Of a stretch of 64,000 nucleotides of DNA, positions 1 to 64,000 are shown piece after piece. Source of the stretch: Bacillota bacterium (GTDB lineage Bacteria > Bacillota > Sulfobacillia > Symbiobacteriales > ZC4RG38). Positions within the stretch are counted from its first letter, which is position 1, and the number at the start of each line of letters is the position of its first letter. Location: NCBI GenBank assembly GCA_021890795.1, contig JAKKUO010000007.1, positions 1-64,000 of the forward strand. Direction: 5' to 3'. The notes under the pieces were generated by a model. That model was not told the origin of the DNA, did not search any database, and worked only from the letters and a program-made list of their open reading frames with translations. The position numbers were made by a program, and so were the translations under genes.

Positions 1-106
1 GGCACCTGCTCTCCTCCGCTATCCGCTAGCGGGGGAGTCTCCCCCGCCCATGAAGCGATTCGCTCGGTGAGCCGCCCCGGCCCCCGGATGAGGGGGCCGG
101 TCATGA

Positions 107-1831
<1,725 letters not shown>

Positions 1832-1836
1832 CTACT

Positions 1837-1865
1837 ATTATACCTGCACCGGGGCCGCTCGCCAA
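1837..1865 (-). promoter_or_regulatory. pyrG promoter with GGGC initiation site
   Basis: The minus strand reads TTGGCG, 17 bp, TATAAT, then AGTAGGGGCTC. Initiation 6-7 nt after the -10 box would give a transcript starting GGGCUC, the start known to permit reiterative G addition at the Bacillus pyrG promoter. The spacing is ideal and the -10 is a perfect consensus. Confidence 0.8.
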
Positions 1866-1887
1866 TCGGGTTTCTTCCGGCCCGGAA

Positions 1888-2370
1888 TCATTCTTCGTCT
1901 TCGTCGTCCAGGTCCCGGAGCTTCCGCCCCAGCTCCCGGCCCAGCTCCCGCTCGAAGTCGTCATCCCGGTCAAAGCCGTACAGATCGTCCTCTTCCTCAT
2001 CGGGCTCGGCCAGCAGGTCCTCCTCTTCGTCGAGGAGCTCGTCGTACTCGTCCTCGGGCAGAAGCTCAGGCCGGGGCCGGGAAACCGGAGCCGGGGTGGT
2101 CCGGATCCGGATCACCTTCGTGCCGCCCTTCGGCTGCCAATCCCGCAGCCCCCACTCGCCGTTGCCCAGGTGGATGAACCGCGAGTCAAGGTTGATCTCC
2201 GTGTGGATCTGGGCCAGAAGCCGCCCGGGGTTCTCCTGCCCCATGGGCTTGACCTTCAGGATCTCGTCGATGAGCTCCTTGAAGTGCGTCGCCTTGCCCC
2301 GTCGCTTGAGGATGACGTAGGCGATGTCGGTCACCGACATATCCGGACGCAGCTCATCCGGGCAACCCAT
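1888..2370 (-). CDS. rpoE: DNA-directed RNA polymerase delta subunit
   Basis: 160 aa from the ATG chosen here. Residues about 10-90 match the HARE-HTH/RpoE N-terminal domain (KRRGKATHFKELIDEILKV, then DSRFIHLGNGEWGLRDW). The tail is very acidic (repeated EDEYDELLDEEEDL and DDEDEE blocks), the hallmark of delta, a Firmicutes RNA polymerase subunit that promotes recycling and displaces bound RNA. The open frame extends further upstream; ATG at 2370 was taken because an AGGAG lies 12 nt before it, but an ATG at 2340 is also possible. It sits upstream of pyrG, as in Bacillus. Confidence 0.9.
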   Translation of the reverse strand: MGCPDELRPDMSVTDIAYVILKRRGKATHFKELIDEILKVKPMGQENPGRLLAQIHTEINLDSRFIHLGNGEWGLRDWQPKGGTKVIRIRTTPAPVSRPRPELLPEDEYDELLDEEEDLLAEPDEEEDDLYGFDRDDDFERELGRELGRKLRDLDDEDEE

Positions 2371-2435
2371 TGCCTCATCACGCTCCTGGACAGCATGACC
2401 CATAGCCCGGGACCGGAATCGGTGGCTCGAGTCCG

Positions 2436-2464
2436 ATTCTATCTGGTAACAGACGTATTGTGCA
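2436..2464 (-). promoter_or_regulatory. putative sigma-A promoter of rpoE
   Basis: Minus strand TGCACA, 17-bp spacer, TAGAAT, about 65 bp upstream of the rpoE start. The -10 matches 5 of 6 positions and the -35 matches 4 of 6. It is placed after the end of the amino-acid transporter operon, which transcribes in the same direction. Confidence 0.5.
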
Positions 2465-2580
2465 GCCCCAGGTGTTCGCATGTCAAGGGCTCCCGGTCCC
2501 TCCCCGGCGCCGGGCCGCTACAGGTTATGCCGCCCGCCATCCCACGGCCCGGGGGAAAGGGGCCCGGGACGCCGCCGGCC

Positions 2581-3261
2581 TCAGTAGCTTCGCACCGCCA
2601 GCCGCCGCTCCAGCCGCCGGGCCAGGAGCGACATGGTGTAGTTGATGACAAAGTAGATGAGGGCGATGAAGAAGAAGGTCTCCAGGGGGTTCAGCTCCTT
2701 GGCGTAGATCACCGTCCCCGCGGCCACCAGTTCGACCACTCCGATCATGTACACGTACGCCGTGTCCTTCAAGACCGTGGTGAACTGGCTAACGATGGGC
2801 GGAATCATCCGACGCAGAGCCTGGGGCAGGATGATCTCCCGGAGCGCCACCCAGTAGGTAAACCCCTGGCTCGCCGCCGCCTCCCACTGCCCCCGGTCGA
2901 TGGAGCCAAGGCCTGCCCGGACGATCTCCCCGATCACCGCGCTGGTGAAGATGGTCATCCCCGCCACCCCGGCCCACTTGGGCGGCAGCCCCGACCAGAA
3001 CCGGGCGGCCAGGATGAGGAGGAGCATCGGCAGGTTCCGGAAGGTCTCCACGTAGAGCCCCGCCAGGCGCCCCAGCCACCGCCGGAGGGGCCGGCCCGGC
3101 CCCGCGGTCTCCCCGCCGAACCGGAGAATCCCCAGGACGATGCCCCCCGCCAGGCTCAGGACGATGGTCCAGGCCGCGATCTCCAGGGAGATCAGGAGCC
3201 CCCGGCCGAGGAACAGGAGGTACTGGGGCTGGAGGAGCTTCAGGAATCCCGCCAGGCTCAT
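2581..3261 (-). CDS. polar amino-acid ABC transporter permease (HisM/GlnP family)
   Basis: 226 aa inner-membrane permease of the His/Glu/Gln/Arg class. Hydrophobic segments alternate with the EAA loop, seen as EAAASQGFTYWVALREIILPQALR, which docks on the ATPase. The start at 3261 follows GGGAGGTG with 7-nt spacing, and its ATG overlaps the stop of the upstream permease (ATGA), indicating translational coupling. A longer in-frame extension to 3342 is Pro/Gly-rich and looks like read-through of the neighbour. It is the last gene of the operon read from 5549. Confidence 0.9.
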   Translation of the reverse strand: MSLAGFLKLLQPQYLLFLGRGLLISLEIAAWTIVLSLAGGIVLGILRFGGETAGPGRPLRRWLGRLAGLYVETFRNLPMLLLILAARFWSGLPPKWAGVAGMTIFTSAVIGEIVRAGLGSIDRGQWEAAASQGFTYWVALREIILPQALRRMIPPIVSQFTTVLKDTAYVYMIGVVELVAAGTVIYAKELNPLETFFFIALIYFVINYTMSLLARRLERRLAVRSY

Positions 3262-3938
3262 AGGGGCACCTCCCGGCTCTCCCGGCCCAGGAGCCGCTGC
3301 TCCAGCCGCCGGGCCACCGTAGCCAGCGGCAGGGTGAGGCAAAGGTACAGGAGCGCCACCGCGGTGTAGGCCTGCCGGTAGAGGAAGTTGTAGGACGACC
3401 AGCCGTCCGCCCGGTACATCAGCTCATCCCCGGCGATCATCGCCAGGACCGCGGAGTTCTTGATGAGGTTCACCATCTGGTTCGTGAGGGGTGGCATCAC
3501 CACCCGGAAGGCCTGGGGCAGGATGATGTACCGCATCGCCTGCAGGTAGGTGAAGCCCTGGGAGTAGGCTGCCTCGAGCTGCCCCCGGTGGATCGACTGG
3601 ATCCCGGCCCGGATCACCTCGGAGATGTACGCCCCGGTGTAGACCCCCAGGGCCAGCACCCCCACCGCCAGCACCGGCAGGGAGATGCCCAGGTGGGGCA
3701 GCCCGTAGTACAGGAAGAAGGCGTGGACCACCAGGGGCGTGTTCTGGAAGAACTCCACGTAGACCCGGGTGAGGCCCCGGACCGGGCGCCAGGGGGCGAC
3801 GGAGAGCACCCCCACCACCACCCCGATGCCCAGGGCGAGGAGAAGGGCCAGACCGGAGGCCTTCACGGTCTGGCCCAGCCCCTCGGCGAAGTACCGCCAA
3901 TCCCGAAGAAGCGTCAGCCAATCCTCAAGGTCGAACAT
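3258..3938 (-). CDS. polar amino-acid ABC transporter permease (HisQ/GlnM family)
   Basis: 226 aa membrane permease, paralogous to the next gene, with an EAA loop (EAAYSQGFTYLQAMRYIILPQAFR) and the VYVEFFQNTPLVV stretch typical of the family. With the downstream permease it should form the heterodimeric membrane channel. The ATG overlaps the binding-protein stop by one base (TAATG), so translation is probably coupled. The predicted topology is about five membrane helices. Confidence 0.9.
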   Translation of the reverse strand: MFDLEDWLTLLRDWRYFAEGLGQTVKASGLALLLALGIGVVVGVLSVAPWRPVRGLTRVYVEFFQNTPLVVHAFFLYYGLPHLGISLPVLAVGVLALGVYTGAYISEVIRAGIQSIHRGQLEAAYSQGFTYLQAMRYIILPQAFRVVMPPLTNQMVNLIKNSAVLAMIAGDELMYRADGWSSYNFLYRQAYTAVALLYLCLTLPLATVARRLEQRLLGRESREVPL

Positions 3939-4789
3939 TACTGACCGGTCAACCCCCACTTCTCCTGCAGCTTCTGCAGCTCACCGCTCTCCTGCATCCG
4001 GGTGATCACCTGGGCCACCAGGTCCCGGAGGTCGTCGTCGCCCTGGCGGGTGGCGATGGCGTAGGGCTCCTCGCTGTACTTCTCCGGCAGGATCACGGTG
4101 CTCGGGTCCTGCATCTGGTACCCCTTCAGGATGGCGCCGTCGACGGAGAAGGCGTCCACCCGGCCGGCCTGCAGGGCCGCGAGGATCGACGGGTAGTCCG
4201 GGAACTCCGCGAACTTGGGCGTGACCCCCAGTTCCTTCGCCTTCTCCTCCAGCCGGGCCCGGGTGGTGGCGCCCTGGGCCACCCCGATGGTCTTCCCGTC
4301 CAGGTCCTTCAGCCCCGTGATCCCGCTGTCTTTCTTCACCAGAAGCTGAATGCCGTCGGTGTAGTAGACCGGGCTGAAGTCCACCTCTTGCTTCCGCTGC
4401 TCGGTGACGGTCACCGTGGCGATGATCATGTCGATCTGGCCGCTCTGGAGAAGCCCGATCCGGGTCTTGGCGGTCACCGGCTCAAACTTCACCTGGCCGG
4501 GAACCTTGAAGATCTCCTCCGCGATCTTCTTGGCGAGGTCGATCTCGTACCCCTCGTACATGTTGGTCTCCGGGTTGAGGTAGCCAAAGCCCGGCACGTC
4601 GGCCTTGACCCCGACGATCAGGTACCCCCGGCGCTTGATCTCTTCAAGCTTGCTGACCTGGGCCGGCTGCTCCCCGGACCCCCCGCCCTCGCCGCCGCTG
4701 GCCGGCTCCGCGGCCGAGCCGCACCCGGCGAGCACCGCCACCCCCAGGGCCAAGACCCCGGCCACGACGGAACGCACCCAACCCCGCAT
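3938..4789 (-). CDS. amino-acid ABC transporter substrate-binding lipoprotein
   Basis: 283 aa. The N-terminus is a lipoprotein signal peptide with lipobox LAGC, a Gly/Ser-rich linker, then the family 3 solute-binding fold starting at SKLEEIKRRGYLIVGVKADV. The GVKADVPGFGYLNPET and DMIIATVTVTEQRK segments resemble glutamate/aspartate or glutamine binding proteins (GluB, PEB1a type), so an acidic or polar amino-acid ligand is likely but not certain. Anchored outside the membrane, it would hand ligand to the two permeases encoded next. Confidence 0.9.
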   Translation of the reverse strand: MRGWVRSVVAGVLALGVAVLAGCGSAAEPASGGEGGGSGEQPAQVSKLEEIKRRGYLIVGVKADVPGFGYLNPETNMYEGYEIDLAKKIAEEIFKVPGQVKFEPVTAKTRIGLLQSGQIDMIIATVTVTEQRKQEVDFSPVYYTDGIQLLVKKDSGITGLKDLDGKTIGVAQGATTRARLEEKAKELGVTPKFAEFPDYPSILAALQAGRVDAFSVDGAILKGYQMQDPSTVILPEKYSEEPYAIATRQGDDDLRDLVAQVITRMQESGELQKLQEKWGLTGQ

Positions 4790-4814
4790 CGCTCTGACTC
4801 CCCCTCTACTTGTG

Positions 4815-5549
4815 TCAGTGTTTGAGGATTTTACTCAGGAAAGCCCGCGCCCGCTCCTCCCGGGGATTGTCAAAGAACTGGTCCGGCGGGGCCTCCTCGA
4901 GGATCCGCCCCTCGTCCATGAAGACCACCCGGTCCGCCACCTGCCGGGCAAAGCCCATCTCGTGGGTGACCACCACCATGGTCATCCCGTCCCGGGCCAC
5001 GTCGACCATCACGTCCAGCACCTCGCCGATCATCTCCGGGTCCAGCGCAGAGGTCGGCTCGTCGAAGAGCATCACCTTGGGCTTCATCGCCAGGGCCCGG
5101 GCGATGGCCACCCGCTGCTGCTGGCCGCCGGAGAGCTGGGACGGGTAGGCGTGAGCCTTGGCCGCCAGTCCGACCCGGCGCAGGTAGTACATCGCGATCT
5201 CCTCGGCCTCGTCCCGGGGGATGCCCTTGACCTTGATCGGCGCCAGGGTGATGTTCTCCAGCACCGTCTTGTGGGGATAGAGGTGAAAGTGCTGGAAGAC
5301 CATGCCGATCTCCTGGCGCACCTTGTGGAGCGGCACCCCCGGGGCCGTCACCTCCACCCCGTTCACCCAGATCCGGCCGGAACTCACCCGTTCCAGCTGG
5401 TTGATGCACCGGATCAGGGTGGATTTGCCCGAACCGGAGGGGCCGATCACCACCACCTTCTCGCCAGCGCCGATGGTGAGGTTGATATCCTTCAGAACGT
5501 GAAGGTTGCCGAAGTACTTGTTGACGGCCTCGAACCGGATCAATCCCAC
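4815..5549 (-). CDS. glnQ: polar amino-acid ABC transporter ATP-binding protein
   Basis: About 244 aa. Walker [11 protein letters not shown]-loop in [16 protein letters not shown], signature LSGGQQQR, Walker [15 protein letters not shown] and the H-loop THEMGFA are all present. The sequence follows Bacillus GlnQ closely from [11 protein letters not shown] onward. The open frame extends to 5753, but that extension has no family match. The GTG at 5549 (or TTG at 5543) gives the right N-terminus, with only a weak GGGGGG ribosome site. First gene of the four-gene transporter operon. Confidence 0.92.
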
Positions 5550-5674
5550 ACCCCCCGGGTCGCGGTGTTCGTTGCCCTTCGCGCCGGCTGTCACACCGGC
5601 TTTGGCTGTGGCAGCATCGGTTTTTACGGACAGATTCTTTTCGTTAGTCGGTCTCGTTTTTCCTGTTCCGTTTC

Positions 5675-5691
5675 TGGGTGGATTGCACCCA
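5675..5691. promoter_or_regulatory. short palindrome upstream of the amino-acid transporter operon
   Basis: TGGGTG, 5 bp, CACCCA: a perfect 6-bp inverted repeat about 125 bp upstream of the glnQ start. It is a possible operator for the transporter operon, or chance. No clear sigma-A promoter was found nearby. Confidence 0.3.
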
Positions 5692-5718
5692 TTTGCCCCG
5701 CGGCCCGGAGAAAACAGG

Positions 5719-5743
5719 ACCGGGGGGCACGACGCCCCCCGGT
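5719..5743 (-). terminator. intrinsic terminator after the sigma-54 activator gene
   Basis: A 10-bp perfect stem (ACCGGGGGGC and its complement) with a 5-nt loop, followed on the minus strand by CCTGTTTTC. It lies 60 bp after the stop of the activator gene at 5804. Confidence 0.75.
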
Positions 5744-5744
5744 T

Positions 5745-5792
5745 GCCTGGCACTGCCTTGGCCTGGCACTATCTCGGCCTGGCACTACCTCG
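5745..5792 (+). repeat. three tandem 16-bp repeats with a sigma-54-like TGGCAC core
   Basis: Units start at 5745, 5761 and 5777 and share GCCTGGCACT followed by a variable CT-rich part. Each contains TGGCAC, the -24 element of sigma-54 promoters. In the first unit, GG and GC are spaced by the required 10 bp. The array lies between the stop of a sigma-54 activator gene and its terminator and points towards that gene's 3' end. Confidence 0.7.
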
Positions 5793-5803
5793 GTGGGAAC
5801 GGA

Positions 5804-7222
5804 CTATTCGGACCCACGCCCTTCCTGGCCCCGGGACCCCCGCCGGGGCGGTCCCGGCCGGGAGATGCCCAGCACCCGCAGCCGGTACTGGAGGGTCTGC
5901 CGGGGGATCCCCAGGAGCCGCGCGGCCCCGGCCACCCGGCCCCCGGCTGCGGCCAGGGCCTGGAGGATCGCCTCCCGCTCCGCCAGGGCCAGCCGCCGCC
6001 GGAGGGGCTGGGGCGCCGGAGCGGCCCGGAGGAGGGGCGCCGGCAGGTCCCCCAGGGCGATAACCTCCCCCCGGGCCACGGCCAGGGCCCCCTCGATGGC
6101 GTTCTCCAGCTCCCGAACGTTACCGGGCCAGTGGTAGTGGAGAAAGAGCTCCATCACCTCCGGGGCCAGCCGGCGGGCTGGGCTCTGGTGCCCGGACCGG
6201 TGCCGGGCCAGGAAGTGCTCGCACAGGAGGGGGATGTCCCCCCGGCGCTGCCGGAGGGGCGGCAACTCCAGGTAGACCACGCTCACCCGGTGGAAGAGGT
6301 CCCGGCGCAGCCGCCCCTCCGCCACCGCGGCCAGGGGGTCCTCGCCGATGGCCGCGATCACCCGGACGTCCACCGCCCGCTCCCGGGTATCCCCCACCCG
6401 GCGGACCCGGCCGTCCTGAAGGACCCGAAGGAGTTTGGCCTGAAGGCCCAGGGGCATGGCGTTGATCTCATCGAGGAAGAGGGTGCCGCCATCCGCCAAC
6501 TCAAAGAGCCCCGGCCGGTCCTCCGCCCCCGTGAAGCTTCCCCGGACGGTACCGAAGAGGATCGCCTCCAGGAGCCCCTCCGGCAGGGCTGCGCAGTTCT
6601 GGGCGATGAAGGGCTGCCCCGCCCGGGGGCTGCCGTTGTGGATCGCCTGGACCAGAAGCTCCTTGCCGGTCCCCGTCTCGCCCACCACCAGGACCGGCGC
6701 GTCCCCCCGGGCGGCCCGCCGGGCTTTTTCCACCACCTGCCGGAAGCCCGGGTCCTCCCCCACCAGGTCCTCGAACCGGTACCGGGCGCTCCCCGGGTCC
6801 GGGGCCCGGGACCGGCGCCGGCCCCACAGGGCCGCCCGCAGGTCCTGGACCGCCTCCGCCAGCTCCCGGACCCGGGTGATGTCCTTCGAGACCTCCAGGG
6901 CCCCCACGAGCCGGCCGTCCACCAGGATGGGGTAGCTGGAGTTGACGGTGGTCACCCGGTGCCCCTTGTAGTTGGTGAAGGTCTGCTGCTGGTTGAGGAT
7001 GGGCCGCCGGGTGCGGAGCACCTTCAGGAGGGTACTGGTCTCCTCGGTGAGAGACGGAAAGACCTCCAGGAGGTGCCGGCCCACCACCTCCGACGGCTCC
7101 AGCCCCTCGACCCGGGCCGCCGCCTGGTTGTAGAAGACCGTCACCCCGGAGGTGTCGATGACGTGGATTCCCTCGTCGAGGACCTGGAGGATCGCCCGGA
7201 GGAGCGCCTCGCCGCCGATCAC
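5804..7222 (-). CDS. sigma-54-dependent transcriptional activator, RocR-like (PAS-AAA-Fis)
   Basis: About 472 aa from GTG 7222; a longer frame to 7354 exists but lacks family similarity. Domains: a PAS sensor (HVIDTSGVTVFYNQAAARVEGLEP, then FTNYKGHRVTTVNSSYPI) as in RocR; the AAA+ domain with Walker A GETGTGKE, Walker B GGTLFLDEI and the sigma-54 contact loop as GSFTGA instead of the usual GAFTGA; and a C-terminal Fis-type helix-turn-helix (GIPRQTLQYRL). It would sense a small metabolite, in relatives arginine or ornithine catabolites, and open sigma-54 promoters. Its targets are not obvious in the window. The nearest candidates are the divergent-looking repeats at its 3' end and the amino-acid transporter operon downstream. 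Confidence 0.9.
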   Translation of the reverse strand: MIGGEALLRAILQVLDEGIHVIDTSGVTVFYNQAAARVEGLEPSEVVGRHLLEVFPSLTEETSTLLKVLRTRRPILNQQQTFTNYKGHRVTTVNSSYPILVDGRLVGALEVSKDITRVRELAEAVQDLRAALWGRRRSRAPDPGSARYRFEDLVGEDPGFRQVVEKARRAARGDAPVLVVGETGTGKELLVQAIHNGSPRAGQPFIAQNCAALPEGLLEAILFGTVRGSFTGAEDRPGLFELADGGTLFLDEINAMPLGLQAKLLRVLQDGRVRRVGDTRERAVDVRVIAAIGEDPLAAVAEGRLRRDLFHRVSVVYLELPPLRQRRGDIPLLCEHFLARHRSGHQSPARRLAPEVMELFLHYHWPGNVRELENAIEGALAVARGEVIALGDLPAPLLRAAPAPQPLRRRLALAEREAILQALAAAGGRVAGAARLLGIPRQTLQYRLRVLGISRPGPPRRGSRGQEGRGSE

Positions 7223-7379
7223 CCTCCCACCCCCGTCGCGCAGAAGATTCCGCACAACGGGGAAACTTCCCTGCCGCGGCGGGGCCGCGCGCGGGCCCGC
7301 TCCCCAGGGCCGCAACTCCTCGGCCCAGGCCCACCCCGGCTCAGCCGGCGGCACTGGGCCCCTGGGCCGCAGCCCAGGC

Positions 7380-8231
7380 TCAGCCGGCGGTCTCGGCGGT
7401 CTCCACCTCCGGCTCCCGGGCCGCGGGGGCAGCAGGGGCCACGGGGACGGGCTGAGGCGCCTCCTGCAGGGCGGCCAGGATCCCGGGGATCGCCGCCTCC
7501 GCCGCCCGGCGCCCCGCGGCCACCATCTCCTGCACCCGTTCCAGTTCGATGACGCTGAAGGCTCCCAGGTCCGGCTGGATTACCGCATCGGCCTCCTGAA
7601 GACACCGCTCGATCTGGGGCCGCTGCAGGACCGCCAGGCTGTAGAGCAGGATCTGCACCAGGTTCCGGGGCGGCACCGGGTTCTGGCTCGGCCGGTTCAG
7701 ATCCACCGCGATGACGTAGTCCGCCCCCATCTCCCGGCAGACAGAGACCGGCACGTTGCTCACCAGGCCGCCGTCCACCAGGAGGTGGGGTCCCATCCGG
7801 GCCGGCAGGAAGACCCCGGGGAAGGTGCAGCTCGCCCGGACCGCCGGCGCCACCCGTCCCTCCCGGAGCACCACCTTGCCGCCGGTGCGGAGATCGCAGG
7901 CCACCGCGGCGAAGGGAAGCTTGAGCTGGTCAAAGGTGAGATCCCCCACGTGGCCCAGGATGAACCGCTCCAGCCCCTCCGCGTCCAGGAGCCCGTCCCG
8001 CCGGAGCCGGAGCCGCACGAGCCCCCGCCACTGCAGCCGGTTGGCCAGCCGCTCCATCTGCCAGGGATCCAGGCCGGCGGCGAAGAGCGCCCCCACCAGG
8101 CTGCCCGCGGACGTGCCGGCGATGCAGTGGATAGGCACCCCAGCCTCCGCCAAAGCTTGGAGCACCCCCACATGGGCGATCCCCCGGGCCACCCCACCCC
8201 CCAGCGCCAGTCCCACCTTCCGGACGGCCAC
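7380..8231 (-). CDS. patatin-like phospholipase family protein
   Basis: 283 aa from GTG 8231, which follows GGGAGGTGAG. It has the glycine-rich oxyanion loop GLALGGGVARGIAHVG, the nucleophile elbow GTSAG and the dyad aspartate in VDGGLVSNVPV, so it should be an active acyl hydrolase of the RssA/YchK type. The C-terminal about 30 residues are Pro/Ala-rich and probably disordered. The open frame extends upstream to 8405, but that part overlaps a tandem repeat region and has no family similarity. Physiological substrate unknown. Confidence 0.88.
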   Translation of the reverse strand: MAVRKVGLALGGGVARGIAHVGVLQALAEAGVPIHCIAGTSAGSLVGALFAAGLDPWQMERLANRLQWRGLVRLRLRRDGLLDAEGLERFILGHVGDLTFDQLKLPFAAVACDLRTGGKVVLREGRVAPAVRASCTFPGVFLPARMGPHLLVDGGLVSNVPVSVCREMGADYVIAVDLNRPSQNPVPPRNLVQILLYSLAVLQRPQIERCLQEADAVIQPDLGAFSVIELERVQEMVAAGRRAAEAAIPGILAALQEAPQPVPVAPAAPAAREPEVETAETAG

Positions 8232-8572
8232 CGCCTCACCTCCCGGCTCCTCCCGCGCCCGGCCCCCGGCCGGCGCGGGCCCCGATTCGTTTCCAGTATG
8301 GTGAAGAACCGACCACTTTATGCCGGGCCTGCAATCGCTATGTTCCAGTCTGGGATCGCCATACTTCCAACCTGCGATCGCCATGCATAGGCCTGCGGCC
8401 GCCACGTTACGGGCTTGCGATGGCCCTGCTCCTCCGCCAGTTCCTGCCCCAGCCTATGCCCCTGGCGAGCCCGGGGACCGTGAGCCGCTGGGAACCTACG
8501 GGAACCTCCACCGGGGCGACGGCCGTCCCTTCTTGCAGAACGGCGCCCGGGGAAAGGAGCGCAAGGTGACCC
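8232..8572. other. intergenic region between patatin gene and lipoprotein gene
   Basis: 341 bp between divergent starts. It holds the degenerate 21-22 bp tandem array (8329-8425). The rest is GC-rich with no convincing -10/-35 pair that I could place and no credible small gene. Confidence 0.5.
8329..8425. repeat. degenerate 21-22 bp tandem repeat, about five copies
   Basis: Copies begin at 8329, 8350, 8372, 8393 and 8414. The best conserved part is CTGCGATCGCCAT; the second half is looser (about TTCCA). The period is close to two helical turns, so repeated sites would lie on one DNA face. The array lies between divergently transcribed genes. Confidence 0.65.
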
Positions 8573-9088
8573 ATGATGACAAAGAAGCGGGTATCGCATC
8601 TCCTGACTCTCTTCCTCCTGGCGGGGCTGGCGGGGTGCACCGCCGCCGGGCCGGCCGCCTCCGGCCCGGAAGCCTCTGGGCCGGCAGCTTCCAGCCCGGC
8701 AGCCTCCGGCCTTGCGGGCCAGCCGGCGACCTGCACCACCCCCGACGGGTTCGCCGTGCAGGTGACGGGCTTCCGCCCGACCGGCATCGACATCGAGCTG
8801 CGCTTCCCGGAGGGTTACGACGCCACCCGCGCCGGGGTGACCGTCGCGGCCACCCACTGGCAGTTTGCCGTCAACTCCGGGGCTTATAAGTCCCCCATCC
8901 ACTACCTCTTCGCCCTCCAGCCCAAGGGTGCGGCGGAGGACTCCGGGGCAGCCGCCGGTCCTACGGCTCCTCCCGACACCGCTGCCGTCACGGTGCAGCG
9001 GATCCGGACCGCCTCCAGAGCCGACGCCACCGTACGCTTCACCCTGCAGGTGGACGAGCAGGGGGTTGCCGTGACCGACTGCCGGTAA
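8573..9088 (+). CDS. small lipoprotein of unknown function
   Basis: 171 aa, one of the few plus-strand genes. The signal peptide ends in lipobox LAGC. Residues about 24-50 are a low-complexity linker built of degenerate AASGPEASGP-like repeats. The rest is a predicted beta-rich domain (QVTGFRPTGIDIELRFPEGYD, TVQRIRTASRADATVRFTLQ) with two cysteines, one near its start (ATCTTP) and one at the extreme C-terminus (TDCR), which could form a disulfide. I recognise no family. AAGGAG and AAGGTGA lie upstream of the ATG pair at 8573. Transcription ends at the bidirectional terminator 9129-9157. Its neighbour across that terminator is an anti-sigma factor. Confidence 0.8.
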   Translation: MMTKKRVSHLLTLFLLAGLAGCTAAGPAASGPEASGPAASSPAASGLAGQPATCTTPDGFAVQVTGFRPTGIDIELRFPEGYDATRAGVTVAATHWQFAVNSGAYKSPIHYLFALQPKGAAEDSGAAAGPTAPPDTAAVTVQRIRTASRADATVRFTLQVDEQGVAVTDCR

Positions 9089-9128
9089 CCCGACTGCCGG
9101 TAAGTTGCCACCCAATCCAGCCAACGAA

Positions 9129-9157
9129 AAGGCAGCCAGCGCACTGCTGGCTGCCTT
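9129..9157. terminator. bidirectional intrinsic terminator
   Basis: A perfect 12-bp stem AAGGCAGCCAGC with a 5-nt loop. It is followed by CTTCTCTTG on the plus strand and TTTTCG on the minus strand. It separates the convergent lipoprotein gene and the sigma/anti-sigma operon. Confidence 0.9.
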
Positions 9158-9192
9158 CTCTTGTGAGGGTTGTATCAGGAGGCCGGAGCGCC

Positions 9193-9951
9193 TCAGGGCC
9201 GGAAGCCGAGCTCCACCTCCCAGGGGCCCCCCGGAACCTCCGGGAGGGGTCCGAGCCGGTAGATGAGGGGCACCCGGCGCGGCGCGGCCCCGAAGGTGAC
9301 CAGCACCCGGCCGGAGGGGACGTCCACCTGCACCTTCCGGAGGGGCAGCGGCTCCGTCCCGGCCAGGAGGGTCCCAGCCAGGTCGCCGGTCTCCAGCCGA
9401 TCCAGAGAGCCGATGCCGGTCAGGCTGTACCGCACCTGGGTCTCGTGCCGGCTGTACCGGACCGAGTGGACCCGGAGGGTGACCCCGTCCCGGGTCACCG
9501 CCCGCTCCACGGGCACCTCGTCCCCGGCGCCCTGGAGAAGCTGCACCAGCCCGCCGACCACTGGCAGCCCTTCGAGGGTCCGGCTCTCCGGCAGGGAGCT
9601 CACGAGGAGGAGGGCTACCGCCACCGCGGCCGCGGCGGTGGCCAGGGTCCGCCACCACTCCGCCCGCCCATGCTGAAAGCCCAGGGCCTCCTCGGCCTCT
9701 GCCCCGGTTCGGGCACCGGCCATCCGGACCGCCCGCCGGAGCTCCGCCTCCAGCCCTGGCGGAGCGGTGCCCGCATCCACCCAGGCCCGCAGTTCCCTCG
9801 CGATCCGCTCCTGGAGGCGCTCCACGGCCTTCATCTCCTCGATGCAGGCTGCGCAATGCGCCAGATGCTCCGCCACCAGGCGGGAGGCGGACTCGTCCAG
9901 CTCCCCCGCCAGGTAGGCAGGGAGTTCGACCCGTACCCTCTCGCAGGTCAC
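9193..9951 (-). CDS. zinc-finger anti-sigma factor
   Basis: 252 aa from GTG 9951, with GGAGGGG upstream. The N-terminal zf-HC2 domain has the H-x3-C-x2-C zinc motif (HLAHCAAC) found in RsiW-type anti-sigma factors. A single membrane helix (TLATAAAAVAVALLLVSS) follows, then an extracytoplasmic domain of about 120 residues that I cannot assign. The start codon overlaps the stop of the upstream sigma gene (GTGA), the usual arrangement for a sigma/anti-sigma pair. It should hold the sigma factor at the membrane until an envelope signal releases it. Confidence 0.9.
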   Translation of the reverse strand: MTCERVRVELPAYLAGELDESASRLVAEHLAHCAACIEEMKAVERLQERIARELRAWVDAGTAPPGLEAELRRAVRMAGARTGAEAEEALGFQHGRAEWWRTLATAAAAVAVALLLVSSLPESRTLEGLPVVGGLVQLLQGAGDEVPVERAVTRDGVTLRVHSVRYSRHETQVRYSLTGIGSLDRLETGDLAGTLLAGTEPLPLRKVQVDVPSGRVLVTFGAAPRRVPLIYRLGPLPEVPGGPWEVELGFRP

Positions 9952-10466
9952 AGCGCGCCCCTCCGTTCGGCGTCGGCTTCCGTCAAGGCGCTCCGGAGCT
10001 GCTTGAGCGCGGTGTGGAGCCGGGACTTCACCGTCCCCAGGGGGATGTCCAGGGTCCTGGCGATGTCCTCCAGGGAGAGATCGGCCAGGAACCGGAGCAC
10101 CACCACCGACCGGTAGTGCTCCGGGAGCCGGCGGACCGCCTCCCAGACCTCGCCGTGTTCGGGGATGACCCCCGCGGGCTCCGGCCGGTAGTCCTCCGGC
10201 CGCTCCACCGGGATCACCCGGGCCCGGCGCCGGAGGATCTGGGTGCACTGGTTGATCAGGATCCGGCGGATCCATCCGGGGAAGGCAGCCTCCCCGCCCT
10301 TGAGCTGGGAGAACGCCCGGTAGGCCCGGATGACCGCCTCCTGCAGAGCGTCCCGGGCATCGGCCTCGTTGCCCAGGATGGCCCAGGCCGTGCGGTACAG
10401 CTTACCCTGCTCGGGCCGGAGCAGTTCGAAGAACCGTTCCTCTTCGGCGGCCGGCCTGCCCCTCAT
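9948..10466 (-). CDS. RNA polymerase ECF-type sigma factor
   Basis: 172 aa from ATG 10466, with GGAGGT 10 nt upstream. Region 2 is seen as LGNEADARDALQEAVIRAYRAFSQL, with GWIRRILINQC before the linker. Region 4 is seen as LPEHYRSVVVLRFLADLSLEDIARTLDIPLGTVKSRLHTALK. It is closest in style to SigW/RpoE-like group ECF factors. Paired with the downstream membrane anti-sigma factor, it probably answers cell-envelope stress. A longer frame to 10589 has no similarity. Confidence 0.93.
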   Translation of the reverse strand: MRGRPAAEEERFFELLRPEQGKLYRTAWAILGNEADARDALQEAVIRAYRAFSQLKGGEAAFPGWIRRILINQCTQILRRRARVIPVERPEDYRPEPAGVIPEHGEVWEAVRRLPEHYRSVVVLRFLADLSLEDIARTLDIPLGTVKSRLHTALKQLRSALTEADAERRGAL

Positions 10467-10592
10467 CCTCCGTCCAACCTCCCCGCATCCCCCGCCCCAG
10501 GGGTGATCCCCTGGCCGCTTTCCGTCGAGCCACTCCTTACAGTAAGACTCCGGGACCCGGCCGGAAGGTTCGGCCGGGTCCCGGAGCACCGC

Positions 10593-12272
10593 CTACATCC
10601 GCTCCGGGGCGCTGACCCCCATCAGCCCGAGGACGTTCCGGATCACCACCCGGGTGGCGTCCGCCAGCACCAGCCGGGCCCGGGTCAGCTCCTCGTTCTC
10701 CGCGCCCAGCACCCGGCAACGGTTGTAGAAAGCGTGGAAGAGGGCCGCGACGTCCATCACGTACCGGGCGAGCCGGTGGGGCTCCCGGCTCTCCGCGGCC
10801 TGGATGATCTCCTCCGGCAGCTCGGCGATCTTCTTGAGCAGGTCCAGCTCCGCCGGGTCCTGGAGCACCTCCAGCCGGACGGAGGTGGCATCGGGCACCT
10901 GGTACCCGGCCTCCTCCGCCTGCCGCAGCAGGCTGCAGATCCGGGCGTGGGCGTACTGGACGTAGTAGACCGGGTTCTCCTGGCTGGCCAGGTTGGCCAG
11001 GTTCAGGTCGAAGTCCATATGGGTGTCCAGGGAGCGCATCAGGAAGAAGAACCGGGCGGCGTCGACGGAGACCTCCTCCAGGAGGTCCGCCAGCTCGACG
11101 ATGTTCCCCTGGCGCTTGGACATCTTGTACTCCTGGCCGTCCTTCACCAGCCGCACCAGCTGGGTAAAGAGCAGCTCCAGGGACTCCGGCGGCCGGCCCA
11201 GGCACTGGACCATCGCCTTCATCCGGCCCTGGTAGCCGTGGTGGTCCTGGCCCAGGATGTTGATCAGCAGGTCGTAGCCCCGCTCGTACTTGTTCAGGTG
11301 GTAGGCCGCGTCGGCCGCGAAGTAGGTGTACTCCCCGTCGCTCTTCACCAGCACCCGGTCCTTGTCGTCCCCGTACTTGGTGGTCCGCATCCAGACCGCG
11401 CCGTCAGCCTCGTAGGCCTCGCCCATCTCCTTGAGCCGCTGGACGAGGGCCTCCACCGCACCGCTCTCCCGGAGCTTGCGCTCGGAGAACCAGTTGTCAA
11501 AGACCACCCCGTAGCGCCGGAGGACCTCCTCCTGGCCCGCCCGGAAGTACTCCGGCGCCCACCGCTCGAGGAAGGCCAGCCGCTCCTCCTCCGGCTTCTG
11601 CAGGAAATCCGGGTACTGCTTGAGGAGCTCCCGGGCGCAGTCGATCACGTACTCCGCGGGGTACTCCCCGGTGAACTCCACCGGCTCACCGGCCAGCTGC
11701 CGGGCCCGGAGGTCGACGGCCCGGGCCAGGGCCTTCACCTGGTTGCCCGCGTCGTTGACGTAGAACTCGGTGTCGCACCGGTAGCCAGCCCAGTTGAGAA
11801 GCCGGGCCAGGGTCGACCCCACCGCGCCGGCCCGGGCCTGGACCAGCACCACCGGGCCGGTGGGGTTGGCGCTGATGTACTCCAGGAGCACCCGCTTCCC
11901 CTGGCCGTGGTCGGACTTGCCGTAATTCTCCCCTTCCCGCTGGACCGCCACCAGGACCTGGTGCAGCCAGCCCGGCTTCAGGAAGAAGTTCAGGAACCCC
12001 GGGCCGGCCACCTCCACCCGCTCGGCCCAGGTCCCCTCGAGGTTCAGGTGGCGCAGGATCGCCTCGGCCACCGCCCGGGGCGGCTTCCGCTCCCCCCGGG
12101 CCATGACCAGGGCCAGATTGGTGGCGAGATCTCCGTGGGCCTTCTCCTTGGGCGCCTCCAGGTGGATCGTCTCCGGGGCCGGGCCGCTCAAGTCCCCCGC
12201 CTGGACCGCCGCGGCGACCGCCGCCCGGAGGGCCGCCCGGATCTGGTTCTGCACCTCCTGAATGACCCGCAC
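10593..12272 (-). CDS. argS: arginyl-tRNA synthetase
   Basis: 559 aa class I synthetase. The N-terminal Add-1 domain leads to the HIGH-like motif, here in SANPTGPVVLVQARAGAVGS, where GPVVLVQAR replaces the more usual GPLHVGHGR. The KMSKRQGNIV signature is intact, and the C-terminus has the DALR domain (QYAHARICSLLR). Start: the GTG at 12272 stands a good distance from GGAGAGG, whereas the GTG at 12281 would abut it. It is followed by the polyamine genes speB-speE upstream in the same direction. Confidence 0.95.
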   Translation of the reverse strand: MRVIQEVQNQIRAALRAAVAAAVQAGDLSGPAPETIHLEAPKEKAHGDLATNLALVMARGERKPPRAVAEAILRHLNLEGTWAERVEVAGPGFLNFFLKPGWLHQVLVAVQREGENYGKSDHGQGKRVLLEYISANPTGPVVLVQARAGAVGSTLARLLNWAGYRCDTEFYVNDAGNQVKALARAVDLRARQLAGEPVEFTGEYPAEYVIDCARELLKQYPDFLQKPEEERLAFLERWAPEYFRAGQEEVLRRYGVVFDNWFSERKLRESGAVEALVQRLKEMGEAYEADGAVWMRTTKYGDDKDRVLVKSDGEYTYFAADAAYHLNKYERGYDLLINILGQDHHGYQGRMKAMVQCLGRPPESLELLFTQLVRLVKDGQEYKMSKRQGNIVELADLLEEVSVDAARFFFLMRSLDTHMDFDLNLANLASQENPVYYVQYAHARICSLLRQAEEAGYQVPDATSVRLEVLQDPAELDLLKKIAELPEEIIQAAESREPHRLARYVMDVAALFHAFYNRCRVLGAENEELTRARLVLADATRVVIRNVLGLMGVSAPERM

Positions 12273-12329
12273 GCCGAGCACCTCTCCTGTCGCAGGGCTT
12301 GTCGTTATAGCTGAAAATTTTACCAGACC

Positions 12330-13211
12330 TCAGCGGGCGAAGGCAAGGAGGGCTTCCCGGATAAGCAGGGCCCCCAGGACCACCGTCCGGTCGCTGGGAT
12401 CCAGGTTGGGGGCCACCTCCACCACGTCAAACCCCACGACGTTGAGCCCCCGCATCGCGTGGATGGCCGCCAGCATCTCCCGGCTGCTGACGCCGCCGGG
12501 CTCCGGGGTGCCGGTACCGGGGGCGTAGGCCGGGTCCATCACGTCGATGTCGACGGTGACGTAGACCGGCCGGCCCTCCAGTTCCGAGAGCACCTTCCGG
12601 AGGGGCCCCAGGACCTCGTGGGGGTAGAGCCGGCAGTGGCGCCGGCCGAAGTCGTACTCCTCCCGGGTGCCGGACCGGATTCCGAACTGGAAGAGGTGTC
12701 CGGGCCGCACCCCCGCCTCCAGGCAGCGCCGCATGACGCAGGCGTGGGAGAGGGGGTTGCCCAGGTACTCCTCCCGGAGGTCCGCATGGGCGTCAAACTG
12801 GAGGAGCACCAGGTCCGGGTACCGCTCCAGGAGCGCCTGGACCACCGGGAGGGTCACCAGGTGCTCCCCGCCCAGCACAAAGGGGAGCTTGCCGTCCGCG
12901 ACCACCCGCCGGGCCACCTGGAGCGCCCGGTCCAGGGTGGTCCTGGGGTCGCCGAAGACCACCGCGACGTCCCCCAGGTCGCAGAAGGCCACCTCCTCGA
13001 GGCTCGCCTCCTGGTGGTAGCTGAACTCCTCCAGGCCGTAGCTCGCCTCCCGGATCCGGCCGGGGCCGAACCGGGTGCCGGGCCGGTAGGAGGTGGTGAA
13101 ATCCATGGGGATGCCAAACAGGACGGCCCGCGCCTCGCTATAGGAGTCGCGGGCTCCCATGTACCGGTCCAGCCGCTCCAGGGGCAGATCCAGAGGCAGC
13201 TCCCGGCTCAC
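12330..13211 (-). CDS. speB: agmatinase (ureohydrolase family)
   Basis: 293 aa. The manganese ligands of the arginase/agmatinase family are in GGEHLVTLP, FDAHADLR and DIDVMDPAYAPGTGTPEPGG. It hydrolyses agmatine to putrescine and urea. GTG start overlaps the speE stop (GTGA), so the two are translationally coupled as in Bacillus speEB. With SpeA (21379-22842) it completes arginine to putrescine. Confidence 0.95.
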   Translation of the reverse strand: MSRELPLDLPLERLDRYMGARDSYSEARAVLFGIPMDFTTSYRPGTRFGPGRIREASYGLEEFSYHQEASLEEVAFCDLGDVAVVFGDPRTTLDRALQVARRVVADGKLPFVLGGEHLVTLPVVQALLERYPDLVLLQFDAHADLREEYLGNPLSHACVMRRCLEAGVRPGHLFQFGIRSGTREEYDFGRRHCRLYPHEVLGPLRKVLSELEGRPVYVTVDIDVMDPAYAPGTGTPEPGGVSSREMLAAIHAMRGLNVVGFDVVEVAPNLDPSDRTVVLGALLIREALLAFAR

Positions 13212-14170
13212 GCCTTCTCCTCCTTGTCCGCCGTACCGTCCAGGGCTCCGGCGGTCTTCTCCGGCCCCATCCCCGGCAGCCCCACGGGCAGGTCGATGCC
13301 CTTCTCCATCGCCGCCTTCTGGGCGTCCCAGGTCAAGTTCCGGGCAAACCGGGGCAGGTGGAAGGCCATCCGATGGTACTCCGGGTCGTAGTACTTGGTC
13401 TCCAGGTTGAGCTTCTCGAAGCGGGTCCGCACATCCACCGTCCGGGGGTCGTGCTTCTTGGAGCCCAGGGTGATGCTCCAGAACCCCGTGGGGTAGGTGG
13501 GAACCGCCGCCCAGTAGAGGGTGGTGATGGGGAAGACCTCCCCGACCCGGCGCTGGACATCCCGGATGAACTGGGGGTTGACAAAGGGGCTCTCGGTCTG
13601 GGCCACGAAGAGGCCGTCCTCCGTGAGGGCCTCGTAGACCGACCGGTAGAAGGCCTTGGCGTACAGCCCCACCGCCGGGCCGATGGGGTCCGTGCTGTCG
13701 ACGATGATCACGTCAAAGGCGTTCTTGTGCTTCTGGACGAACTCGATGCCGTCCCCGATCATGATCTTGCACCGGGGATCGTCCAGGGCGTGGCTGATGG
13801 AAGGTAGGTACTCCTTGCAGACCGCGATGACCCGCTCGTCGATCTCCGCCAGGATGGCCTCTTCCACCGTCGGATGCTTCAGTACCTCGCGGATGACCCC
13901 TCCGTCGCCGCCGCCCACCACCAGCACCCGCCGGGGGTTGGGGTGGGTGAAGAGGGGCACGTGGGCCATCATCTCGTGGTAGACAAACTCGTCCACCTCA
14001 GTGGTCATGATGCACCCGTCCAGGACCAGCATCCGGCCGAACTGGTAGGTGTCCACCAGCAGCAGATCCTGGTACTTGGTCTGCTCCCGGTGCAGCGCCG
14101 TCTTCAGCCGGAGGGACAGGGCCATGTTGTCCGTCTGCTTTTCGGTGAACCACAGATCGATCTCGCTCAC
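13208..14170 (-). CDS. speE: spermidine synthase
   Basis: 320 aa from GTG 14170, placed 8 nt after GAGGAGG. It has the aminopropyltransferase motifs LDGCIMTTEVDEFVYHEMM, VLVVGGGDGGVIREVLKH and DVIIVDSTDPIGP. It transfers aminopropyl from decarboxylated S-adenosylmethionine to putrescine. The C-terminal about 40 residues after ARNLTWDAQ are an extension rich in Gly, Lys and Glu beyond the usual end. An open frame continues far upstream to 15862, but that part is the antisense of aspS and is not real. Confidence 0.95.
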   Translation of the reverse strand: MSEIDLWFTEKQTDNMALSLRLKTALHREQTKYQDLLLVDTYQFGRMLVLDGCIMTTEVDEFVYHEMMAHVPLFTHPNPRRVLVVGGGDGGVIREVLKHPTVEEAILAEIDERVIAVCKEYLPSISHALDDPRCKIMIGDGIEFVQKHKNAFDVIIVDSTDPIGPAVGLYAKAFYRSVYEALTEDGLFVAQTESPFVNPQFIRDVQRRVGEVFPITTLYWAAVPTYPTGFWSITLGSKKHDPRTVDVRTRFEKLNLETKYYDPEYHRMAFHLPRFARNLTWDAQKAAMEKGIDLPVGLPGMGPEKTAGALDGTADKEEKA

Positions 14171-14296
14171 GCTCACAACCTCCTCGGGCACGACGGAAGG
14201 GCCAAGCCAAAACGAGTATACCAAACTGAGGGGCAAACGCAACCGCACGGCGCTGGACAAAGGACCGGCGGCGCGGGTTTTCCGCCCTCCGGCCGG

Positions 14297-14325
14297 TTGC
14301 AGCCTCCTGCCGCTGATGTTATAAT
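14297..14325 (+). promoter_or_regulatory. sigma-A promoter of the aspS T-box transcript
   Basis: TTGCAG, 17-bp spacer, TATAAT: a perfect -10 box. It lies about 45 bp upstream of the first recognisable T-box helix and drives aspS on the plus strand. Confidence 0.85.
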
Positions 14326-14370
14326 TTGCTGCAACATCGCCGAGAATATCGGCCATACCAACGGCCCAAA

Positions 14371-14628
14371 GCGATGACCGGGCGAGTAGCCGGGTCCCCC
14401 TGCCCCCAGAGAGCCGGACCGCGGCTGGAAGTCCGGCGGCAGGCCCCGGTGAAGAACCCCCGGGAGCGCGGCGCCGAACCGGGTGCGGCCCGTCATAGGC
14501 GTCGCCGGTACCCGCCGTTACCGGGTCGAGCGGCCGCCGGCCGGGGCAGGACCCCGACCGGTCCGGCAAGAAGGGTGGCACCGCGAGCTTCCAGGCTCGT
14601 CCCTTACGGGACGAGCCTTTGTGTTTTG
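14371..14628 (+). promoter_or_regulatory. T-box riboswitch controlling aspS
   Basis: The T-box core AGGGTGGCACCGCG lies at 14572-14585, followed by a 10-bp terminator stem GGCTCGTCCC/GGGACGAGCC (14594-14617) and TTTGTGTTTTG. Stem I shows the AGTA loop-E strand (14385-14388), the AGAGAGCC and GGCTGGAAG distal-loop elements, and helices CCGGG/CCCGG on both sides of the specifier loop. The 3' side of that loop reads GTGAAGAACC, giving overlapping GAA and AAC triplets (14454-14457) instead of the Asp codon GAC. Uncharged tRNA should favour the antiterminator and aspS expression. Confidence 0.92.
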
Positions 14629-14662
14629 CTTTGACACCTTTCGGCAAGGAGGAGCCGATGTC

Positions 14663-15970
14663 ATGGCTGTGCAGACTTCCACCCGGGTCCTCACCCGGGA
14701 TCTGCCCCAGCACCTGGGGGCGGTGGTCACCCTCATGGGATGGGTCCACCGCTGCCGCCACCTGGGAAAGCTCGCCTTCCTCATCCTCCGGGACCGGTCC
14801 GGGCTGGCCCAGGCGGTACTGGAAGGGGAACTGGCCGCCCGGCCCCTGCCGGAGGAGAGCGTCGTCGCCGTCACCGGCCCGGTGGCGCTGGAGCCCCGGG
14901 CCCCCGGCGGCGTCGAGATCCGGGTCACCCAGCTTCGGGTGCTGGCCGAGCCCACCCGCCCCCTGCCCTTCGAACTCCACCGGAAGGAGGTCCGGGCCGG
15001 GCTGGAGGTGGTGCTGGAGCACCGGGCCTTCGGCCTCCGGCACCCCAAGCTCGGGGCGGTGCTCCGGGTCCAGGCGGAGCTGGTCCACGCCTTCCGGGAG
15101 TACCTCCGGGACCAGGGGTTCCTGGAGGTCCGCACCCCGAAGATCGTCGCCACCGGCACCGAGGGCGGCGCAAGCCTCTTCCCGGTCCAGTACTTCGACC
15201 GTCCGGCGTACCTGGCCCAGTCTCCCCAGCTCTACAAGCAGATGCTGGTGGGGGCCGGCTACGAGCGGGTCTTTGAGGTGGGGCCCGCTTATCGGGCCGA
15301 GGACAGCCACACCACCCGGCACCTGGCGGAGTTCACCAGCCTGGACGTGGAGATGGCCTTCGTCGAGTCCGAAGAGGAGCTGATGGACCTGGAGACCGCG
15401 CTCTTGCGCCACATGTTCCGGGCGGTGGCGGAGCGGGCCGGGGAGTGCCTCGCCCTCTGGAGGGCCGAGCCTCCGGAGGTCCCCGACCGCATCGAGCGGA
15501 TTCCGGTCCGGGAGGCCCGGGAGATCCTCCTCCGGCGGTACCGGAAACTCACGCCGGAAGGGGACCTGGACACCGAGGGGGAGCGGCTCATCTGCCGGTA
15601 CGTCGCCGAGGCGGGGAAGGGCAGCTTCGTCTTCATCACCCAGTACCCCGAATCCAGCCGGCCCTTCTACGCCTGCCCGGACCCGGACCGGCCGGGGCTC
15701 ACCCGGACCTTTGATCTCCTGATGAACGGCACCGAGATCACCTCCGGCGGCCTCCGGATCCACGACCCGGCGCTGCTGGTGGCCGCCATGCGGAAGCGGG
15801 GCCTGCAGCCGGAGCACTTCGCCCCCTACCTGGAGGTCTTCGAGCTGGGGATGCCGCCCCACGGGGGCTTCGCCATCGGCGCGGAGCGGCTGACGGCCCT
15901 CATCCTGGGACTTGCGAACGCCAAGGAGGCCGCGGCCTTCCCCCGGGACCGGTCCCGCCTCACGCCGTGA
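14663..15970 (+). CDS. aspS: aspartyl-tRNA synthetase, archaeal/eukaryal type (likely non-discriminating)
   Basis: 435 aa: N-terminal OB-fold anticodon-binding domain, then a class II catalytic core with motif 2 FEVGPAYRAEDSHTTRHLAEF and motif 3 GGFAIGAERLTALI. The length and absence of the bacterial GAD insertion place it with the archaeal-type AspRS found in Clostridia, which often charges both tRNA-Asp and tRNA-Asn for later amidation by GatCAB. The ATG at 14663 lies 9 nt after AGGAGG. Divergent from speE and controlled by the upstream T-box. Whether it is non-discriminating is inference. Confidence 0.93.
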   Translation: MAVQTSTRVLTRDLPQHLGAVVTLMGWVHRCRHLGKLAFLILRDRSGLAQAVLEGELAARPLPEESVVAVTGPVALEPRAPGGVEIRVTQLRVLAEPTRPLPFELHRKEVRAGLEVVLEHRAFGLRHPKLGAVLRVQAELVHAFREYLRDQGFLEVRTPKIVATGTEGGASLFPVQYFDRPAYLAQSPQLYKQMLVGAGYERVFEVGPAYRAEDSHTTRHLAEFTSLDVEMAFVESEEELMDLETALLRHMFRAVAERAGECLALWRAEPPEVPDRIERIPVREAREILLRRYRKLTPEGDLDTEGERLICRYVAEAGKGSFVFITQYPESSRPFYACPDPDRPGLTRTFDLLMNGTEITSGGLRIHDPALLVAAMRKRGLQPEHFAPYLEVFELGMPPHGGFAIGAERLTALILGLANAKEAAAFPRDRSRLTP

Positions 15971-15988
15971 GGGGAACCCGGTCCGCCT

Positions 15989-17323
<1,335 letters not shown>

Positions 17324-17396
17324 GGCCGATCACCTCGCTGTCGGCCACCATTGTACCGCATCGCCGCCCCGGCCCCGGCTCCGCCGGCCCGGGGTG

Positions 17397-17472
17397 GGGA
17401 TCCGCCCCACCCCGGGTGGGGAGCCATCCACCACCCCGGGATCCGCCCCACAGCCCCCGGGATCCGCCCTAC
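17397..17472. repeat. three short direct repeats GGGATCCGCCC(C/T)AC
   Basis: Copies at 17397-17410, 17438-17451 and 17459-17472 in the 221-bp gap between ypeB and htrA. A GC hairpin (17491-17518) lies next to them without a T-run. This may be the 3' untranslated region of the sleB-ypeB operon. No gene is visible here. Confidence 0.5.
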
Positions 17473-17544
17473 TCCCCGCCCGCGATCGGGCCCGGCCCCT
17501 CCCTGGGGAGGGGCCGGGGCTCCGGGGCCGCTTCCTCAGCCGCC

Positions 17545-18870
17545 TCAGCTCTCCGGCTGCACCCGCCGGACCCGTACCTCCTCGCCGGTCCGGGCGTCGA
17601 CGTAGATCTCGTACCGGTCCGCCGGCCCCCGGGCCAGCACCCGGTAGGCCAGGGCCTCCCCGTCCTGGTCCGTCTCCGTCACCCCCAGCCGGATCTCTTC
17701 CACCGTCAGGCCCGGGGCGAGGCGGGACCGGACCTCCGCCTCGGTGAGCGCCGGCCGCCCCGGCGACCGGGGCCGCCGCCTGAGCCAGTGCTCCCGGGCG
17801 TCGTAGCCGAGGATCTCGCCGTTGTCCCGGGCGACCCGGACCTTCAGCCGCTGGTGGAAGATAGGCAGGCCGTCTTCCACCGGCACGAAGACCGCCACCG
17901 CCACCCCGCCCGCATCGCCGTACTCGTCGTAGTCTACCTCCACCACCGGGTCAAAGCCGTTCTTGGCCAGGAACTGCCGGGCCCGGTCCAGCACCGCCTC
18001 CCGGTCCAGGGCGACCTCCTTCACCTCCCGGCCGTCCAGCACCTCCAGCACGTGGCCGCCCTCCTGGGTGACCGCGACGGTCACCGGCACGCCGCTGGTC
18101 TTGGTGTAGCTCACCAGGTAGACCGGCACCGCCCCCGGGACCAGGGTCGGTGGCTGCGGCTGGGTGGTCGGGGGCAGGTCCAGGAACCGGACCGCGATCC
18201 GGACCGCCTCCTCGGGAGGGATCCGGGGCCCAAGGTCCGAGACCGCCCGGTCGCTGGGCGCCGTCGCCGGGGCGTTGGCCGACTCTTCCCCGGGGGGAGG
18301 CTGCAGCCCCCTCTCGATGGCAGAGAAGCCGTCCAGGATCGGCGTGCGGCCGTCGCCGTCCGCGGTGAGCATGGTGGCCCGCTCCGTATCCGCCCAGCGG
18401 ATCCGCCCGCCGGCTACCACCGTCGCCAGCTTGTTCAGCTCGCCGTTGAGCGCCCTGGCCTGCTGGTAAAGCTCCTGCAAAGCCCGCCGGTCCTCCGGGG
18501 TGGCGGCCTCGCCCCGCTCGGCCCGGAGGTCCAGCCGGTCCGCGGTGTCGAAGAGCCGGTTGAGGAACTGATGGGTCTGCTCCAGCTTCACGTTCAGCAG
18601 GGGCAGGCCCGCCAAGTCCTCCACCGCGCCGCTGGTGAAGACCTTCAGGTCGCTCATCTGCCGGGCCAGCAGCCGGGCCGATCCGGTGGCCAGGCTGACC
18701 GCAAGCTGCTCCTCGATGCTCGCCATGGACTGCTGCAGCCGGTGAAAGGCCTGCTGGTAGGTGTTCTCAGCCCTGAGCGCCAGCTGCACCCGCTGCCGGT
18801 GCTGGGTGTATCCCCAGGCCAGCGCGCCCACCAGAGCCAGGGCCAGCACCGCGATGGGCCAGTTCCGCAC
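17545..18870 (-). CDS. ypeB: germination protein YpeB
   Basis: 441 aa from GTG 18870, with AGGAGG upstream. An N-terminal signal-anchor (WPIAVLALALVGALAWGY) is followed by a helical region and C-terminal PepSY-type repeats (IFHQRLKVRVARDNGEILGYD). YpeB is the partner of the cortex hydrolase SleB in dormant spores: each needs the other for stability. It lies directly after sleB, the conserved two-gene operon of spore formers. Confidence 0.93.
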   Translation of the reverse strand: MRNWPIAVLALALVGALAWGYTQHRQRVQLALRAENTYQQAFHRLQQSMASIEEQLAVSLATGSARLLARQMSDLKVFTSGAVEDLAGLPLLNVKLEQTHQFLNRLFDTADRLDLRAERGEAATPEDRRALQELYQQARALNGELNKLATVVAGGRIRWADTERATMLTADGDGRTPILDGFSAIERGLQPPPGEESANAPATAPSDRAVSDLGPRIPPEEAVRIAVRFLDLPPTTQPQPPTLVPGAVPVYLVSYTKTSGVPVTVAVTQEGGHVLEVLDGREVKEVALDREAVLDRARQFLAKNGFDPVVEVDYDEYGDAGGVAVAVFVPVEDGLPIFHQRLKVRVARDNGEILGYDAREHWLRRRPRSPGRPALTEAEVRSRLAPGLTVEEIRLGVTETDQDGEALAYRVLARGPADRYEIYVDARTGEEVRVRRVQPES

Positions 18871-18907
18871 GCCGTTCCCTCCTGCCAAGGGTTCCCTCCC
18901 CCACGGG

Positions 18908-19384
18908 TTACCGGGCGAAGATGTGCTTGCCGATCTGCCGGACCTGGGGCCGGGACCAGATGTACTTGTTCTTTGTCTTGTCCGGGGCAAAGAAGAAGAC
19001 CGCGCCGTAGCTGGGGTCCCACCCGTTCAGGGCGTCCCGGGCGGCCCGGAAGCACTCCTGGGTGGTCCCCCGGTAGATCTCGCCGTTGGCGACGGACTCA
19101 AAGGCCAGCGGCTGGTAGACCACCCCGGCGACGGTGTTGGGGAACCGGCGGTCATCCACCCGGTTGAGGATCACCGCGGCCACCGCCACCTTCCCCTCGT
19201 ATGGCTCGCCCCGGGCCTCGCCGCAGACCACCTGGGCCAGCAGGTTCAGGTTGTCCGCCTGCCACCGGCCCGCTCCTTCCGCCTCCGGGCGCCCAGGCCA
19301 GCCGGAGACCAGGATGCCGCCGGCCACGAGAAGGCCGAGGGCCGCCACGAGCCACCACCGGACCCGCCGCCTGCCCCCACCCAT
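18908..19384 (-). CDS. sleB: spore cortex-lytic enzyme SleB-like hydrolase
   Basis: 158 aa. An N-terminal membrane/signal segment (WWLVAALGLLVAGGIL) is followed by the Hydrolase_2 lytic transglycosylase domain: LLAQVVCGEARGEPYEGKVAVAAVILNR, with the catalytic Glu in GEARGE. The N-terminal peptidoglycan-binding domain of Bacillus SleB is missing, so this is the short form. It would cut muramic-lactam-containing cortex during germination. 37 bp upstream of ypeB. Confidence 0.9.
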   Translation of the reverse strand: MGGGRRRVRWWLVAALGLLVAGGILVSGWPGRPEAEGAGRWQADNLNLLAQVVCGEARGEPYEGKVAVAAVILNRVDDRRFPNTVAGVVYQPLAFESVANGEIYRGTTQECFRAARDALNGWDPSYGAVFFFAPDKTKNKYIWSRPQVRQIGKHIFAR

Positions 19385-19548
19385 CGGCACCAACTCCCTA
19401 CTCTCCCGGAGATCCCTGCACCCCCTAGTCTGACCTGCCAGGAAGCCCGGCTATGCGAGGTGCGTCCGGGCCAGGGCGCTGGCGCCCAGGTGGGCCAGGG
19501 CACGGCCCCCCGGGCGCGGGCCGGCCCCGGGGCATCCCCCGGGGCCGG

Positions 19549-20964
19549 TCAGTTCCGCCGGGCCCGCGGCTCCGTCCGGAGCCGGTAGGTGACCAGTTCG
19601 CCGGTGGCCAGGGTGAGGGCCAGGAGCCCGGGGGCCACCGCGGGCGGCTGGCAGATGGGAGCTTCCGGCTCCAGCCGCCAGCACTCCTCGCCCCGGTCCA
19701 GGCGCCAGGCCCGCAGGGCCCCGGCCCCGGTGACGGTCAGGGCGAGCCGCCCCGCCACCGCCACCCAGCGGCCCTGCGCTTCCGCCTCCCCCGCCCCGTC
19801 CGCCGCCGGGGCCTCTGCCACCGGCCCGTCCGCCGCTGGGCCGTCCCACCGCCCGGTGTAGGCGCCGGTGTAGAGATCCACCGTGGCCGCGGGGTAGACC
19901 AGGCTCTCTTCCCAGACCGCCGGCGCCGCCTCCTCCGGCACCTCCCACACTCGGGCGCCGGTGCAGGGGTCGTAGGCCCGGCCCCCCACCAGCACCAGCA
20001 GCTCCCCGTAGACCGGCGGCCGGGGCGGCCCCGGATCCCGGGCCTGCCAGAGGGGCTCCCCGGTCTCCGCGGCCAGGGCCCAGAGCACCCCGTCCTGGGT
20101 CGCGGCGAGGACCCGGCCGTCCCCCGCCGCCGGCGGCCCCGCCAGGGGCGCCCCCAGGTCCCGGCACCAGACCCGGACGCCGGTCTTCGGCTCCAGCGCG
20201 GCCACCTGCCCCGGGCCGCAGCCGACGCAGAGGAGATTCCCCGCCAACCCGGCCGCGGTCACCTCGCCCCCCAGGTCCGTCCGCCAGACCAGGGTACCCC
20301 GCTGGGCGTCCAGGGCAGCAACCCAGCCCTCGGGGCTGCTCAGGTAGACCAGCCCGTCGAAGACCGCCGGAGCCGCCAATCGGGTCCCCTCCGCCGGGGC
20401 CGTCAGCCCGGGGAACTGCCACAGGGCCCGTCCCCGCTGCCGGTCCAGGGCGTAGTACCGCCCGTCCCCCAGGCCGGCGTACACCCGGTCGTACCGGATG
20501 ACCGGCGGGGACGGGCAGCACCCCCCGGGCTCCGCCGGGGCAAAGCGCCAGCCGGGTTGGGGCGGCCCCAGGGGGTGGAGGGGGCTGTGGCCCGACCGGC
20601 CCGGGGTCCGGCCCACCATGGGCCACTCGTCCCCGGTGCCGGGGGCCTCCGGGATCACCAGCTGCTGGCCCGGGAGGATGAACTCCGGATGGGCCAGCTG
20701 GTTGGCCCGGAGAATCTCCGGCACCGTGGTGCCAAACCGCCGGGCGAGGTCCAGGGCCGTCTCCCCGGGGCGCACCAGGTGGAGGATGCCCCCCGGCGGC
20801 GGCACCGGCACCGCGCCGGGGCGGGGGATCACCAGGGCCTGGCCGGGGACGATCCCGTTGGGGTCCGTCAGCCGGTTGGCCGCCACAATCGCGTGGACCG
20901 TCGTCTGGTACCGCTGCGCGATGTGGTACAAGGTCTCCCCCCGCTGCACGAAATAGAAAACCAC
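19549..20964 (-). CDS. double-LysM and PQQ-like beta-propeller protein
   Basis: About 471 aa from GTG 20964 (GGAGGT 9 nt upstream). Two LysM domains open the protein without a signal peptide (FVQRGETLYHIAQRYQTTV; LVRPGETALDLARRFGTTV), as in spore coat/cortex proteins such as SafA. From about residue 110 it contains repeated blades of a quinoprotein-like propeller (YALDRQRGRALWQFPG, VAALDAQRGTLVWRTDLG, WALAAETGEPLWQARD). There is no catalytic signature. The lack of a leader and the position beside sleB-ypeB suggest a spore-envelope structural or sensing protein, but this is inference. Confidence 0.85.
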   Translation of the reverse strand: MVFYFVQRGETLYHIAQRYQTTVHAIVAANRLTDPNGIVPGQALVIPRPGAVPVPPPGGILHLVRPGETALDLARRFGTTVPEILRANQLAHPEFILPGQQLVIPEAPGTGDEWPMVGRTPGRSGHSPLHPLGPPQPGWRFAPAEPGGCCPSPPVIRYDRVYAGLGDGRYYALDRQRGRALWQFPGLTAPAEGTRLAAPAVFDGLVYLSSPEGWVAALDAQRGTLVWRTDLGGEVTAAGLAGNLLCVGCGPGQVAALEPKTGVRVWCRDLGAPLAGPPAAGDGRVLAATQDGVLWALAAETGEPLWQARDPGPPRPPVYGELLVLVGGRAYDPCTGARVWEVPEEAAPAVWEESLVYPAATVDLYTGAYTGRWDGPAADGPVAEAPAADGAGEAEAQGRWVAVAGRLALTVTGAGALRAWRLDRGEECWRLEPEAPICQPPAVAPGLLALTLATGELVTYRLRTEPRARRN

Positions 20965-21055
20965 CCTCCGCCGACCTCCAGGCTTTTGTGCCCATCCTAC
21001 GCCGCCGGGCCGGCGGCGGTGCCCCAGAGAGGGGCTGCGGCCGCTCGCAGGCGGC

Positions 21056-21134
21056 GCATAGCGGCCCTCGGGAGCCCCCCGGCCGGTACCAGTGCTGCAT
21101 AGCGGCCCCGGGAGCGCCCCGGCCGGCACCGGCT
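21056..21134. repeat. imperfect direct repeat, period 41 bp
   Basis: Copies start GCATAGCGGCCC at 21056 and 21097 and stay similar through the CCGGCCGG(T/C)ACC stretch. The copies differ by small substitutions and one-base shifts. Function unknown. Confidence 0.6.
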
Positions 21135-21188
21135 CCCGGGGCCCCCGCCCCCGCCGCGCCGGAGCTGGCCACCGGTGGACCCGCGGGT

Positions 21189-21221
21189 TGTGGACAACCG
21201 TGGGCAAAACCCTGTGGATAA
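21189..21221 (-). promoter_or_regulatory. pair of DnaA boxes away from oriC
   Basis: The plus strand carries TGTGGACAA (21189-21197) and TGTGGATAA (21213-21221). The second is the exact complement of TTATCCACA. The first is the one-base variant that is also used at this oriC (63568). They have the same orientation and lie 24 bp apart. Confidence 0.55.
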
Positions 21222-21276
21222 CCTGTGGAATTTGTGCACTCCCTGTTGACAAACGGTTTATACCCAGCATGGAAGG

Positions 21277-21309
21277 CTGCAGGGCCGGGGGTGACCCCCG
21301 GCCCTGCAG
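21277..21309. terminator. strong hairpin downstream of speA
   Basis: A perfect 15-bp stem CTGCAGGGCCGGGGG with a 3-nt loop. On the plus strand it is followed by TCCCTTTTGTC, on the minus strand only by CCTTCC. Position suggests it ends speA transcripts (minus), but the T-run favours the plus strand. Confidence 0.6.
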
Positions 21310-21378
21310 TCCCTTTTGTCTCCCGCCCAAAGGGCCTGCGGCACCGTCCGGCTCCGGCTGCCCGGCCCCGGCCCGCCC

Positions 21379-22842
21379 TCAGGGCCGGTTGGCCACCACC
21401 CGGATCCGCTGGATGGTGGGGTCCTCCGGCCCCTGGACCGGATAGCCCAGTTCCAGGTGCTCGTAGATGTACGCGATGTTCTCCGCGGTGATGACCTCCC
21501 CCGGCGCCAGGACCGGAATCCCGGGGGGATAGATGATGACGAACTCCGCGGCGATCCGCCCCTCCGCCTCCAGGAGCGGGACCGACTCGCTGGGAGCGTA
21601 GAAGGCGTCCCGGGGCAGCATCGCCAGCTCCGGGAACTCGGGGAGCTTCACCCGCACCTGGTTGGCCGGCCGGCTGCGGTAGTACCGCTCGGCGATGGTG
21701 CGGAGGGCGTTGATCAGAATGTTGATCTCATCCTCCGTGTCCCCGAAGGATACGATGCAGAGGATGTTGTACAGGTCGCTCAGCTCGATCTCGATGTTGA
21801 ACTCTTCCCGGAGGATCTGCTCCACCTCGGCCCCCGTGAGCCCCAGCTCCTTGACGGAGATGGTCAGCTTGGTGGGGTCGAAGTCGAACCGGGCGGAGCT
21901 GAAGCCGATGATCTCCGGCCCGAAGCAGTACAGCCCCGGGATCTTGTTGATCTCCTGCCGGGCGTAGTTGGCCAGTTGCCGGGCCCGCTCGATGAGTTCC
22001 CGGCCCCGGGTCGCGAGGTGCTTCCGGGCCACATCCAGCGAGGCCAGCAGCAGGTAGGAGGTGCTGGTGGTCTGGAGCATGGAGAGCACCGCCTGCACCC
22101 GGCCGACGTTCACCAGCCCCTCCCGGACGTTCAGCACCGAGGACTGGGTGAGGGACCCGCCAAGCTTGTGGACGCTGGTCGCCGACATGTCGGCTCCGGC
22201 CTGCATGGCGGAGAGGGGCATCTGCTCGTGGAAGTGGATGTGGACCCCGTGGGCCTCGTCCACCAGCACCGGCACCCCCCGGGCATGGGCCACCTCCACG
22301 ATGGACTTCAGGTCCGCGGCCACCCCGTAGTAGGTGGGGTTGATCACCAGCACCGCCCGGGCCTCCGGGTGGGCGTCCAGGGCCGCCACCACCGTCTCGA
22401 CGCTCACCCCGTGGGCGATGCCCAGGTTGTAGTCCACATCCGGGGCCATGTAGACCGGCCGGGCCCCCGCCAGGACGATGGCGCTCATGACGCTCTTGTG
22501 CACATTCCGGGGCACCAGGATGGTCTCGCCGGGCCCCACCACGGAAAGGATCATGGCCATGATTGCCCCGCTGGTGCCCTGGACGGAGAAGAAGGTGTAG
22601 TCCGCGCCGAAGGCCTCCGCCGCGAGCTCCTGGGCCTGTTTGATGATCCCGTGGGGATTGTGCAGGTCGTCGAGCGGTGCGATGTTAATGAGGTCGATGG
22701 CCAGCGCGTTGTCGCCGATGTACCGCCGGAACTCCGGGGCCATCCCGGCGCCCTTCTTGTGCCCTGGGATATGGAACTGCACGGGATTCCGGGCGGCATG
22801 GGCCAACAGCCCGGTGAACAGCGGGGTATCGTACTGGCTCAT
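21379..22842 (-). CDS. speA: arginine decarboxylase, SpeA family (Orn/Lys/Arg decarboxylase fold I)
   Basis: 487 aa PLP enzyme. The start region SQYDTPLFTGLL and the HIPGHKKG motif are typical. The Schiff-base lysine is in SATSVHKLGGSLTQSS, closely like Bacillus SpeA, with DEAHGVHIHFH before it. The C-terminal domain (VIIYPPGIPVLAPGE) is present. It makes agmatine from arginine, feeding SpeB and SpeE encoded at 12.3-14.2 kb. Lysine specificity cannot be excluded from sequence alone. Own promoter at 22889-22916. Confidence 0.9.
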   Translation of the reverse strand: MSQYDTPLFTGLLAHAARNPVQFHIPGHKKGAGMAPEFRRYIGDNALAIDLINIAPLDDLHNPHGIIKQAQELAAEAFGADYTFFSVQGTSGAIMAMILSVVGPGETILVPRNVHKSVMSAIVLAGARPVYMAPDVDYNLGIAHGVSVETVVAALDAHPEARAVLVINPTYYGVAADLKSIVEVAHARGVPVLVDEAHGVHIHFHEQMPLSAMQAGADMSATSVHKLGGSLTQSSVLNVREGLVNVGRVQAVLSMLQTTSTSYLLLASLDVARKHLATRGRELIERARQLANYARQEINKIPGLYCFGPEIIGFSSARFDFDPTKLTISVKELGLTGAEVEQILREEFNIEIELSDLYNILCIVSFGDTEDEINILINALRTIAERYYRSRPANQVRVKLPEFPELAMLPRDAFYAPSESVPLLEAEGRIAAEFVIIYPPGIPVLAPGEVITAENIAYIYEHLELGYPVQGPEDPTIQRIRVVANRP

Positions 22843-22888
22843 GGCCACACCCCCGGGTGGGATGATCCGCTGGATAATAACGAAGTTG

Positions 22889-22916
22889 AGTATAGCACGT
22901 CCGCGGGCTCTGTAAA
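22889..22916 (-). promoter_or_regulatory. sigma-A promoter of speA
   Basis: Minus strand TTTACA, 16-bp spacer ending TGC, TATACT (extended -10), about 45 bp upstream of the speA ATG. Confidence 0.75.
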
Positions 22917-22932
22917 GGGGCAAGAGGCCGAC

Positions 22933-23412
22933 TCACCGGTGGTACGGCTCCCCGGCCGCGATCTTGAACCCCCGGTAGATCTGTTCCAGCAGCAAGAGCG
23001 GCACCATCTGGTGCGGGAAGGTCATCGGCCCGAGGGAGAGCCGCAGCCGGGCCCGCTCCAGGACCGTCGGCGCGAGGCCCGTGGTGCCGCCGATGGCAAA
23101 GGCCAGGCTCGAATCCCCCCGGAGGGCCCGCTCCTGCAGCCACCGGCTGAACTCCTCCGAGGAGAGCTGCCGCCCCCGGATGTCCAGGGCCACCAGGTAC
23201 TCGTGGTCCCCCAGGGCCCGGAGGAGCCGCTCCCCCTCCCGCTCCCGGACCCGGGCCAGCTCCCCGGGGCTGGCCCCTTCCGGCACCGGCTCATCCTGAA
23301 GCTGAACCATCTCCACCCGGGCGTAGGGCCGGAGCCGCTTCAGGTACTCCGCGGCCCCCTCCTGCAGGTACCGTTCCCGCACCTTCCCGGCGATCAGAAT
23401 CCGGATGCGCAC
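22933..23412 (-). CDS. rlmH: 23S rRNA (pseudouridine-1915-N3)-methyltransferase
   Basis: 159 aa SPOUT methyltransferase of normal length. The C-terminal knot is clear: LAFAIGGTTGLAP for the SAM-binding loop and the conserved ending GEPYHR. It methylates the pseudouridine at 1915 in helix 69 of 23S rRNA. It lies near walRK-yycHI as in Bacillus, where rlmH (yydA) is in the same neighbourhood. GTG start. Confidence 0.95.
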   Translation of the reverse strand: MRIRILIAGKVRERYLQEGAAEYLKRLRPYARVEMVQLQDEPVPEGASPGELARVREREGERLLRALGDHEYLVALDIRGRQLSSEEFSRWLQERALRGDSSLAFAIGGTTGLAPTVLERARLRLSLGPMTFPHQMVPLLLLEQIYRGFKIAAGEPYHR

Positions 23413-23478
23413 CCTCCCCGCCCCCGTCCCACCGATGGCGGCGGGGGCGGCACCGCCGCCCCCGCCGAGGAAGACCTA

Positions 23479-24735
23479 CTAGTCGATCCGCTCGATCTCG
23501 GCCCCCAACTGGTTCAGCCGGCCGGGCAGATCGTCGTAACCCCGCTCCACGTGCTCGATGCCGCTGACGATGGTCACCCCTTCTGCCGCCAACCCGGCCA
23601 GCACCAGGGCCGCGCCGGCCCGGATGTCGGTCGCCTCCACCGGCACCCCGGTCAGCCGCTCCACCCCCTGGATCCACGCGGTCCGGCCCTCCACCCGGAT
23701 CCGGGCCCCCATCCGGACCAGGTCCGGGACATACCGGAACCGGTCCTCGTAGAGGGTCTCGGTCACGTGGCTCTCCCCTTCCGCCAGGGAGAGGAAGGCG
23801 GTCATCTGGGACTGGGCGTCGGTGGGGAAGCCGGGGTAAGGCAGGGTGGTGACCGGGATCCCCCGGGGCCGGCGCTTCACCGTCACCCGGACGCTGTCGC
23901 CGTTCTCCTCCACCTCCACCCCGGCCTCCCGGAGTTTGGCGATCACCGGGCCCAGGTGCAGGGGAATGACGTTCTCCACCCGGACGTCCCCCCAGGTGAT
24001 CGCCCCGGCCAACATGAAGGTCGCGGCCTCGATGTCGTCAGGAATGACGCAGTGCCGGCGCCCCTCGAGGAACCGGCCGCCCCGGATGCGGATGGTGTCG
24101 GTGCCGGCCCCGTGGATCTGGGCCCCACAGGCGTTCAGGAAGTTGGCCACGTCCACCACGTGGGGCTCCCGGGCCGCGTTGTGGAGCACCGTGGTCCCCT
24201 CGGCCCGCACCGCGACCAGCATGGTGTGGATGGTGGCCCCGACGCTCACCAGGTCGAAGTAGATGCTGGTCCCCCGGAGCCGGTCCGCCCGGGCCTTGAG
24301 GACCCCCCGTTCCATCCAGACCTCCGCACCCAGGGCCGTCAGCGCCTTGATGTGCTGATCCACCGGGCGCTGGCCGATCTTGTCCCCGCCGGGCAGGGGC
24401 ACTTCCGCCCGGCCGAAGAGGCCCAACTGCACCCCGAGCAGGTAATAGGAGGCCCGGATCGCCCCGGCCAGATGGTGGGGGATCGGCGCCGGCCGGAGCC
24501 CCTCGGGGTTCACCGTCAGCCGGTGCTCGACGGGGTCGTACTCCGTCTGTACGCCCAGGATGTCTAACATCTCCCGGTAAATCTCCACGTCGCGGATGCG
24601 AGGGACGTTTTCCAGGACGCTGGTTCCCTCGGCCAACAGGGTGGCGGCGATGAGCGGCAGGGCGGCGTTCTTGCGGCCGTTGATCTTGACCGAACCGGTC
24701 AGCCGCCGCCCACCCCGGATGGCGTACTTGGGCAC
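23479..24735 (-). CDS. murA: UDP-N-acetylglucosamine 1-carboxyvinyltransferase with Asp at the catalytic Cys position
   Basis: 418 aa EPSP-synthase-fold enzyme that adds enolpyruvate to UDP-GlcNAc, the first committed step of peptidoglycan synthesis. The substrate residues in NGRKNAALP are intact, as is RPVDQHIKAL. In the mobile loop, the usual PGGC is PGGD (Asp118, codon 24382-24384). Cys-to-Asp at this place is known from Mycobacterium and Chlamydia MurA, keeps activity and blocks alkylation by fosfomycin. It sits downstream of yycI, so wall synthesis is next to its WalRK regulators. Confidence 0.96.
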   Translation of the reverse strand: MPKYAIRGGRRLTGSVKINGRKNAALPLIAATLLAEGTSVLENVPRIRDVEIYREMLDILGVQTEYDPVEHRLTVNPEGLRPAPIPHHLAGAIRASYYLLGVQLGLFGRAEVPLPGGDKIGQRPVDQHIKALTALGAEVWMERGVLKARADRLRGTSIYFDLVSVGATIHTMLVAVRAEGTTVLHNAAREPHVVDVANFLNACGAQIHGAGTDTIRIRGGRFLEGRRHCVIPDDIEAATFMLAGAITWGDVRVENVIPLHLGPVIAKLREAGVEVEENGDSVRVTVKRRPRGIPVTTLPYPGFPTDAQSQMTAFLSLAEGESHVTETLYEDRFRYVPDLVRMGARIRVEGRTAWIQGVERLTGVPVEATDIRAGAALVLAGLAAEGVTIVSGIEHVERGYDDLPGRLNQLGAEIERID

Positions 24736-24883
24736 AGGCGCTTTCCTCCTCGAAAGACAAGGGCAGATGGAAATGTCAGACCCTGGTATTCTGCCCCCGA
24801 TTGGCTCTTTCCTGCACGATTCCCCGACGCGATTGGCCTGGTCGATGGACCTGCTCGATGGCCTTGAACTCCGGTCGCTCCGG

Positions 24884-25744
24884 TCAGGGCGCCTCCACCT
24901 CTCCCGTGAAGGCGTTCACATAGTAAACCTCGCCGGCAGCGGTGAGGACCCGCCAGGCGGCATAGGTCTCCCAGGAACTGGCCGAGACCTGGGCCGGCGC
25001 GTAATACCCCAGTTCCACCCCGGCGAAGGTGGTCCCTTCCCGGGCGGAAAGGTTCACCTTCAGGTAGCCGGCCAGGCGCAGGAGAGCCTCGCCCGGGTCC
25101 AGCACCCCCTTGGGGTCCCCCCGAAAGCCCTCGGGGGTGGGGAAGAAGGCCGTCACTTCCTCGACCCCCTGCTGGCCCAGGAAGACCCGGAGGTAGCCGG
25201 CGAAGACGGGGACACCTTCGTATACCGGCACGTATTCTACCACGGCCCGGCCCGCTGGGGTATGGTAGATTCGCGCCATTCGCAGCATCCGCCCTGCCTG
25301 GAGCCCCGCCGTCCGGACAAAGGCCTCCGCGGCCTGCCGGAGCGCCCCCGGGCTCTCCAGCCGCACCGGGTCGCCCCAGGGCCGGCCGGGGCGGAACCGG
25401 ACGGTGCCGTCAGGCTGGACCAGGACCGCCGGTGGCCGCCACCCAACGGGGGTGGACTCCGTCTCGGCCAGCCGGGCCAGCCGCTCCGTCAGTTCCTGGA
25501 GGGCCGCCGGCGCCGGGGGCGAGACCCGCAGGAAAGGCTGCACCCGGCCCGCCCGGGGCAGCGGGGCCTCCAGCCGAAACCCCTGGGCGGCGAGCTGGCT
25601 GCGGACCTCCCGTTCCCGAAACTGGCCGAGCCCCAGCTGGGTCATCGGCTGGCTGAAGGGCGGGAGCCAGAGGGCCAGGGCCAGGACCGCGTTCACCGCC
25701 GTAAAGGTCAGGAGGAGTAGCCGCCGGGCCTGCTGCCAGTCCAC
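24884..25744 (-). CDS. yycI: WalRK regulatory protein YycI
   Basis: 286 aa. A short cytoplasmic start (DWQQARRLLL) and one N-terminal membrane helix (LLTFTAVNAVLALALWL) precede an extracytoplasmic domain with PepSY-like ends (VLTAAGEVYYVNAFTGEVE). It follows yycH in the walRK operon. YycI and YycH form a membrane heterodimer that modulates WalK in Bacillus. The assignment rests mainly on topology and synteny because the family diverges quickly. GTG start after GGGAGGAG. Confidence 0.82.
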   Translation of the reverse strand: MDWQQARRLLLLTFTAVNAVLALALWLPPFSQPMTQLGLGQFREREVRSQLAAQGFRLEAPLPRAGRVQPFLRVSPPAPAALQELTERLARLAETESTPVGWRPPAVLVQPDGTVRFRPGRPWGDPVRLESPGALRQAAEAFVRTAGLQAGRMLRMARIYHTPAGRAVVEYVPVYEGVPVFAGYLRVFLGQQGVEEVTAFFPTPEGFRGDPKGVLDPGEALLRLAGYLKVNLSAREGTTFAGVELGYYAPAQVSASSWETYAAWRVLTAAGEVYYVNAFTGEVEAP

Positions 25745-25810
25745 CGCTCCTCCCCCCTTCCGCCCCGCCGGGCCCCCGGATCCCGGCCCAGCCCGGCCGT
25801 TCCATACCCG

Positions 25811-27292
25811 TCACGGCAACACTTGACCGGATTCGGCATCCACCAGCACCGGGCCCTCCTCCCGGAAGGTAACCACCCAGACCGGCACCAGTCGCTGAAG
25901 GGTGGCGGGTTCCAGCCGCCAGGCCAGGTGGACCCGGTGCACCACCGCCGGCGACCGGGCCTCCCCGGCCAGGTGCCGGGAGCCGTGGGCCGCGGCCACC
26001 GCCGCCTCCGGCGGCACCAACTCCACCACCCGGTCGGTGTCACCGATCTCCAGGGTGTGGGCCGCGTAGAGGTAGGTGACCCGGCCCCCGGCGACGATGG
26101 CCTCCAGCAGCGGCCGGCCCCCGAGGACCGGCAGGCCGTCCCGGTAGAACCCGAAGAACAGCCGGCGCCGCCACCGGGTCTCCTCCACCCCGGTCAGCAC
26201 CCCGGCCGCCGGCCAGAGGGACCGGCTGCCGGCAAACTCCAGGACCGCCGCCACCGCGTCCGGGAGGCCCGGCCCCGCCGCGGCCGGCTCCCGGGGCTGG
26301 GACTCGGTGTACTCCAGGGCGCCGGTGGAGTAGACCCGCAGTGCCCGCCGGCCGTCGGTGTAGATCCGGGCACCGCCGAGCTCCTCCACCTCCCGGACCA
26401 CCGTCTGGTCCGGAAAGAAGAGGGGCAGCAGGCCCCGGGGATCCCCGGCCGGACGCCACCGGACCGCCGGCACCGGGCGGGACTGGCCCGGGCGGCCGTC
26501 CGGCACCAGGACCCAGGGGCCCACCCGCAGAGGCGCCGGTGCCCCGGGGTCCCGGATCGCCGCGGCCGCATCGCCGCCCACCGGCCCGCCGCCAGAGCCG
26601 TCCTGGCCGGGCTCCGGAGCGCCCTCCCCGGCCGGCCCGTCCCCTCCGGCCGCCAGGGGCTGGAGCCGCCGATAGGGGACCTTGTCCGGGCCGGTCAGCC
26701 CGGCAGCCAGTTCCTCCATCCCGGGCCGGGCCGCCTGCGGCAGGGAGAGCCGGAGCGCCCCCGCCGGCCCCACCAGGTAGAGCCCCCCCGGCTCCCCGAG
26801 GCCGATGACCAGCCGGTCCACCGGCGTAGCCGGCCAGAGGTCCGGCCGTAGCCGCCCCTCGAGCCAGGCCGGCTCCTGCCGGACCCAGAGCCCGGCCAGC
26901 TCCGCCGCGGGCAGCCGCAGGGGAAGGTCTGCCCCGACCGCCGGCTGGGCCTCCGCCGCCTCCAGCTCCAGGGAGCTGACCGGCGCGGGCCGCTCCGGCG
27001 TGGCCAGGGCCAGGCGGATCGCCTCCCGGAACCGCTGCCAGGCGACCGGGTACTCCGGGCCCCCCGGAGTGACGCCGCCGTATCCCCCCGTTTCGGTATA
27101 GGCCCAGATCAGCACCGGCTGCAACAGATCCGCCCGGGGAGCCGACTGGGCCGGGGTCACCGGCACCACCTGGGGGCGACTGGTGACGGGCAGCTCCGGG
27201 GTGAACCGGTAAGCGAGGAGCCCGCTCAGCACCAGGCTCGCCGCCACCTGCACCACCAGCAGGGCGTCGAGGCAGGCTTCCCGCCACCTCAC
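25811..27292 (-). CDS. yycH: WalRK regulatory protein YycH
   Basis: 493 aa: N-terminal membrane anchor (ALLVVQVAASLVLSGLLAY), then a long extracytoplasmic part. A low-complexity Gly/Pro/Ala insert (about 215-255) breaks the domain. The C-terminus has the two-lobed YycH pattern ending DAESGQVLP. The GTG start overlaps the walK stop (GTGA), so expression is coupled to the kinase. Function by family: control of WalK activity together with YycI. Confidence 0.85.
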   Translation of the reverse strand: MRWREACLDALLVVQVAASLVLSGLLAYRFTPELPVTSRPQVVPVTPAQSAPRADLLQPVLIWAYTETGGYGGVTPGGPEYPVAWQRFREAIRLALATPERPAPVSSLELEAAEAQPAVGADLPLRLPAAELAGLWVRQEPAWLEGRLRPDLWPATPVDRLVIGLGEPGGLYLVGPAGALRLSLPQAARPGMEELAAGLTGPDKVPYRRLQPLAAGGDGPAGEGAPEPGQDGSGGGPVGGDAAAAIRDPGAPAPLRVGPWVLVPDGRPGQSRPVPAVRWRPAGDPRGLLPLFFPDQTVVREVEELGGARIYTDGRRALRVYSTGALEYTESQPREPAAAGPGLPDAVAAVLEFAGSRSLWPAAGVLTGVEETRWRRRLFFGFYRDGLPVLGGRPLLEAIVAGGRVTYLYAAHTLEIGDTDRVVELVPPEAAVAAAHGSRHLAGEARSPAVVHRVHLAWRLEPATLQRLVPVWVVTFREEGPVLVDAESGQVLP

Positions 27293-29217
27293 GGGCCCAC
27301 CCCCTCCGGCAGCGCCGCCTCATCCCCGTCCCAGCCGGACCCGTCCCCGGCCAGAGCCACCGGCACCGTGAAGGTGACCACCGTGCCTTTCCCCAGCTCG
27401 GAGTCGATGCCGATGCGCCCGCCCAGGGCCTCGACGATCTGCTTGGCGATGGCCATGCCAAGCCCCGTTCCGCCCAGGGTCCGGGACCGGGCCTTGTCCA
27501 CCCGGTAGAACCGCTCGAAGATCCGGGGCAGGTCGTCCTTGGGAATGCCGATGCCGGTGTCCTGCACCTGCACCGCCAGGTAGCGCCCTGCCTCCTGGGC
27601 CGGCTCCGGAGCCTCTGCCCGTGCTCCCCCGGCCGTCGCGACCCCGGCCGGCCCCTGGGCAGCGGCCGGGCCTGCCGCCCCGGCCGGCACCGCCGCGGGG
27701 AAAAGCGCCTCCGCCGCGCCGACCCGGACGGTGATGGCGCCCCCCTCCGGAGTAAATTCGATCGCGTTGGCCAGGATGTTGAGGAGCACCTGGAGCAGCT
27801 TGTCCCGGTCCACCAGCACCGGGGGCAGGTCCCGGGGCCACTCCCGGTGGATCTGCAGCCGCTTGCGCTGCGCGGTCACCTCAAGCTTGGCCAGGGCCTC
27901 CTCCACCAGGGAGGGGAGGTCGTAGGGCTGGATATCCCAGCGGACCGTCCCCTGGTCGAGCTGGCTCAGGTGCAAGAGGTCCCGGACCAGCCGCACCATC
28001 CGGTCGGTCTCGCTCTCCACCACCCGGAGAAACCGCTGCCGCAGGTCCGGGTCCTCCGCGGCGCCGTCCAGCAGGGTCTCCACATAGCTCTTGACCGTGG
28101 TGAGGGGCGTCTTCAGCTCGTGGGAGACGTTGGCGACAAACTCCCGGCGCATCGCCTCGACCCGCTGCAGCTCCGTGATGTCGTGGAGGACCACCACCGC
28201 GCCCCCCAGGCTCCCCCGCTCCCGGAGGGGGGTGATGTGGGCCTGGAGCACCCGGTCCTGACCGGGCAGGTGCACCTGAAGCGAGGCGGTCTGCCCCTGG
28301 TCCAGGACCGCCTGCACCGCCAGGGCCAGCCCGGTGTTGGGCCAGAGTTCGTGGTGCTCCCGGCCCAGGGAGGACTCGGGGGTCACCCCCAACATCCGGC
28401 AGGCCGCCTGGTTGACCCGGATCACCCGGCCTCCCCGGTCCACCGCAACGATGCCGTCGGCCATGAAGGCCATGATGGTCTCCAGCTTGTTCCGCTCGTC
28501 GGAGATGGCTGCCAGGGTCTCCTTCAGCCGGCCGGCCAGGTAGTTGAACATCTCCGCCAGCTGGCCGATCTCGTCCCCCGACCGGACGGGGATCGCCTGG
28601 TCAAAGTCGCCCCGGGCCATCAGGGCGGCCTTGCGGGTCACCTCCTCGATGGGCCGGGTGATGGTCCGGGCGAGGCCCGACCCCAGCACCACCGTCAGCA
28701 CCAGCGCCGCGCCGGTGGCCCAGAGGAGGATCCGCCGGATGTTCCGGAGCACCTCGTAGGCCGGCGCCAGGGACCCCTGGAGGTAGACCACCCCCACTAC
28801 CCGGCCCGAGTCCATCACCGGCTCCGCGACCACGTACACCGGCTCGCCGCTCCGGGGGTCGGTGCCGACGCTCGAGCCCCGGGAACCCCCGAGGGCGTTG
28901 CTCACCTCATCGGTCTGCAGGCGCTTGCCCACCAGGTCCGCCTGGGAGCGGGAGGCCCCCAGCACCACCCCGCCCGCGTCCAGGATCGCCACCGCGAACC
29001 CGGTCTCCGCCGGCCAGCCCGACGCCAGGTTGGCCACCGCCTCCCGGTCGGGTCCCTCCGGCCGGGCCAGGTACCCGGCCACCATCCCCCCCAGGAGCTG
29101 GGCATGGGCGGTCAGGCTCAGCCGGATGCTGTTCAGGTAGTAGGACCGCAGGGAGGCCCAGAGGTAGAGGCCGGTCAGCTCCATGGCCACCAGCACCAGG
29201 AGCAGGTAGACCGCCAC
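27289..29217 (-). CDS. walK: cell-wall sensor histidine kinase WalK
   Basis: 642 aa from GTG 29217; the true start may be a CTG at 29244 (see finding). Two membrane helices flank an extracytoplasmic sensor, followed by HAMP (ITRPIEEVTRKAALMARGDFDQ), PAS (FMADGIVAVDRGGRVIRVNQAACRML), HisKA with the phospho-His in NVSHELKTPLTTVKSY, and HATPase (DTGIGIPKDD, GGTGLGMAI). A low-complexity Ala/Pro insert sits in the ATPase domain near GAAEALFPAA. It phosphorylates WalR and couples wall hydrolase expression to growth. Confidence 0.95.
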   Translation of the reverse strand: MAVYLLLVLVAMELTGLYLWASLRSYYLNSIRLSLTAHAQLLGGMVAGYLARPEGPDREAVANLASGWPAETGFAVAILDAGGVVLGASRSQADLVGKRLQTDEVSNALGGSRGSSVGTDPRSGEPVYVVAEPVMDSGRVVGVVYLQGSLAPAYEVLRNIRRILLWATGAALVLTVVLGSGLARTITRPIEEVTRKAALMARGDFDQAIPVRSGDEIGQLAEMFNYLAGRLKETLAAISDERNKLETIMAFMADGIVAVDRGGRVIRVNQAACRMLGVTPESSLGREHHELWPNTGLALAVQAVLDQGQTASLQVHLPGQDRVLQAHITPLRERGSLGGAVVVLHDITELQRVEAMRREFVANVSHELKTPLTTVKSYVETLLDGAAEDPDLRQRFLRVVESETDRMVRLVRDLLHLSQLDQGTVRWDIQPYDLPSLVEEALAKLEVTAQRKRLQIHREWPRDLPPVLVDRDKLLQVLLNILANAIEFTPEGGAITVRVGAAEALFPAAVPAGAAGPAAAQGPAGVATAGGARAEAPEPAQEAGRYLAVQVQDTGIGIPKDDLPRIFERFYRVDKARSRTLGGTGLGMAIAKQIVEALGGRIGIDSELGKGTVVTFTVPVALAGDGSGWDGDEAALPEGVGP

Positions 29218-29280
29218 CAGTTTCCGCTGGATGGTCCGAAACAGGGCCCTCCCCTCCTTCCGGTCCGTCCCGGGCCCGGT

Positions 29281-29967
29281 TCACCCCCGGTTGAAGTAGT
29301 AGCCGATCCCCCGGCGGGTGAGGATGTACTCCGGCTGCGCCGGGTTCACCTCGATCTTCTCCCGCAACCGGCGCACCGTCACGTCCACGGTGCGCACGTC
29401 GCCGAAGTAGTCAAAGCCCCAGACCTCCCGGAGGAGCACCTCCCGGGTGAAGACTTGGCCGGGATGGGTCGCCAGGTAGCGCAAAAGCTCGAACTCCCGG
29501 GGGGTGAGGTCGATCCGCTGCTGACCCCGGTAGACCGCGTAGCTCTGCAGGTCGATGGTCAGGTCGCCGGCCCGGATCACCCGCACCTCCGGTGCGGCCG
29601 GCGGCCGGGTCCGCCGGAGGATCGCCCGGACCCGGGCCAGGATCTCCCGGGTGCCGAAGGGCTTGGTGACGTAGTCGTCCGCCCCCAGTTCCAGGCCGAG
29701 GACCTTGTCCACTTCCGCCTCCTTGGCGGTCAGCATCAGGATCGGCACGTTGCTGAAGGCCCGGACCTCCCGGCAGACGGTGAACCCGTCCAGCTCGGGC
29801 AGCATGATGTCCAGGATAATCAGGTCCGGATTCCAGGTGCGGGCCTTCTCGAGCCCCTCCCGCCCGTCCAGCGCGACCTCCACCTCATACCCTTCCCGCT
29901 CCAGGTTGAAGCGGAGGATGTCCGCGATGGGCTTCTCATCGTCGATGACCAGGATCCGCTGCCCCAC
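29281..29967 (-). CDS. walR: response regulator WalR (OmpR family)
   Basis: 228 aa. Receiver domain with acidic pair DDEK, phospho-acceptor Asp in DLIILDIMLPELDG and the LTAKE/KPF switch residues, then a winged-helix DNA-binding domain (DLTPREFELLRYLATHPGQVFTREVLL; DVTVRRLREKIE). Very close to Bacillus WalR. First gene of walR-walK-yycH-yycI. A perfect WalR box lies 310 bp upstream, indicating autoregulation. GTG start after AGGAGGTGG. Confidence 0.97.
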   Translation of the reverse strand: MGQRILVIDDEKPIADILRFNLEREGYEVEVALDGREGLEKARTWNPDLIILDIMLPELDGFTVCREVRAFSNVPILMLTAKEAEVDKVLGLELGADDYVTKPFGTREILARVRAILRRTRPPAAPEVRVIRAGDLTIDLQSYAVYRGQQRIDLTPREFELLRYLATHPGQVFTREVLLREVWGFDYFGDVRTVDVTVRRLREKIEVNPAQPEYILTRRGIGYYFNRG

Positions 29968-30153
29968 GGCTCCACCTCCTGCCTCCGTTTCCTCTGCGCG
30001 TTTCCGCCGCGGTCGGTTCTGTCCGCCGGGGAGCGCAGGCCCGCTCAGGCGCCGGCGGGAGGGCCACCAATTGATTCGGCGGCCGTCGGGAGGGCTCCTC
30101 CAGCCGGTCCGGACCCAATCGAGCCCAGCCGCTGCCCCCAGCCGTTCAAGGAA

Positions 30154-30184
30154 GAAAAAAAGGCGCCCACGCCGGAGCGTGGGC
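30154..30184 (-). terminator. intrinsic terminator inside the walR leader
   Basis: Stem GCCCACGC/GCGTGGGC with loop of 4 nt, then GCC and seven T on the minus strand. It is about 190 bp upstream of the walR start and about 90 bp after the presumed WalR-box promoter, so it would give a short RNA or attenuate walR. Confidence 0.85.
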
Positions 30185-30274
30185 GGAGGAAAGATGTGGC
30201 CGCACAGCCACCACAGTAGAGGGGGTCAACATCAGAGCGAAGTGTCCCGTCGCCACCGATCTTACCACCCCAGT

Positions 30275-30291
30275 GTTACAGGCCGATAACA
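30275..30291 (-). promoter_or_regulatory. WalR box upstream of the walRK operon
   Basis: Minus strand TGTTAT, 5 bp, TGTAAC: both halves fit the WalR consensus TGTWAH-N5-TGTWAH. A TAAGAT -10-like hexamer lies 10 bp downstream (30264-30259), so the box overlaps the -35 region, typical of activation by WalR. Confidence 0.75.
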
Positions 30292-30316
30292 GGCCGGTGA
30301 AACTTTGATTACAGAC

Positions 30317-30360
30317 AAAAAGCCGGTGCCGCCGGGGTGGCTGTCACCCCGGCGCACCGG
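30317..30360 (-). terminator. intrinsic terminator of the YpiB-like gene
   Basis: A long near-perfect stem (GCCGGTGC and CCGGGGTG arms) with loop GCTGT-region, followed on the minus strand by TTTTTG. It separates the upstream gene from the walR promoter. Confidence 0.88.
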
Positions 30361-30424
30361 TGCCCATCCCAAACCCCCAGCGACCCGAAGGCCTCTCGAA
30401 ACCGGAACAGGGCTTCCAGAGCCT

Positions 30425-30925
30425 CTAGAGCCGGCGCAGCTCTTCCGAGTACCGCATGAACGCAGCCCGGTCCCCCGCGGCCAGGGCCGCGTCGATACGG
30501 CTGAGCAGCTCGTGCCGCCGGTTGATCTTCCGCACCTCTTCCATGAGGATCTCCTCCTGCCAGGCTGCCATCTGGCGCAAGAACTCGACCCGCTCCGGCG
30601 TCATCGGGGGCGGCTCGGTGCTGAGCCGCAGGTAGAGAGGCTCGGGAACAAACTTCATCAGTTCCACTACCGCCTGGGAAGTCTTGTGGTAGAACCGGTT
30701 GCCATACCGGTAGAAGAACGGCCAGGTACCCGAGCCCTTGGCTGAGACCAGAATCGCAGCGTCGCAGCCGTCCAGGTCGTCGACGATGACCAGGCGACGG
30801 AGAATCTCGTCCTTGGCCAGCAGGAACTGCAGGAAGCCCCTGGCCTCAGGCAGTTTGGGCTGGTGGTGATCGAGAAAGGCACGGATCGCCTCTGCCTTGC
30901 TCCTGGCCTCCTTGGACTTCTCCAT
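30425..30925 (-). CDS. UPF0302/YpiB-like protein with C-terminal IDEAL domain
   Basis: 166 aa. The N-terminal part (AIRAFLDHHQPKLPEARGFLQFLLAKDEIL) matches the pattern of Bacillus YpiB, and the C-terminus (ELLSRIDAALAAGDRAAFMRYSEELRRL) is an IDEAL-type segment as in YpiB. The molecular role is poorly understood; YpiB has been linked to biofilm or secondary-metabolism control in Bacillus relatives. Monocistronic, with AAAGGAGG before the ATG and its own terminator. Assignment is from remembered alignment, so moderate. Confidence 0.7.
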   Translation of the reverse strand: MEKSKEARSKAEAIRAFLDHHQPKLPEARGFLQFLLAKDEILRRLVIVDDLDGCDAAILVSAKGSGTWPFFYRYGNRFYHKTSQAVVELMKFVPEPLYLRLSTEPPPMTPERVEFLRQMAAWQEEILMEEVRKINRRHELLSRIDAALAAGDRAAFMRYSEELRRL

Positions 30926-31093
30926 CGCTGCGCCCTCCTTTGCGGGAGCACTGGGAGGAGCCGGCCTCGCGGTCGTAGGTTTTTATTGAATTCGGCAAAG
31001 GTTATGCGACTCCTGCCCCTTCCCGCATCGGATATTATTCCCTGACCAGGCGGTTTCGTTCAGCCCCGGGCGCCATGACGACCGCAACCGGAG

Positions 31094-31132
31094 AAAATTT
31101 CACCGGCCCGCCCCAAGGGCAGGCCGGTGAAA
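31094..31132 (-). terminator. intrinsic terminator of the G5/LysM M23 peptidase gene
   Basis: Stem TTTCACCGGCC with complement, inner GCCC pairing, then ATTTTC on the minus strand. It lies 44 bp after the stop at 31176. Confidence 0.85.
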
Positions 31133-31175
31133 ACTTTCCTATCCAAAGACTCTCGCATCCGGTCGAGAGGTAGGG

Positions 31176-32438
31176 TTACGGGTAGAACTTGAGGGGATTG
31201 ACCCAGCGGCCGTCCACCCGAACCTCGAAGTGCAGGTGGGGCCCGGTGCTGTAGCCGGTGCTGCCCACGTAACCGATCACCTGGCCCCGCTCCACCTGCT
31301 CTCCCGGGCTGACCGCCACTTTGGAGAGGTGGGCGTAGTAGGTGACGACCTTGCCCTCGCCGTGGTCGATCTGCACCAGCAGGCCGTACCGGCCCTGCCA
31401 GCCGGCGTGAACCACGATGCCGCTGTCCGCCGCGTGCACCGGCGTACCCGGGGGCGCCGTGATGTCCACCCCGTTGTGGTAGCGCCCGCCGGTCCAGCCG
31501 AAGCTATCGCTGATGGCGCCCTGGACCGGCCAGTAGAACTGGCCGGTCCCCAGGGGCGGCGCCTGCCGGGTGCCCCGGGCCACGATCTGCTTCACGGGCT
31601 CCTTCAGCACCCGGGTCTCCAGGACCTCCCGCCCGACCTCCTGGCCGTCCTTCCGGTAGATCCGCACCTTCACTTCCCGCTGGCCGGGCTCTCCGGGCTG
31701 GATCACCCGCACCTGCCACGGCCAGAGCTCGGGATCCTCCTGGACCTCCTGGGGGAAGGGGATTCTCTCGGTGTAGACCTGCACCTCGGTGCTGGCCAGG
31801 TGGACGTACGGCTCGCTGACGGTCATGTTGATCTGCTGCCCGGGCTGCAGAAGTTCCGGCTCAATCCCCGGGTTCGCTGCCATCAGCTCCTCCACCGTCA
31901 GCCCCTGGCGTACCGCGATATCCCAGAGGGTGTCCCCCCGCTGGACGGTGTAGAAGATCCGCTTCTCCGTCCCGTAACGCAGAACTTCTTTGGCCTCGTC
32001 CTTGGTGCGAATCTCCGCGGGATCGACCTGCCTGGGCACGAAGCCGATGCTCTCCAGGAACTGAAGCTGCTCCACCGTGGCCGCGTCCTTGAGCACGGTC
32101 TCCTTGTACTCGGTCTGGATCTCCGCGATGGCCTGTTCCGCCTCGGCCCGGGTGGCCACGGCCACCACCTCCTGGCCGTTGACGGTGATGACCCAGGCCT
32201 CGACCTGAAGGGGCTCCGGGCTTGCCGCCGCCTCCGGATACCCGGCTGCCGCTCCGTCCTCCGGTCCAGCCGCCGGTTCAGCCGCCAGGGCGCTCTGGGC
32301 GGCTGCCGAGTCGAACTGTGCGACCCCGTCCCGGAGGACAGAACCATCCCCGGCCTGCCGGGACACCTCAGGGGTGGACAGCCCCGCCAACGCCAGCGCC
32401 ACCGCCGCGCCAAGGACGAGCCACTGTCGGGTGCGCAC
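31176..32438 (-). CDS. LysM/G5 domain M23 metallopeptidase
   Basis: About 420 aa from GTG 32438, 7 nt after GGGAG; a TTG at 32549 would add 37 residues. An N-terminal hydrophobic signal (LVLGAAVALALAGL) is followed by a LysM (YTVQRGDTLWDIAVRQGLTV), a G5-like domain (QVYTERIPFPQEVQEDPELWPWQVRVIQPG) and a C-terminal lysostaphin-type endopeptidase with zinc ligands HNGVD and HLHFE. It should cut peptide cross-links of peptidoglycan outside the membrane. Divergent from a second LysM/M23 gene with a very similar end. Confidence 0.93.
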   Translation of the reverse strand: MRTRQWLVLGAAVALALAGLSTPEVSRQAGDGSVLRDGVAQFDSAAAQSALAAEPAAGPEDGAAAGYPEAAASPEPLQVEAWVITVNGQEVVAVATRAEAEQAIAEIQTEYKETVLKDAATVEQLQFLESIGFVPRQVDPAEIRTKDEAKEVLRYGTEKRIFYTVQRGDTLWDIAVRQGLTVEELMAANPGIEPELLQPGQQINMTVSEPYVHLASTEVQVYTERIPFPQEVQEDPELWPWQVRVIQPGEPGQREVKVRIYRKDGQEVGREVLETRVLKEPVKQIVARGTRQAPPLGTGQFYWPVQGAISDSFGWTGGRYHNGVDITAPPGTPVHAADSGIVVHAGWQGRYGLLVQIDHGEGKVVTYYAHLSKVAVSPGEQVERGQVIGYVGSTGYSTGPHLHFEVRVDGRWVNPLKFYP

Positions 32439-32754
32439 GGTCGTACTCCCAGACACGGTCGTACCCCCAGAAGTCGTATGCAAAATTCCGGCGTCTGAAT
32501 TCGACCCGCGCCCCGCATCTTCCTGCCAGTTCGTCACGATCTGACCCAAAGGGGACTCTCCCTTGCCCAGAAACCCCTGCTGGCTTGGCCAGGCTCCCCG
32601 GCGCTTGCAGGTCCGTCTGTCGATCGGCCTGGAACCTCTTCGGCTGGTGTTTCCTTTTTATGGTGGCGCTGCCGGTCCAGGATTATACTGGTAAGCGGAC
32701 CATCAACTTCAGTTTTGTGCGTCAGGTGTGCGGTTCTGGCTACCGGCTTTGTCC

Positions 32755-32766
32755 CTGTGGTATACT
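32755..32766 (+). promoter_or_regulatory. extended -10 promoter of the plus-strand M23 gene
   Basis: CTGTGGTATACT: TG one base before TATACT, an extended -10. No good -35 is visible. Transcription would start about 32773. Confidence 0.5.
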
Positions 32767-32777
32767 GTCAGTGTTTG

Positions 32778-34112
32778 ATGATTCCTGTCGCTAATGGGGT
32801 GCCACCGTTGCTCGCCCTGTCGAATCGATCCCGTGCCCAGCGCCGGCTCCTACTGATCTACCTGACCCTTGGCTGCATCGCCGCCGCCGGGCTTGCCCCG
32901 GCCGAGCACCGCTCCGGGGAACCTTCGGCCCAGACCCTTAGCGCTGTTGCCGCCGGCGGAGCCCAGTCCTCTCCCGCCAGCGTCCGGCCTGACGCGGCCG
33001 GAACGGCGCCGGACTCCGCTCCGGCTGAGGTCGCCGCGGCCGGCCTGGCTGCAGACTCTGCCTCGGCCCAGGCTGCCCCGACCGGCAGAGCACCGGGCTC
33101 CGCCCCGGCCCTGGCCCGGGCAGGGCTCCAGCCCCTCCAGGGCGCCGCCTCCGGCGCCCTTGCGCCCGCGAGCCCCGGCGACTCCCTGGCCGCCAACCTC
33201 CTGGCCCGGGGGCCGGAGGCCCGGGCCCTGGCCCCGGTCGCCAGGTCCGGCACCCTGTTCTCCCGGCAGCGGGCCGGCGATCTCACAGACCTCAAGGCTG
33301 CGGGCCTGGCCCTCCGGCGGCCGCCGGCCGGCCTGGCGCCGGAAGCGAAGCCGGAAGAGAAGGAGGACCCAGGCTCCGGTCCCGGTGAGGACCGGCCCCA
33401 GGTCCTGACGTACGTCGTCCAGGAAGGGGACACCCTCTGGGACATCGCGGTCCGGTTCCGGACCGACACCGACACCCTGGTGGCCAGCAACCCCGACCTG
33501 GACCCTGACCTCCTGCGGCCGGGCCAGGAACTGACGGTGCTGGCCAACGCCACCGGGCTGGTCTACGAGGTCCAGCCCGGGGACACCCTGAGCGGCCTTG
33601 CCGCCCGGTACAGCGTCCCGGAGGCAGAAATCGTCCGGGTTAACGGGATCCAGGACCCGGCTCACCTGCCCGTCGGTGTGCGGCTCATCCTGCCCGGCGC
33701 CAAGGTGCCCCGGGCCGCCGCCCCCAGAGCCGCCGAGCCCCGGTCCGAAGGCTGGATCTGGCCCCTCCGGGGCCCCATCACCTCTCCCTTCGGCCCCCGG
33801 TGGGGAGAGTTCCACTACGGCCTGGACATCGGGGCCCGGGCGGGAACGCCGGTGGTGGCCGTCCGGAGCGGCCGGGTGGTCCAGGCGGGATGGAACGGCT
33901 CCTACGGCTACTCGGTGCTCATCGACCACGGGGACGGCACCCAGGCCCGGTACGCCCACGCCAGCCGGCTCCTAGTCGAGAAGGGGCAGTGGGTCCGCCA
34001 GGGAGAGACCATCCTCCTGGTGGGCTCCACCGGCCGCAGCACCGGCCCGCACCTGCACCTGGAGATTCTGGTCGGCGGCAGACCCCAGAATCCCCTGAAG
34101 TTCCTCCCGTGA
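32778..34112 (+). CDS. double-LysM M23 metallopeptidase
   Basis: 445 codons from ATG 32778; a TTG at 32808 behind GGGGTG fits the presumed transcript start better (434 aa). A signal anchor (LLLIYLTLGCIAAAGLAP) leads to about 200 residues of Ala/Pro-rich low complexity, then two LysM domains (YVVQEGDTLWDIAVRF; YEVQPGDTLSGLAARY) and an M23 endopeptidase with GLDIG, HASR and HLHLE. Peptidoglycan hydrolase bound to the wall. The head-to-head position with 31176-32438 and the matching C-termini point to an old duplication. Confidence 0.92.
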   Translation: MIPVANGVPPLLALSNRSRAQRRLLLIYLTLGCIAAAGLAPAEHRSGEPSAQTLSAVAAGGAQSSPASVRPDAAGTAPDSAPAEVAAAGLAADSASAQAAPTGRAPGSAPALARAGLQPLQGAASGALAPASPGDSLAANLLARGPEARALAPVARSGTLFSRQRAGDLTDLKAAGLALRRPPAGLAPEAKPEEKEDPGSGPGEDRPQVLTYVVQEGDTLWDIAVRFRTDTDTLVASNPDLDPDLLRPGQELTVLANATGLVYEVQPGDTLSGLAARYSVPEAEIVRVNGIQDPAHLPVGVRLILPGAKVPRAAAPRAAEPRSEGWIWPLRGPITSPFGPRWGEFHYGLDIGARAGTPVVAVRSGRVVQAGWNGSYGYSVLIDHGDGTQARYAHASRLLVEKGQWVRQGETILLVGSTGRSTGPHLHLEILVGGRPQNPLKFLP

Positions 34113-34179
34113 CCGGCATGGGAGGACCACGCCGCCGCCCGCCTCCGAAAAGGTCGCCGACTTCAAACATAGGCCTGCG

Positions 34180-34217
34180 AAAAGAAGTCCGGCCCTGCGC
34201 CTTCGCTGCGCAGGGCC
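34180..34217 (-). terminator. intrinsic terminator after the tRNA genes
   Basis: 10-bp stem GGCCCTGCGC/GCGCAGGGCC, then GGACTTCTTTTC on the minus strand, immediately after tRNA-Thr. Confidence 0.8.
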
Positions 34218-34229
34218 GCTGCTTCGCGT

Positions 34230-34305
34230 TGGAGCTGGCGGTGGGACTCGAACCCACGGCCTGCGGTTTACGAAACCGCTGCTCTACCGGCTGAGCTACG
34301 CCAGC
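34230..34305 (-). tRNA. tRNA-Thr (anticodon CGT)
   Basis: 76 nt cloverleaf including encoded CCA. Acceptor GCTGGCG/CGCCAGC, D arm GCTCAGCCGGTAGAGC, anticodon stem GCGGT/ACCGC with loop TTCGTAA, T arm GTGGGTTCGAGTCCCAC. It reads ACG threonine codons. Confidence 0.97.
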
Positions 34306-34413
34306 GTGGGGACACACAACACTGTACCACACTTGCCGCCTCCGGCGCAACAGGGGCCGGAGGTCCGGGGTTACGACCATCGGCCCGCCCGGTGGGGCGG
34401 GCCGATGGCTCTC

Positions 34414-34487
34414 TGGAGCGGGTGATGGGAATCGAACCCACGCCGCCAGCTTGGGAAGCTGGAGTTCTACCATTGAACTACACCCGC
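34414..34487 (-). tRNA. tRNA-Gly (anticodon CCC)
   Basis: 74 nt with encoded CCA. Acceptor GCGGGTG/CACCCGC, D arm with GTTCAATGGTAGAAC, anticodon stem CCAGC/GCTGG with loop TTCCCAA, T arm GTGGGTTCGATTCCCAT. It reads GGG. A 14-bp hairpin (34378-34409) without a T-run follows; tRNA-Thr lies 108 bp further on and is probably co-transcribed. Confidence 0.97.
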
Positions 34488-34614
34488 GCCGGTACTAGCA
34501 GACATTATTATACCTCGCTGCCGGCACCGGCGCAAGGAGGTACCGGGGCTAAGGCCCAGGGCGGCTCCCCGGCCGGCACCCCGAACCGCCGGCCCCGGGG
34601 AAACCGCCTCCGGC

Positions 34615-35919
34615 TCACCGCCCCCGGGGCACGAAGATCGGCCGCCGGTGAATGGTCTGCTGCCGGTCGTAGCCGATGCCCAGGATGCTCACTGGCACCC
34701 CGGCCACCTCCTCCACCAGCTCCACGTATCGGCGGGCGGCGGCGGGCAGCTCCTCGTACCGGGTGGCCCGGGCCACCTCCTCCCCCCAGCCCTCCATCTC
34801 CACATAAACCGGCTCCATCCGGGCCAGGGCCCTGAGGCCGATGGGAAACTCCCGGGTCTCCTCCCCGGTCTCCCGGTCCCGGTAGGCGACGCAGACCTTG
34901 ATCCGGTCCAGCCCCGCCAGGGTGTCCAGCCGGGTGAGGGCCAGGTCCGTGAGGCTGCTGAGCCGCCGGGCGTACCGGACCATCACCAGGTCCAGCCAGC
35001 CGATCCGCCGGGGCCGGCCGGTAACGGTGCCGTACTCCTGCCCCCGCTCCCGGATCCACTGCCCCACCTCGTCGTGGAGCTCCGTCGGGAACGGCCCTTC
35101 CCCCACCCGGGAGGTGTAGGCCTTGACCACCCCGATCACCCGGTCGATGGCGGTGGGCCCGATGCCCGCACCCACGCACGCCCCGCCGGCGATGGGGTGA
35201 GAGGCGGTGACGTATGGGTAGGTGCCGAAGTCGATGTCCAGGAGCGTCCCCTGGGCTCCTTCGAAGAGGACGTTCTTGCCGCTTTCCACCGCCTCGCTGA
35301 CGATGGTCACCGTGTTGGCCACGTAGGGCCGGATCCGCTCCGCCAGCGGGAGGTAGGCCGCGGCGATCTCCTCCACCTTGAAAGGCGGCAGGCCGTAGAC
35401 CCGCTCCAGGAGGGCGTTCTTCTCCGCCACCTGGGCCGCAAGCTTCTCGAGGAAGACCTCCTCCTCCAGCAGGTCCTCCACCCGGAGCCCCACCCGGGCA
35501 AACTTGTCCATATAGGCCGGGCCGATCCCCCGGCGGGTGGTGCCGATCCGCCCGGCCCCCTTCCGGTCCTCCTCCGCCTCGTCCAGGGCCACGTGGTAGG
35601 GCAGAATGAGATGGGCCGCCGGGCTGATCCGAAGACCGGAGGTGTCCACCCCCTGCCGCTCCAGGTAGTCCAGTTCCTCCACCAGCACCCGGGGGTCGAC
35701 CACCACACCATGGCCAATGACGCAGATGGTGCCGGGGTAAAGGATCCCCGACGGGATCAGCCGCAGTTTGAACTGCCGGCCGCCGGCCCAGACCGTGTGG
35801 CCGGCGTTGTTGCCCCCCTGGTAACGGACCACCACGTCGGCCTCGGCCGCGAGGTAGTCGATGATCTTCCCCTTGCCCTCGTCGCCCCACTGGGCGCCCA
35901 CCAGCACCACCGCTGGCAT
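34615..35919 (-). CDS. purA: adenylosuccinate synthetase
   Basis: 434 aa. The GTP-binding GAQWGDEGKGK loop, IMP-binding NNAGHT and catalytic His in GHGVVVD are intact, as is GTTRRGIGPAY. First committed step from IMP to AMP. It lies between dnaB and walRK, as in Bacillus. The ATG at 35919 gives the normal N-terminus PAVVLVGAQWGD; the frame extends to 36111, but that part has no similarity. Confidence 0.98.
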   Translation of the reverse strand: MPAVVLVGAQWGDEGKGKIIDYLAAEADVVVRYQGGNNAGHTVWAGGRQFKLRLIPSGILYPGTICVIGHGVVVDPRVLVEELDYLERQGVDTSGLRISPAAHLILPYHVALDEAEEDRKGAGRIGTTRRGIGPAYMDKFARVGLRVEDLLEEEVFLEKLAAQVAEKNALLERVYGLPPFKVEEIAAAYLPLAERIRPYVANTVTIVSEAVESGKNVLFEGAQGTLLDIDFGTYPYVTASHPIAGGACVGAGIGPTAIDRVIGVVKAYTSRVGEGPFPTELHDEVGQWIRERGQEYGTVTGRPRRIGWLDLVMVRYARRLSSLTDLALTRLDTLAGLDRIKVCVAYRDRETGEETREFPIGLRALARMEPVYVEMEGWGEEVARATRYEELPAAARRYVELVEEVAGVPVSILGIGYDRQQTIHRRPIFVPRGR

Positions 35920-36095
35920 CCGGGCCGCACCCCCCGCAAGGGTTCTGCGATGTCGCCGGGGCCCAGGCCCCGGCACCCGGACCCCCGGCTCCGGAGCGAC
36001 CTGCCCGCCGGGCTGGCGCCGCCGGAGCCCGGGACCCCGTTCGCCCCCGGGAAGGAAACCGGGGCGTCCAACGAGTATTAAACCCCACCGGCTTA

Positions 36096-36115
36096 TAACT
36101 GGGAATGCCAAGTTA
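36096..36115. promoter_or_regulatory. palindromic operator between purA and lysR-type gene
   Basis: TAACTGGGAATGCCAAGTTA: arms TAACT-GG and CC-AGTTA with one mismatch, flanked by TATAA-like hexamers at 36119-36132. It lies 62 bp before the regulator start and 177 bp before purA, so it may serve autoregulation. Confidence 0.5.
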
Positions 36116-36176
36116 CGCTATAAGGGTATAACTCTCTAGAAGGAATTCGGCCGGAACCTCAGGGAAGGTGAGCGCC

Positions 36177-37091
36177 GTGCTGCGGCTGCTGGAGACCTTC
36201 TGCGCGGTGGTGGAGGCCGGCAGCCTCAACCGGGCCGCGGAGGCCCTGCACCTCAGCCAACCCGCGGTGACCAAGCAGATCCGGGCCCTGGAGGCGGAGC
36301 TGGGGGTCACCCTGCTGGTCCGGGGCAGGCAGGGGGTGACCCTCACCCCGGTGGGCCGGCGGATCCACGCCCTGGCCCGCCGGGCAGTGGCCGCGGCGGA
36401 GGCCTGCCGCCGGGCCGCCCGGGAGTGGCAGGAGCCCGGGAGCACCGGGGTGGTGGTGGGCGCCGGCCTCACCCTCACCCTCTTTACTTTGCCCCCGGTC
36501 ATCGCCGCCTTTCGCCGGCAATTCCCCGGTACCCGGGTGGAGGTCCGGACCGGCACCTCCCAGGAGACCCTGGCCCGGCTCCTGGCCTACGAGGTGGACC
36601 TGGCCTTCGTCACCTCCCCCGTCAGCCACCCGGAAGTCCGGACCCAGGTGCTCTTCACCGACCCTCTGGTCCTGGCCGCCGCGCCGCCGGCCCCGGCCGG
36701 GGAGATCCACCCGGTCCGGGTACGGGATCTGCAGGGCCGGACCCTGATCTCCTTCCGCCGGGGCTCGGGGCTGAGGCAGTACCTGGACCAGGTCCTGGAG
36801 GCCCGGGGAGTCCGGCCGGAGGTGGTGATGGAGTTCGACAGCATCGAGGCGATCAAGACCATGGTCGCCCTGGACCTGGGGGTGGCCCTCCTCCCCTGGT
36901 CCGCGGTCCGGGCCGACGCGGAGGCGGGCCGGATCGTCGCCTACCCCCTGGCGGACTGGCCCGACGCGGGCCGGCAGATCTCGATGATCTGGCGCCGGGA
37001 CGCCTACCGGCCCCCTACGGTCCGCGCCTTCCAGACCCTGGCCCGGCAGCTCCTGCGGCAGGAGCCGGAGACGGAGAGAACCGGTAGCTAG
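36177..37091 (+). CDS. LysR-family transcriptional regulator
   Basis: 304 aa from GTG 36177, spaced correctly from AAGGTGA; the GTG at 36168 abuts it. N-terminal winged HTH (FCAVVEAGSLNRAAEALHLSQPAVTKQIRALEAELG) and a two-lobed effector domain (ISFRRGSGLRQYLDQVL; GVALLPWSAV). The best overall style match is the CysB/CbbR/YwfK-like group, but the ligand cannot be told. Divergent from purA across a palindrome, so purA or its own promoter is a plausible target. Confidence 0.92.
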   Translation: MLRLLETFCAVVEAGSLNRAAEALHLSQPAVTKQIRALEAELGVTLLVRGRQGVTLTPVGRRIHALARRAVAAAEACRRAAREWQEPGSTGVVVGAGLTLTLFTLPPVIAAFRRQFPGTRVEVRTGTSQETLARLLAYEVDLAFVTSPVSHPEVRTQVLFTDPLVLAAAPPAPAGEIHPVRVRDLQGRTLISFRRGSGLRQYLDQVLEARGVRPEVVMEFDSIEAIKTMVALDLGVALLPWSAVRADAEAGRIVAYPLADWPDAGRQISMIWRRDAYRPPTVRAFQTLARQLLRQEPETERTGS

Positions 37092-37146
37092 AGTGCCGTC
37101 AGTCGGACCCCGACAGGGCCCGCGGCTCAAGTGCCGCCAGTCGGAC
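37092..37146. repeat. imperfect 38-bp direct repeat
   Basis: AGTGCCG(T/C)CAGTCGGAC occurs at 37092 and 37130, in the short gap between the convergent LysR gene and dnaB. It probably belongs to the shared 3' untranslated region. Confidence 0.5.
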
Positions 37147-37163
37147 ACTGAAAGGACCGGCGG

Positions 37164-38510
37164 CTAGCTGTGCCGCCGGTCCAGGCTCATGAACTTGCCG
37201 AACTCCTTGAGGAAGACCAGCTCCACCGTCCCCACCGGGCCGTTCCGCTGCTTGGCGATGATCACCTCGACGATGTTCTTCCGGTCGGTGTCCTGGTTGT
37301 AGTAGTCGTCCCGGTAGAGGAACATCACCACGTCCGCGTCCTGCTCGATGGAGCCGCTCTCCCGGAGGTCCGAGAGCATCGGCCGCTTGTCCGTCCGGGA
37401 CTCCACCGCCCGGCTGAGCTGGGAAAGGGCGATGACCGGGATGTTCAGCTCCCGGGCCAGGGCCTTCAGCGACCGGGAGATCTCCGCGACCTCCTGGGCC
37501 CGGTTCTCCGTGGGCCGTCGGGATCCGCTCCCCAGGGTCATCAGCTGCATGTAATCGATGCACAGAAGGTCCAGGCCGTGCTCGGCCTTCATCCGCCGGG
37601 CCCGGGCCCTCAGTTCCATCAGCGGCAGGTTCGGGGTGTCGTCGATGTAGATCTCCGCCTCCGCCAGCCGACTCAGCCCCGCGGAGAGGTGGTGCCAGTC
37701 CTCGTCGGTCAGGTACCCCGTCCGGAGCTTGTGGCCATCCACCGCGGACTCCATGGCCAGGAGGCGGAGGGCGATCTGCTCCTTCGACATCTCCAGGCTG
37801 AAAAAGCCCACAGTCTTCTTCGCCCGGACCGCGGCGTTCCGGACCAGGTTGAGGGCGAAGGCGGTCTTCCCCATGGAGGGCCGGGCGGCGATGATGATCA
37901 GGTCCGAGGGCTGCCACCCGGAGGTCTTCTCGTCCAGGTCCGGGTACCCCGACGGCACGCCGGTGGTGCCGCCCTTGTGCTGGTAGAGGTACTCCAGGTG
38001 GTCGTAGGCGGCGTACAGGGCCTCCCGGATGTGCTCATAGCTCCGGGTGGTCCGGCGCTGGGTCACCGCGAAGATCTTGCTCTCCGCGGTGTTCAGCATC
38101 TCGTCCAGGTCCTCGGCGTCGTAGGCCTCCTCGATGATCTCCCGGGCCGCGTGCTGCAGCCGCCGGAGCACCGCCTTCTGCTCGACGATCTCCGCATACG
38201 CCTCGGCGTTGGCGGTGGTGGGCACCAACCGGGCCAGGTCCGAGAGGTAGGTGATGCCGCCGGCGGCCTCCAGCCGCCCGAGCTTGCGCAGCTCCTCCGA
38301 GACGGTGATCAGGTCCACCGGCTCGCCCCGGCTCCACAGGTCCAGCATCGCCTGGTAGATGATCTGGTGCCGGTCGGAGTAGAAGTCCTCGGGCCGCAGG
38401 AAACTCGCGACCCGGGTGAGGACCTCCCGGTCGTCGATCAGGATCGCCCCGAGGACCGACCGCTCCGCTTCCAGGTTCTGGGGCGGCACCCGTTCGGAGA
38501 AGACAGACAT
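37164..38510 (-). CDS. dnaB: replicative DNA helicase DnaB
   Basis: 448 aa. The N-terminal DnaB domain (PPQNLEAERSVLGAILID) is followed by a RecA-like ATPase with Walker A ARPSMGKTAF, Walker B LLCIDYMQLM and the SQLSRAVE/LSDLRESGSIEQDAD motifs. The hexameric helicase of the replication fork (called dnaC in Bacillus). 13 bp downstream of lonC in the same operon. No intein. Confidence 0.98.
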   Translation of the reverse strand: MSVFSERVPPQNLEAERSVLGAILIDDREVLTRVASFLRPEDFYSDRHQIIYQAMLDLWSRGEPVDLITVSEELRKLGRLEAAGGITYLSDLARLVPTTANAEAYAEIVEQKAVLRRLQHAAREIIEEAYDAEDLDEMLNTAESKIFAVTQRRTTRSYEHIREALYAAYDHLEYLYQHKGGTTGVPSGYPDLDEKTSGWQPSDLIIIAARPSMGKTAFALNLVRNAAVRAKKTVGFFSLEMSKEQIALRLLAMESAVDGHKLRTGYLTDEDWHHLSAGLSRLAEAEIYIDDTPNLPLMELRARARRMKAEHGLDLLCIDYMQLMTLGSGSRRPTENRAQEVAEISRSLKALARELNIPVIALSQLSRAVESRTDKRPMLSDLRESGSIEQDADVVMFLYRDDYYNQDTDRKNIVEVIIAKQRNGPVGTVELVFLKEFGKFMSLDRRHS

Positions 38511-38523
38511 GGGGACCCCCCTC

Positions 38524-40524
38524 TCAGCCGGCCTGGCGCTGCTGCCAGCCCGGGGCCAGGTGGGCGAGGGCCTCGGCCACGGTGGCGACAGGCACCACCT
38601 CGATCCCTCCCACCCGGGCCACCATCTCCCGGGCGTTCTCAGCCGGGATCAGGACCTTCCGCATCCCCGCCTGCTTGGCGCCGTAGATCTTCTCATAAAT
38701 GCCGCCCACCGCCCGGACCTCCCCCCGGAGGGAGATCTCGCCGGTGAGGGCCACGTCCTGCCGCAGGGGCAGCTCCTCCAGGGCGGAGAGGATGGCCAGG
38801 GTGATGGCCAGCCCCGCGCTGGGGCCGTCGATCCGGCCGCCGCCGACCACGTTGACGTGGACGTCGTAGTCCCGGAGGTCCCGGCCGGTGAGCCGCCGGA
38901 TCACCGGCCCGGCGTTGAAGACCGAGTCCTTGGCCATGGGGCCCGCGGCCTCGTTGAACCGGAGGCTGCCCTTCCCCGGCTCCCGGGCCGGGAAGGCCAC
39001 CGCCTCGATCTCCAGCACCGACCCCACGTAGCCCAGCACCCCCAGGCCGTGGATCCGGCCCACCTCCAGCCGGTCCGAAGCCTTGGCGGTCACCTGGGGG
39101 GTGAGCCGGCTGATCCGGATCACCTCCAGAACCTGCTCCCGGGTGACGGTCACCGGCGGCAGGTCCGGGTGCCGGCGGCTCCGCCGGCGGCGCCCGGCCC
39201 AGGGGAGGTCGTCGGGCAAGGCACCGGACTCGGCCGCCTGGTAGAGGGCGATGCTGTACGCGTCGGCCAGGATCCCGACAGCCTTGCGCCCCTCGATGGT
39301 GTAGTCCGCCACCAGCTCCGCCACCCCGTCCTCCAGCCGGATCCCGAGGCGCTGGGCAGCCTCCCGGACGATCCGGGCCACGTCGTCCGGGGTGAGGGGC
39401 TCGAAGAAGACCTCCGCGCACCGGGACCGGAGCGCCGGGGAGATCTCCTCCGGGCTCCGGGTGGTGGCGCCGATAAGAATGAAGTCCGCGGGCGCCCCCT
39501 CCTCGAAGAGGAGCTTGATCCACTGGGGGACGTTGGGGTCGTCCGGGTCGTAGTAGGCGGAGTCGAAGGTGACCTTCTTCTCCTCCAACACCTTCAGGAG
39601 CTTGTTCTGGAGGATCGGGTCCATCTCCCCGATCTCGTCGATAAAGAGCACCCCGCCGTGGGCCTCGGTGACCAGACCGAGCTTGGGCTCGGGGACCGCG
39701 GTCTCCGCCAGCTCCCGCCGGGCCCCCTGGTAAATGGGGTCGTGGACCGAGCCCAGGAGGGGGTTGGTGATCTCCCGGGGATCCCACCGGAGGGTGGTGC
39801 CGTCCACCTCGACGAAGGGCGCCTTTGGCCCGAAGGGGGTGAAGGGCAAGGCCTTGGCCGCTTCCAGGGCCAGCCGGGCCACGGTGGTCTTCCCCACCCC
39901 CGGCGGGCCGTAGAGGAGGATGTGCTGGGGGAAGGGGGAGGCGAGCTTGGCTAGCACCGCCCGGACCGCGGCCTCCTGCCCCACCACCTGGTCCAGGGAG
40001 GTGGGCCGCATCATCTCCAGGGCCGAGCGGCTGAGGCGGGTGCGCCGGAGGGCCTTCAGCTCCGCCAGCTTCTTGAGGCTGTGGGGCGTCTCAGGCCCGG
40101 CCTCCTCCCGGATCACCTGGAGCCGGACCTCCCGGACGTACTCCTCGTGCCGCTGCTGCATCCGCTCGGCGACCTTCTTCTCCAGGCTCTCTTCCACGTT
40201 CCGCCGGGCGATCTGGTCCGCCAGGAGGTCCTCCAGCTCCTCCAGGATCTGCGGGACCTCCTCGATGGATGGGGCCGGCCCCAGGGCCGGATCCTCCCGG
40301 ACCAGGCGCATCAGGGCCAGGGCGTGGTCCTCCACCCGGTCCGACCGCATCAGCCCCAGGGCCTCCAGTTTGGCGGCCTTGACCACCAGCCGCTCCGCCC
40401 CGTGCACCTGCACCAGCAACTGAAAGAGGGCACCGATCTCCTTGCGCAGCGCTCCCTCCGCCGTCGGCCGCCCCCCGTCCTCCGGGCCGGCCGGGCGGAT
40501 CAGCTTCTCCAGAATCTCGTTCAT
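38524..40524 (-). CDS. lonC: Lon-family ATP-dependent protease, spore LonC type
   Basis: 666 aa from ATG 40524 (AAGGAGAG upstream). A helical N-terminal region of about 170 residues replaces the usual Lon N-domain; then AAA+ with Walker A GPPGVGKT, Walker B GGVLFIDEIGEMD and arginine finger region RSRC; then the Lon protease domain with catalytic Ser in DGPSAGLA and Lys in GGIYEKIYGAKQAG. The layout fits the LonC family seen in endospore formers between rplI and dnaB. A Ser/Lys dyad is intact, so it should be active. Confidence 0.92.
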   Translation of the reverse strand: MNEILEKLIRPAGPEDGGRPTAEGALRKEIGALFQLLVQVHGAERLVVKAAKLEALGLMRSDRVEDHALALMRLVREDPALGPAPSIEEVPQILEELEDLLADQIARRNVEESLEKKVAERMQQRHEEYVREVRLQVIREEAGPETPHSLKKLAELKALRRTRLSRSALEMMRPTSLDQVVGQEAAVRAVLAKLASPFPQHILLYGPPGVGKTTVARLALEAAKALPFTPFGPKAPFVEVDGTTLRWDPREITNPLLGSVHDPIYQGARRELAETAVPEPKLGLVTEAHGGVLFIDEIGEMDPILQNKLLKVLEEKKVTFDSAYYDPDDPNVPQWIKLLFEEGAPADFILIGATTRSPEEISPALRSRCAEVFFEPLTPDDVARIVREAAQRLGIRLEDGVAELVADYTIEGRKAVGILADAYSIALYQAAESGALPDDLPWAGRRRRSRRHPDLPPVTVTREQVLEVIRISRLTPQVTAKASDRLEVGRIHGLGVLGYVGSVLEIEAVAFPAREPGKGSLRFNEAAGPMAKDSVFNAGPVIRRLTGRDLRDYDVHVNVVGGGRIDGPSAGLAITLAILSALEELPLRQDVALTGEISLRGEVRAVGGIYEKIYGAKQAGMRKVLIPAENAREMVARVGGIEVVPVATVAEALAHLAPGWQQRQAG

Positions 40525-40543
40525 CCGCTCTCCTTTTCGCCCC

Positions 40544-40610
40544 TTATCCCTGGGCACATTCTCTGGCGTTATCCCTGGGGACGTTCTCTGGTATGATCCC
40601 TGGGCCGTTA
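40544..40610. repeat. three tandem 25-bp repeats between rplI and lonC
   Basis: Units start at 40544, 40569 and 40594: TTATCCCTGGG, a variable 4-5 bp, TTCTCTGG. The third is partial and begins TGATCCCTGGG. They fill most of the 83-bp gap upstream of the lonC ribosome site. Confidence 0.75.
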
Positions 40611-41057
40611 CTGCTGGGCCACGACCTCCACGTTGATCTGTGCGGTGATCTCGTAGCCCAGCCGCAGGAGCACCGGATAGGTGCCAAGAGCCTTGATCGG
40701 TTCCTCCAGCTCCACCTTCTTGCGGTCAAACTCCTGCCCCAGGAGCCTGGTAAGGGCATCGGCGATGTCCTTGGTAGTGACCGAGCCGAAAAGCCGGCCG
40801 CCCTCCCCCGCCCGGACCGGCACCCGCACCGTCTGGCCGTGGAGCCGGTCCCGGAGGGCCTGGGCCTCCCGGCGGAGCCGCTCCTCCTTCATCCGTTCCG
40901 CCTTCTTCTGCTCCTCCAGGGCCCGCATGGCGCCGCCGGCCGCCTCCACCGCCAGCCCCCTGGGGAAGAGGTAGTTCCGGGCGTAGCCCTCCGCTACCTC
41001 CACCACGGAACCCTTCTTACCGAGACCCTTTACATCCTGCTTCAGTATAACCTTCAT
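40608..41057 (-). CDS. rplI: 50S ribosomal protein L9
   Basis: 149 aa, normal length. Signature [26 protein letters not shown] at the N-terminal rRNA-binding domain, a long connecting helix and the C-terminal domain. Upstream of lonC and dnaB, the usual Firmicutes order. Confidence 0.98.
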
Positions 41058-41261
41058 GAATCAGCCCTCCCCGACAGGTGACGGCTCTGGCACCCACCGC
41101 CCCCGGGGTCCGGCCCGGTGCCCCGGGCCACCCCGCGCCTGCACCCTGCATTCTCCGGCAGTGCCGGGGTTCCCTGCTGCTCCTGCCGTCAGCACCGGCC
41201 GGACCGCCCCAGGCCCCCGGCCGCGCCCGGGGCCCCCCGGCCCCGTCTTCACGGCCCCAGG

Positions 41262-41292
41262 AACAGCAAGGGGGCACCTGGCAGGTGCCCCC
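41262..41292 (-). terminator. intrinsic terminator of the rpsF-ssb-rpsR operon
   Basis: 10-bp stem GGGGGCACCT/AGGTGCCCCC with 3-nt loop, followed on the minus strand by TTGCTGTTCC, 20 bp after the rpsR stop. The rest of the 254-bp gap to rplI shows nothing else. Confidence 0.78.
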
Positions 41293-41311
41293 TCTGACCG
41301 ACAACCTCCGG

Positions 41312-41542
41312 CTACTCCACGGTGAAGGGCAGCAGGGCAACGATCCGGGCCCGCTTGATCGCCCGGGTCAGCTGCCGCTGGTGGTTGGCGCAGTTCCCGG
41401 AGATCCGCCGGGGCAGGATCTTCCCCCGCTCGGTGATGAACCGCTTCAGCCGGCCCACGTCCTTGTAGTCGATGGTCTCGATCTTGTCCACGCACCAAGA
41501 GCAAACCCGCTTCTTGGGCCGACGACCGCGCTCCCGACGCAC
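41312..41542 (-). CDS. rpsR: 30S ribosomal protein S18
   Basis: 76 aa from GTG 41542 with GGAGG upstream. [21 protein letters not shown] and [14 protein letters not shown] are typical. It keeps cysteines (VCSWC, GNCANHQ), so it is of the zinc-binding type. Third gene of rpsF-ssb-rpsR. Confidence 0.97.
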
Positions 41543-41699
41543 GATGTCGCCTCCTCGCCGCAGTATGGTCGGAGAGCCATGCTCCCGGCGCCCCCGCTCC
41601 GGGGGGCGCACCACCTGCCCGGGGCGCAGGTGGAACCGGAGCCGGTGCGCAGACCGGTCCGGCTAAAGCCTGATCCGGCACCTTGTGTACGTCCGGGCC

Positions 41700-42137
41700 T
41701 CAGAAGGGGACGTCGTCATCCTCCGGGTTGAAGTCCGAGCCGAAGGGGATAGGCTCCGGCTCCTCCCGGAAATCGCCCCCGAAGCCCGACCGGTCGCCCG
41801 CCGGCTCGCCACCGGCATTGGCCCGGTCGAGAAACTTGACGGTATTGGCCCGGACCTCGTAGACGGTGCGCCGGGTACCGTCCTGGGCGTCGTACTGCCG
41901 CATCTCCAGCCGGCCCTCCACCAGGACCAGCCGGCCCTTGGTCAGGTACTGGCTGACCAGCTCGGCCTGGCGCTCCCAGACGACGACGTCGATAAAGTCC
42001 GTCTGCCGCTCTCCCTGGGCGTTGGTCGTGCCCCGGTCCACCGCAAGGCGAAACTGGGCCACGGCCTTGCCGGTCGGCGTGTGCCTGAGTTCAGGGTCCC
42101 TGGTCAGCCGCCCGACCAGCACGATGCGATTGTACAC
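41700..42137 (-). CDS. ssb: single-stranded DNA-binding protein
   Basis: 145 aa OB-fold SSB (MYNRIVLVGRLTRDPELRHTPTG) with the disordered Gly-rich linker and the acidic tip DDDVPF that binds partner proteins. Between rpsF and rpsR, the conserved operon. Confidence 0.97.
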   Translation of the reverse strand: MYNRIVLVGRLTRDPELRHTPTGKAVAQFRLAVDRGTTNAQGERQTDFIDVVVWERQAELVSQYLTKGRLVLVEGRLEMRQYDAQDGTRRTVYEVRANTVKFLDRANAGGEPAGDRSGFGGDFREEPEPIPFGSDFNPEDDDVPF

Positions 42138-42173
42138 GACCGCCCACCCCCGGCCTCCGGCAACCTTTTTCCG

Positions 42174-42461
42174 TTAGTCGTCCTCCCGGACGATGAGGAA
42201 CCGGATCACCTCGTCGGTGATCTTCAGCACCCGGTCCAGCTCGGCGGTGACCTCCGGCTGGGCCTTGTAATTGATCACCGCGTAATAACCTTCCTTGAAG
42301 TGTCGGATCTCGTAAGCCAGGCGACGCTTACCCCAGAGGTCTTCTTTGTCAATGATACCACCGTTGTTGGTGATCACGCCCTTGGCCTTCTCCACCACCG
42401 CCTTGGTGGCCTCGTCATCCAGGTCCGGGCGGATCACCATCAGGACCTCGTAGGACCGCAC
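42174..42461 (-). CDS. rpsF: 30S ribosomal protein S6
   Basis: 95 aa from GTG 42461 with GGAGGAGGTG upstream. YEVLMVIRPDLDDE at the start and LWGKRRLAYEIRHFKEGYYAVI in the middle. First gene of the S6-SSB-S18 operon. The frame runs on to 42554, but that region is the leader. Confidence 0.97.
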   Translation of the reverse strand: MRSYEVLMVIRPDLDDEATKAVVEKAKGVITNNGGIIDKEDLWGKRRLAYEIRHFKEGYYAVINYKAQPEVTAELDRVLKITDEVIRFLIVREDD

Positions 42462-42553
42462 GGGCCACACCTCCTCCCCATGGACTTGACGGCCCCCTTC
42501 CGAAAAGAGGGCAGGGAGGCAGCGAAAACCGCTGCGCTCGACGAACGGCATCA

Positions 42554-42583
42554 ATTATAGCACGGGCGCGCACCGCGATTCAA
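42554..42583 (-). promoter_or_regulatory. sigma-A promoter of rpsF operon
   Basis: Minus strand TTGAAT, 18-bp spacer ending TGC, TATAAT. Perfect -10 with extended TG. It leaves a leader of about 85 nt before rpsF. Confidence 0.85.
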
Positions 42584-42634
42584 CAAAAGCCTGCCGCTTG
42601 CCGCGGCTCTCCGCTCCCTCCGGCCCCTGGCAGG

Positions 42635-42886
42635 TCACCGCCGCTTCTGGCCCTTTCCCTGAGCAGGCTTTGGCGGCGGCGGGTCGGGAGCGCCCTCCCC
42701 CAGGGGCCACCGCTGCCGGACCGCCTTCTCAAACTTGGGCCGGGGGATCATCACCCGGTGGCCGCACCCCCGGCACCGGAGGCCAAAGTCCACCCCGGTC
42801 CGGTAGACCTCCCAGGTGTCGCAGCCACAGGGATGGGGCTTCTTCAGCCGCACCACGTCGCCGATGGCATACCGGACGATCTCCAC
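42635..42886 (-). CDS. DUF951 family protein
   Basis: 83 aa. It matches the DUF951 pattern: GDVVRLKKPHPCGCDTWEVYRTGVDFGLRCRGCGHRVMIPR. The cysteines (CGC, CRGC) suggest a small zinc-binding fold. The Pro/Lys-rich tail is extra. Function unknown; it is commonly found just upstream of rpsF or ychF in Firmicutes. Confidence 0.88.
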   Translation of the reverse strand: MEIVRYAIGDVVRLKKPHPCGCDTWEVYRTGVDFGLRCRGCGHRVMIPRPKFEKAVRQRWPLGEGAPDPPPPKPAQGKGQKRR

Positions 42887-42919
42887 GGCACAACCCTCCC
42901 GGTGGTGGTCTGCCGGGAT

Positions 42920-43675
42920 CTACCCCGGCAGAAAATACCCCTCTGCCCCGCCGAAGATCACCGCCGCCAGCCAGCCGTACAGCTCCAGGAGCCACGGGAC
43001 CAGCCGCGACCCGGCGATGCCCTGGGTGAGGGAGCGGAAGACCGGCAGGGAGAGAATCGGGGTGAGGAGGGCCGCAGCGAGGGTGAGGACCAGGAGCACC
43101 TCCAGCAGCCCTACCAGGGCCCCGAGCCCCCGGTTGGCGGTTCCCACCACCGGGAGCCGGTCCGCCAGGTCCGAGATCCGCTGCACTCCCCAGGCGACGG
43201 CCCAGGTGACCACGCTCAACACCACCGCAAAGGCCATGGCCTTGAGGATCCCCTGGGCCAGGAGCGCGACCACGGCCTCCCCCAGGGTGACCTGGGTCTG
43301 GGCCGCGGCCATCTCCTGCAGCCGGGCCAGCAGGCTCCGGTGGTAGACCGTGGGCAGGGGCAGGGCCTCCACCGCTGTCCGCAGCAGGTCCGGCGGCACC
43401 GCGGCCAGGGGCATGCCGTCCATCCCCCCCGGCAGCCGGATCCGCCGGTGCAGCAGGTCCGCCACCCGGTCCACCAGCCCGAACCTGCCGTCGGCCCACT
43501 GGAGCACCGCACCGGCGTACCGGCCGGCGACAAAGAGCCCGGCCATGTACCCCGCGAGGCCGGCTACCATCCCCACCAGCCCTCGCCGGAAGCCCTGCAC
43601 ACCGCCCAGGACCAGGAGGCCGGCGATCAGCCAGTCCAGCCAGTTCCACGTCGCAGAGAAGGAATCCACCCACAA
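42920..43675 (-). CDS. CvpA family membrane protein
   Basis: 251 aa with about five membrane helices. The start NWLDWLIAGLLVLGGVQGFRRGLVGMVAGL and later RLPVVGTANRGLGALVGLLEVLLVL match the CvpA family, linked to colicin V production and purF in other bacteria; the true role is unclear. Co-directional with the DUF951 gene 33 bp downstream. Confidence 0.87.
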   Translation of the reverse strand: MWVDSFSATWNWLDWLIAGLLVLGGVQGFRRGLVGMVAGLAGYMAGLFVAGRYAGAVLQWADGRFGLVDRVADLLHRRIRLPGGMDGMPLAAVPPDLLRTAVEALPLPTVYHRSLLARLQEMAAAQTQVTLGEAVVALLAQGILKAMAFAVVLSVVTWAVAWGVQRISDLADRLPVVGTANRGLGALVGLLEVLLVLTLAAALLTPILSLPVFRSLTQGIAGSRLVPWLLELYGWLAAVIFGGAEGYFLPG

Positions 43676-43684
43676 CCCCCCTGA

Positions 43685-44665
43685 TCAGGATGCCGGTTGC
43701 TCCGGGTGCAGGCTGTCCCTGGATCCTTCGCTCCCGCCCCGGGCCCGCCCTGCCGCGGGCCCCTCCGCGGCCACGAGAAAGACCCCGATGCCGGTCAGGA
43801 TCAGCGCCCCCCCGGCCAGGGCAAGGCCCCCGGGAACCTCGCCGAAGAGCAGGAAGGCCAGGCCCGTGGCCCCTACCGGCTCCCCCAGGATGCTGACGGA
43901 GACCACCGCCGCCCGGAGGTACCGTAGCGCCCAGTTCATCGCCGTGTGGCCCACCACCGTGGGGAAGACCGCCAGGGCCAGGAAGAGCCACCACTCCCGG
44001 GCGGGGTAACCGGCCACCGGCGTGCCGGTGGCGATGGCCAGGAGGAGCAAGGTCAGGGCCGCGACCCCGTAGACCAGCGCCGTGTAGGGCAGGATCTCCA
44101 CCCGCTGCCGGACCGCCCGGCCGATGAGGATGTAGCCGGCCACGGCCACCGCGCCGGCCAGGGCCAGGAGGTCACCGTAGAGGGCGGTGCCGCCGAGGCG
44201 GAAGTCCCCCCAGCCCACCAGAGCGCCACCCAGCACCGCGAGGAGCACCCCGGCCACTGCAGCCGGGGGTACCCGCTCCCGGAGAAGCCACCGGCCGGCG
44301 GCCAGGACCAGGAACGGGTGGGTGGTGACCAGCACCGTGGAGCTGGCCACCGAGGTGTACCGGAGGCTGGCCACCCAGGCGGCAAAGTGGAGGGCCAGGC
44401 ACCCGCCGGCCGCAGCGGCCAGCCACAGGTCCCGGCCCCGGAGTTCTCTCAGCCCCTGCCGGTGCCAGAGCCCCAGGGGCACCGCCAGGATCGCCGTCGC
44501 CAGGGCCAGCCGCCAGAAGGCGATGGCCAGGGAGGGGGCGGTGGAAAGCCGGATCCAGATGGACGAGGACGCGGCCACCAGCACCGCGGCGCCCAGGACC
44601 AGGTACGCCGCTCCCTTCGGCACCGCTGCCGCCGTCTTGCCGGCCGGGACTGGCACCTCTGCCAT
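43685..44665 (-). CDS. EamA/DMT superfamily transporter
   Basis: 326 aa from ATG 44665 (GGGAGGTG). Ten predicted membrane helices in two EamA halves (SLAIAFWRLALATAILAVPLGL; AVVSVSILGEPVGATGLAFLLFGEV). Probably a metabolite or amino-acid exporter. Stop is 9 bp before the cvpA start. Substrate unknown. Confidence 0.92.
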   Translation of the reverse strand: MAEVPVPAGKTAAAVPKGAAYLVLGAAVLVAASSSIWIRLSTAPSLAIAFWRLALATAILAVPLGLWHRQGLRELRGRDLWLAAAAGGCLALHFAAWVASLRYTSVASSTVLVTTHPFLVLAAGRWLLRERVPPAAVAGVLLAVLGGALVGWGDFRLGGTALYGDLLALAGAVAVAGYILIGRAVRQRVEILPYTALVYGVAALTLLLLAIATGTPVAGYPAREWWLFLALAVFPTVVGHTAMNWALRYLRAAVVSVSILGEPVGATGLAFLLFGEVPGGLALAGGALILTGIGVFLVAAEGPAAGRARGGSEGSRDSLHPEQPAS

Positions 44666-44801
44666 GGGGACACCTCCCAGAACCCTGGCCTCCCCCGGGA
44701 GGACCGGGGCCGGCCGGATAGACGAGAGATTCGCTGCTGCCACCCTTCTCCCTGCCCCGTGCTCGCCGCACCCCGGTGGCGCCCGCCCCGGTAGACAGGG
44801 A

Positions 44802-44837
44802 AGCCCCGGCGGGGAGGCCGGACCTCCCTGCCGGGGC
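44802..44837 (-). terminator. intrinsic terminator of the first Liv binding-protein gene
   Basis: 15-bp stem (GCCCCGGCGGGGAGG with one G-U pair) and 5-nt loop, then TTCCCTGT on the minus strand. The rest of the 220-bp gap holds nothing clear. Confidence 0.6.
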
Positions 44838-44885
44838 CAGGGCCGGTTCTGCAGGGTACGGGCGGAGAACCGGCCGGACCGGTGG

Positions 44886-46055
44886 TCATGGCAGAATGGC
44901 GTCGATGTACTTGAAGGTCTTGTCCGGCTGCACCTGGAGGATGGCCGCCGCCTTGATGGGGTTGCCGTTCTCGTCAAAGGAGATGTTACCGCTCACCGCC
45001 GGGAAGTCCTTGATGGACTGGAGGGCCTCCCGGATCTTGGCGGGGTCGTCGCTGCCGGCCTCCTCGATGGCCTTCAGGAGGAGCCGGGTGGCGTCATAAC
45101 CCAGGGCGCCGAAGCTCTCGGGCTTCTGGCCGTACTTCTTCTCATAGGCGGCAACGAAGTTCTGCACCGCCTCCCGGGTGTCCTGGGAGGAGTAGTGGTT
45201 GGTGAAGTAACCGCCGGCCATGGTCGCGTAGTCCAGCTCCGGGGAGTCCCAGCCGTCGCCGCCGAGGAAGGGTGCGGTGATCCCCCGCTCCCGGGCCTGC
45301 TTGCCGATCAGGCTGACCTTCTGGTAGTAGTCCGGCAGGTAGATCACGTCGGGATTGGCCTGGGCCACCTTGGTCAGGATGGCGGAGAAGTCGGTGTCCG
45401 TGAGGGCATACGCCTCCCAGGCGACCACCTCGCCGCCCCCGGCCTCGAAGTGCTGCCGGAAGCTTTCCGCCAGGCCGACGCTGTAGTCGTTCCCCTTGTC
45501 GTAGAGTACGGCAGCGGTCTTGGCGCCGAGCTTCTCCGCGGCGAACTTCGCCATCACCGTACCCTGGAAAGGATCGATGAAGCAGGCCCGGAAGACGAAC
45601 TCCCAGCGGTTGCCCTTGTCATCGACGGTCACCTTCGGGCTCGTCGCGGTGGGCGTAATCATCACCACGCCCCTCTCGTTCGCCAGCTCCGCGATAGGGA
45701 TGGTCACCTTGGAGGTGATGGAGCCGACGATGGCCTTCACCCCGTCCTGGGTGATCAGCCTCGTCGCCACGTTCTTCCCTTCCGTGGGATCGTTCCGGTC
45801 GTCCGCCTCCACCACCTCGATGGTGAACTCCCCGGCCTTGTACCCGGCCTCCTCCAGGGCCAGCCGGAAGCCGTTCCGGGCCGACTCGCCGAAGGTCTTC
45901 ACGTCACCGGTCAGAGGCGCAATGAAGCCGATCTTGATCACTTTCCCGTCGCCGCCGCTGCCTCCCTGGGAACTGCCCTGAGGACTGCCGCACCCGGCCA
46001 GCAGCCCCAGGGCAAGGGCCGCAGCCAGAAGGGTACGCAGGGTACCTTTGGACAC
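44886..46055 (-). CDS. livJ: branched-chain amino-acid ABC transporter substrate-binding lipoprotein (paralogue 1)
   Basis: 389 aa. Signal peptide with lipobox LAGC, Gly/Ser linker, then a periplasmic-binding type I fold (IKIGFIAPLTGDVKTFGESARNGF). It is paralogous to 49724-50875 with high identity in the middle. It sits after livF and has its own promoter (46136-46164), so it can be expressed apart from the transporter core. The ligand is probably a branched-chain amino acid; another amino acid is possible. Confidence 0.92.
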   Translation of the reverse strand: MSKGTLRTLLAAALALGLLAGCGSPQGSSQGGSGGDGKVIKIGFIAPLTGDVKTFGESARNGFRLALEEAGYKAGEFTIEVVEADDRNDPTEGKNVATRLITQDGVKAIVGSITSKVTIPIAELANERGVVMITPTATSPKVTVDDKGNRWEFVFRACFIDPFQGTVMAKFAAEKLGAKTAAVLYDKGNDYSVGLAESFRQHFEAGGGEVVAWEAYALTDTDFSAILTKVAQANPDVIYLPDYYQKVSLIGKQARERGITAPFLGGDGWDSPELDYATMAGGYFTNHYSSQDTREAVQNFVAAYEKKYGQKPESFGALGYDATRLLLKAIEEAGSDDPAKIREALQSIKDFPAVSGNISFDENGNPIKAAAILQVQPDKTFKYIDAILP

Positions 46056-46135
46056 GGGCCACCACTTCCTCCCTTGCTCCTATCTCTCCCGATACCGGCC
46101 GTGCCCCGCGGCCGTTCCGGAACCGGGATACAAAA

Positions 46136-46164
46136 ATATTAGTATAACGGGACAGTTCCTGCAA
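46136..46164 (-). promoter_or_regulatory. sigma-A promoter of the first Liv binding-protein gene
   Basis: Minus strand TTGCAG, 17-bp spacer, TAATAT, about 80 bp before the start. It lies in the 171-bp gap after livF. Confidence 0.75.
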
Positions 46165-46226
46165 GACGGTGTGCCGGTCCTTCCCGGCCCGGCCTACCCG
46201 CCCGGGGCCAGCTTATCCAGTCCGGG

Positions 46227-46946
46227 CTACCCGGCCCGGGCCGCCTCCCCCAGATAGGCGGACCGGACCGCCGGGTGGTCCCGGAGCTCCCGGGCCGGCC
46301 CCGAGAGGACGATCCGGCCGGCCTCCAGGACGTAGGCCCGGTGGGCGATGGAGAGGGCCATGTTGGCGTTCTGCTCCACCAGCAGCACCGTTGTCCCCTG
46401 GGCGTTGATCTCCTGGATGATCTCGAAAATCTCCTGGACCAGCAGGGGCGAGAGGCCCATGGAGGGCTCGTCCAGGAGGAGCAGCCGGGGGCGGTTCATG
46501 AGCGCCCGGCCGATCGCGAGCATCTGCTGCTCGCCCCCGGAGAGGGTGCCGGCCAGCTGGTTCTGCCGCTCCCGGAGCCGGGGAAACCGCTCGAAGACCC
46601 GCTCCATATTCTCCCGGACCTTCTCGGGCGGGGTCAGGAAGGCCCCCAGCTCCAGGTTCTCCCGCACGGTCATGTCCGCGAAGACCCGCCGGCCCTCAGG
46701 GACGTGGCCGATCCCCAGGGCCACGATCCGGTGGGCTTTCTCCCGGGTAATATCCCGGCCCTCGAAGATCACCTGGCCGCCGGCGATCCGGACCAGGCCC
46801 GAGATCGCCCGGAGGGTGGTGGACTTGCCGGCGCCGTTGGCGCCGATGAGGGTGACGATCTCGCCGGGCTGAACGTCGAAGGAGACCCGGTGGAGGGCCT
46901 CGATGGCGCCGTACCGGACTTGCAGGTCCCGCACCTGGAGCATCAC
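46227..46946 (-). CDS. livF: branched-chain amino-acid ABC transporter ATP-binding protein
   Basis: 239 aa ATPase with Walker A GANGAGKST, signature LSGGEQQM, Walker B LLLLDEPSMGLSP and the LivF style IGHVPEGRRVFADMTVRENL. Start overlaps the livG stop (GTGA). Pairs with LivG on the LivHM channel. Confidence 0.95.
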   Translation of the reverse strand: MMLQVRDLQVRYGAIEALHRVSFDVQPGEIVTLIGANGAGKSTTLRAISGLVRIAGGQVIFEGRDITREKAHRIVALGIGHVPEGRRVFADMTVRENLELGAFLTPPEKVRENMERVFERFPRLRERQNQLAGTLSGGEQQMLAIGRALMNRPRLLLLDEPSMGLSPLLVQEIFEIIQEINAQGTTVLLVEQNANMALSIAHRAYVLEAGRIVLSGPARELRDHPAVRSAYLGEAARAG

Positions 46947-47713
46947 GCGATCGCCGCCCTTCCGAGGTAGGCTTCCAGCACCCGGGGGTGCTGCTGGATC
47001 TCGGCAGGGGTCCCCTCCGCGATGGACTGGCCGAAGTCCAGGACCACCAGCCGCTCGCAGAGGTTCATCACAAGTCCCATCTGGTGCTCGATCAGCAGGA
47101 TGGTGAGGTCAAAGTCCCGGCGGATCTGCCGGATCAGCTCCACCAGGTTGGCCACTTCCGCCGGGTTCATCCCGGCTGCGGGCTCATCCAGCAGGAGGAG
47201 CTTGGGCCGGGTGGCCAGGGCCCGGGCAATCTCCAGCCGGCGCTGGTCGCCGTAGGGCAGGGCCCCCGCCTTCTCGTGCTGCCGGTCCAAGAGGCCCATC
47301 CGCTCCAGAAGGGCCTGGGCCTCCCGGGTCAGTTCCGCCTCCCGGTGCCGGTACCGGGAGGTGCGGCACAGGGCGTCCACCAGACCGTAACCGCACCGGG
47401 GGTGCATCACCGCCAGGACGTTGTCGAGCACCGACATCTCCTTGAAGAGGCGGATGTTCTGGAAGGTCCGGGCGATCCCGAGTTGGGTGATCCGGTAGGG
47501 CGGCAGGCCGGTCAGGTCCCGGCCTTCGAAGATGACCTTGCCCCGGGTTGGCGGGAAGATGCCGGTGATCACATTAAACACGGTGGTCTTGCCCGCGCCG
47601 TTGGGGCCGATGAGCCCGACCAGTTCCCCCCGCTCCAGGGTCAGGTTGAAGTTCTCCACCGCCTTCAGGCCACCGAAATAGCGGGACACCCCGCGGCACT
47701 CAAGCAGAGGCAC
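46943..47713 (-). CDS. livG: branched-chain amino-acid ABC transporter ATP-binding protein
   Basis: 256 aa ATPase: Walker A GPNGAGKTT, PYGDQRRLEIARAL in place of a classical LSGGQ (usual for LivG), Walker B LLLLDEPAAGMNP and H-loop IEHQMGLVM. Start overlaps livM by 14 nt, so strong coupling. Confidence 0.95.
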   Translation of the reverse strand: MPLLECRGVSRYFGGLKAVENFNLTLERGELVGLIGPNGAGKTTVFNVITGIFPPTRGKVIFEGRDLTGLPPYRITQLGIARTFQNIRLFKEMSVLDNVLAVMHPRCGYGLVDALCRTSRYRHREAELTREAQALLERMGLLDRQHEKAGALPYGDQRRLEIARALATRPKLLLLDEPAAGMNPAEVANLVELIRQIRRDFDLTILLIEHQMGLVMNLCERLVVLDFGQSIAEGTPAEIQQHPRVLEAYLGRAAIA

Positions 47714-48710
47714 GGCCCTTCTCCCCCTTCCCTGTCACGATCTGAGCCGGATCGCCGCCGACGAGGATCCGGAGGCTCCACTCCCGGCCGCCCATCAGCC
47801 CCTGGGGCCGGCGGATCATCAGCACGATCAGGATGATGGCGTAGATCACGATCCGCCAGTCCAGGTAATCCCGGGGCAGGATGCCCCGGAGCCATTCCTG
47901 AAGGAAGACCAGGCCGATGGCCGTCACCACGGTGCCCGTCAGGCTCCCCAGACCTCCCAGGACGACGATCAGCAGCACGTCCAGGGACCTCAGGAAGTCA
48001 AAGCTCTGGGGGTGCAGGTACGAGTACAGGTGGGCATAGAGGCCACCGGCGAGCCCCGCGAGGCCGCAGCCCAGGACAAAGGCCAGGGTCTTGAACCGGG
48101 TCGTGTGGATCCCCATGATGTCCGCCGCGATCTCGTCCTCCCGGACCGAGAGGCAGGCCCGGCCGTAGCTGGAGTGGACCAGGTTCCGGACCAGGAGGAC
48201 GGCCAGCACCGCGCCCCAGAAGACCCAGGGGAAGGTGGTCATCTGGGGGATGCCCAGCATCCCCCGGGCCCCGCCCAGGGTCGGGGAAATCTTGTCGCTG
48301 TTGTCCAGGAGCACCTTGACGATGAAACCAAACCCCAGGGTGGCGATGCCCAGGTAGTCCGACCGGAGCCGGAGGATCGGCAGCCCGATGAGAAAGGCCA
48401 CCAGGCTTGCCGCCCCGGCCCCGGCGGCCAGGGCGACCACGTACCAGTGGATCTCGCCCCCGAGGGTCTTGGTGATCAGGCCCGCGGTGTAGGCGCCGAT
48501 GCCGTAGAAAGCCGCGTGGCCCAGGGAGAACTGACCGGCGAAGCCGTAGATGAGGCTCAGGCCCACCGCAGAGATGGTGATGATCAGGCTGAGGTCCATC
48601 ACCTGGGCCCAGTAGGCACCGATCACGCCGGTTCGCCGCAACAGTTCGAGGAGGATATAGAGCCCGACTACGGAAACGGCTGCCACCAGTCGCCTGCTCA
48701 TCTGCGCCAC
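47700..48710 (-). CDS. livM: branched-chain amino-acid ABC transporter permease
   Basis: About 336 aa from GTG 48710, 8 nt after AGGAGG; GTG 48719 overlaps the ribosome site. Eight to ten membrane helices and the LivM motifs YGFAGQFSLGHAAFYGIGAY and VREDEIAADIMGI. Forms the channel with LivH. Stop overlaps the next gene. Confidence 0.94.
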   Translation of the reverse strand: MAQMSRRLVAAVSVVGLYILLELLRRTGVIGAYWAQVMDLSLIITISAVGLSLIYGFAGQFSLGHAAFYGIGAYTAGLITKTLGGEIHWYVVALAAGAGAASLVAFLIGLPILRLRSDYLGIATLGFGFIVKVLLDNSDKISPTLGGARGMLGIPQMTTFPWVFWGAVLAVLLVRNLVHSSYGRACLSVREDEIAADIMGIHTTRFKTLAFVLGCGLAGLAGGLYAHLYSYLHPQSFDFLRSLDVLLIVVLGGLGSLTGTVVTAIGLVFLQEWLRGILPRDYLDWRIVIYAIILIVLMIRRPQGLMGGREWSLRILVGGDPAQIVTGKGEKGRASA

Positions 48711-48722
48711 CGGTGCCACCTC

Positions 48723-49646
48723 CTACACCTTCTCCGGGCCGGCCTTGCCCAACAGGCCCGCCGGCCGGACCAGCAGCACCAGGATCAGGAGGGAGAAGGC
48801 GATCGCGTCCCGGAACTCGGAGGAGATGTAGGCTGCGGTCATCACCTCGACCTGCCCCATAATGAGCGCCCCCAGGACCGCTCCGGGGATGTTGCCGATC
48901 CCCCCGAGGACCGCGGCGGTAAAGGCTTTCAGCCCAGGCATGATCCCCATGAAGGGGTGGATCTGGGGATAGGCCAGGGCATAGAGGACCCCGGCGGCGG
49001 CCGCCAGGGCGGAACCGATGGCAAAGGTGTAAGCGATGACCTTGTCCACGTCGATGCCCATCAGCCGGGCCGCGTCCATATCGAAGGCGACCGCCCGCAT
49101 CGCCTTGCCGATCCTCGTCCGGTAGACCACGTACTGCAGAGCCAGCAGCAGCCCCAGCACCACCGCGATCACCAGAAGCTGGATGCTGCTGATCCCCACG
49201 CCGCCCAGGCTCCAGCGGAAGTCCCCAAAGGGCCGCTCCACCACCCGGTAGTTGGGACCGAAGACGAACTTCAAACTGGAGAAGTACTCGATAAACAGGG
49301 AGACCCCGATGGCGGTAATGAGGGCAGCGATCCGGGGCGCCCCCTTGGCCCTGAGGGGCCGGTAGGCGATGCGCTCGATCAGCACCCCGAGCAGGGCGCA
49401 CCCCGCCATGGCCACCAGGATGGCCGCGGGCCAGGGGAGGTGCCAGTAGGTGAACCCGAAGACCCCCAGGAACGCCCCGACCATGAAGATGTCGCCATGG
49501 GCGAAATTGATCAACTTGATAATGCTGTACACCATGGTGTAGCCCAAGGCGATCAGGGCATAGACGAAGCCGAGTTGCAGGCCGTTGAGGACCTGCTCCA
49601 ACAGAAGCGGCAATCCGTTGCGGATCGATTCCAACAGATCGCCCAC
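48723..49646 (-). CDS. livH: branched-chain amino-acid ABC transporter permease
   Basis: 307 aa membrane permease with LivH features LIALGYTMVYSIIKLINFAHGDIFMVGAF and AVAFDMDAARLMGIDVDKVI. Partner of LivM. GTG start; 77 bp after the upstream binding-protein gene. Confidence 0.95.
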   Translation of the reverse strand: MGDLLESIRNGLPLLLEQVLNGLQLGFVYALIALGYTMVYSIIKLINFAHGDIFMVGAFLGVFGFTYWHLPWPAAILVAMAGCALLGVLIERIAYRPLRAKGAPRIAALITAIGVSLFIEYFSSLKFVFGPNYRVVERPFGDFRWSLGGVGISSIQLLVIAVVLGLLLALQYVVYRTRIGKAMRAVAFDMDAARLMGIDVDKVIAYTFAIGSALAAAAGVLYALAYPQIHPFMGIMPGLKAFTAAVLGGIGNIPGAVLGALIMGQVEVMTAAYISSEFRDAIAFSLLILVLLVRPAGLLGKAGPEKV

Positions 49647-49723
49647 GCAGATGTTGCCCCCTCCGTGGCAGCGAGCCGGGGCAGAGCCGGGCAGCCCTGC
49701 CCCGGCGCCGCCCCCAGACTGAC

Positions 49724-50875
49724 TTATGGATTGACGGAAGCGATGAACTTTGTAGTCTTGTCGCCCTGAACCTGGAGGATCGCCGCGGGCTTGACCGGGT
49801 TGCCGTTTTCGTCAAAGCTGATCTGGCCGCTGACGGCTTTGAACTCCTTCAGGTTCTGGATGGCCTGCCGGATCTGATCCGGGTCGTTGCTGTTGGCCCG
49901 GCGGATCCCCTCGAGGAGGATGTTGGTGGCGTCGTAGGCCAGGACCGCCAGCGCGTCGGGAACGCTGCCGTACTTGGCCTGGTAGTCCGTCACGAACTGC
50001 TGGACCTCCGGGCGGGTGTCCTCGGGGGAATAGTGGTTGGTGAAGTAGCCACCGGCCATGGTGGCGAAGTCCAGTTCGGAGGAGTCCCAGCCGTCGCCGC
50101 CCATCATGGTCGCGGTGATGCCCTTGGCCCGGGCTTGCTTGCCGATGAGGGAGACCTTCTGGTAGTAGTCGGGCAGGTACAGCAGGTCCGGTTTGGCGTC
50201 GGCCACCTTGGTCAGGATGGCGGAGAAGTCGGTGTCCGTGAGGGCATACGCCTCCCAGGCGACCACCTCGCCGCCCCCGGCCTCGAAGTGCTGCCGGAAG
50301 CTTTCCGCCAGGCCGACGCTGTAGTCGTTCCCCTTGTCGTAGAGTACGGCAGCGGTCCTGGCCCCCAGGGTCTCCAGGGCGAACTTCGCCGCCACCTGGC
50401 CCTGGAAGGGGTCCGTGAAGCAGGCCCGAAAGACGAAGGGTTTCCGATTGCCCTTCTCGTCCACCGTCACCGCGATGTTGGTGGCGGTGCCGGTGATGTG
50501 GACCACCCGGCTCTGGTTGGCCACGTCGCTCACCGAGATGGTCGCCTTGGACGAGACGGAACCCACCAAGGCGTGCACCTTCTGCTCGGTGATGAGCTTG
50601 GTGGCGATGTTCATCGCCTCGGTGGGGTCGTTCCGGTCGTCCTGGATGAAGTGCTGGATGGTGAAGTCCCCGGCCTTGTAACCCGCCTGCTCCAGGGCCA
50701 GCTCAAAGGCGTTCTTCGTGGACTCGCCGAAGGTCTTCACGTCCCCGGTGAGCGGTGCGATGAGCCCGATCCGGACCACCTTCTCATCCCCGCCTCCGGT
50801 TCCCCCGGGGGCGTTCCCGCAACCGGCGAGAACCCCCAGCCCCAGGACCAGGACCGCTGCCATCCCCCGCTTCAT
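49724..50875 (-). CDS. livJ: branched-chain amino-acid ABC transporter substrate-binding lipoprotein (paralogue 2)
   Basis: 383 aa. Signal peptide with lipobox LAGC, linker, type I periplasmic-binding fold (VVRIGLIAPLTGDVKTFGESTKNAF). First gene of livJ-H-M-G-F. A 157-bp stretch (50201-50357) is identical to 45363-45519 in the paralogue. AAGGAGGTGG precedes the ATG and abuts a perfect inverted repeat (50891-50920). Confidence 0.93.
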   Translation of the reverse strand: MKRGMAAVLVLGLGVLAGCGNAPGGTGGGDEKVVRIGLIAPLTGDVKTFGESTKNAFELALEQAGYKAGDFTIQHFIQDDRNDPTEAMNIATKLITEQKVHALVGSVSSKATISVSDVANQSRVVHITGTATNIAVTVDEKGNRKPFVFRACFTDPFQGQVAAKFALETLGARTAAVLYDKGNDYSVGLAESFRQHFEAGGGEVVAWEAYALTDTDFSAILTKVADAKPDLLYLPDYYQKVSLIGKQARAKGITATMMGGDGWDSSELDFATMAGGYFTNHYSPEDTRPEVQQFVTDYQAKYGSVPDALAVLAYDATNILLEGIRRANSNDPDQIRQAIQNLKEFKAVSGQISFDENGNPVKPAAILQVQGDKTTKFIASVNP

Positions 50876-50890
50876 GCCGCTGCCACCTCC

Positions 50891-50920
50891 TTACCCAACT
50901 GGTTTATGAAGCTTGGGTAA
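50891..50920. repeat. perfect 8-bp inverted repeat abutting the livJ2 ribosome site
   Basis: TTACCCAA, 14 bp, TTGGGTAA. On the minus strand the 3' arm runs directly into AAGGAGG of the binding-protein gene. It could be an operator over the -10 region or an RNA hairpin controlling ribosome access. Confidence 0.6.
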
Positions 50921-51118
50921 AGAAAAACAACCTCCGCTGTCCTGCCCGTCGCCCCTCCTTCCCGGCTTCGCCCCCGGCCTCGCCGGGATTTAACCTTCGG
51001 GTTTCGACACGCAGGGCGGAGATCCTTCAGATTGCCTGGACATATCCGTCAACAGGCTCTTGCTGCAGTTCTTTGTGGAATAAGTCTACCTTTTGTTCTC
51101 TAACGTATTAGCTGGCCC

Positions 51119-51655
51119 TCATCCCCGGAGGGCCAGCCACAGTCCAAAGAGGCAGATGGCCGCCAGGGCCGCCGCTCCGCCGCAGCCGGCCCGGCGTCCC
51201 GCGGCTTCAGGCATTGCCGCTACCGCTTCCCGTTGCCGCCGCCGCTCCAGCTTCCGGGCGTGCTTGTAAGCCGCCACCGCCTTGTCGTACTGACCGAGCT
51301 TCTTGTAGGCCGCATGGAGGTTGTCGTGGTAGATGGGGTTGTCCGGCTCCAGGGCCACCGCCTTCCGGTAGCACTCCAGGGCAGTGCGGTAGTCGCCCCG
51401 GGTATAGGCCACATTCCCCAGGTTGGAGTGGGCGGCGGCCAGGTTCGGGTCGAGCCGGAGGGCCTCCTGCAGCATCGCCTCGGCCTCGTCCAGCCGGTTC
51501 ATCATGGCCAGCACCGCGCCGAGCCGGGACCGGGCCACCGCGAGGTCCGGAGCCCGGGTTACCGCTTCCTGATAGAGCCGGTACGCCTCCTCCAACCGAC
51601 GCTGCCGGAAGGCCCGGTCGGCCCGGGCCAGCAGTTCTTCCAGGGACGTGGACAA
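51119..51655 (-). CDS. tetratricopeptide-repeat membrane protein
   Basis: 178 aa from TTG 51655, 8 nt after GGAGGGG. Three to four TPR units (AYRLYQEAVTRAPDLAVARSRLG; AHSNLGNVAYTRGDYRTALECYRKAVALEPDN) form most of the protein; a basic stretch (RKLERRRQREA) and one C-terminal membrane helix (AALAAICLFGLWLALRG) follow, so it is tail-anchored with TPRs in the cytoplasm. Role unknown, probably a protein-protein scaffold. A longer frame to 52024 is antisense of yyaC. Confidence 0.82.
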   Translation of the reverse strand: MSTSLEELLARADRAFRQRRLEEAYRLYQEAVTRAPDLAVARSRLGAVLAMMNRLDEAEAMLQEALRLDPNLAAAHSNLGNVAYTRGDYRTALECYRKAVALEPDNPIYHDNLHAAYKKLGQYDKAVAAYKHARKLERRRQREAVAAMPEAAGRRAGCGGAAALAAICLFGLWLALRG

Positions 51656-51734
51656 GGTCTTCCCCTCCGTCGGCGGGCATCTGGAATAGGTCTGTCCCCG
51701 GCGCCGTATACTTCCTGCCGACGGCAAGCCGGGG

Positions 51735-52352
51735 GTGAAGGGCTTGGGACAAGGGCAGCAGGGAGCCCGGGTTCCCGGGGCAGCCCGGGGCGAGGTCCGG
51801 GTGCACATGGACGACCCCGCCGGGCCGGCGGTGATCGGGGCCGCGCTGGTACAGGTGGGACGGGAGCAGCTCCCCTCCTGGGACGAGATCGTGGTGGTCT
51901 GCATCGGCACCGACCGGTCCATCGGCGACGCGCTCGGACCGCTGGTCGGCAGCCTGCTCCTGGAACAGGGCCCCGCCCCGTTCCGGGTTCTGGGCACCCT
52001 GGAGGAGCCGGTCCACGCGGGCAACCTGGGAGAGGTGGTCGCCCGGCTGGAGGGGGAGTACCGGCGCCCCCTGGTGGTGGGCGTCGACGCCTGTCTCGGG
52101 CGGAGCGAGTCGGTGGGCTACGTCACCGTGGGCCGGGGCCCGGTGCGGCCGGGTGCAGGAGTCAACAAGTCCCTGCCGCCGGTGGGACAGGTAGCGGTGA
52201 CCGGTGTGGTCAACGTCGGTGGTTTCATGGAGTACTTCGTGCTCCAGAACACCCGGCTCAACCTGGTGATGCGGATGGCCCGGGTGGTCGCGGCCGGCCT
52301 TCGGCAGGGACTGACGGAGCTGGCCAGGCTACCCCGGGAAGCTGGCCTCTAG
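51735..52352 (+). CDS. yyaC: spore protein YyaC (DUF1256)
   Basis: 205 aa from GTG 51735; ATG 51807 is an alternative. The family core is clear: IVVVCIGTDRSIGDALGPLVGSLL, TLEEPVHAGNLGEVV and VGVDACLGRSESVG. YyaC resembles the germination protease Gpr fold and is made in the forespore of Bacillus. Its usual position is by parB. Overlaps the convergent lipid kinase gene by 4 bp. A GAATAGG/CGTATACT pair at 51684-51712 could be a sporulation promoter, but this is weak. Confidence 0.9.
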   Translation: MKGLGQGQQGARVPGAARGEVRVHMDDPAGPAVIGAALVQVGREQLPSWDEIVVVCIGTDRSIGDALGPLVGSLLLEQGPAPFRVLGTLEEPVHAGNLGEVVARLEGEYRRPLVVGVDACLGRSESVGYVTVGRGPVRPGAGVNKSLPPVGQVAVTGVVNVGGFMEYFVLQNTRLNLVMRMARVVAAGLRQGLTELARLPREAGL

Positions 52353-53266
52353 GCGCCCCCTCCCCGGGACCGGACCGGGACCCCCGGGGCGGCGACGAGC
52401 CGGACCGCGCCGGGAAGAACCCGGATCTGACCGGGCAAGGTGCCCAGCACCTCGCCGTCTGCTTGGACCGCCACGGGCCGGGCCGGCTCGAACTCCACCT
52501 GCCGGCAGCGGAGCAGTTCCACCCGGGGGTGCCCCTTGTGGGCGCCCCTGTACACCTTTGGCACCAAGCGCAGGACTTCGAGGGCCGGGAGGTCCCGGAC
52601 GAGGCAGAGGTCGAGCAGGCCGTCGTCCACCCGGGCGTCGGGCAAGATTCGCATCCCGCCGCCGAAGGTCCGGGAGAGGCCGGCCGCGGCCAGAAAGACG
52701 GGCCGGCTCAGGTCCCGGCCGTCCACCCGGATGGCCATGGGCACCGACCGGTATTGCCACAAGGTCTTGGCCAGCCCCAGGAGGTACGGCACCGTCCCCC
52801 CGAGGAACTTGGGAAAGCGGTTGACCGCCCTGGCCACCTCCGCGTCAAACCCGGCACCGGCTACGTTGAGGAAGTAGGTCCGTCTCTTGGCGAGGGTCAC
52901 CTCGCCCACGTCGGTGGCCAGCTCCGGGCCTGTCATCGCGAAGCGGGCTGCGGCCAGGGGCTCGAAAGGGATCCCCGCCTCCCGGGCGTAGTCGTTGCCG
53001 GTGCCGGCGGGTACGATCCCCAGCGCGGCGGCGGTGCCCAGGATGCCGTTCAGCACCTCCAGGACGGTGCCATCGCCCCCCAGGGCCACGACCCGCCTGT
53101 ATCCCCGCTCCGCAGCCCGCCGGGCCAGTTCCGTCGCCTGGCCAGGCCCGGTGGTGCAGGCAAAGTCCCACTCTCCTATGCCCCGAAGGGCCTCCTGAAT
53201 CTGCTGCCAGGCCTTCCCGGCCCGGCCCCGCCCTGCGGCAGGGTTGACAACAAAAAAAGTCGCCAC
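52349..53266 (-). CDS. diacylglycerol/lipid kinase family protein
   Basis: 305 aa from GTG 53266. NAD-kinase-like fold with VNPAAGRGRAGKAW, the GGDGTVLEVLNG signature and PAGTGNDYAR, as in DgkB, YegS and BmrU. The precise lipid substrate cannot be told. It lies downstream of the bactofilin gene. A longer frame to 53305 is unlikely. Confidence 0.92.
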   Translation of the reverse strand: MATFFVVNPAAGRGRAGKAWQQIQEALRGIGEWDFACTTGPGQATELARRAAERGYRRVVALGGDGTVLEVLNGILGTAAALGIVPAGTGNDYAREAGIPFEPLAAARFAMTGPELATDVGEVTLAKRRTYFLNVAGAGFDAEVARAVNRFPKFLGGTVPYLLGLAKTLWQYRSVPMAIRVDGRDLSRPVFLAAAGLSRTFGGGMRILPDARVDDGLLDLCLVRDLPALEVLRLVPKVYRGAHKGHPRVELLRCRQVEFEPARPVAVQADGEVLGTLPGQIRVLPGAVRLVAAPGVPVRSRGGGA

Positions 53267-53347
53267 CTGCAGTCTGCCCCCCAGGAAGAAGAACGGGTCC
53301 CGCACCGGAACCCCCGGAACGGGACCTGCCGCCGGCGGTGCCGGCCC

Positions 53348-53758
53348 TCAAGCTTGCGGACTCTCCGCTGCCGGCGACTCGGTTCCGGCGGGGGTGCCTT
53401 CCCCGGCCTCCTGCATATGGCAGCGTCCCTCGAAGACCGCGCCCTCCCGGATCACCAGGTGGGCACAGCGGATGTCCCCGCGCAGAACCGCCCCGGAGAG
53501 GAGCTCCAGGGTTCCCTCCACCTCCACGTCGCCGTGGACCTCGCCGGCTACCGACATGCCCCGGGCCCGGACGTTGGCGATCACCCGCCCCTTGGGCCCC
53601 ACCAAAAGGATCCCGTCGTGGTCCACCTGGCCCTCGAGGGTGCCGTCGATCCGGACCACCCCGGTGGACTGGAGGTTCCCCCGGATCACCGTTCCCTCGC
53701 CCAGCACCGTGTCAATCCGGCTGTACCGCAAAGTCTCCCCCGCACGCTTCCGAAACAT
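53348..53758 (-). CDS. bactofilin family protein
   Basis: 136 aa from ATG 53758. A right-handed beta-helix bactofilin core (VIRGNLQSTGVVRIDGTLEGQV, GDVEVEGTLELLSGAVLRGDI) with short disordered ends. It polymerises without nucleotide into filaments that localise wall enzymes. It lies 11 bp downstream of an M23 endopeptidase, the pairing known from Helicobacter and Proteobacteria. Confidence 0.92.
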   Translation of the reverse strand: MFRKRAGETLRYSRIDTVLGEGTVIRGNLQSTGVVRIDGTLEGQVDHDGILLVGPKGRVIANVRARGMSVAGEVHGDVEVEGTLELLSGAVLRGDIRCAHLVIREGAVFEGRCHMQEAGEGTPAGTESPAAESPQA

Positions 53759-53769
53759 ACCACCGCCAC

Positions 53770-54780
53770 CTAGTCCACGTAGTCGAGCGGATCGACCCTC
53801 TGTCCCCAAAGGTGCACCTCATAATGGACGTGGGGGCCGGTGCTTGCGCCGGTACTGCCCACCAGGGCGACGACGTCGCCCCGCCGCACCCGGTCGCCCA
53901 CCCGGACCAGAAGCCGCTGGTTGTGGGCGTACACCGTCTGGAACCCGTACCCGTGGTCAATCTTGACCGCCAGACCGTAGCCGCCCTGGAGCCACCCGGC
54001 AAAGACCACCACGCCGTCGGCGGTGGCCCGGACCGGGTCGCCGTAGTTCGCCGCGAGGTCGACGCCCCCGTGCCAGTGGCGGCGCCCGGTGATGGGCGAC
54101 AGGCGCCACCCGTAGCCGCTGGTCACCTCGCCGGGCACCGGCAAGCCTATGGGGCGGTGGGCCAGGTACTCCACATGCTCGGCCAGGGCCTCTGCGGAGG
54201 CCTCCAGGCTGCCATAGCGCTCCTCGCTCTCCTGCTCCAGCCTGGCGAGGTCCCGGAGCACCTCGTCCGGTGCCCCCCGGCGGGCCGGAACCCCCCGGCT
54301 GGGGTAGGCGGGGAGGAGTCGCTGGCTGTGGTAGGCGTAGACCTGGGCCAGGGTGGCCGGCGGTTCCGGGGAGGCGCCCTGGGTCCCACCCCTCGGGGTC
54401 GCGGTCCGGGCGGCGCCGGCGCCCGGGTCGGAGCCGGGGGAGAGGGCATCGCCGCTCTCCAGCAGGCGCCGGACCTGTTCCTCCAGCCGGCGCAGCCGCT
54501 CGAGATTCGCTTCGATTTCCCGGGCCCGCTCCTCCATCTCCCGGAGGAGCCGGGCCTGTTCCTCGTTCTGCCGCCGGAGGCGGTCCCGCTCCTGCATCGC
54601 CGCCCGGGCTTCCTGGTAGTTGCGGGCGAGGGCCCAGACCGAGACAGACCCTGCGACGATCCCGGCCGCCAGTAGACCTGCGCAGAAGAGCAGGGCGGCC
54701 ACCGGGAGGCGCAGGCTGACGGTACGCCGCCCGGTCCCGGGTACGATGATCACGGTGAGGTGCTCGTCGTGCCCGGACAC
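53770..54780 (-). CDS. M23 metallopeptidase with membrane anchor and coiled coil
   Basis: 336 aa from GTG 54780. A short cytoplasmic part, one membrane helix (VAALLFCAGLLAAGIVAGSV), a coiled coil (RDRLRRQNEEQARLLREMEE, then EANLERLRRLEEQVRRLL), a Pro/Gly linker and a C-terminal M23 domain with zinc ligands HGGVD and HVHYE. Probably a peptidoglycan endopeptidase steered by the downstream bactofilin. Similar layout to LmdC and MepM. Confidence 0.92.
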   Translation of the reverse strand: MSGHDEHLTVIIVPGTGRRTVSLRLPVAALLFCAGLLAAGIVAGSVSVWALARNYQEARAAMQERDRLRRQNEEQARLLREMEERAREIEANLERLRRLEEQVRRLLESGDALSPGSDPGAGAARTATPRGGTQGASPEPPATLAQVYAYHSQRLLPAYPSRGVPARRGAPDEVLRDLARLEQESEERYGSLEASAEALAEHVEYLAHRPIGLPVPGEVTSGYGWRLSPITGRRHWHGGVDLAANYGDPVRATADGVVVFAGWLQGGYGLAVKIDHGYGFQTVYAHNQRLLVRVGDRVRRGDVVALVGSTGASTGPHVHYEVHLWGQRVDPLDYVD

Positions 54781-54954
54781 CCCCTCTCCCTCCTTTCGCG
54801 CCGGAGCGGGTACCGGGGGCCGGCCCGGCGGGTGGGGCCAGCCTCGCCCGGGATGGGTGGGTCCGGGATCCGGTGACAAAGCAACCAGGTGGAAACCAGA
54901 TGGCAAGAGCAGCGTCTTCTATTCGCCTCGCCGGAGCCAGTTTCCTCCCGGCAG

Positions 54955-54998
54955 CAGAAAGGCCCGCCACCCCGGAAGACTCCGGGCTGGCGGGCCTC
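54955..54998 (-). terminator. intrinsic terminator of the DUF4446 gene
   Basis: Outer stem AGGCCCGCCA/TGGCGGGCCT with an inner CCGG pairing, followed by TTTCTG on the minus strand, 20 bp after the stop. Confidence 0.8.
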
Positions 54999-55017
54999 AG
55001 GGCCTGGGACCCGGGGG

Positions 55018-55521
55018 CTAGCCACGCCCCTCCCGGCCCAGGGCTCTGGCAATGGCGAGCCGCTCCTCCTCGGTCAGGGGATAGTTGGAGGTCCCCTGGT
55101 GGACAGGCTTGGCAAAGATCCGGGATTCGGTGCGCCCGTAGAGGCTGGAGAGGACCACCCCGTTGCCGTTACCGTCCAGGAGGGCGACGGCAAAGCTCAG
55201 GTCGCTGCCCACCTCCGGAAAGGCCTGGAACCGGACCACCCCCACGTGCTGGACATACCCCGGGGCCTGCCGCTCCAGGGCGTCGAGCCGGCGCCGGCCG
55301 TCGGCGAGGCGACGCTCCAACTCCTCCAGCCGCGCGCCGGCGGCCAGGAGCATCTCCTCCAGGTTCTCCGGCGGCGCGCCGCCCAGCACGGCCCGGAAGC
55401 GCCGGTGCTGTCTGGCGGCCCATACCCAGTGGATCCCGGTCAGGACCACCGCGGCGGACGCCAGGGCCAAGGCCGTGAGGGAGAGGACCTCGGTGGTCAG
55501 GAAACGATCGGTCAGCGGCAA
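55018..55521 (-). CDS. DUF4446 family protein
   Basis: 167 aa from TTG 55521, 8 nt after GGAGG. One membrane helix (LSLTALALASAAVVLTGIHWVW), a coiled coil (LEEMLLAAGARLEELERRLADGRRRLDALE) and the C-terminal DUF4446 domain (VGVVRFQAFPEVGSDLSFAVALLDGNGNGVVLSSLYGR). Often found next to parAB in Firmicutes. Function unknown. Confidence 0.88.
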   Translation of the reverse strand: MPLTDRFLTTEVLSLTALALASAAVVLTGIHWVWAARQHRRFRAVLGGAPPENLEEMLLAAGARLEELERRLADGRRRLDALERQAPGYVQHVGVVRFQAFPEVGSDLSFAVALLDGNGNGVVLSSLYGRTESRIFAKPVHQGTSNYPLTEEERLAIARALGREGRG

Positions 55522-55597
55522 GAATCGCGCCTCCTCCAGGTGGACAGGGTAGAGGGGGTGAAGAAGAAAGGGGGGATGGGCCGGTGGGCCTCCTGGG

Positions 55598-56305
55598 CTA
55601 GAGCCCCAGGTACTTGAGAGGATCCCAGGTGGCGAGGGGAACGGCGATGACAAGAGCTGGAAGCAGGTTGGCCACTGGGATCGCTGCCGCGCCGGTCATG
55701 CTGATACCGATGGCCAGGACCAGCAGCCCGCCCACCGCGCCGATGGCCGCGAGGGCCGCAGGGTTCAACACCGCGGCCACCGCTCCCGCCGCCAGGGTCA
55801 GGGTTCCCTGGTAGAGGAGGACAGGCACCGCGGTCAGCATCACCCCGGGGCCGACCGCCGAGGCGAAGATCGTCGCGGTAACCCCGTCCAGCACCGCCTT
55901 CGCAAAGAGAATCCCCGGGTCGCCGTGGAGCCCGTCCTGGAGAGCGCCGGTGATGGACATCGCGCCCACACAGAAAAGCAGGGAGAGCCGGACCAGGGTG
56001 CGGCCGAGTTCACCGCCGACACCGCCGAACCGGGCTTCCCACCTGGCGGCCAACCGGTGGAGTCTGCCCTCCAGGTCACCCAGTTCCCCCAGGGCGGTTC
56101 CCAGGGCCAGGGAGAGGAGGCTGAGGAGCAGCACCCGGTCGTCGGCAGGCCAGGCCATCTTCAGGCCGATCAGGATCACCCCTAGCCCCAGGGCCCGCAG
56201 GATCCCATCCCGCACCCGGTCCGGCACCCGGGGCACGACCAGGCCGCCCAGGAGGCCGCCCAAGAGGATCGCCCCTGCGTTCACCAGCGTCCCGATGCCG
56301 GTCAT
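55598..56305 (-). CDS. DUF554 family membrane protein
   Basis: 235 aa, six to seven membrane helices. IGTLVNAGAILLGGLLGGL at the start and LLFCVGAMSITGALQDGLHGD match the DUF554 (YdfK/YqgA) family. Function unknown, possibly transport. Immediately after the parB region and before the DUF4446 gene. Confidence 0.9.
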   Translation of the reverse strand: MTGIGTLVNAGAILLGGLLGGLVVPRVPDRVRDGILRALGLGVILIGLKMAWPADDRVLLLSLLSLALGTALGELGDLEGRLHRLAARWEARFGGVGGELGRTLVRLSLLFCVGAMSITGALQDGLHGDPGILFAKAVLDGVTATIFASAVGPGVMLTAVPVLLYQGTLTLAAGAVAAVLNPAALAAIGAVGGLLVLAIGISMTGAAAIPVANLLPALVIAVPLATWDPLKYLGL

Positions 56306-56404
56306 CTGCTTGCCTCCATCGCCGCGGGACTCCCGTCAGGGGGCAGGCTGTCACTGCCAGGGCCTGTCCTTCCGGGGCACAGCTGTCGCGGTTCCACTGC
56401 GTCG

Positions 56405-56418
56405 GTTCCACGTGGAAC
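56405..56418. promoter_or_regulatory. parS site 1
   Basis: GTTCCACGTGGAAC, a perfect palindrome matching the ParB-binding parS core (GTTTCACGTGAAAC in Bacillus, with C/G at position 4). Confidence 0.88.
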
Positions 56419-56456
56419 ATCCTCCGGAGCATCTAATTCCGGAGCATCTGCTCCGC

Positions 56457-56472
56457 TGTTCCACGTGGAACA
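56457..56472. promoter_or_regulatory. parS site 2
   Basis: TGTTCCACGTGGAACA, a perfect 16-bp palindrome, 52 bp from site 1, both just after the parB stop. Confidence 0.92.
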
Positions 56473-56536
56473 CCCGGGCCGCACCAGCCGTCCCCCAGGG
56501 CCCCAGCCCGCCCGGCGCCCGGAACCGTCCCGCCAG

Positions 56537-57439
56537 CTATACGTGAAACGGCCCCGGCGGCCGCCCCGGGCCCAGGGGCTCCTGCCCGGTGCCCATGATC
56601 AGATCGTAGATCCGGGCCAGGTCCTCGTCGCCGTAGAAGGCGATCTCAATCTTGCCCCTTGGCTGACCCGGGAGAATCCGGACCGGTGTTCCGAGCCGTT
56701 CCCTGAGGGCGGCTTCCAGGGCCATCAGGTCCGCATTCCGGCCGGCCCCGTCCTTCGCCTCCCGGGGGCTGCGGTGGCTCCGGCGCCGGCCTTCCCGGGC
56801 GATCAGGGCCTCCAGCTGCCGGACCGACAGCTGCTCCCGCTCCACCCGGTCCGCCAGCCGCACCTGTTCCCCGGGATCCGACAGCCCCAGCAGCACCTTG
56901 GCGTGACCCACCGAGAGGGTGCCCGCGGCGATCCGGCTCCGGACCGGCTCCGGCAGGTTGAGGAGCCGCAGGGTATTGGCGATCTGCGACCGGCTCTTCC
57001 CCAGCCGCCGGGCCAGTTCCTCCTGGGTCAGGTGGAACTCCTCAATCAGCCGCCGGTAGGCCTCCGCCTCTTCCAGGGGATTCAGGTCTTCCCGTTGGAG
57101 GTTTTCGATCAGGGCGATCTCCATCACCTGGGCCGGGGTCAGGTCCCGGACGATGGCCGGAATCCGGTCCAGGCCGGCCATCTGGGCGGCCCGCCACCGG
57201 CGCTCCCCGGCCACCAGTTCGTAACCCGACTCCACCGGCCGCACCAGCACCGGCTGAACCACCCCGTGCTCCCGGATGGAGGCAGCCAGCTCCGCCAGTT
57301 TGGCCTCATCGAAGGCCTGCCGGGGCTGGTGGGGATTCGGCCGGATCTGGGCCACCTCGATCTCCTGGACGTTCTCCTTCTCCTCGGAACTCTCCGGTAT
57401 CAGGACCCGCAGCCCCTTACCCAACCCTCTCCTGGACAC
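56537..57439 (-). CDS. parB: chromosome-partitioning protein ParB
   Basis: 300 aa from GTG 57439 (GGAGG 10 nt upstream); a TTG nearby is possible. CTPase/parS-binding N-domain with LVAGERRWRAAQMAGL and ALIENLQREDLNPLEEAEAY, HTH LTQEELARRLGKSRSQIANTLRLL, and the C-terminal dimerisation domain. Overlaps parA by 23 bp. Three parS sites flank the operon. Confidence 0.96.
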   Translation of the reverse strand: MSRRGLGKGLRVLIPESSEEKENVQEIEVAQIRPNPHQPRQAFDEAKLAELAASIREHGVVQPVLVRPVESGYELVAGERRWRAAQMAGLDRIPAIVRDLTPAQVMEIALIENLQREDLNPLEEAEAYRRLIEEFHLTQEELARRLGKSRSQIANTLRLLNLPEPVRSRIAAGTLSVGHAKVLLGLSDPGEQVRLADRVEREQLSVRQLEALIAREGRRRSHRSPREAKDGAGRNADLMALEAALRERLGTPVRILPGQPRGKIEIAFYGDEDLARIYDLIMGTGQEPLGPGRPPGPFHV

Positions 57440-58208
57440 TCTGCATGACCTCCTCCGCCAGTTCCCGGTAGCCCTCGGCTCCCCGGGACTTCGGGTCGTA
57501 GAGGGTGATGGGCAGACCGTGGCTTGGCGCCTCACTCAGACGGACATTCCGCACGATGACCGTCCGGTAGACCTTGCCCCGGAAGAGCGGGTGCTCCTTG
57601 ACGCTTTCCGCGACCTGGATGCTCAGGTTGGTCCGGCCGTCGAACATGGTCAGGAGCACGCCCTCGATCTCGAGGGTGGGATTGAGGTTCTCCCGGACCA
57701 GGCGGATGGTGTTGTGGAGGAGACTCACCCCTTCCAGCGCGTAGTACTCGCACTGGACCGGAATCAGGACCGAGTCCGCCGCGGTGAGGGCGTTGACGGT
57801 CAAGAGGCCCAGGGAAGGGGGACAATCGATCAGGATGAAGTCATACCGGTCCCGAACCGGGGCCAGGGCCTTCTTCAACCGGGTCTCCCGGGAGATCAGG
57901 TTGACCAGTTCGATCTCCGCACCCGCCAGGTCGATGGTGGCCGGCGCCACCCACAGCCCGGGCACCTGAGTGGCGAGGCAGACCTCGGTCAGGGGCGTCC
58001 CCCGGACCAGGACGTCGTAGACCGACACTTCCAGCTGGGTCCGGTCGATGCCCAGCCCGCAGGTCAGGTTCCCCTGGGGATCCACATCCACCAGCAAGAC
58101 CTGCTTCCCGGCCTCGGCCAGGGCCGCCCCGAGGTTGATGGCCGTCGTAGTCTTGCCCACGCCTCCTTTCTGGTTGGCGATGGCGATCACCCGCCCCACA
58201 TCCCCCAC
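57417..58208 (-). CDS. parA: chromosome-partitioning ATPase ParA (Soj)
   Basis: 263 aa. Deviant Walker A KGGVGKTTTAINLG, Walker A' VDVDPQGNLT and Walker B FILIDCPPSLGLLT. It forms ATP-dependent dimers on the nucleoid that move ParB-parS complexes and affects DnaA. GTG start; further GTG codons nearby leave the start open by a few residues. Confidence 0.97.
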   Translation of the reverse strand: MGDVGRVIAIANQKGGVGKTTTAINLGAALAEAGKQVLLVDVDPQGNLTCGLGIDRTQLEVSVYDVLVRGTPLTEVCLATQVPGLWVAPATIDLAGAEIELVNLISRETRLKKALAPVRDRYDFILIDCPPSLGLLTVNALTAADSVLIPVQCEYYALEGVSLLHNTIRLVRENLNPTLEIEGVLLTMFDGRTNLSIQVAESVKEHPLFRGKVYRTVIVRNVRLSEAPSHGLPITLYDPKSRGAEGYRELAEEVMQSVQERVG

Positions 58209-58291
58209 CCCCTCTCGGGATCCAAGGCTATGCTTTCACACCGGCACTGATTTCGCCGTCACTGGAGGCTCTCCCTCCCGGATCCGGTCTC

Positions 58292-58307
58292 TGTTCCACG
58301 TGGAACA
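58292..58307. promoter_or_regulatory. parS site 3
   Basis: TGTTCCACGTGGAACA, identical to site 2, 84 bp upstream of parA. A half-site TGTGGAACA follows at 58315. The stretch 58370-58450 also has repeated CCCATCC words of unknown meaning. Confidence 0.92.
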
Positions 58308-58437
58308 CCCATCCTGTGGAACACCCGCCGGCTCCCCGACCACGTGCCGCCGCACCGGAACCGGCCCGACGCCAACGCCCATGCCCATCCAATGCCATGC
58401 CCATCCCAAGAGAGCCGAGGCCCCATCCCAAGGGAAG

Positions 58438-58474
58438 AGGCCCGGGCCCATCCACAGGGGACGGGCCCGGGCCC
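58438..58474 (-). terminator. possible terminator after rsmG
   Basis: 11-bp stem GGCCCGGGCCC with a 13-nt loop, followed on the minus strand by TCTTCCCTTGG. Stem strong, T-run poor. Confidence 0.5.
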
Positions 58475-58476
58475 TC

Positions 58477-59220
58477 TCACAGCGGCCGCTTCTCCGGCAC
58501 CCCCGGGCGCCGGGGATAGGCCGCCGGGGTGGGCCGCACCTTGGTCACCTCCACCAGCAGCCGCTCCCCGGCCCCCTCCGGCAGCGCCACCTCCCACAGC
58601 CCGGTCACCTCGCCCCCGAGGGTCGCCAGGGCCTGGGCAGCCTCCTCTACCTCTCGCCGGCCACCCGGTCCTTTCAGGGCTACAAACCGGCCGCCGACCC
58701 GGACGAAAGGCAAACAGAACTCCGCCAGCACCCGCATCTCCGCCACCGCCCGCGCCGTGACCAGGTCGAAGGCTTCCCGATAGCCGGGCCGATGCCCCCA
58801 CTCCTCCGCCCGGCCCCAGAGCACCTCCACCCCCTGGTCCCCCGGCCAGAGGACTCCGCACAGGTGTTCCAGGAACCGGCACCGCTTCTGCAGCGCGTCC
58901 AGAAGGGTGAGCCGCACCCCCGGGACCAGGAGCCGGACGACCACCCCGGGAAATCCCGCCCCGGTGCCGACGTCCAGCACCCGCATGCCGGGGTCGACCG
59001 GCACCCGGCCGACGAGGGCTGCGCTGTCCAGGGTGTGCTTCACCACCATCTCCCCGAGGTCGGTAATCCCGGTCAGGTTCACCCGCCGGTTCCAGTCCCG
59101 CACCTCCTCGAGATGCCGGAGGAGTGCCGCCAGCCGCACCGAATCCCGGGCCGCCTCCTGCCCCGGGGCGCCAGCCAGCGCGACCAGCCCCCTCCGCAGC
59201 ACTTCCAGGTGTTCCTCCAT
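58477..59220 (-). CDS. rsmG: 16S rRNA (guanine-527-N7)-methyltransferase
   Basis: 247 aa. WNRRVNLTGI at the start and the SAM motif VLDVGTGAGFPGV, then TARAVAEM. Methylates G527 of 16S rRNA. In most Firmicutes mnmE and mnmG lie between jag and rsmG; here they are absent and rsmG follows jag after 73 bp. Confidence 0.96.
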   Translation of the reverse strand: MEEHLEVLRRGLVALAGAPGQEAARDSVRLAALLRHLEEVRDWNRRVNLTGITDLGEMVVKHTLDSAALVGRVPVDPGMRVLDVGTGAGFPGVVVRLLVPGVRLTLLDALQKRCRFLEHLCGVLWPGDQGVEVLWGRAEEWGHRPGYREAFDLVTARAVAEMRVLAEFCLPFVRVGGRFVALKGPGGRREVEEAAQALATLGGEVTGLWEVALPEGAGERLLVEVTKVRPTPAAYPRRPGVPEKRPL

Positions 59221-59263
59221 CGGTCCACCCCTTCGCGGATGACGATGGCCCCACCGGCCGATG

Positions 59264-59294
59264 CAAAAGCCCCGCAGCCGGAGGCTGCAGGGCC
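59264..59294 (-). terminator. intrinsic terminator after jag
   Basis: 11-bp stem with one mismatch (GCCCTGCAGCC/GGCTGCGGGGC), 3-nt loop, then TTTTGC on the minus strand. It ends the rpmH-to-jag operon, so rsmG needs its own promoter. Confidence 0.82.
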
Positions 59295-59926
59295 TAACGG
59301 TGACTCGGCTGCCGTCGGGGCACCAGCACCACCCGCCGGTGGGGCTCCTCTCCTTCGCTGACGGTGGTCACATGGGGATGTCCGGCCAGGGCCAGGTGGA
59401 TGATCCGGCGCTCCTGGGCCGGCATCGGTTCCAGGGCGTACCGCTGCCCCGTCCGCCGCACCCGCTCCGCCAGCCGCCGGGCCAGGCGCTGCAGAGTCTC
59501 TTCCCGGCGCTGCCGGTATCCTTCCACATCCAGCAAGATCCGAGGCCCCGGCTCCACCTTGTTCGCCACCGCGTTGGCGAGAAACTGGAGGGCATCGAGG
59601 GTCTGCCCGTGGCGGCCAATCAGCACCCCCATGTCCCGCCCGGCGAGGGTCACCCGGAGATACCCCTCCGCCTCCTCCGCCTGGATCCGGGCCTCGACCC
59701 CCATGGCCCGACAGACCTCCCGGAGAAACCGCTCCACCCGCTCCGCACGGGTCTCCCGGACCGTCACCCGGACCAGCGCCCTCCGGGCACCTAGGAGGCC
59801 AAAGAGGCCGGGCCTCCCTTCGTCCAGCACCTCCACCTCGACCCGGGCACGGTCCACCCCCAGTTCCGCCAGGGCGCTCGCTACCGCTTCGTCGACGGTC
59901 CGGCCGCTCCTCTCCACCGACCTCAC
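59294..59926 (-). CDS. khpB: RNA-binding protein Jag/KhpB
   Basis: 210 aa: Jag N-terminal domain (RTVDEAVASALAELGVDRARVEVEVLDEGRPGLFG), KH domain with GRDMGVLIGRHGQTLDALQFL and R3H domain (ERRIIHLALAGHPHVTTVSEGEEPHRRVV). It regulates RNA linked to wall growth and sporulation. Start overlaps the yidC stop by 4 bp. Confidence 0.95.
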   Translation of the reverse strand: MRSVERSGRTVDEAVASALAELGVDRARVEVEVLDEGRPGLFGLLGARRALVRVTVRETRAERVERFLREVCRAMGVEARIQAEEAEGYLRVTLAGRDMGVLIGRHGQTLDALQFLANAVANKVEPGPRILLDVEGYRQRREETLQRLARRLAERVRRTGQRYALEPMPAQERRIIHLALAGHPHVTTVSEGEEPHRRVVLVPRRQPSHR

Positions 59927-60588
59927 TTCGCAGCCGCCTCCTTCTTGGGCTGCAACGCCGGGAACCCCGGGTAGATGGCCTGCTGGACCAGGCCCACGAG
60001 GGTGGTCACTAGCCAGTACAGGGCCAGCCCGGCGGGGTACTTGGTGGTAAACCAGGTAATCAGCACCGGCATGAAGTAGGTCATCATCCGGGCGTTGGGA
60101 TCCGCGGTGTTGCTTGGCATCGACAGCCAGCTCTGCACAAAGGTGACGAGCCCCGAGAGCAGCGGCAGGCGGTACCAGACATCCGGCTGGTTCAGCACGA
60201 TGCTGGTGCCAAAGAGGGTAGGCGTGATGGGATTGCCCTGCAGGTCCACGTACTCAAAGTTGTACAAAACCCGGAAAATCGCCCACAAAAATGGCATCTG
60301 AATGAGAAGCGGCAGGCACCCGGAGAAGGGGTTCACCCGGTGCTCCCGGTAGAGGTTGACCATCTCCTGCTGAAACTTTTCTGGCTCAGACTTGTACTTC
60401 TCCTGCAGCTCCTTCACCTTGGGCTGTAGTTCCTGCATCCGCTTCATGCTCTTCATCTGGTACATGTACAGGGGGGCCAGCAAGGCCCGGATGGCCACGG
60501 TTAGCAAGATGATGGCCAGGGCATAGTCGCCGGTCACCCGGTACAACCAGGCCAACCCCTGGCTCATGAGCTGCTCCAGTAGATTCAA
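59923..60588 (-). CDS. yidC: membrane protein insertase YidC/OxaA
   Basis: 221 aa, short Gram-positive form without a lipoprotein signal: the first helix starts at the N-terminus (YALAIILLTVAIRALLAPLYMYQMKSMKRMQELQPKVKELQEKY). Arg33-like residue in VAIRALL is the conserved positive groove residue. Inserts proteins into the membrane alone or with SecYEG. Confidence 0.96.
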   Translation of the reverse strand: MNLLEQLMSQGLAWLYRVTGDYALAIILLTVAIRALLAPLYMYQMKSMKRMQELQPKVKELQEKYKSEPEKFQQEMVNLYREHRVNPFSGCLPLLIQMPFLWAIFRVLYNFEYVDLQGNPITPTLFGTSIVLNQPDVWYRLPLLSGLVTFVQSWLSMPSNTADPNARMMTYFMPVLITWFTTKYPAGLALYWLVTTLVGLVQQAIYPGFPALQPKKEAAAK

Positions 60589-60615
60589 CCCCGGACAACC
60601 TCCCTGCGCTACCCT

Positions 60616-60837
60616 TTACGGAACCGGGTCGTACCCACCCGGGTGGAAAGGATGGCACCTGAGGATGCGCCGCACCGCCAACCAGCCGCCCCGGATCACG
60701 CCATACCGCTCCACCGCCTCCAGGGCGTACTGCGAACAGGTCGGGTAAAAGCGGCACGTCGGTCCCCCCTTCAGCGGGGAGAGCACCACCTGGTAGAACC
60801 GGATCGCCAGGACAGCCACCCGCCGCAGTGCCATCAC
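60616..60837 (-). CDS. yidD: membrane protein insertion efficiency factor YidD
   Basis: 73 aa. The full UPF0161 pattern [33 protein letters not shown] and [15 protein letters not shown]. Start overlaps rnpA (ATGA). Between rnpA and yidC as usual. Confidence 0.97.
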
Positions 60838-61268
60838 GCCTTTGCTTCGCCTCCCGCCGGTCGCTGGGCCTCGGTCCGACCCCTGCCCGACTGTCCCTTT
60901 GCCCCCAGCAGGGCCCGGACCCGCGGGTCTTTCTCCTTCAGAAATCCGGCCCGGCGAAACAGTTCGGCGGTCTTCCGCAACAGCTCCGAAAAGGGCATGT
61001 CCAGCGCCGGCCTCCGGGCAATCACCACAAAGGCCCCGCCCCCCTTGATCACGGGCCAGAGGAGCCGCACCGCCTCCCGCAACCGCCGCTTGGCCCGATT
61101 CCGCACCACGGCAGAACCCAACTTCTTGCCTACGGCGAAGCCCACCCGGGACTCCGGGGCCCTCGTCCGCACCGCGTAAAGCACCGCGGCCTGGTTGGCG
61201 ACGGAGCGGCCCTCTTCATAGACCCGCACAAACTCCCTCCGGGTTTGGATCCGATACCGCCGTTTCAC
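60834..61268 (-). CDS. rnpA: ribonuclease P protein component
   Basis: 144 aa from GTG 61268. RNR motif in [15 protein letters not shown] and [10 protein letters not shown]. It binds the RNase P RNA for pre-tRNA 5' processing. The C-terminus after FLKEKD is a basic extension of about 25 residues. The frame continues to 61412, but that part is the rpmH-rnpA spacer. Confidence 0.95.
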
Positions 61269-61379
61269 GGATTGCCACCGCCGCTGGAAAGCGGCATCCT
61301 CTGGCGTTCCTCCTCTGGGCCCCACCCGTGGGCCCCTTTTGCAGATCCCCCTGTCGGGGACCCCATCTCCCCATCTATG

Positions 61380-61408
61380 AAAAAAGGCCGCGGCAAAGGT
61401 CCGCGACC
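61380..61408 (-). terminator. intrinsic terminator between rpmH and rnpA
   Basis: 8-bp stem GGTCGCGG/CCGCGGCC with one G-U pair, followed by six T on the minus strand. It immediately follows the rpmH stop and would reduce read-through into rnpA. Confidence 0.82.
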
Positions 61409-61543
61409 TCAAACGGTCAGCCGCTTCCGACCCTTCAGCCGCCGGGCCCGCAGCACCTTCCTACCGGCCTTGGTCCGCATCCGCTTGCGAAACCCATGGG
61501 TCCGCTTCCGGCGTAGGTTGTGCGGTTGGTAGGTCCGCTTCAC
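61409..61543 (-). CDS. rpmH: 50S ribosomal protein L34
   Basis: 44 aa: starts [20 protein letters not shown] and ends LKGRKRLTV, the invariant L34 pattern. GTG start at 61543 with GGGGGTGA upstream. Its own promoter lies 41 bp upstream. L34 is far more abundant than RnpA, consistent with the terminator between them. Confidence 0.98.
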
Positions 61544-61583
61544 GCCCGTTCACCCCCATTGGCCCGAAAAAGACACACCCGCA

Positions 61584-61613
61584 ATGATAGCCGAGCACGG
61601 TTTTCACTGTCAA
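61584..61613 (-). promoter_or_regulatory. sigma-A promoter of rpmH
   Basis: Minus strand TTGACA (perfect), 18-bp spacer, TATCAT. Confidence 0.85.
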
Positions 61614-61964
61614 GTTTGTCCGCCGTCCCCCGGCGTCCGGCCCAGGGCTCAGCCCGGGCCCTCCAATCCCGACCTCCATGCCAGACCTGAGTCCCTTACC
61701 TCACAAATACCCGATGGTCTGCTGCCGGTGCAACCCCACCCTTCCTCCTTCCCCCCATCGCCGGCTATCCCCAATTTCCACACCCCCCGGCAGCCAGGGG
61801 GATCCGGCTCCAACCCTCTCTACAACCCGGTTTCAAGCCTTCTGCACATCTTCACACACACCTTTCCCACAGGCCCCAGCCCTGTCCACAGCCTTTCCAC
61901 CTGGTTTCCACTTCTTATCCCCAGCGCAGGGCCCCTTCTGTCCACCGAGGAGCAGCACCGGTTG

Positions 61965-61993
61965 TTGATAACTCCTGGCCGATTTGCTAAGAT
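61965..61993 (+). promoter_or_regulatory. sigma-A promoter of dnaA
   Basis: TTGATA, 17-bp spacer ending TGC, TAAGAT. The leader of about 165 nt carries two perfect DnaA boxes, so DnaA should repress its own gene. Confidence 0.78.
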
Positions 61994-62166
61994 GAACTGT
62001 ACAGCCCGACCACTCTCGTGCTCCCGGGCACGAGGTGGCCAGGCTCAAATCGTTTTATGCACACCTTGTGGATAATGATGTGAACAACCTGTTGATACTG
62101 TCCCGCCAACCGTCTGCCCCTCCGGGGGGTCTCAACTCCCTGTCCTGCCGAGGAGGCTGCTTCCCT

Positions 62167-63525
62167 GTGATGCAGAATGACCTCCAGCACGTCTGGACAC
62201 AGGCCCTGGAAGTTCTGGAGCGGCAGCTGCCGCAGGCCAGCTTTGAGGCCTGGCTGAAGAAGACCAGGCCCCTGGCTTTCACCGGCGACACCCTGGTGGT
62301 CGGGGTCCAGAACGAGTTTGCGAAGGACCGCCTTGAGTCCCGCTACGCATCCCTGATCCGCCAGACCCTTCGGGAGATCACAAAGCGGCAGATCGACCTG
62401 CGCTTTGTCCTGCCCGGGGAGGGCCTTCACGAGGACAGCAGCAAACTCTCCTCGGCGGCTGCTCCGGCCCCGGGTGGGACCGCGGGGGAGAGCGACTCCT
62501 TCAAGCCCCTCAACCCCAAGTACACCTTTGATACCTTTGTCGTCGGCAACTCCAACCGGTTCGCCCATGCCGCCGCCCTTGCGGTGGCGGAAGCCCCCGC
62601 GCGCGCGTACAACCCCCTCTTCATCTACGGCGGCGTGGGGCTGGGGAAGACCCACCTCATGCACGCCATCGGCCACTACGTCCTGGCCCAGAACCCCCGG
62701 ATGCGGGTTGCGTACGTCAGCACGGAAACCTTTACAAATGAGTTTATCAATAGTATCCGGGATGACAAGATCGCCGAGTTCCAGAACCGGTACCGGAACG
62801 TCGACGTGCTGCTCATCGACGACATCCAGTTCCTCGCCGGCAAGGAGCGGACCCAGGAGGAGTTCTACCACACCTTCAACGCCATCCACGAGGCCAACAA
62901 GCAGATCGTCATCTCCTCGGACCGGCCGCCCAAGGAGATCCCCACCCTGGAGGACCGGCTGCGCTCCCGGTTTGAGTGGGGCCTCATCTGCGACATCCAG
63001 CCCCCGGACCTGGAGACCCGGATCGCCATCCTTCGGAAGAAGGCCCAGCTCGAGAACCTCGACGTCCCCGACGACGTGATCGTCTACATCGCCACCCACA
63101 TCGAGACCAACATCCGGGAGCTGGAGGGCGCCCTCACCCGGGTGGTGGCTTACTCCGGGATGATGCGCAGCCCCATCACCGTGGAGATGGCGATGCACGC
63201 CCTCAAGGACATCCTGCCGCCACCCCGGCCCCGGCAGGTGACCATCGAGAGCATCATGCAGGTGGTGGCCGATTACTACGGCCTGAAGGTCGAAGACCTC
63301 AAGGTCCGCAAGCGGACCCGGAACGTCGCCTTCCCACGGCAGGTGGCCATGTATCTCTGCCGGGAGCTGACCGACTACTCCCTGCCCAAGATCGGCGAGG
63401 AGTTCGGAGGCCGGGACCACACCACGGTCATCCATGCCTGTGAAAAGATCTCCGAGGACATGAAGCGGGATCCGTCCCTGGCCGCGGACATCGAGCACCT
63501 GATCAACCGGATCAAGAGCCTCTGA
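62167..63525 (+). CDS. dnaA: chromosomal replication initiator protein DnaA
   Basis: 452 aa from GTG 62167, 10 nt after AGGAGG; the next codon is ATG and could be used instead. Domain I ([31 protein letters not shown]), a short linker, AAA+ with Walker [10 protein letters not shown] and Walker [10 protein letters not shown], and C-terminal domain IV with signature [15 protein letters not shown] that binds DnaA boxes. The frame opens further upstream (62035) but that is oriC. Confidence 0.98.
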
Positions 63526-63949
63526 TCGCCGGCAGCCCGGGCACCGGGCCCGGCCCCCGGCACCCCGTGTGGACAAACTGTGGACGGGACTGTGCCTAAC
63601 CTGGGGGTAGGGTCCGACCCGGGCCCGCTCCCTGCCCGACGCCCTGTGGACGAGCCTCCCCCTCTCCCCCCACCTGTCCACAGGCCGGTCGCGCCACCCA
63701 GGCAGCCTGGAGACAGATATCCACGGACTTCTCCACATATCCACATTCGCAATGACGCGCGCGGCTGATCCCGCGCAACGCGACCTGAATCCTGTACCCG
63801 CGGGGATCCCGCCGCGCCCCCAGGGAGCCTCCCGGGTGCCCACACCGGTACCCACCCAGACAGGACTCGGCCCGGACGGCGTCCAACCGCCGGCGGCAGC
63901 CTGGCGACACCGTCGCCACGCCCAGTCCCAAGCAAAGGAGGAAGGCCCA
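63526..63949. other. oriC: oriC part 2: dnaA-dnaN intergenic region
   Basis: 424 bp without a gene. DnaA-box candidates: TGTGGACAA 63568, TGTGGACGG 63579, TGTGGACGA 63645, CTGTCCACA 63674, and ATATCCACA 63737-63745 within the lowest-GC stretch (63712-63753), a possible unwinding element. Confidence 0.85.
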
Positions 63950-64000
63950 GTGAGAGCCATCGTACCCCAGGAGACGTTGGCCGAAGCCCTCAGTACCGTC
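63950..64000 (+). CDS. dnaN: DNA polymerase III beta subunit (sliding clamp), 5' end only
   Basis: 17 codons before the window ends: GTG then RAIVPQETLAEALSTV. AAAGGAGGAAG precedes the GTG at the right distance. Position after dnaA and oriC and the family-like start make DnaN near certain; the gene is cut by the window end, not truncated. Confidence 0.88.
   Translation, partial: MRAIVPQETLAEALSTV

Follow-up and report, generated by a model that had tools for sequence, protein, structure and literature searches.

The closest described counterpart of the leader analyzed here is the T-box of the transamidation operon of Clostridium acetobutylicum, in which, according to the accounts in PMC4206432 and PMC4052509 (of Saad 2012, 2013), an AAC (Asn) and a GAA (Glu) codon overlap in the specifier loop. 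C. acetobutylicum is also described (PMC4206432) as having AsnRS and, under T-box control, additional AspRSs and an additional GatCAB, and is thus as redundant as the genome studied here. Another T-box reported to respond to tRNA-Asn is that of B. cereus lysK, for which tRNA-Lys is the cognate and tRNA-Asn a cross-inducer in a mixed codon box, with no overlapping second codon (PMC2916919).

The locus of interest lies within a 64,000-nucleotide stretch of DNA (the window) and consists of a T-box leader followed by aspS2, which encodes an archaeal-type aspartyl-tRNA synthetase (AspRS2). As in the C. acetobutylicum system, the T-box is tied to an extra AspRS, AsnRS is also found in the genome, and AAC overlaps GAA. 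On this comparison by description, the window leader differs in that it controls aspS2 alone, without GatCAB, and in that its UGGC bulge mismatches A73, so that it is probably a single-codon T-box. Like that of B. cereus lysK, it sits on an auxiliary synthetase (PMC2916919). The features are as follows.

14320 to 14325, + strand: TATAAT, suggested as the likely -10 of the leader promoter, with a weak -35 (TTGCAG) at 14298-14303; read from the sequence
14365 to 14607, + strand: T-box leader RNA; RF00230 full model 1-219, cmscan 70.2 bits, E 2.3e-15, own-genome search E 3.7e-15
14371 to 14466, + strand: Stem I, including AGTA (14385-14388), the AGAGA motif, and the specifier loop; Rfam alignment and minimum-energy fold
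14454 to 14456, + strand: GAA (Glu) triplet in the -1 frame, overlapping AAC, probably unused; fails the discriminator test, tRNA-Glu having A73
14455 to 14457, + strand: specifier AAC (Asn), with C14458 between AAC and the lower helix; register calibrated on nine further genes with loops of equal length, kept in L115 and L116
14571 to 14608, + strand: antiterminator with T-box bulge UGGC (14576-14579), which pairs with G73-CCA; Rfam alignment, fold, and tRNA-Asn G73
14593 to 14618, + strand: intrinsic terminator hairpin AGGCTCGTCCC-TTAC-GGGACGAGCCT, 11 pairs, then T-rich TTGTGTTTTG; terminator scan, fold z-score -4.4
14663 to 15970, + strand: aspS2, archaeal-type non-discriminating aspartate--tRNA(Asn) ligase, 435 aa; TIGR00458, NF003483, PDB 1n9w

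The region 14365-14607 was confirmed as a genuine T-box leader. The core, terminator, and Stem I landmarks named in the original prediction are borne out by the RF00230 match, the fold, and the terminator scan. The Rfam gathering score for this family is 93, and the scan of the window at that threshold returned no T-box, while the E-value search does recover the leader; 23 of the 24 other T-box matches in this GC-rich genome likewise score below 93. In the minimum-energy fold, the specifier loop is closed by a lower helix (CCGGG, 14378-14382, with CCCGG, 14459-14463) and its 3′ side reads GAAGAACC. The core, AAGGGTGGCACCGCGAG, begins at 14571, and the antiterminator and terminator have sequence in common. 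Stem I, antiterminator, and terminator are thus all present, AAC fits tRNA-Asn(GUU), and UGGC fits G73. The Asp codon was expected to be missing from the loop, and no GAC was found there by reading the sequence; folding and covariance-model comparison placed AAC, not GAC, a single nucleotide above this helix. Both the T-box and the AAC specifier are far beyond chance; the extra GAA is not.

A strict promoter scan reported no promoter, including at the TATAAT at 14320. This TATAAT is flanked by an inverted repeat, GTTGCAGC (14297-14304) and GCTGCAAC (14328-14335), that is kept in L115 and could be a possible operator. It is followed by CCGAGAATATCGG at 14340.

The specifier register was calibrated on nine other T-box genes of the genome that have the same 8-nucleotide loop and were named by reading their protein sequences. 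In all nine, the triplet located one nucleotide above the lower helix corresponds to the amino acid of the downstream gene (CTC leuS, TAC tyrS, TTC pheS, TTC DAHP synthase, GTC valS, ACC thrS, ATG metG, ATC ileS, and CTC ilvC); this is the '+0' frame of TBDB (PMC7778990). AAC of the window leader stands in the same frame, in agreement with its proposed normal position, and among the other T-boxes found in the genome none has AAC in the calibrated frame, the proS leader (L024) being one whose specifier could not be placed. The one-base overlap of GAA with AAC is also as proposed, 14454-14457 being GAAC. The -1 triplets of the calibrating loops are unrelated to the gene, for example AAC before thrS and GAT before ileS, and this frame is used by none of the nine. 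Since every loop has some -1 triplet and the base preceding the specifier is G in five of the nine distinct genes, a GAA overlapping AAC is unsurprising by itself.

In the T-box sequence UGGN, N is the pairing partner of tRNA base 73 (PMC4052509, PMC7778990), and this rule was applied to 19 other T-boxes of the genome; His was left out, since its tRNA may have base 73 paired (PMC7778990). The bulge base pairs with base 73 in all 19, by Watson-Crick pairing in 18 and by a G.U pair at trpE (permutation p ~4e-5), and bulge C occurs in none of the 13 leaders for A73 tRNAs. The genome's own tRNA-Asn and tRNA-Asp genes both have G73, and the only tRNA-Glu recovered has A73. When the three frames of the loop are set against UGGC, AAC alone passes, as GAA (Glu) places C opposite A73 and ACC (Thr) places C opposite U73. 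For Glu, the genome has the gltX T-box as its sensor, with a GAG specifier and a UGGU bulge. tRNA-Glu likewise has A73 in the relatives from the same genus and the sister genus, whose aspS2 leaders retain UGGC. Of the features of a two-codon T-box, then, the window leader has the overlapping AAC and GAA but lacks a bulge that can pair with both acceptor ends. The earlier proposal of tRNA-Asn as the sensed tRNA is upheld by the register and by UGGC/G73; its suggestion of tRNA-Glu is disfavored by the mismatch and the separate gltX T-box. The GAA overlap is probably an accident of sequence or a by-product.

The product of aspS2 was assigned by curated models to the non-discriminating archaeal-type AspRS family, as the original prediction had it. 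It scores 433 bits with TIGR00458 (cut-off 368.4) and 547 with NF003483 (cut-off 353), and is under the cut-offs for bacterial AspRS (TIGR00459, 220.6 < 373.85) and AsnRS (TIGR00457, 242 < 342.6). Its best solved relative is PDB 1n9w, a non-discriminating archaeal-type AspRS. AspRS2 has His in the anticodon domain at the position occupied by Trp in the archaeal enzymes 1b8a and 3nel. His at this position may be associated with acceptance of tRNA-Asn, but the sister-genus protein (L116) has Gln there. The long flanking frames, speE-like upstream and protease-like downstream from 15989, run on the opposite strand, so aspS2 alone appears to be controlled by the leader, as had been claimed.

Gene content was established by family searches, which covered the genes that the original prediction had asked about. 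A bacterial AspRS (TIGR00459, 784 bits) shares its contig with a hisS gene that is led by a GAC/UGGC T-box. AsnRS is present as well (TIGR00457, 495 versus 342.6), with no T-box motifs found upstream of its gene. The gatA and gatB genes and an asnB-like gene were found, glnS was not found in the genome, and there is one gltX. Asn-tRNA can therefore be made by two routes, AsnRS occurring alongside AspRS2 and the GatCAB genes. The tRNA-Asn of the genome starts with U1 and has A72, a pair common to the tRNA-Asn of surveyed bacteria with an extra AspRS and GatCAB (PMC4206432). These results bear in both directions on the proposed balancing of Asn and Gln made by transamidation, which GatCAB and the lack of GlnRS favor and which AsnRS and a second, bacterial AspRS weaken. 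AsnRS together with a discriminating AspRS had been named in advance as adverse; by that criterion the AsnRS and bacterial AspRS that were found would count against the proposal, but Asn sensing is not overturned by them.

Other observations were made in the same genome. A PF00152 search detected only AspRS, AspRS2, and AsnRS, and no class II LysRS; charging with lysine may fall to a class I LysRS. The metG T-box region is identical on two contigs (L014 and L015; contigs C25 and C51), which would reflect either an assembly overlap or a duplication. A T-box-like leader without the standard core (L022; AGAGTGGAACCGCG) and with the loop GAAATGC precedes a further gene and is possibly Met-specific.

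To place the leader among its relatives, archaeal-type aspS2 genes were gathered both within the window's class and across public genomes, and their leaders were read by eye. The same-genus leader (L115) has the loop GAAGAACC and the sister-genus leader (L116) has GAAGAACA; AAC and UGGC are kept in both, and the sister-genus AspRS is 73% identical to AspRS2. Among the tree members the specifier is GAC in 30 leaders and AAC in 15 (L034-L099, L115-L116, L161-L187). The GAC leaders of the same class (L161-L163, L165, L166, L168, L169, and others) share with the window leader an orthologous gene, the leader architecture, and mostly UGGC, and differ in specifying Asp rather than Asn. The Lachnospiraceae-type leaders (L037, L042, L048, L049, L051-L053, L056, L057, L065, and L068) resemble the window leader in having a G-preceded AAC, but their loop is GGGAACA and their bulge UGGU, compared with GAAGAACC and UGGC. 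Their UGGU can accept both G73, by wobble, and A73, as a working two-codon switch would require. The base before the specifier is G in every one of the 15 AAC leaders and in 2 of the 18 GAC leaders listed.

On the maximum-likelihood protein tree, the GAC/AAC label needs three changes, all of which are forced by well-supported branches. AAC appears in the family to which the window belongs, which sits among relatives of its order and class that have GAC leaders; in genome G020 (L164); and in the Lachnospiraceae-type clade. Two of at least three AAC origins lie within the window's Bacillota class. In L164, two bases separate AAC from the helix, as in some GAC leaders of the class. As read from these leaders, sensing appears to have switched repeatedly, at least three times, between the two likely tRNA substrates of AspRS2. 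We infer a short mutational path. Several GAC leaders read GAAGACA, and one inserted A would yield GAAGAACA, the exact sister-genus sequence, creating AAC and GAA in one step; two substitutions are the other route. The nearest GAC leaders, L161 and L162, read GAAAGACC and GAATGACA. Since tRNA-Asp and tRNA-Asn are both substrates of a non-discriminating AspRS and both have G73, sensing either tRNA would be workable, and this may be the reason that the specifier changed more than once. No paper describing repeated specifier change between the two substrates of one enzyme was found in the literature covered, which lay outside the main subscription-journal comparative papers on T-boxes. A link of AAC to coexistence with a bacterial AspRS or to a missing AsnRS was also tried and failed, as both enzymes occur in almost every genome, whichever specifier it has.

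The leaders gathered also included some unusual arrangements. In L035 (2450-2790), a second core (GGGTGGCACCGCG at 2776), without an obvious Stem I, comes after a complete GAC T-box and before an archaeal-type aspS. In L115 (1120-1200), the initial part of the T-box (AGAGCGATGACCGAACCC) recurs as additional tandem copies upstream of the intact leader. Archaeal-type aspS genes from actinobacteria (L047, L079, L080, L085, L088, and L090) have T-boxes, apparently translational ones, in which Stem I is very short and a small loop carries GAC. The L034 leader is the same as L173 of the class search.

In terms of alternatives, the window leader might act as a two-codon T-box of the C. acetobutylicum kind, in which a one-base shift of the specifier lets tRNA-Glu as well as tRNA-Asn induce aspS2, balancing Asn and Gln from transamidation. 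The one-base overlap, the precedent described in PMC4052509, the G that precedes AAC throughout the AAC leaders, and the derivation of Gln-tRNA from Glu-tRNA where GlnRS is lacking all speak for this. However, C14579 in the bulge mismatches A73, bulge C is used by none of the genome's 13 T-boxes examined for A73 tRNAs, gltX is served by its own GAG/UGGU leader, the -1 frame is used by none of the calibrating genes, and GatCAB is outside the aspS2 transcription unit. We consider such a switch unlikely, the glutamate reading being difficult to reconcile with a UGGC that needs G73. A variant, that the overlap was selected (given the G before AAC and three AAC origins) and that the leaders sense both tRNAs even with UGGC against A73, is somewhat less likely again; for the window leader, the bulge mismatch weighs more than the G-before-AAC pattern.

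The leader could instead sense tRNA-Asp, the usual substrate of AspRS, through an unrecognized register or a tolerated mismatch of AAC with anticodon GUC. This fits the G73 of tRNA-Asp and the GAC of orthologous leaders, but a first-position A-C mismatch would be needed in a loop without GAC, AAC is kept across two genera, and a clean GAC is found in the genome's own hisS-aspS leader; the probability of this reading is very low. We give equally little credence to a decaying T-box on a redundant gene, whose specifier drifted as specific regulation was lost. The score below the gathering threshold and the redundancy of aspS2 next to bacterial AspRS and AsnRS would agree with decay, but the core, AGTA, AGAGA, antiterminator, and terminator are all intact, and the sister genus has kept AAC and UGGC although its AspRS is only 73% identical.

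The window leader is most probably a transcription-attenuating T-box that senses uncharged tRNA-Asn only and drives the auxiliary AspRS2 to GatCAB route. When charging of tRNA-Asn is low, the anticodon GUU of the uncharged tRNA would pair with AAC at 14455-14457 and its G73-C-C-A end with UGGC at 14576-14579. The antiterminator would then be stabilized over the terminator and aspS2 transcribed. AspRS2 would aspartylate tRNA-Asn, and GatCAB would amidate the Asp-tRNA-Asn to Asn-tRNA-Asn, which brings the response back to the tRNA being sensed. Leader anatomy, register, gene class, gene content, and discriminator match were established, and tRNA binding, charging of tRNA-Asn by AspRS2, and coupling to GatCAB are the predicted steps. 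The full match and fold, the nine-gene register, the 19/19 discriminator rule, and the AAC/UGGC kept in two genera support sensing of tRNA-Asn, as do the non-discriminating AspRS family with gatA and gatB and the U1/A72 of tRNA-Asn. The GAC carried by the majority of related aspS2 leaders argues against it, and the invariant G before AAC, which could hint at a selected overlap, argues against single-codon sensing. The need for Asp-tRNA-Asn is not proven, because AsnRS and bacterial AspRS also occur in the genome.

The finding is mostly ordinary in that an auxiliary AspRS controlled through tRNA-Asn is already known from C. acetobutylicum; what differs is the lineage, the monocistronic arrangement, and the probable single codon. 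It also indicates that a claimed two-codon T-box can be judged by sequence alone, as setting the bulge against the discriminator bases of the host separates a usable from an accidental codon. The part worth keeping is that the specifier has changed repeatedly between the two substrates of a single enzyme: where a T-box precedes the gene of an enzyme that has two likely G73 substrates, tRNA-Asp and tRNA-Asn, very few mutations can switch the tRNA that the T-box senses.
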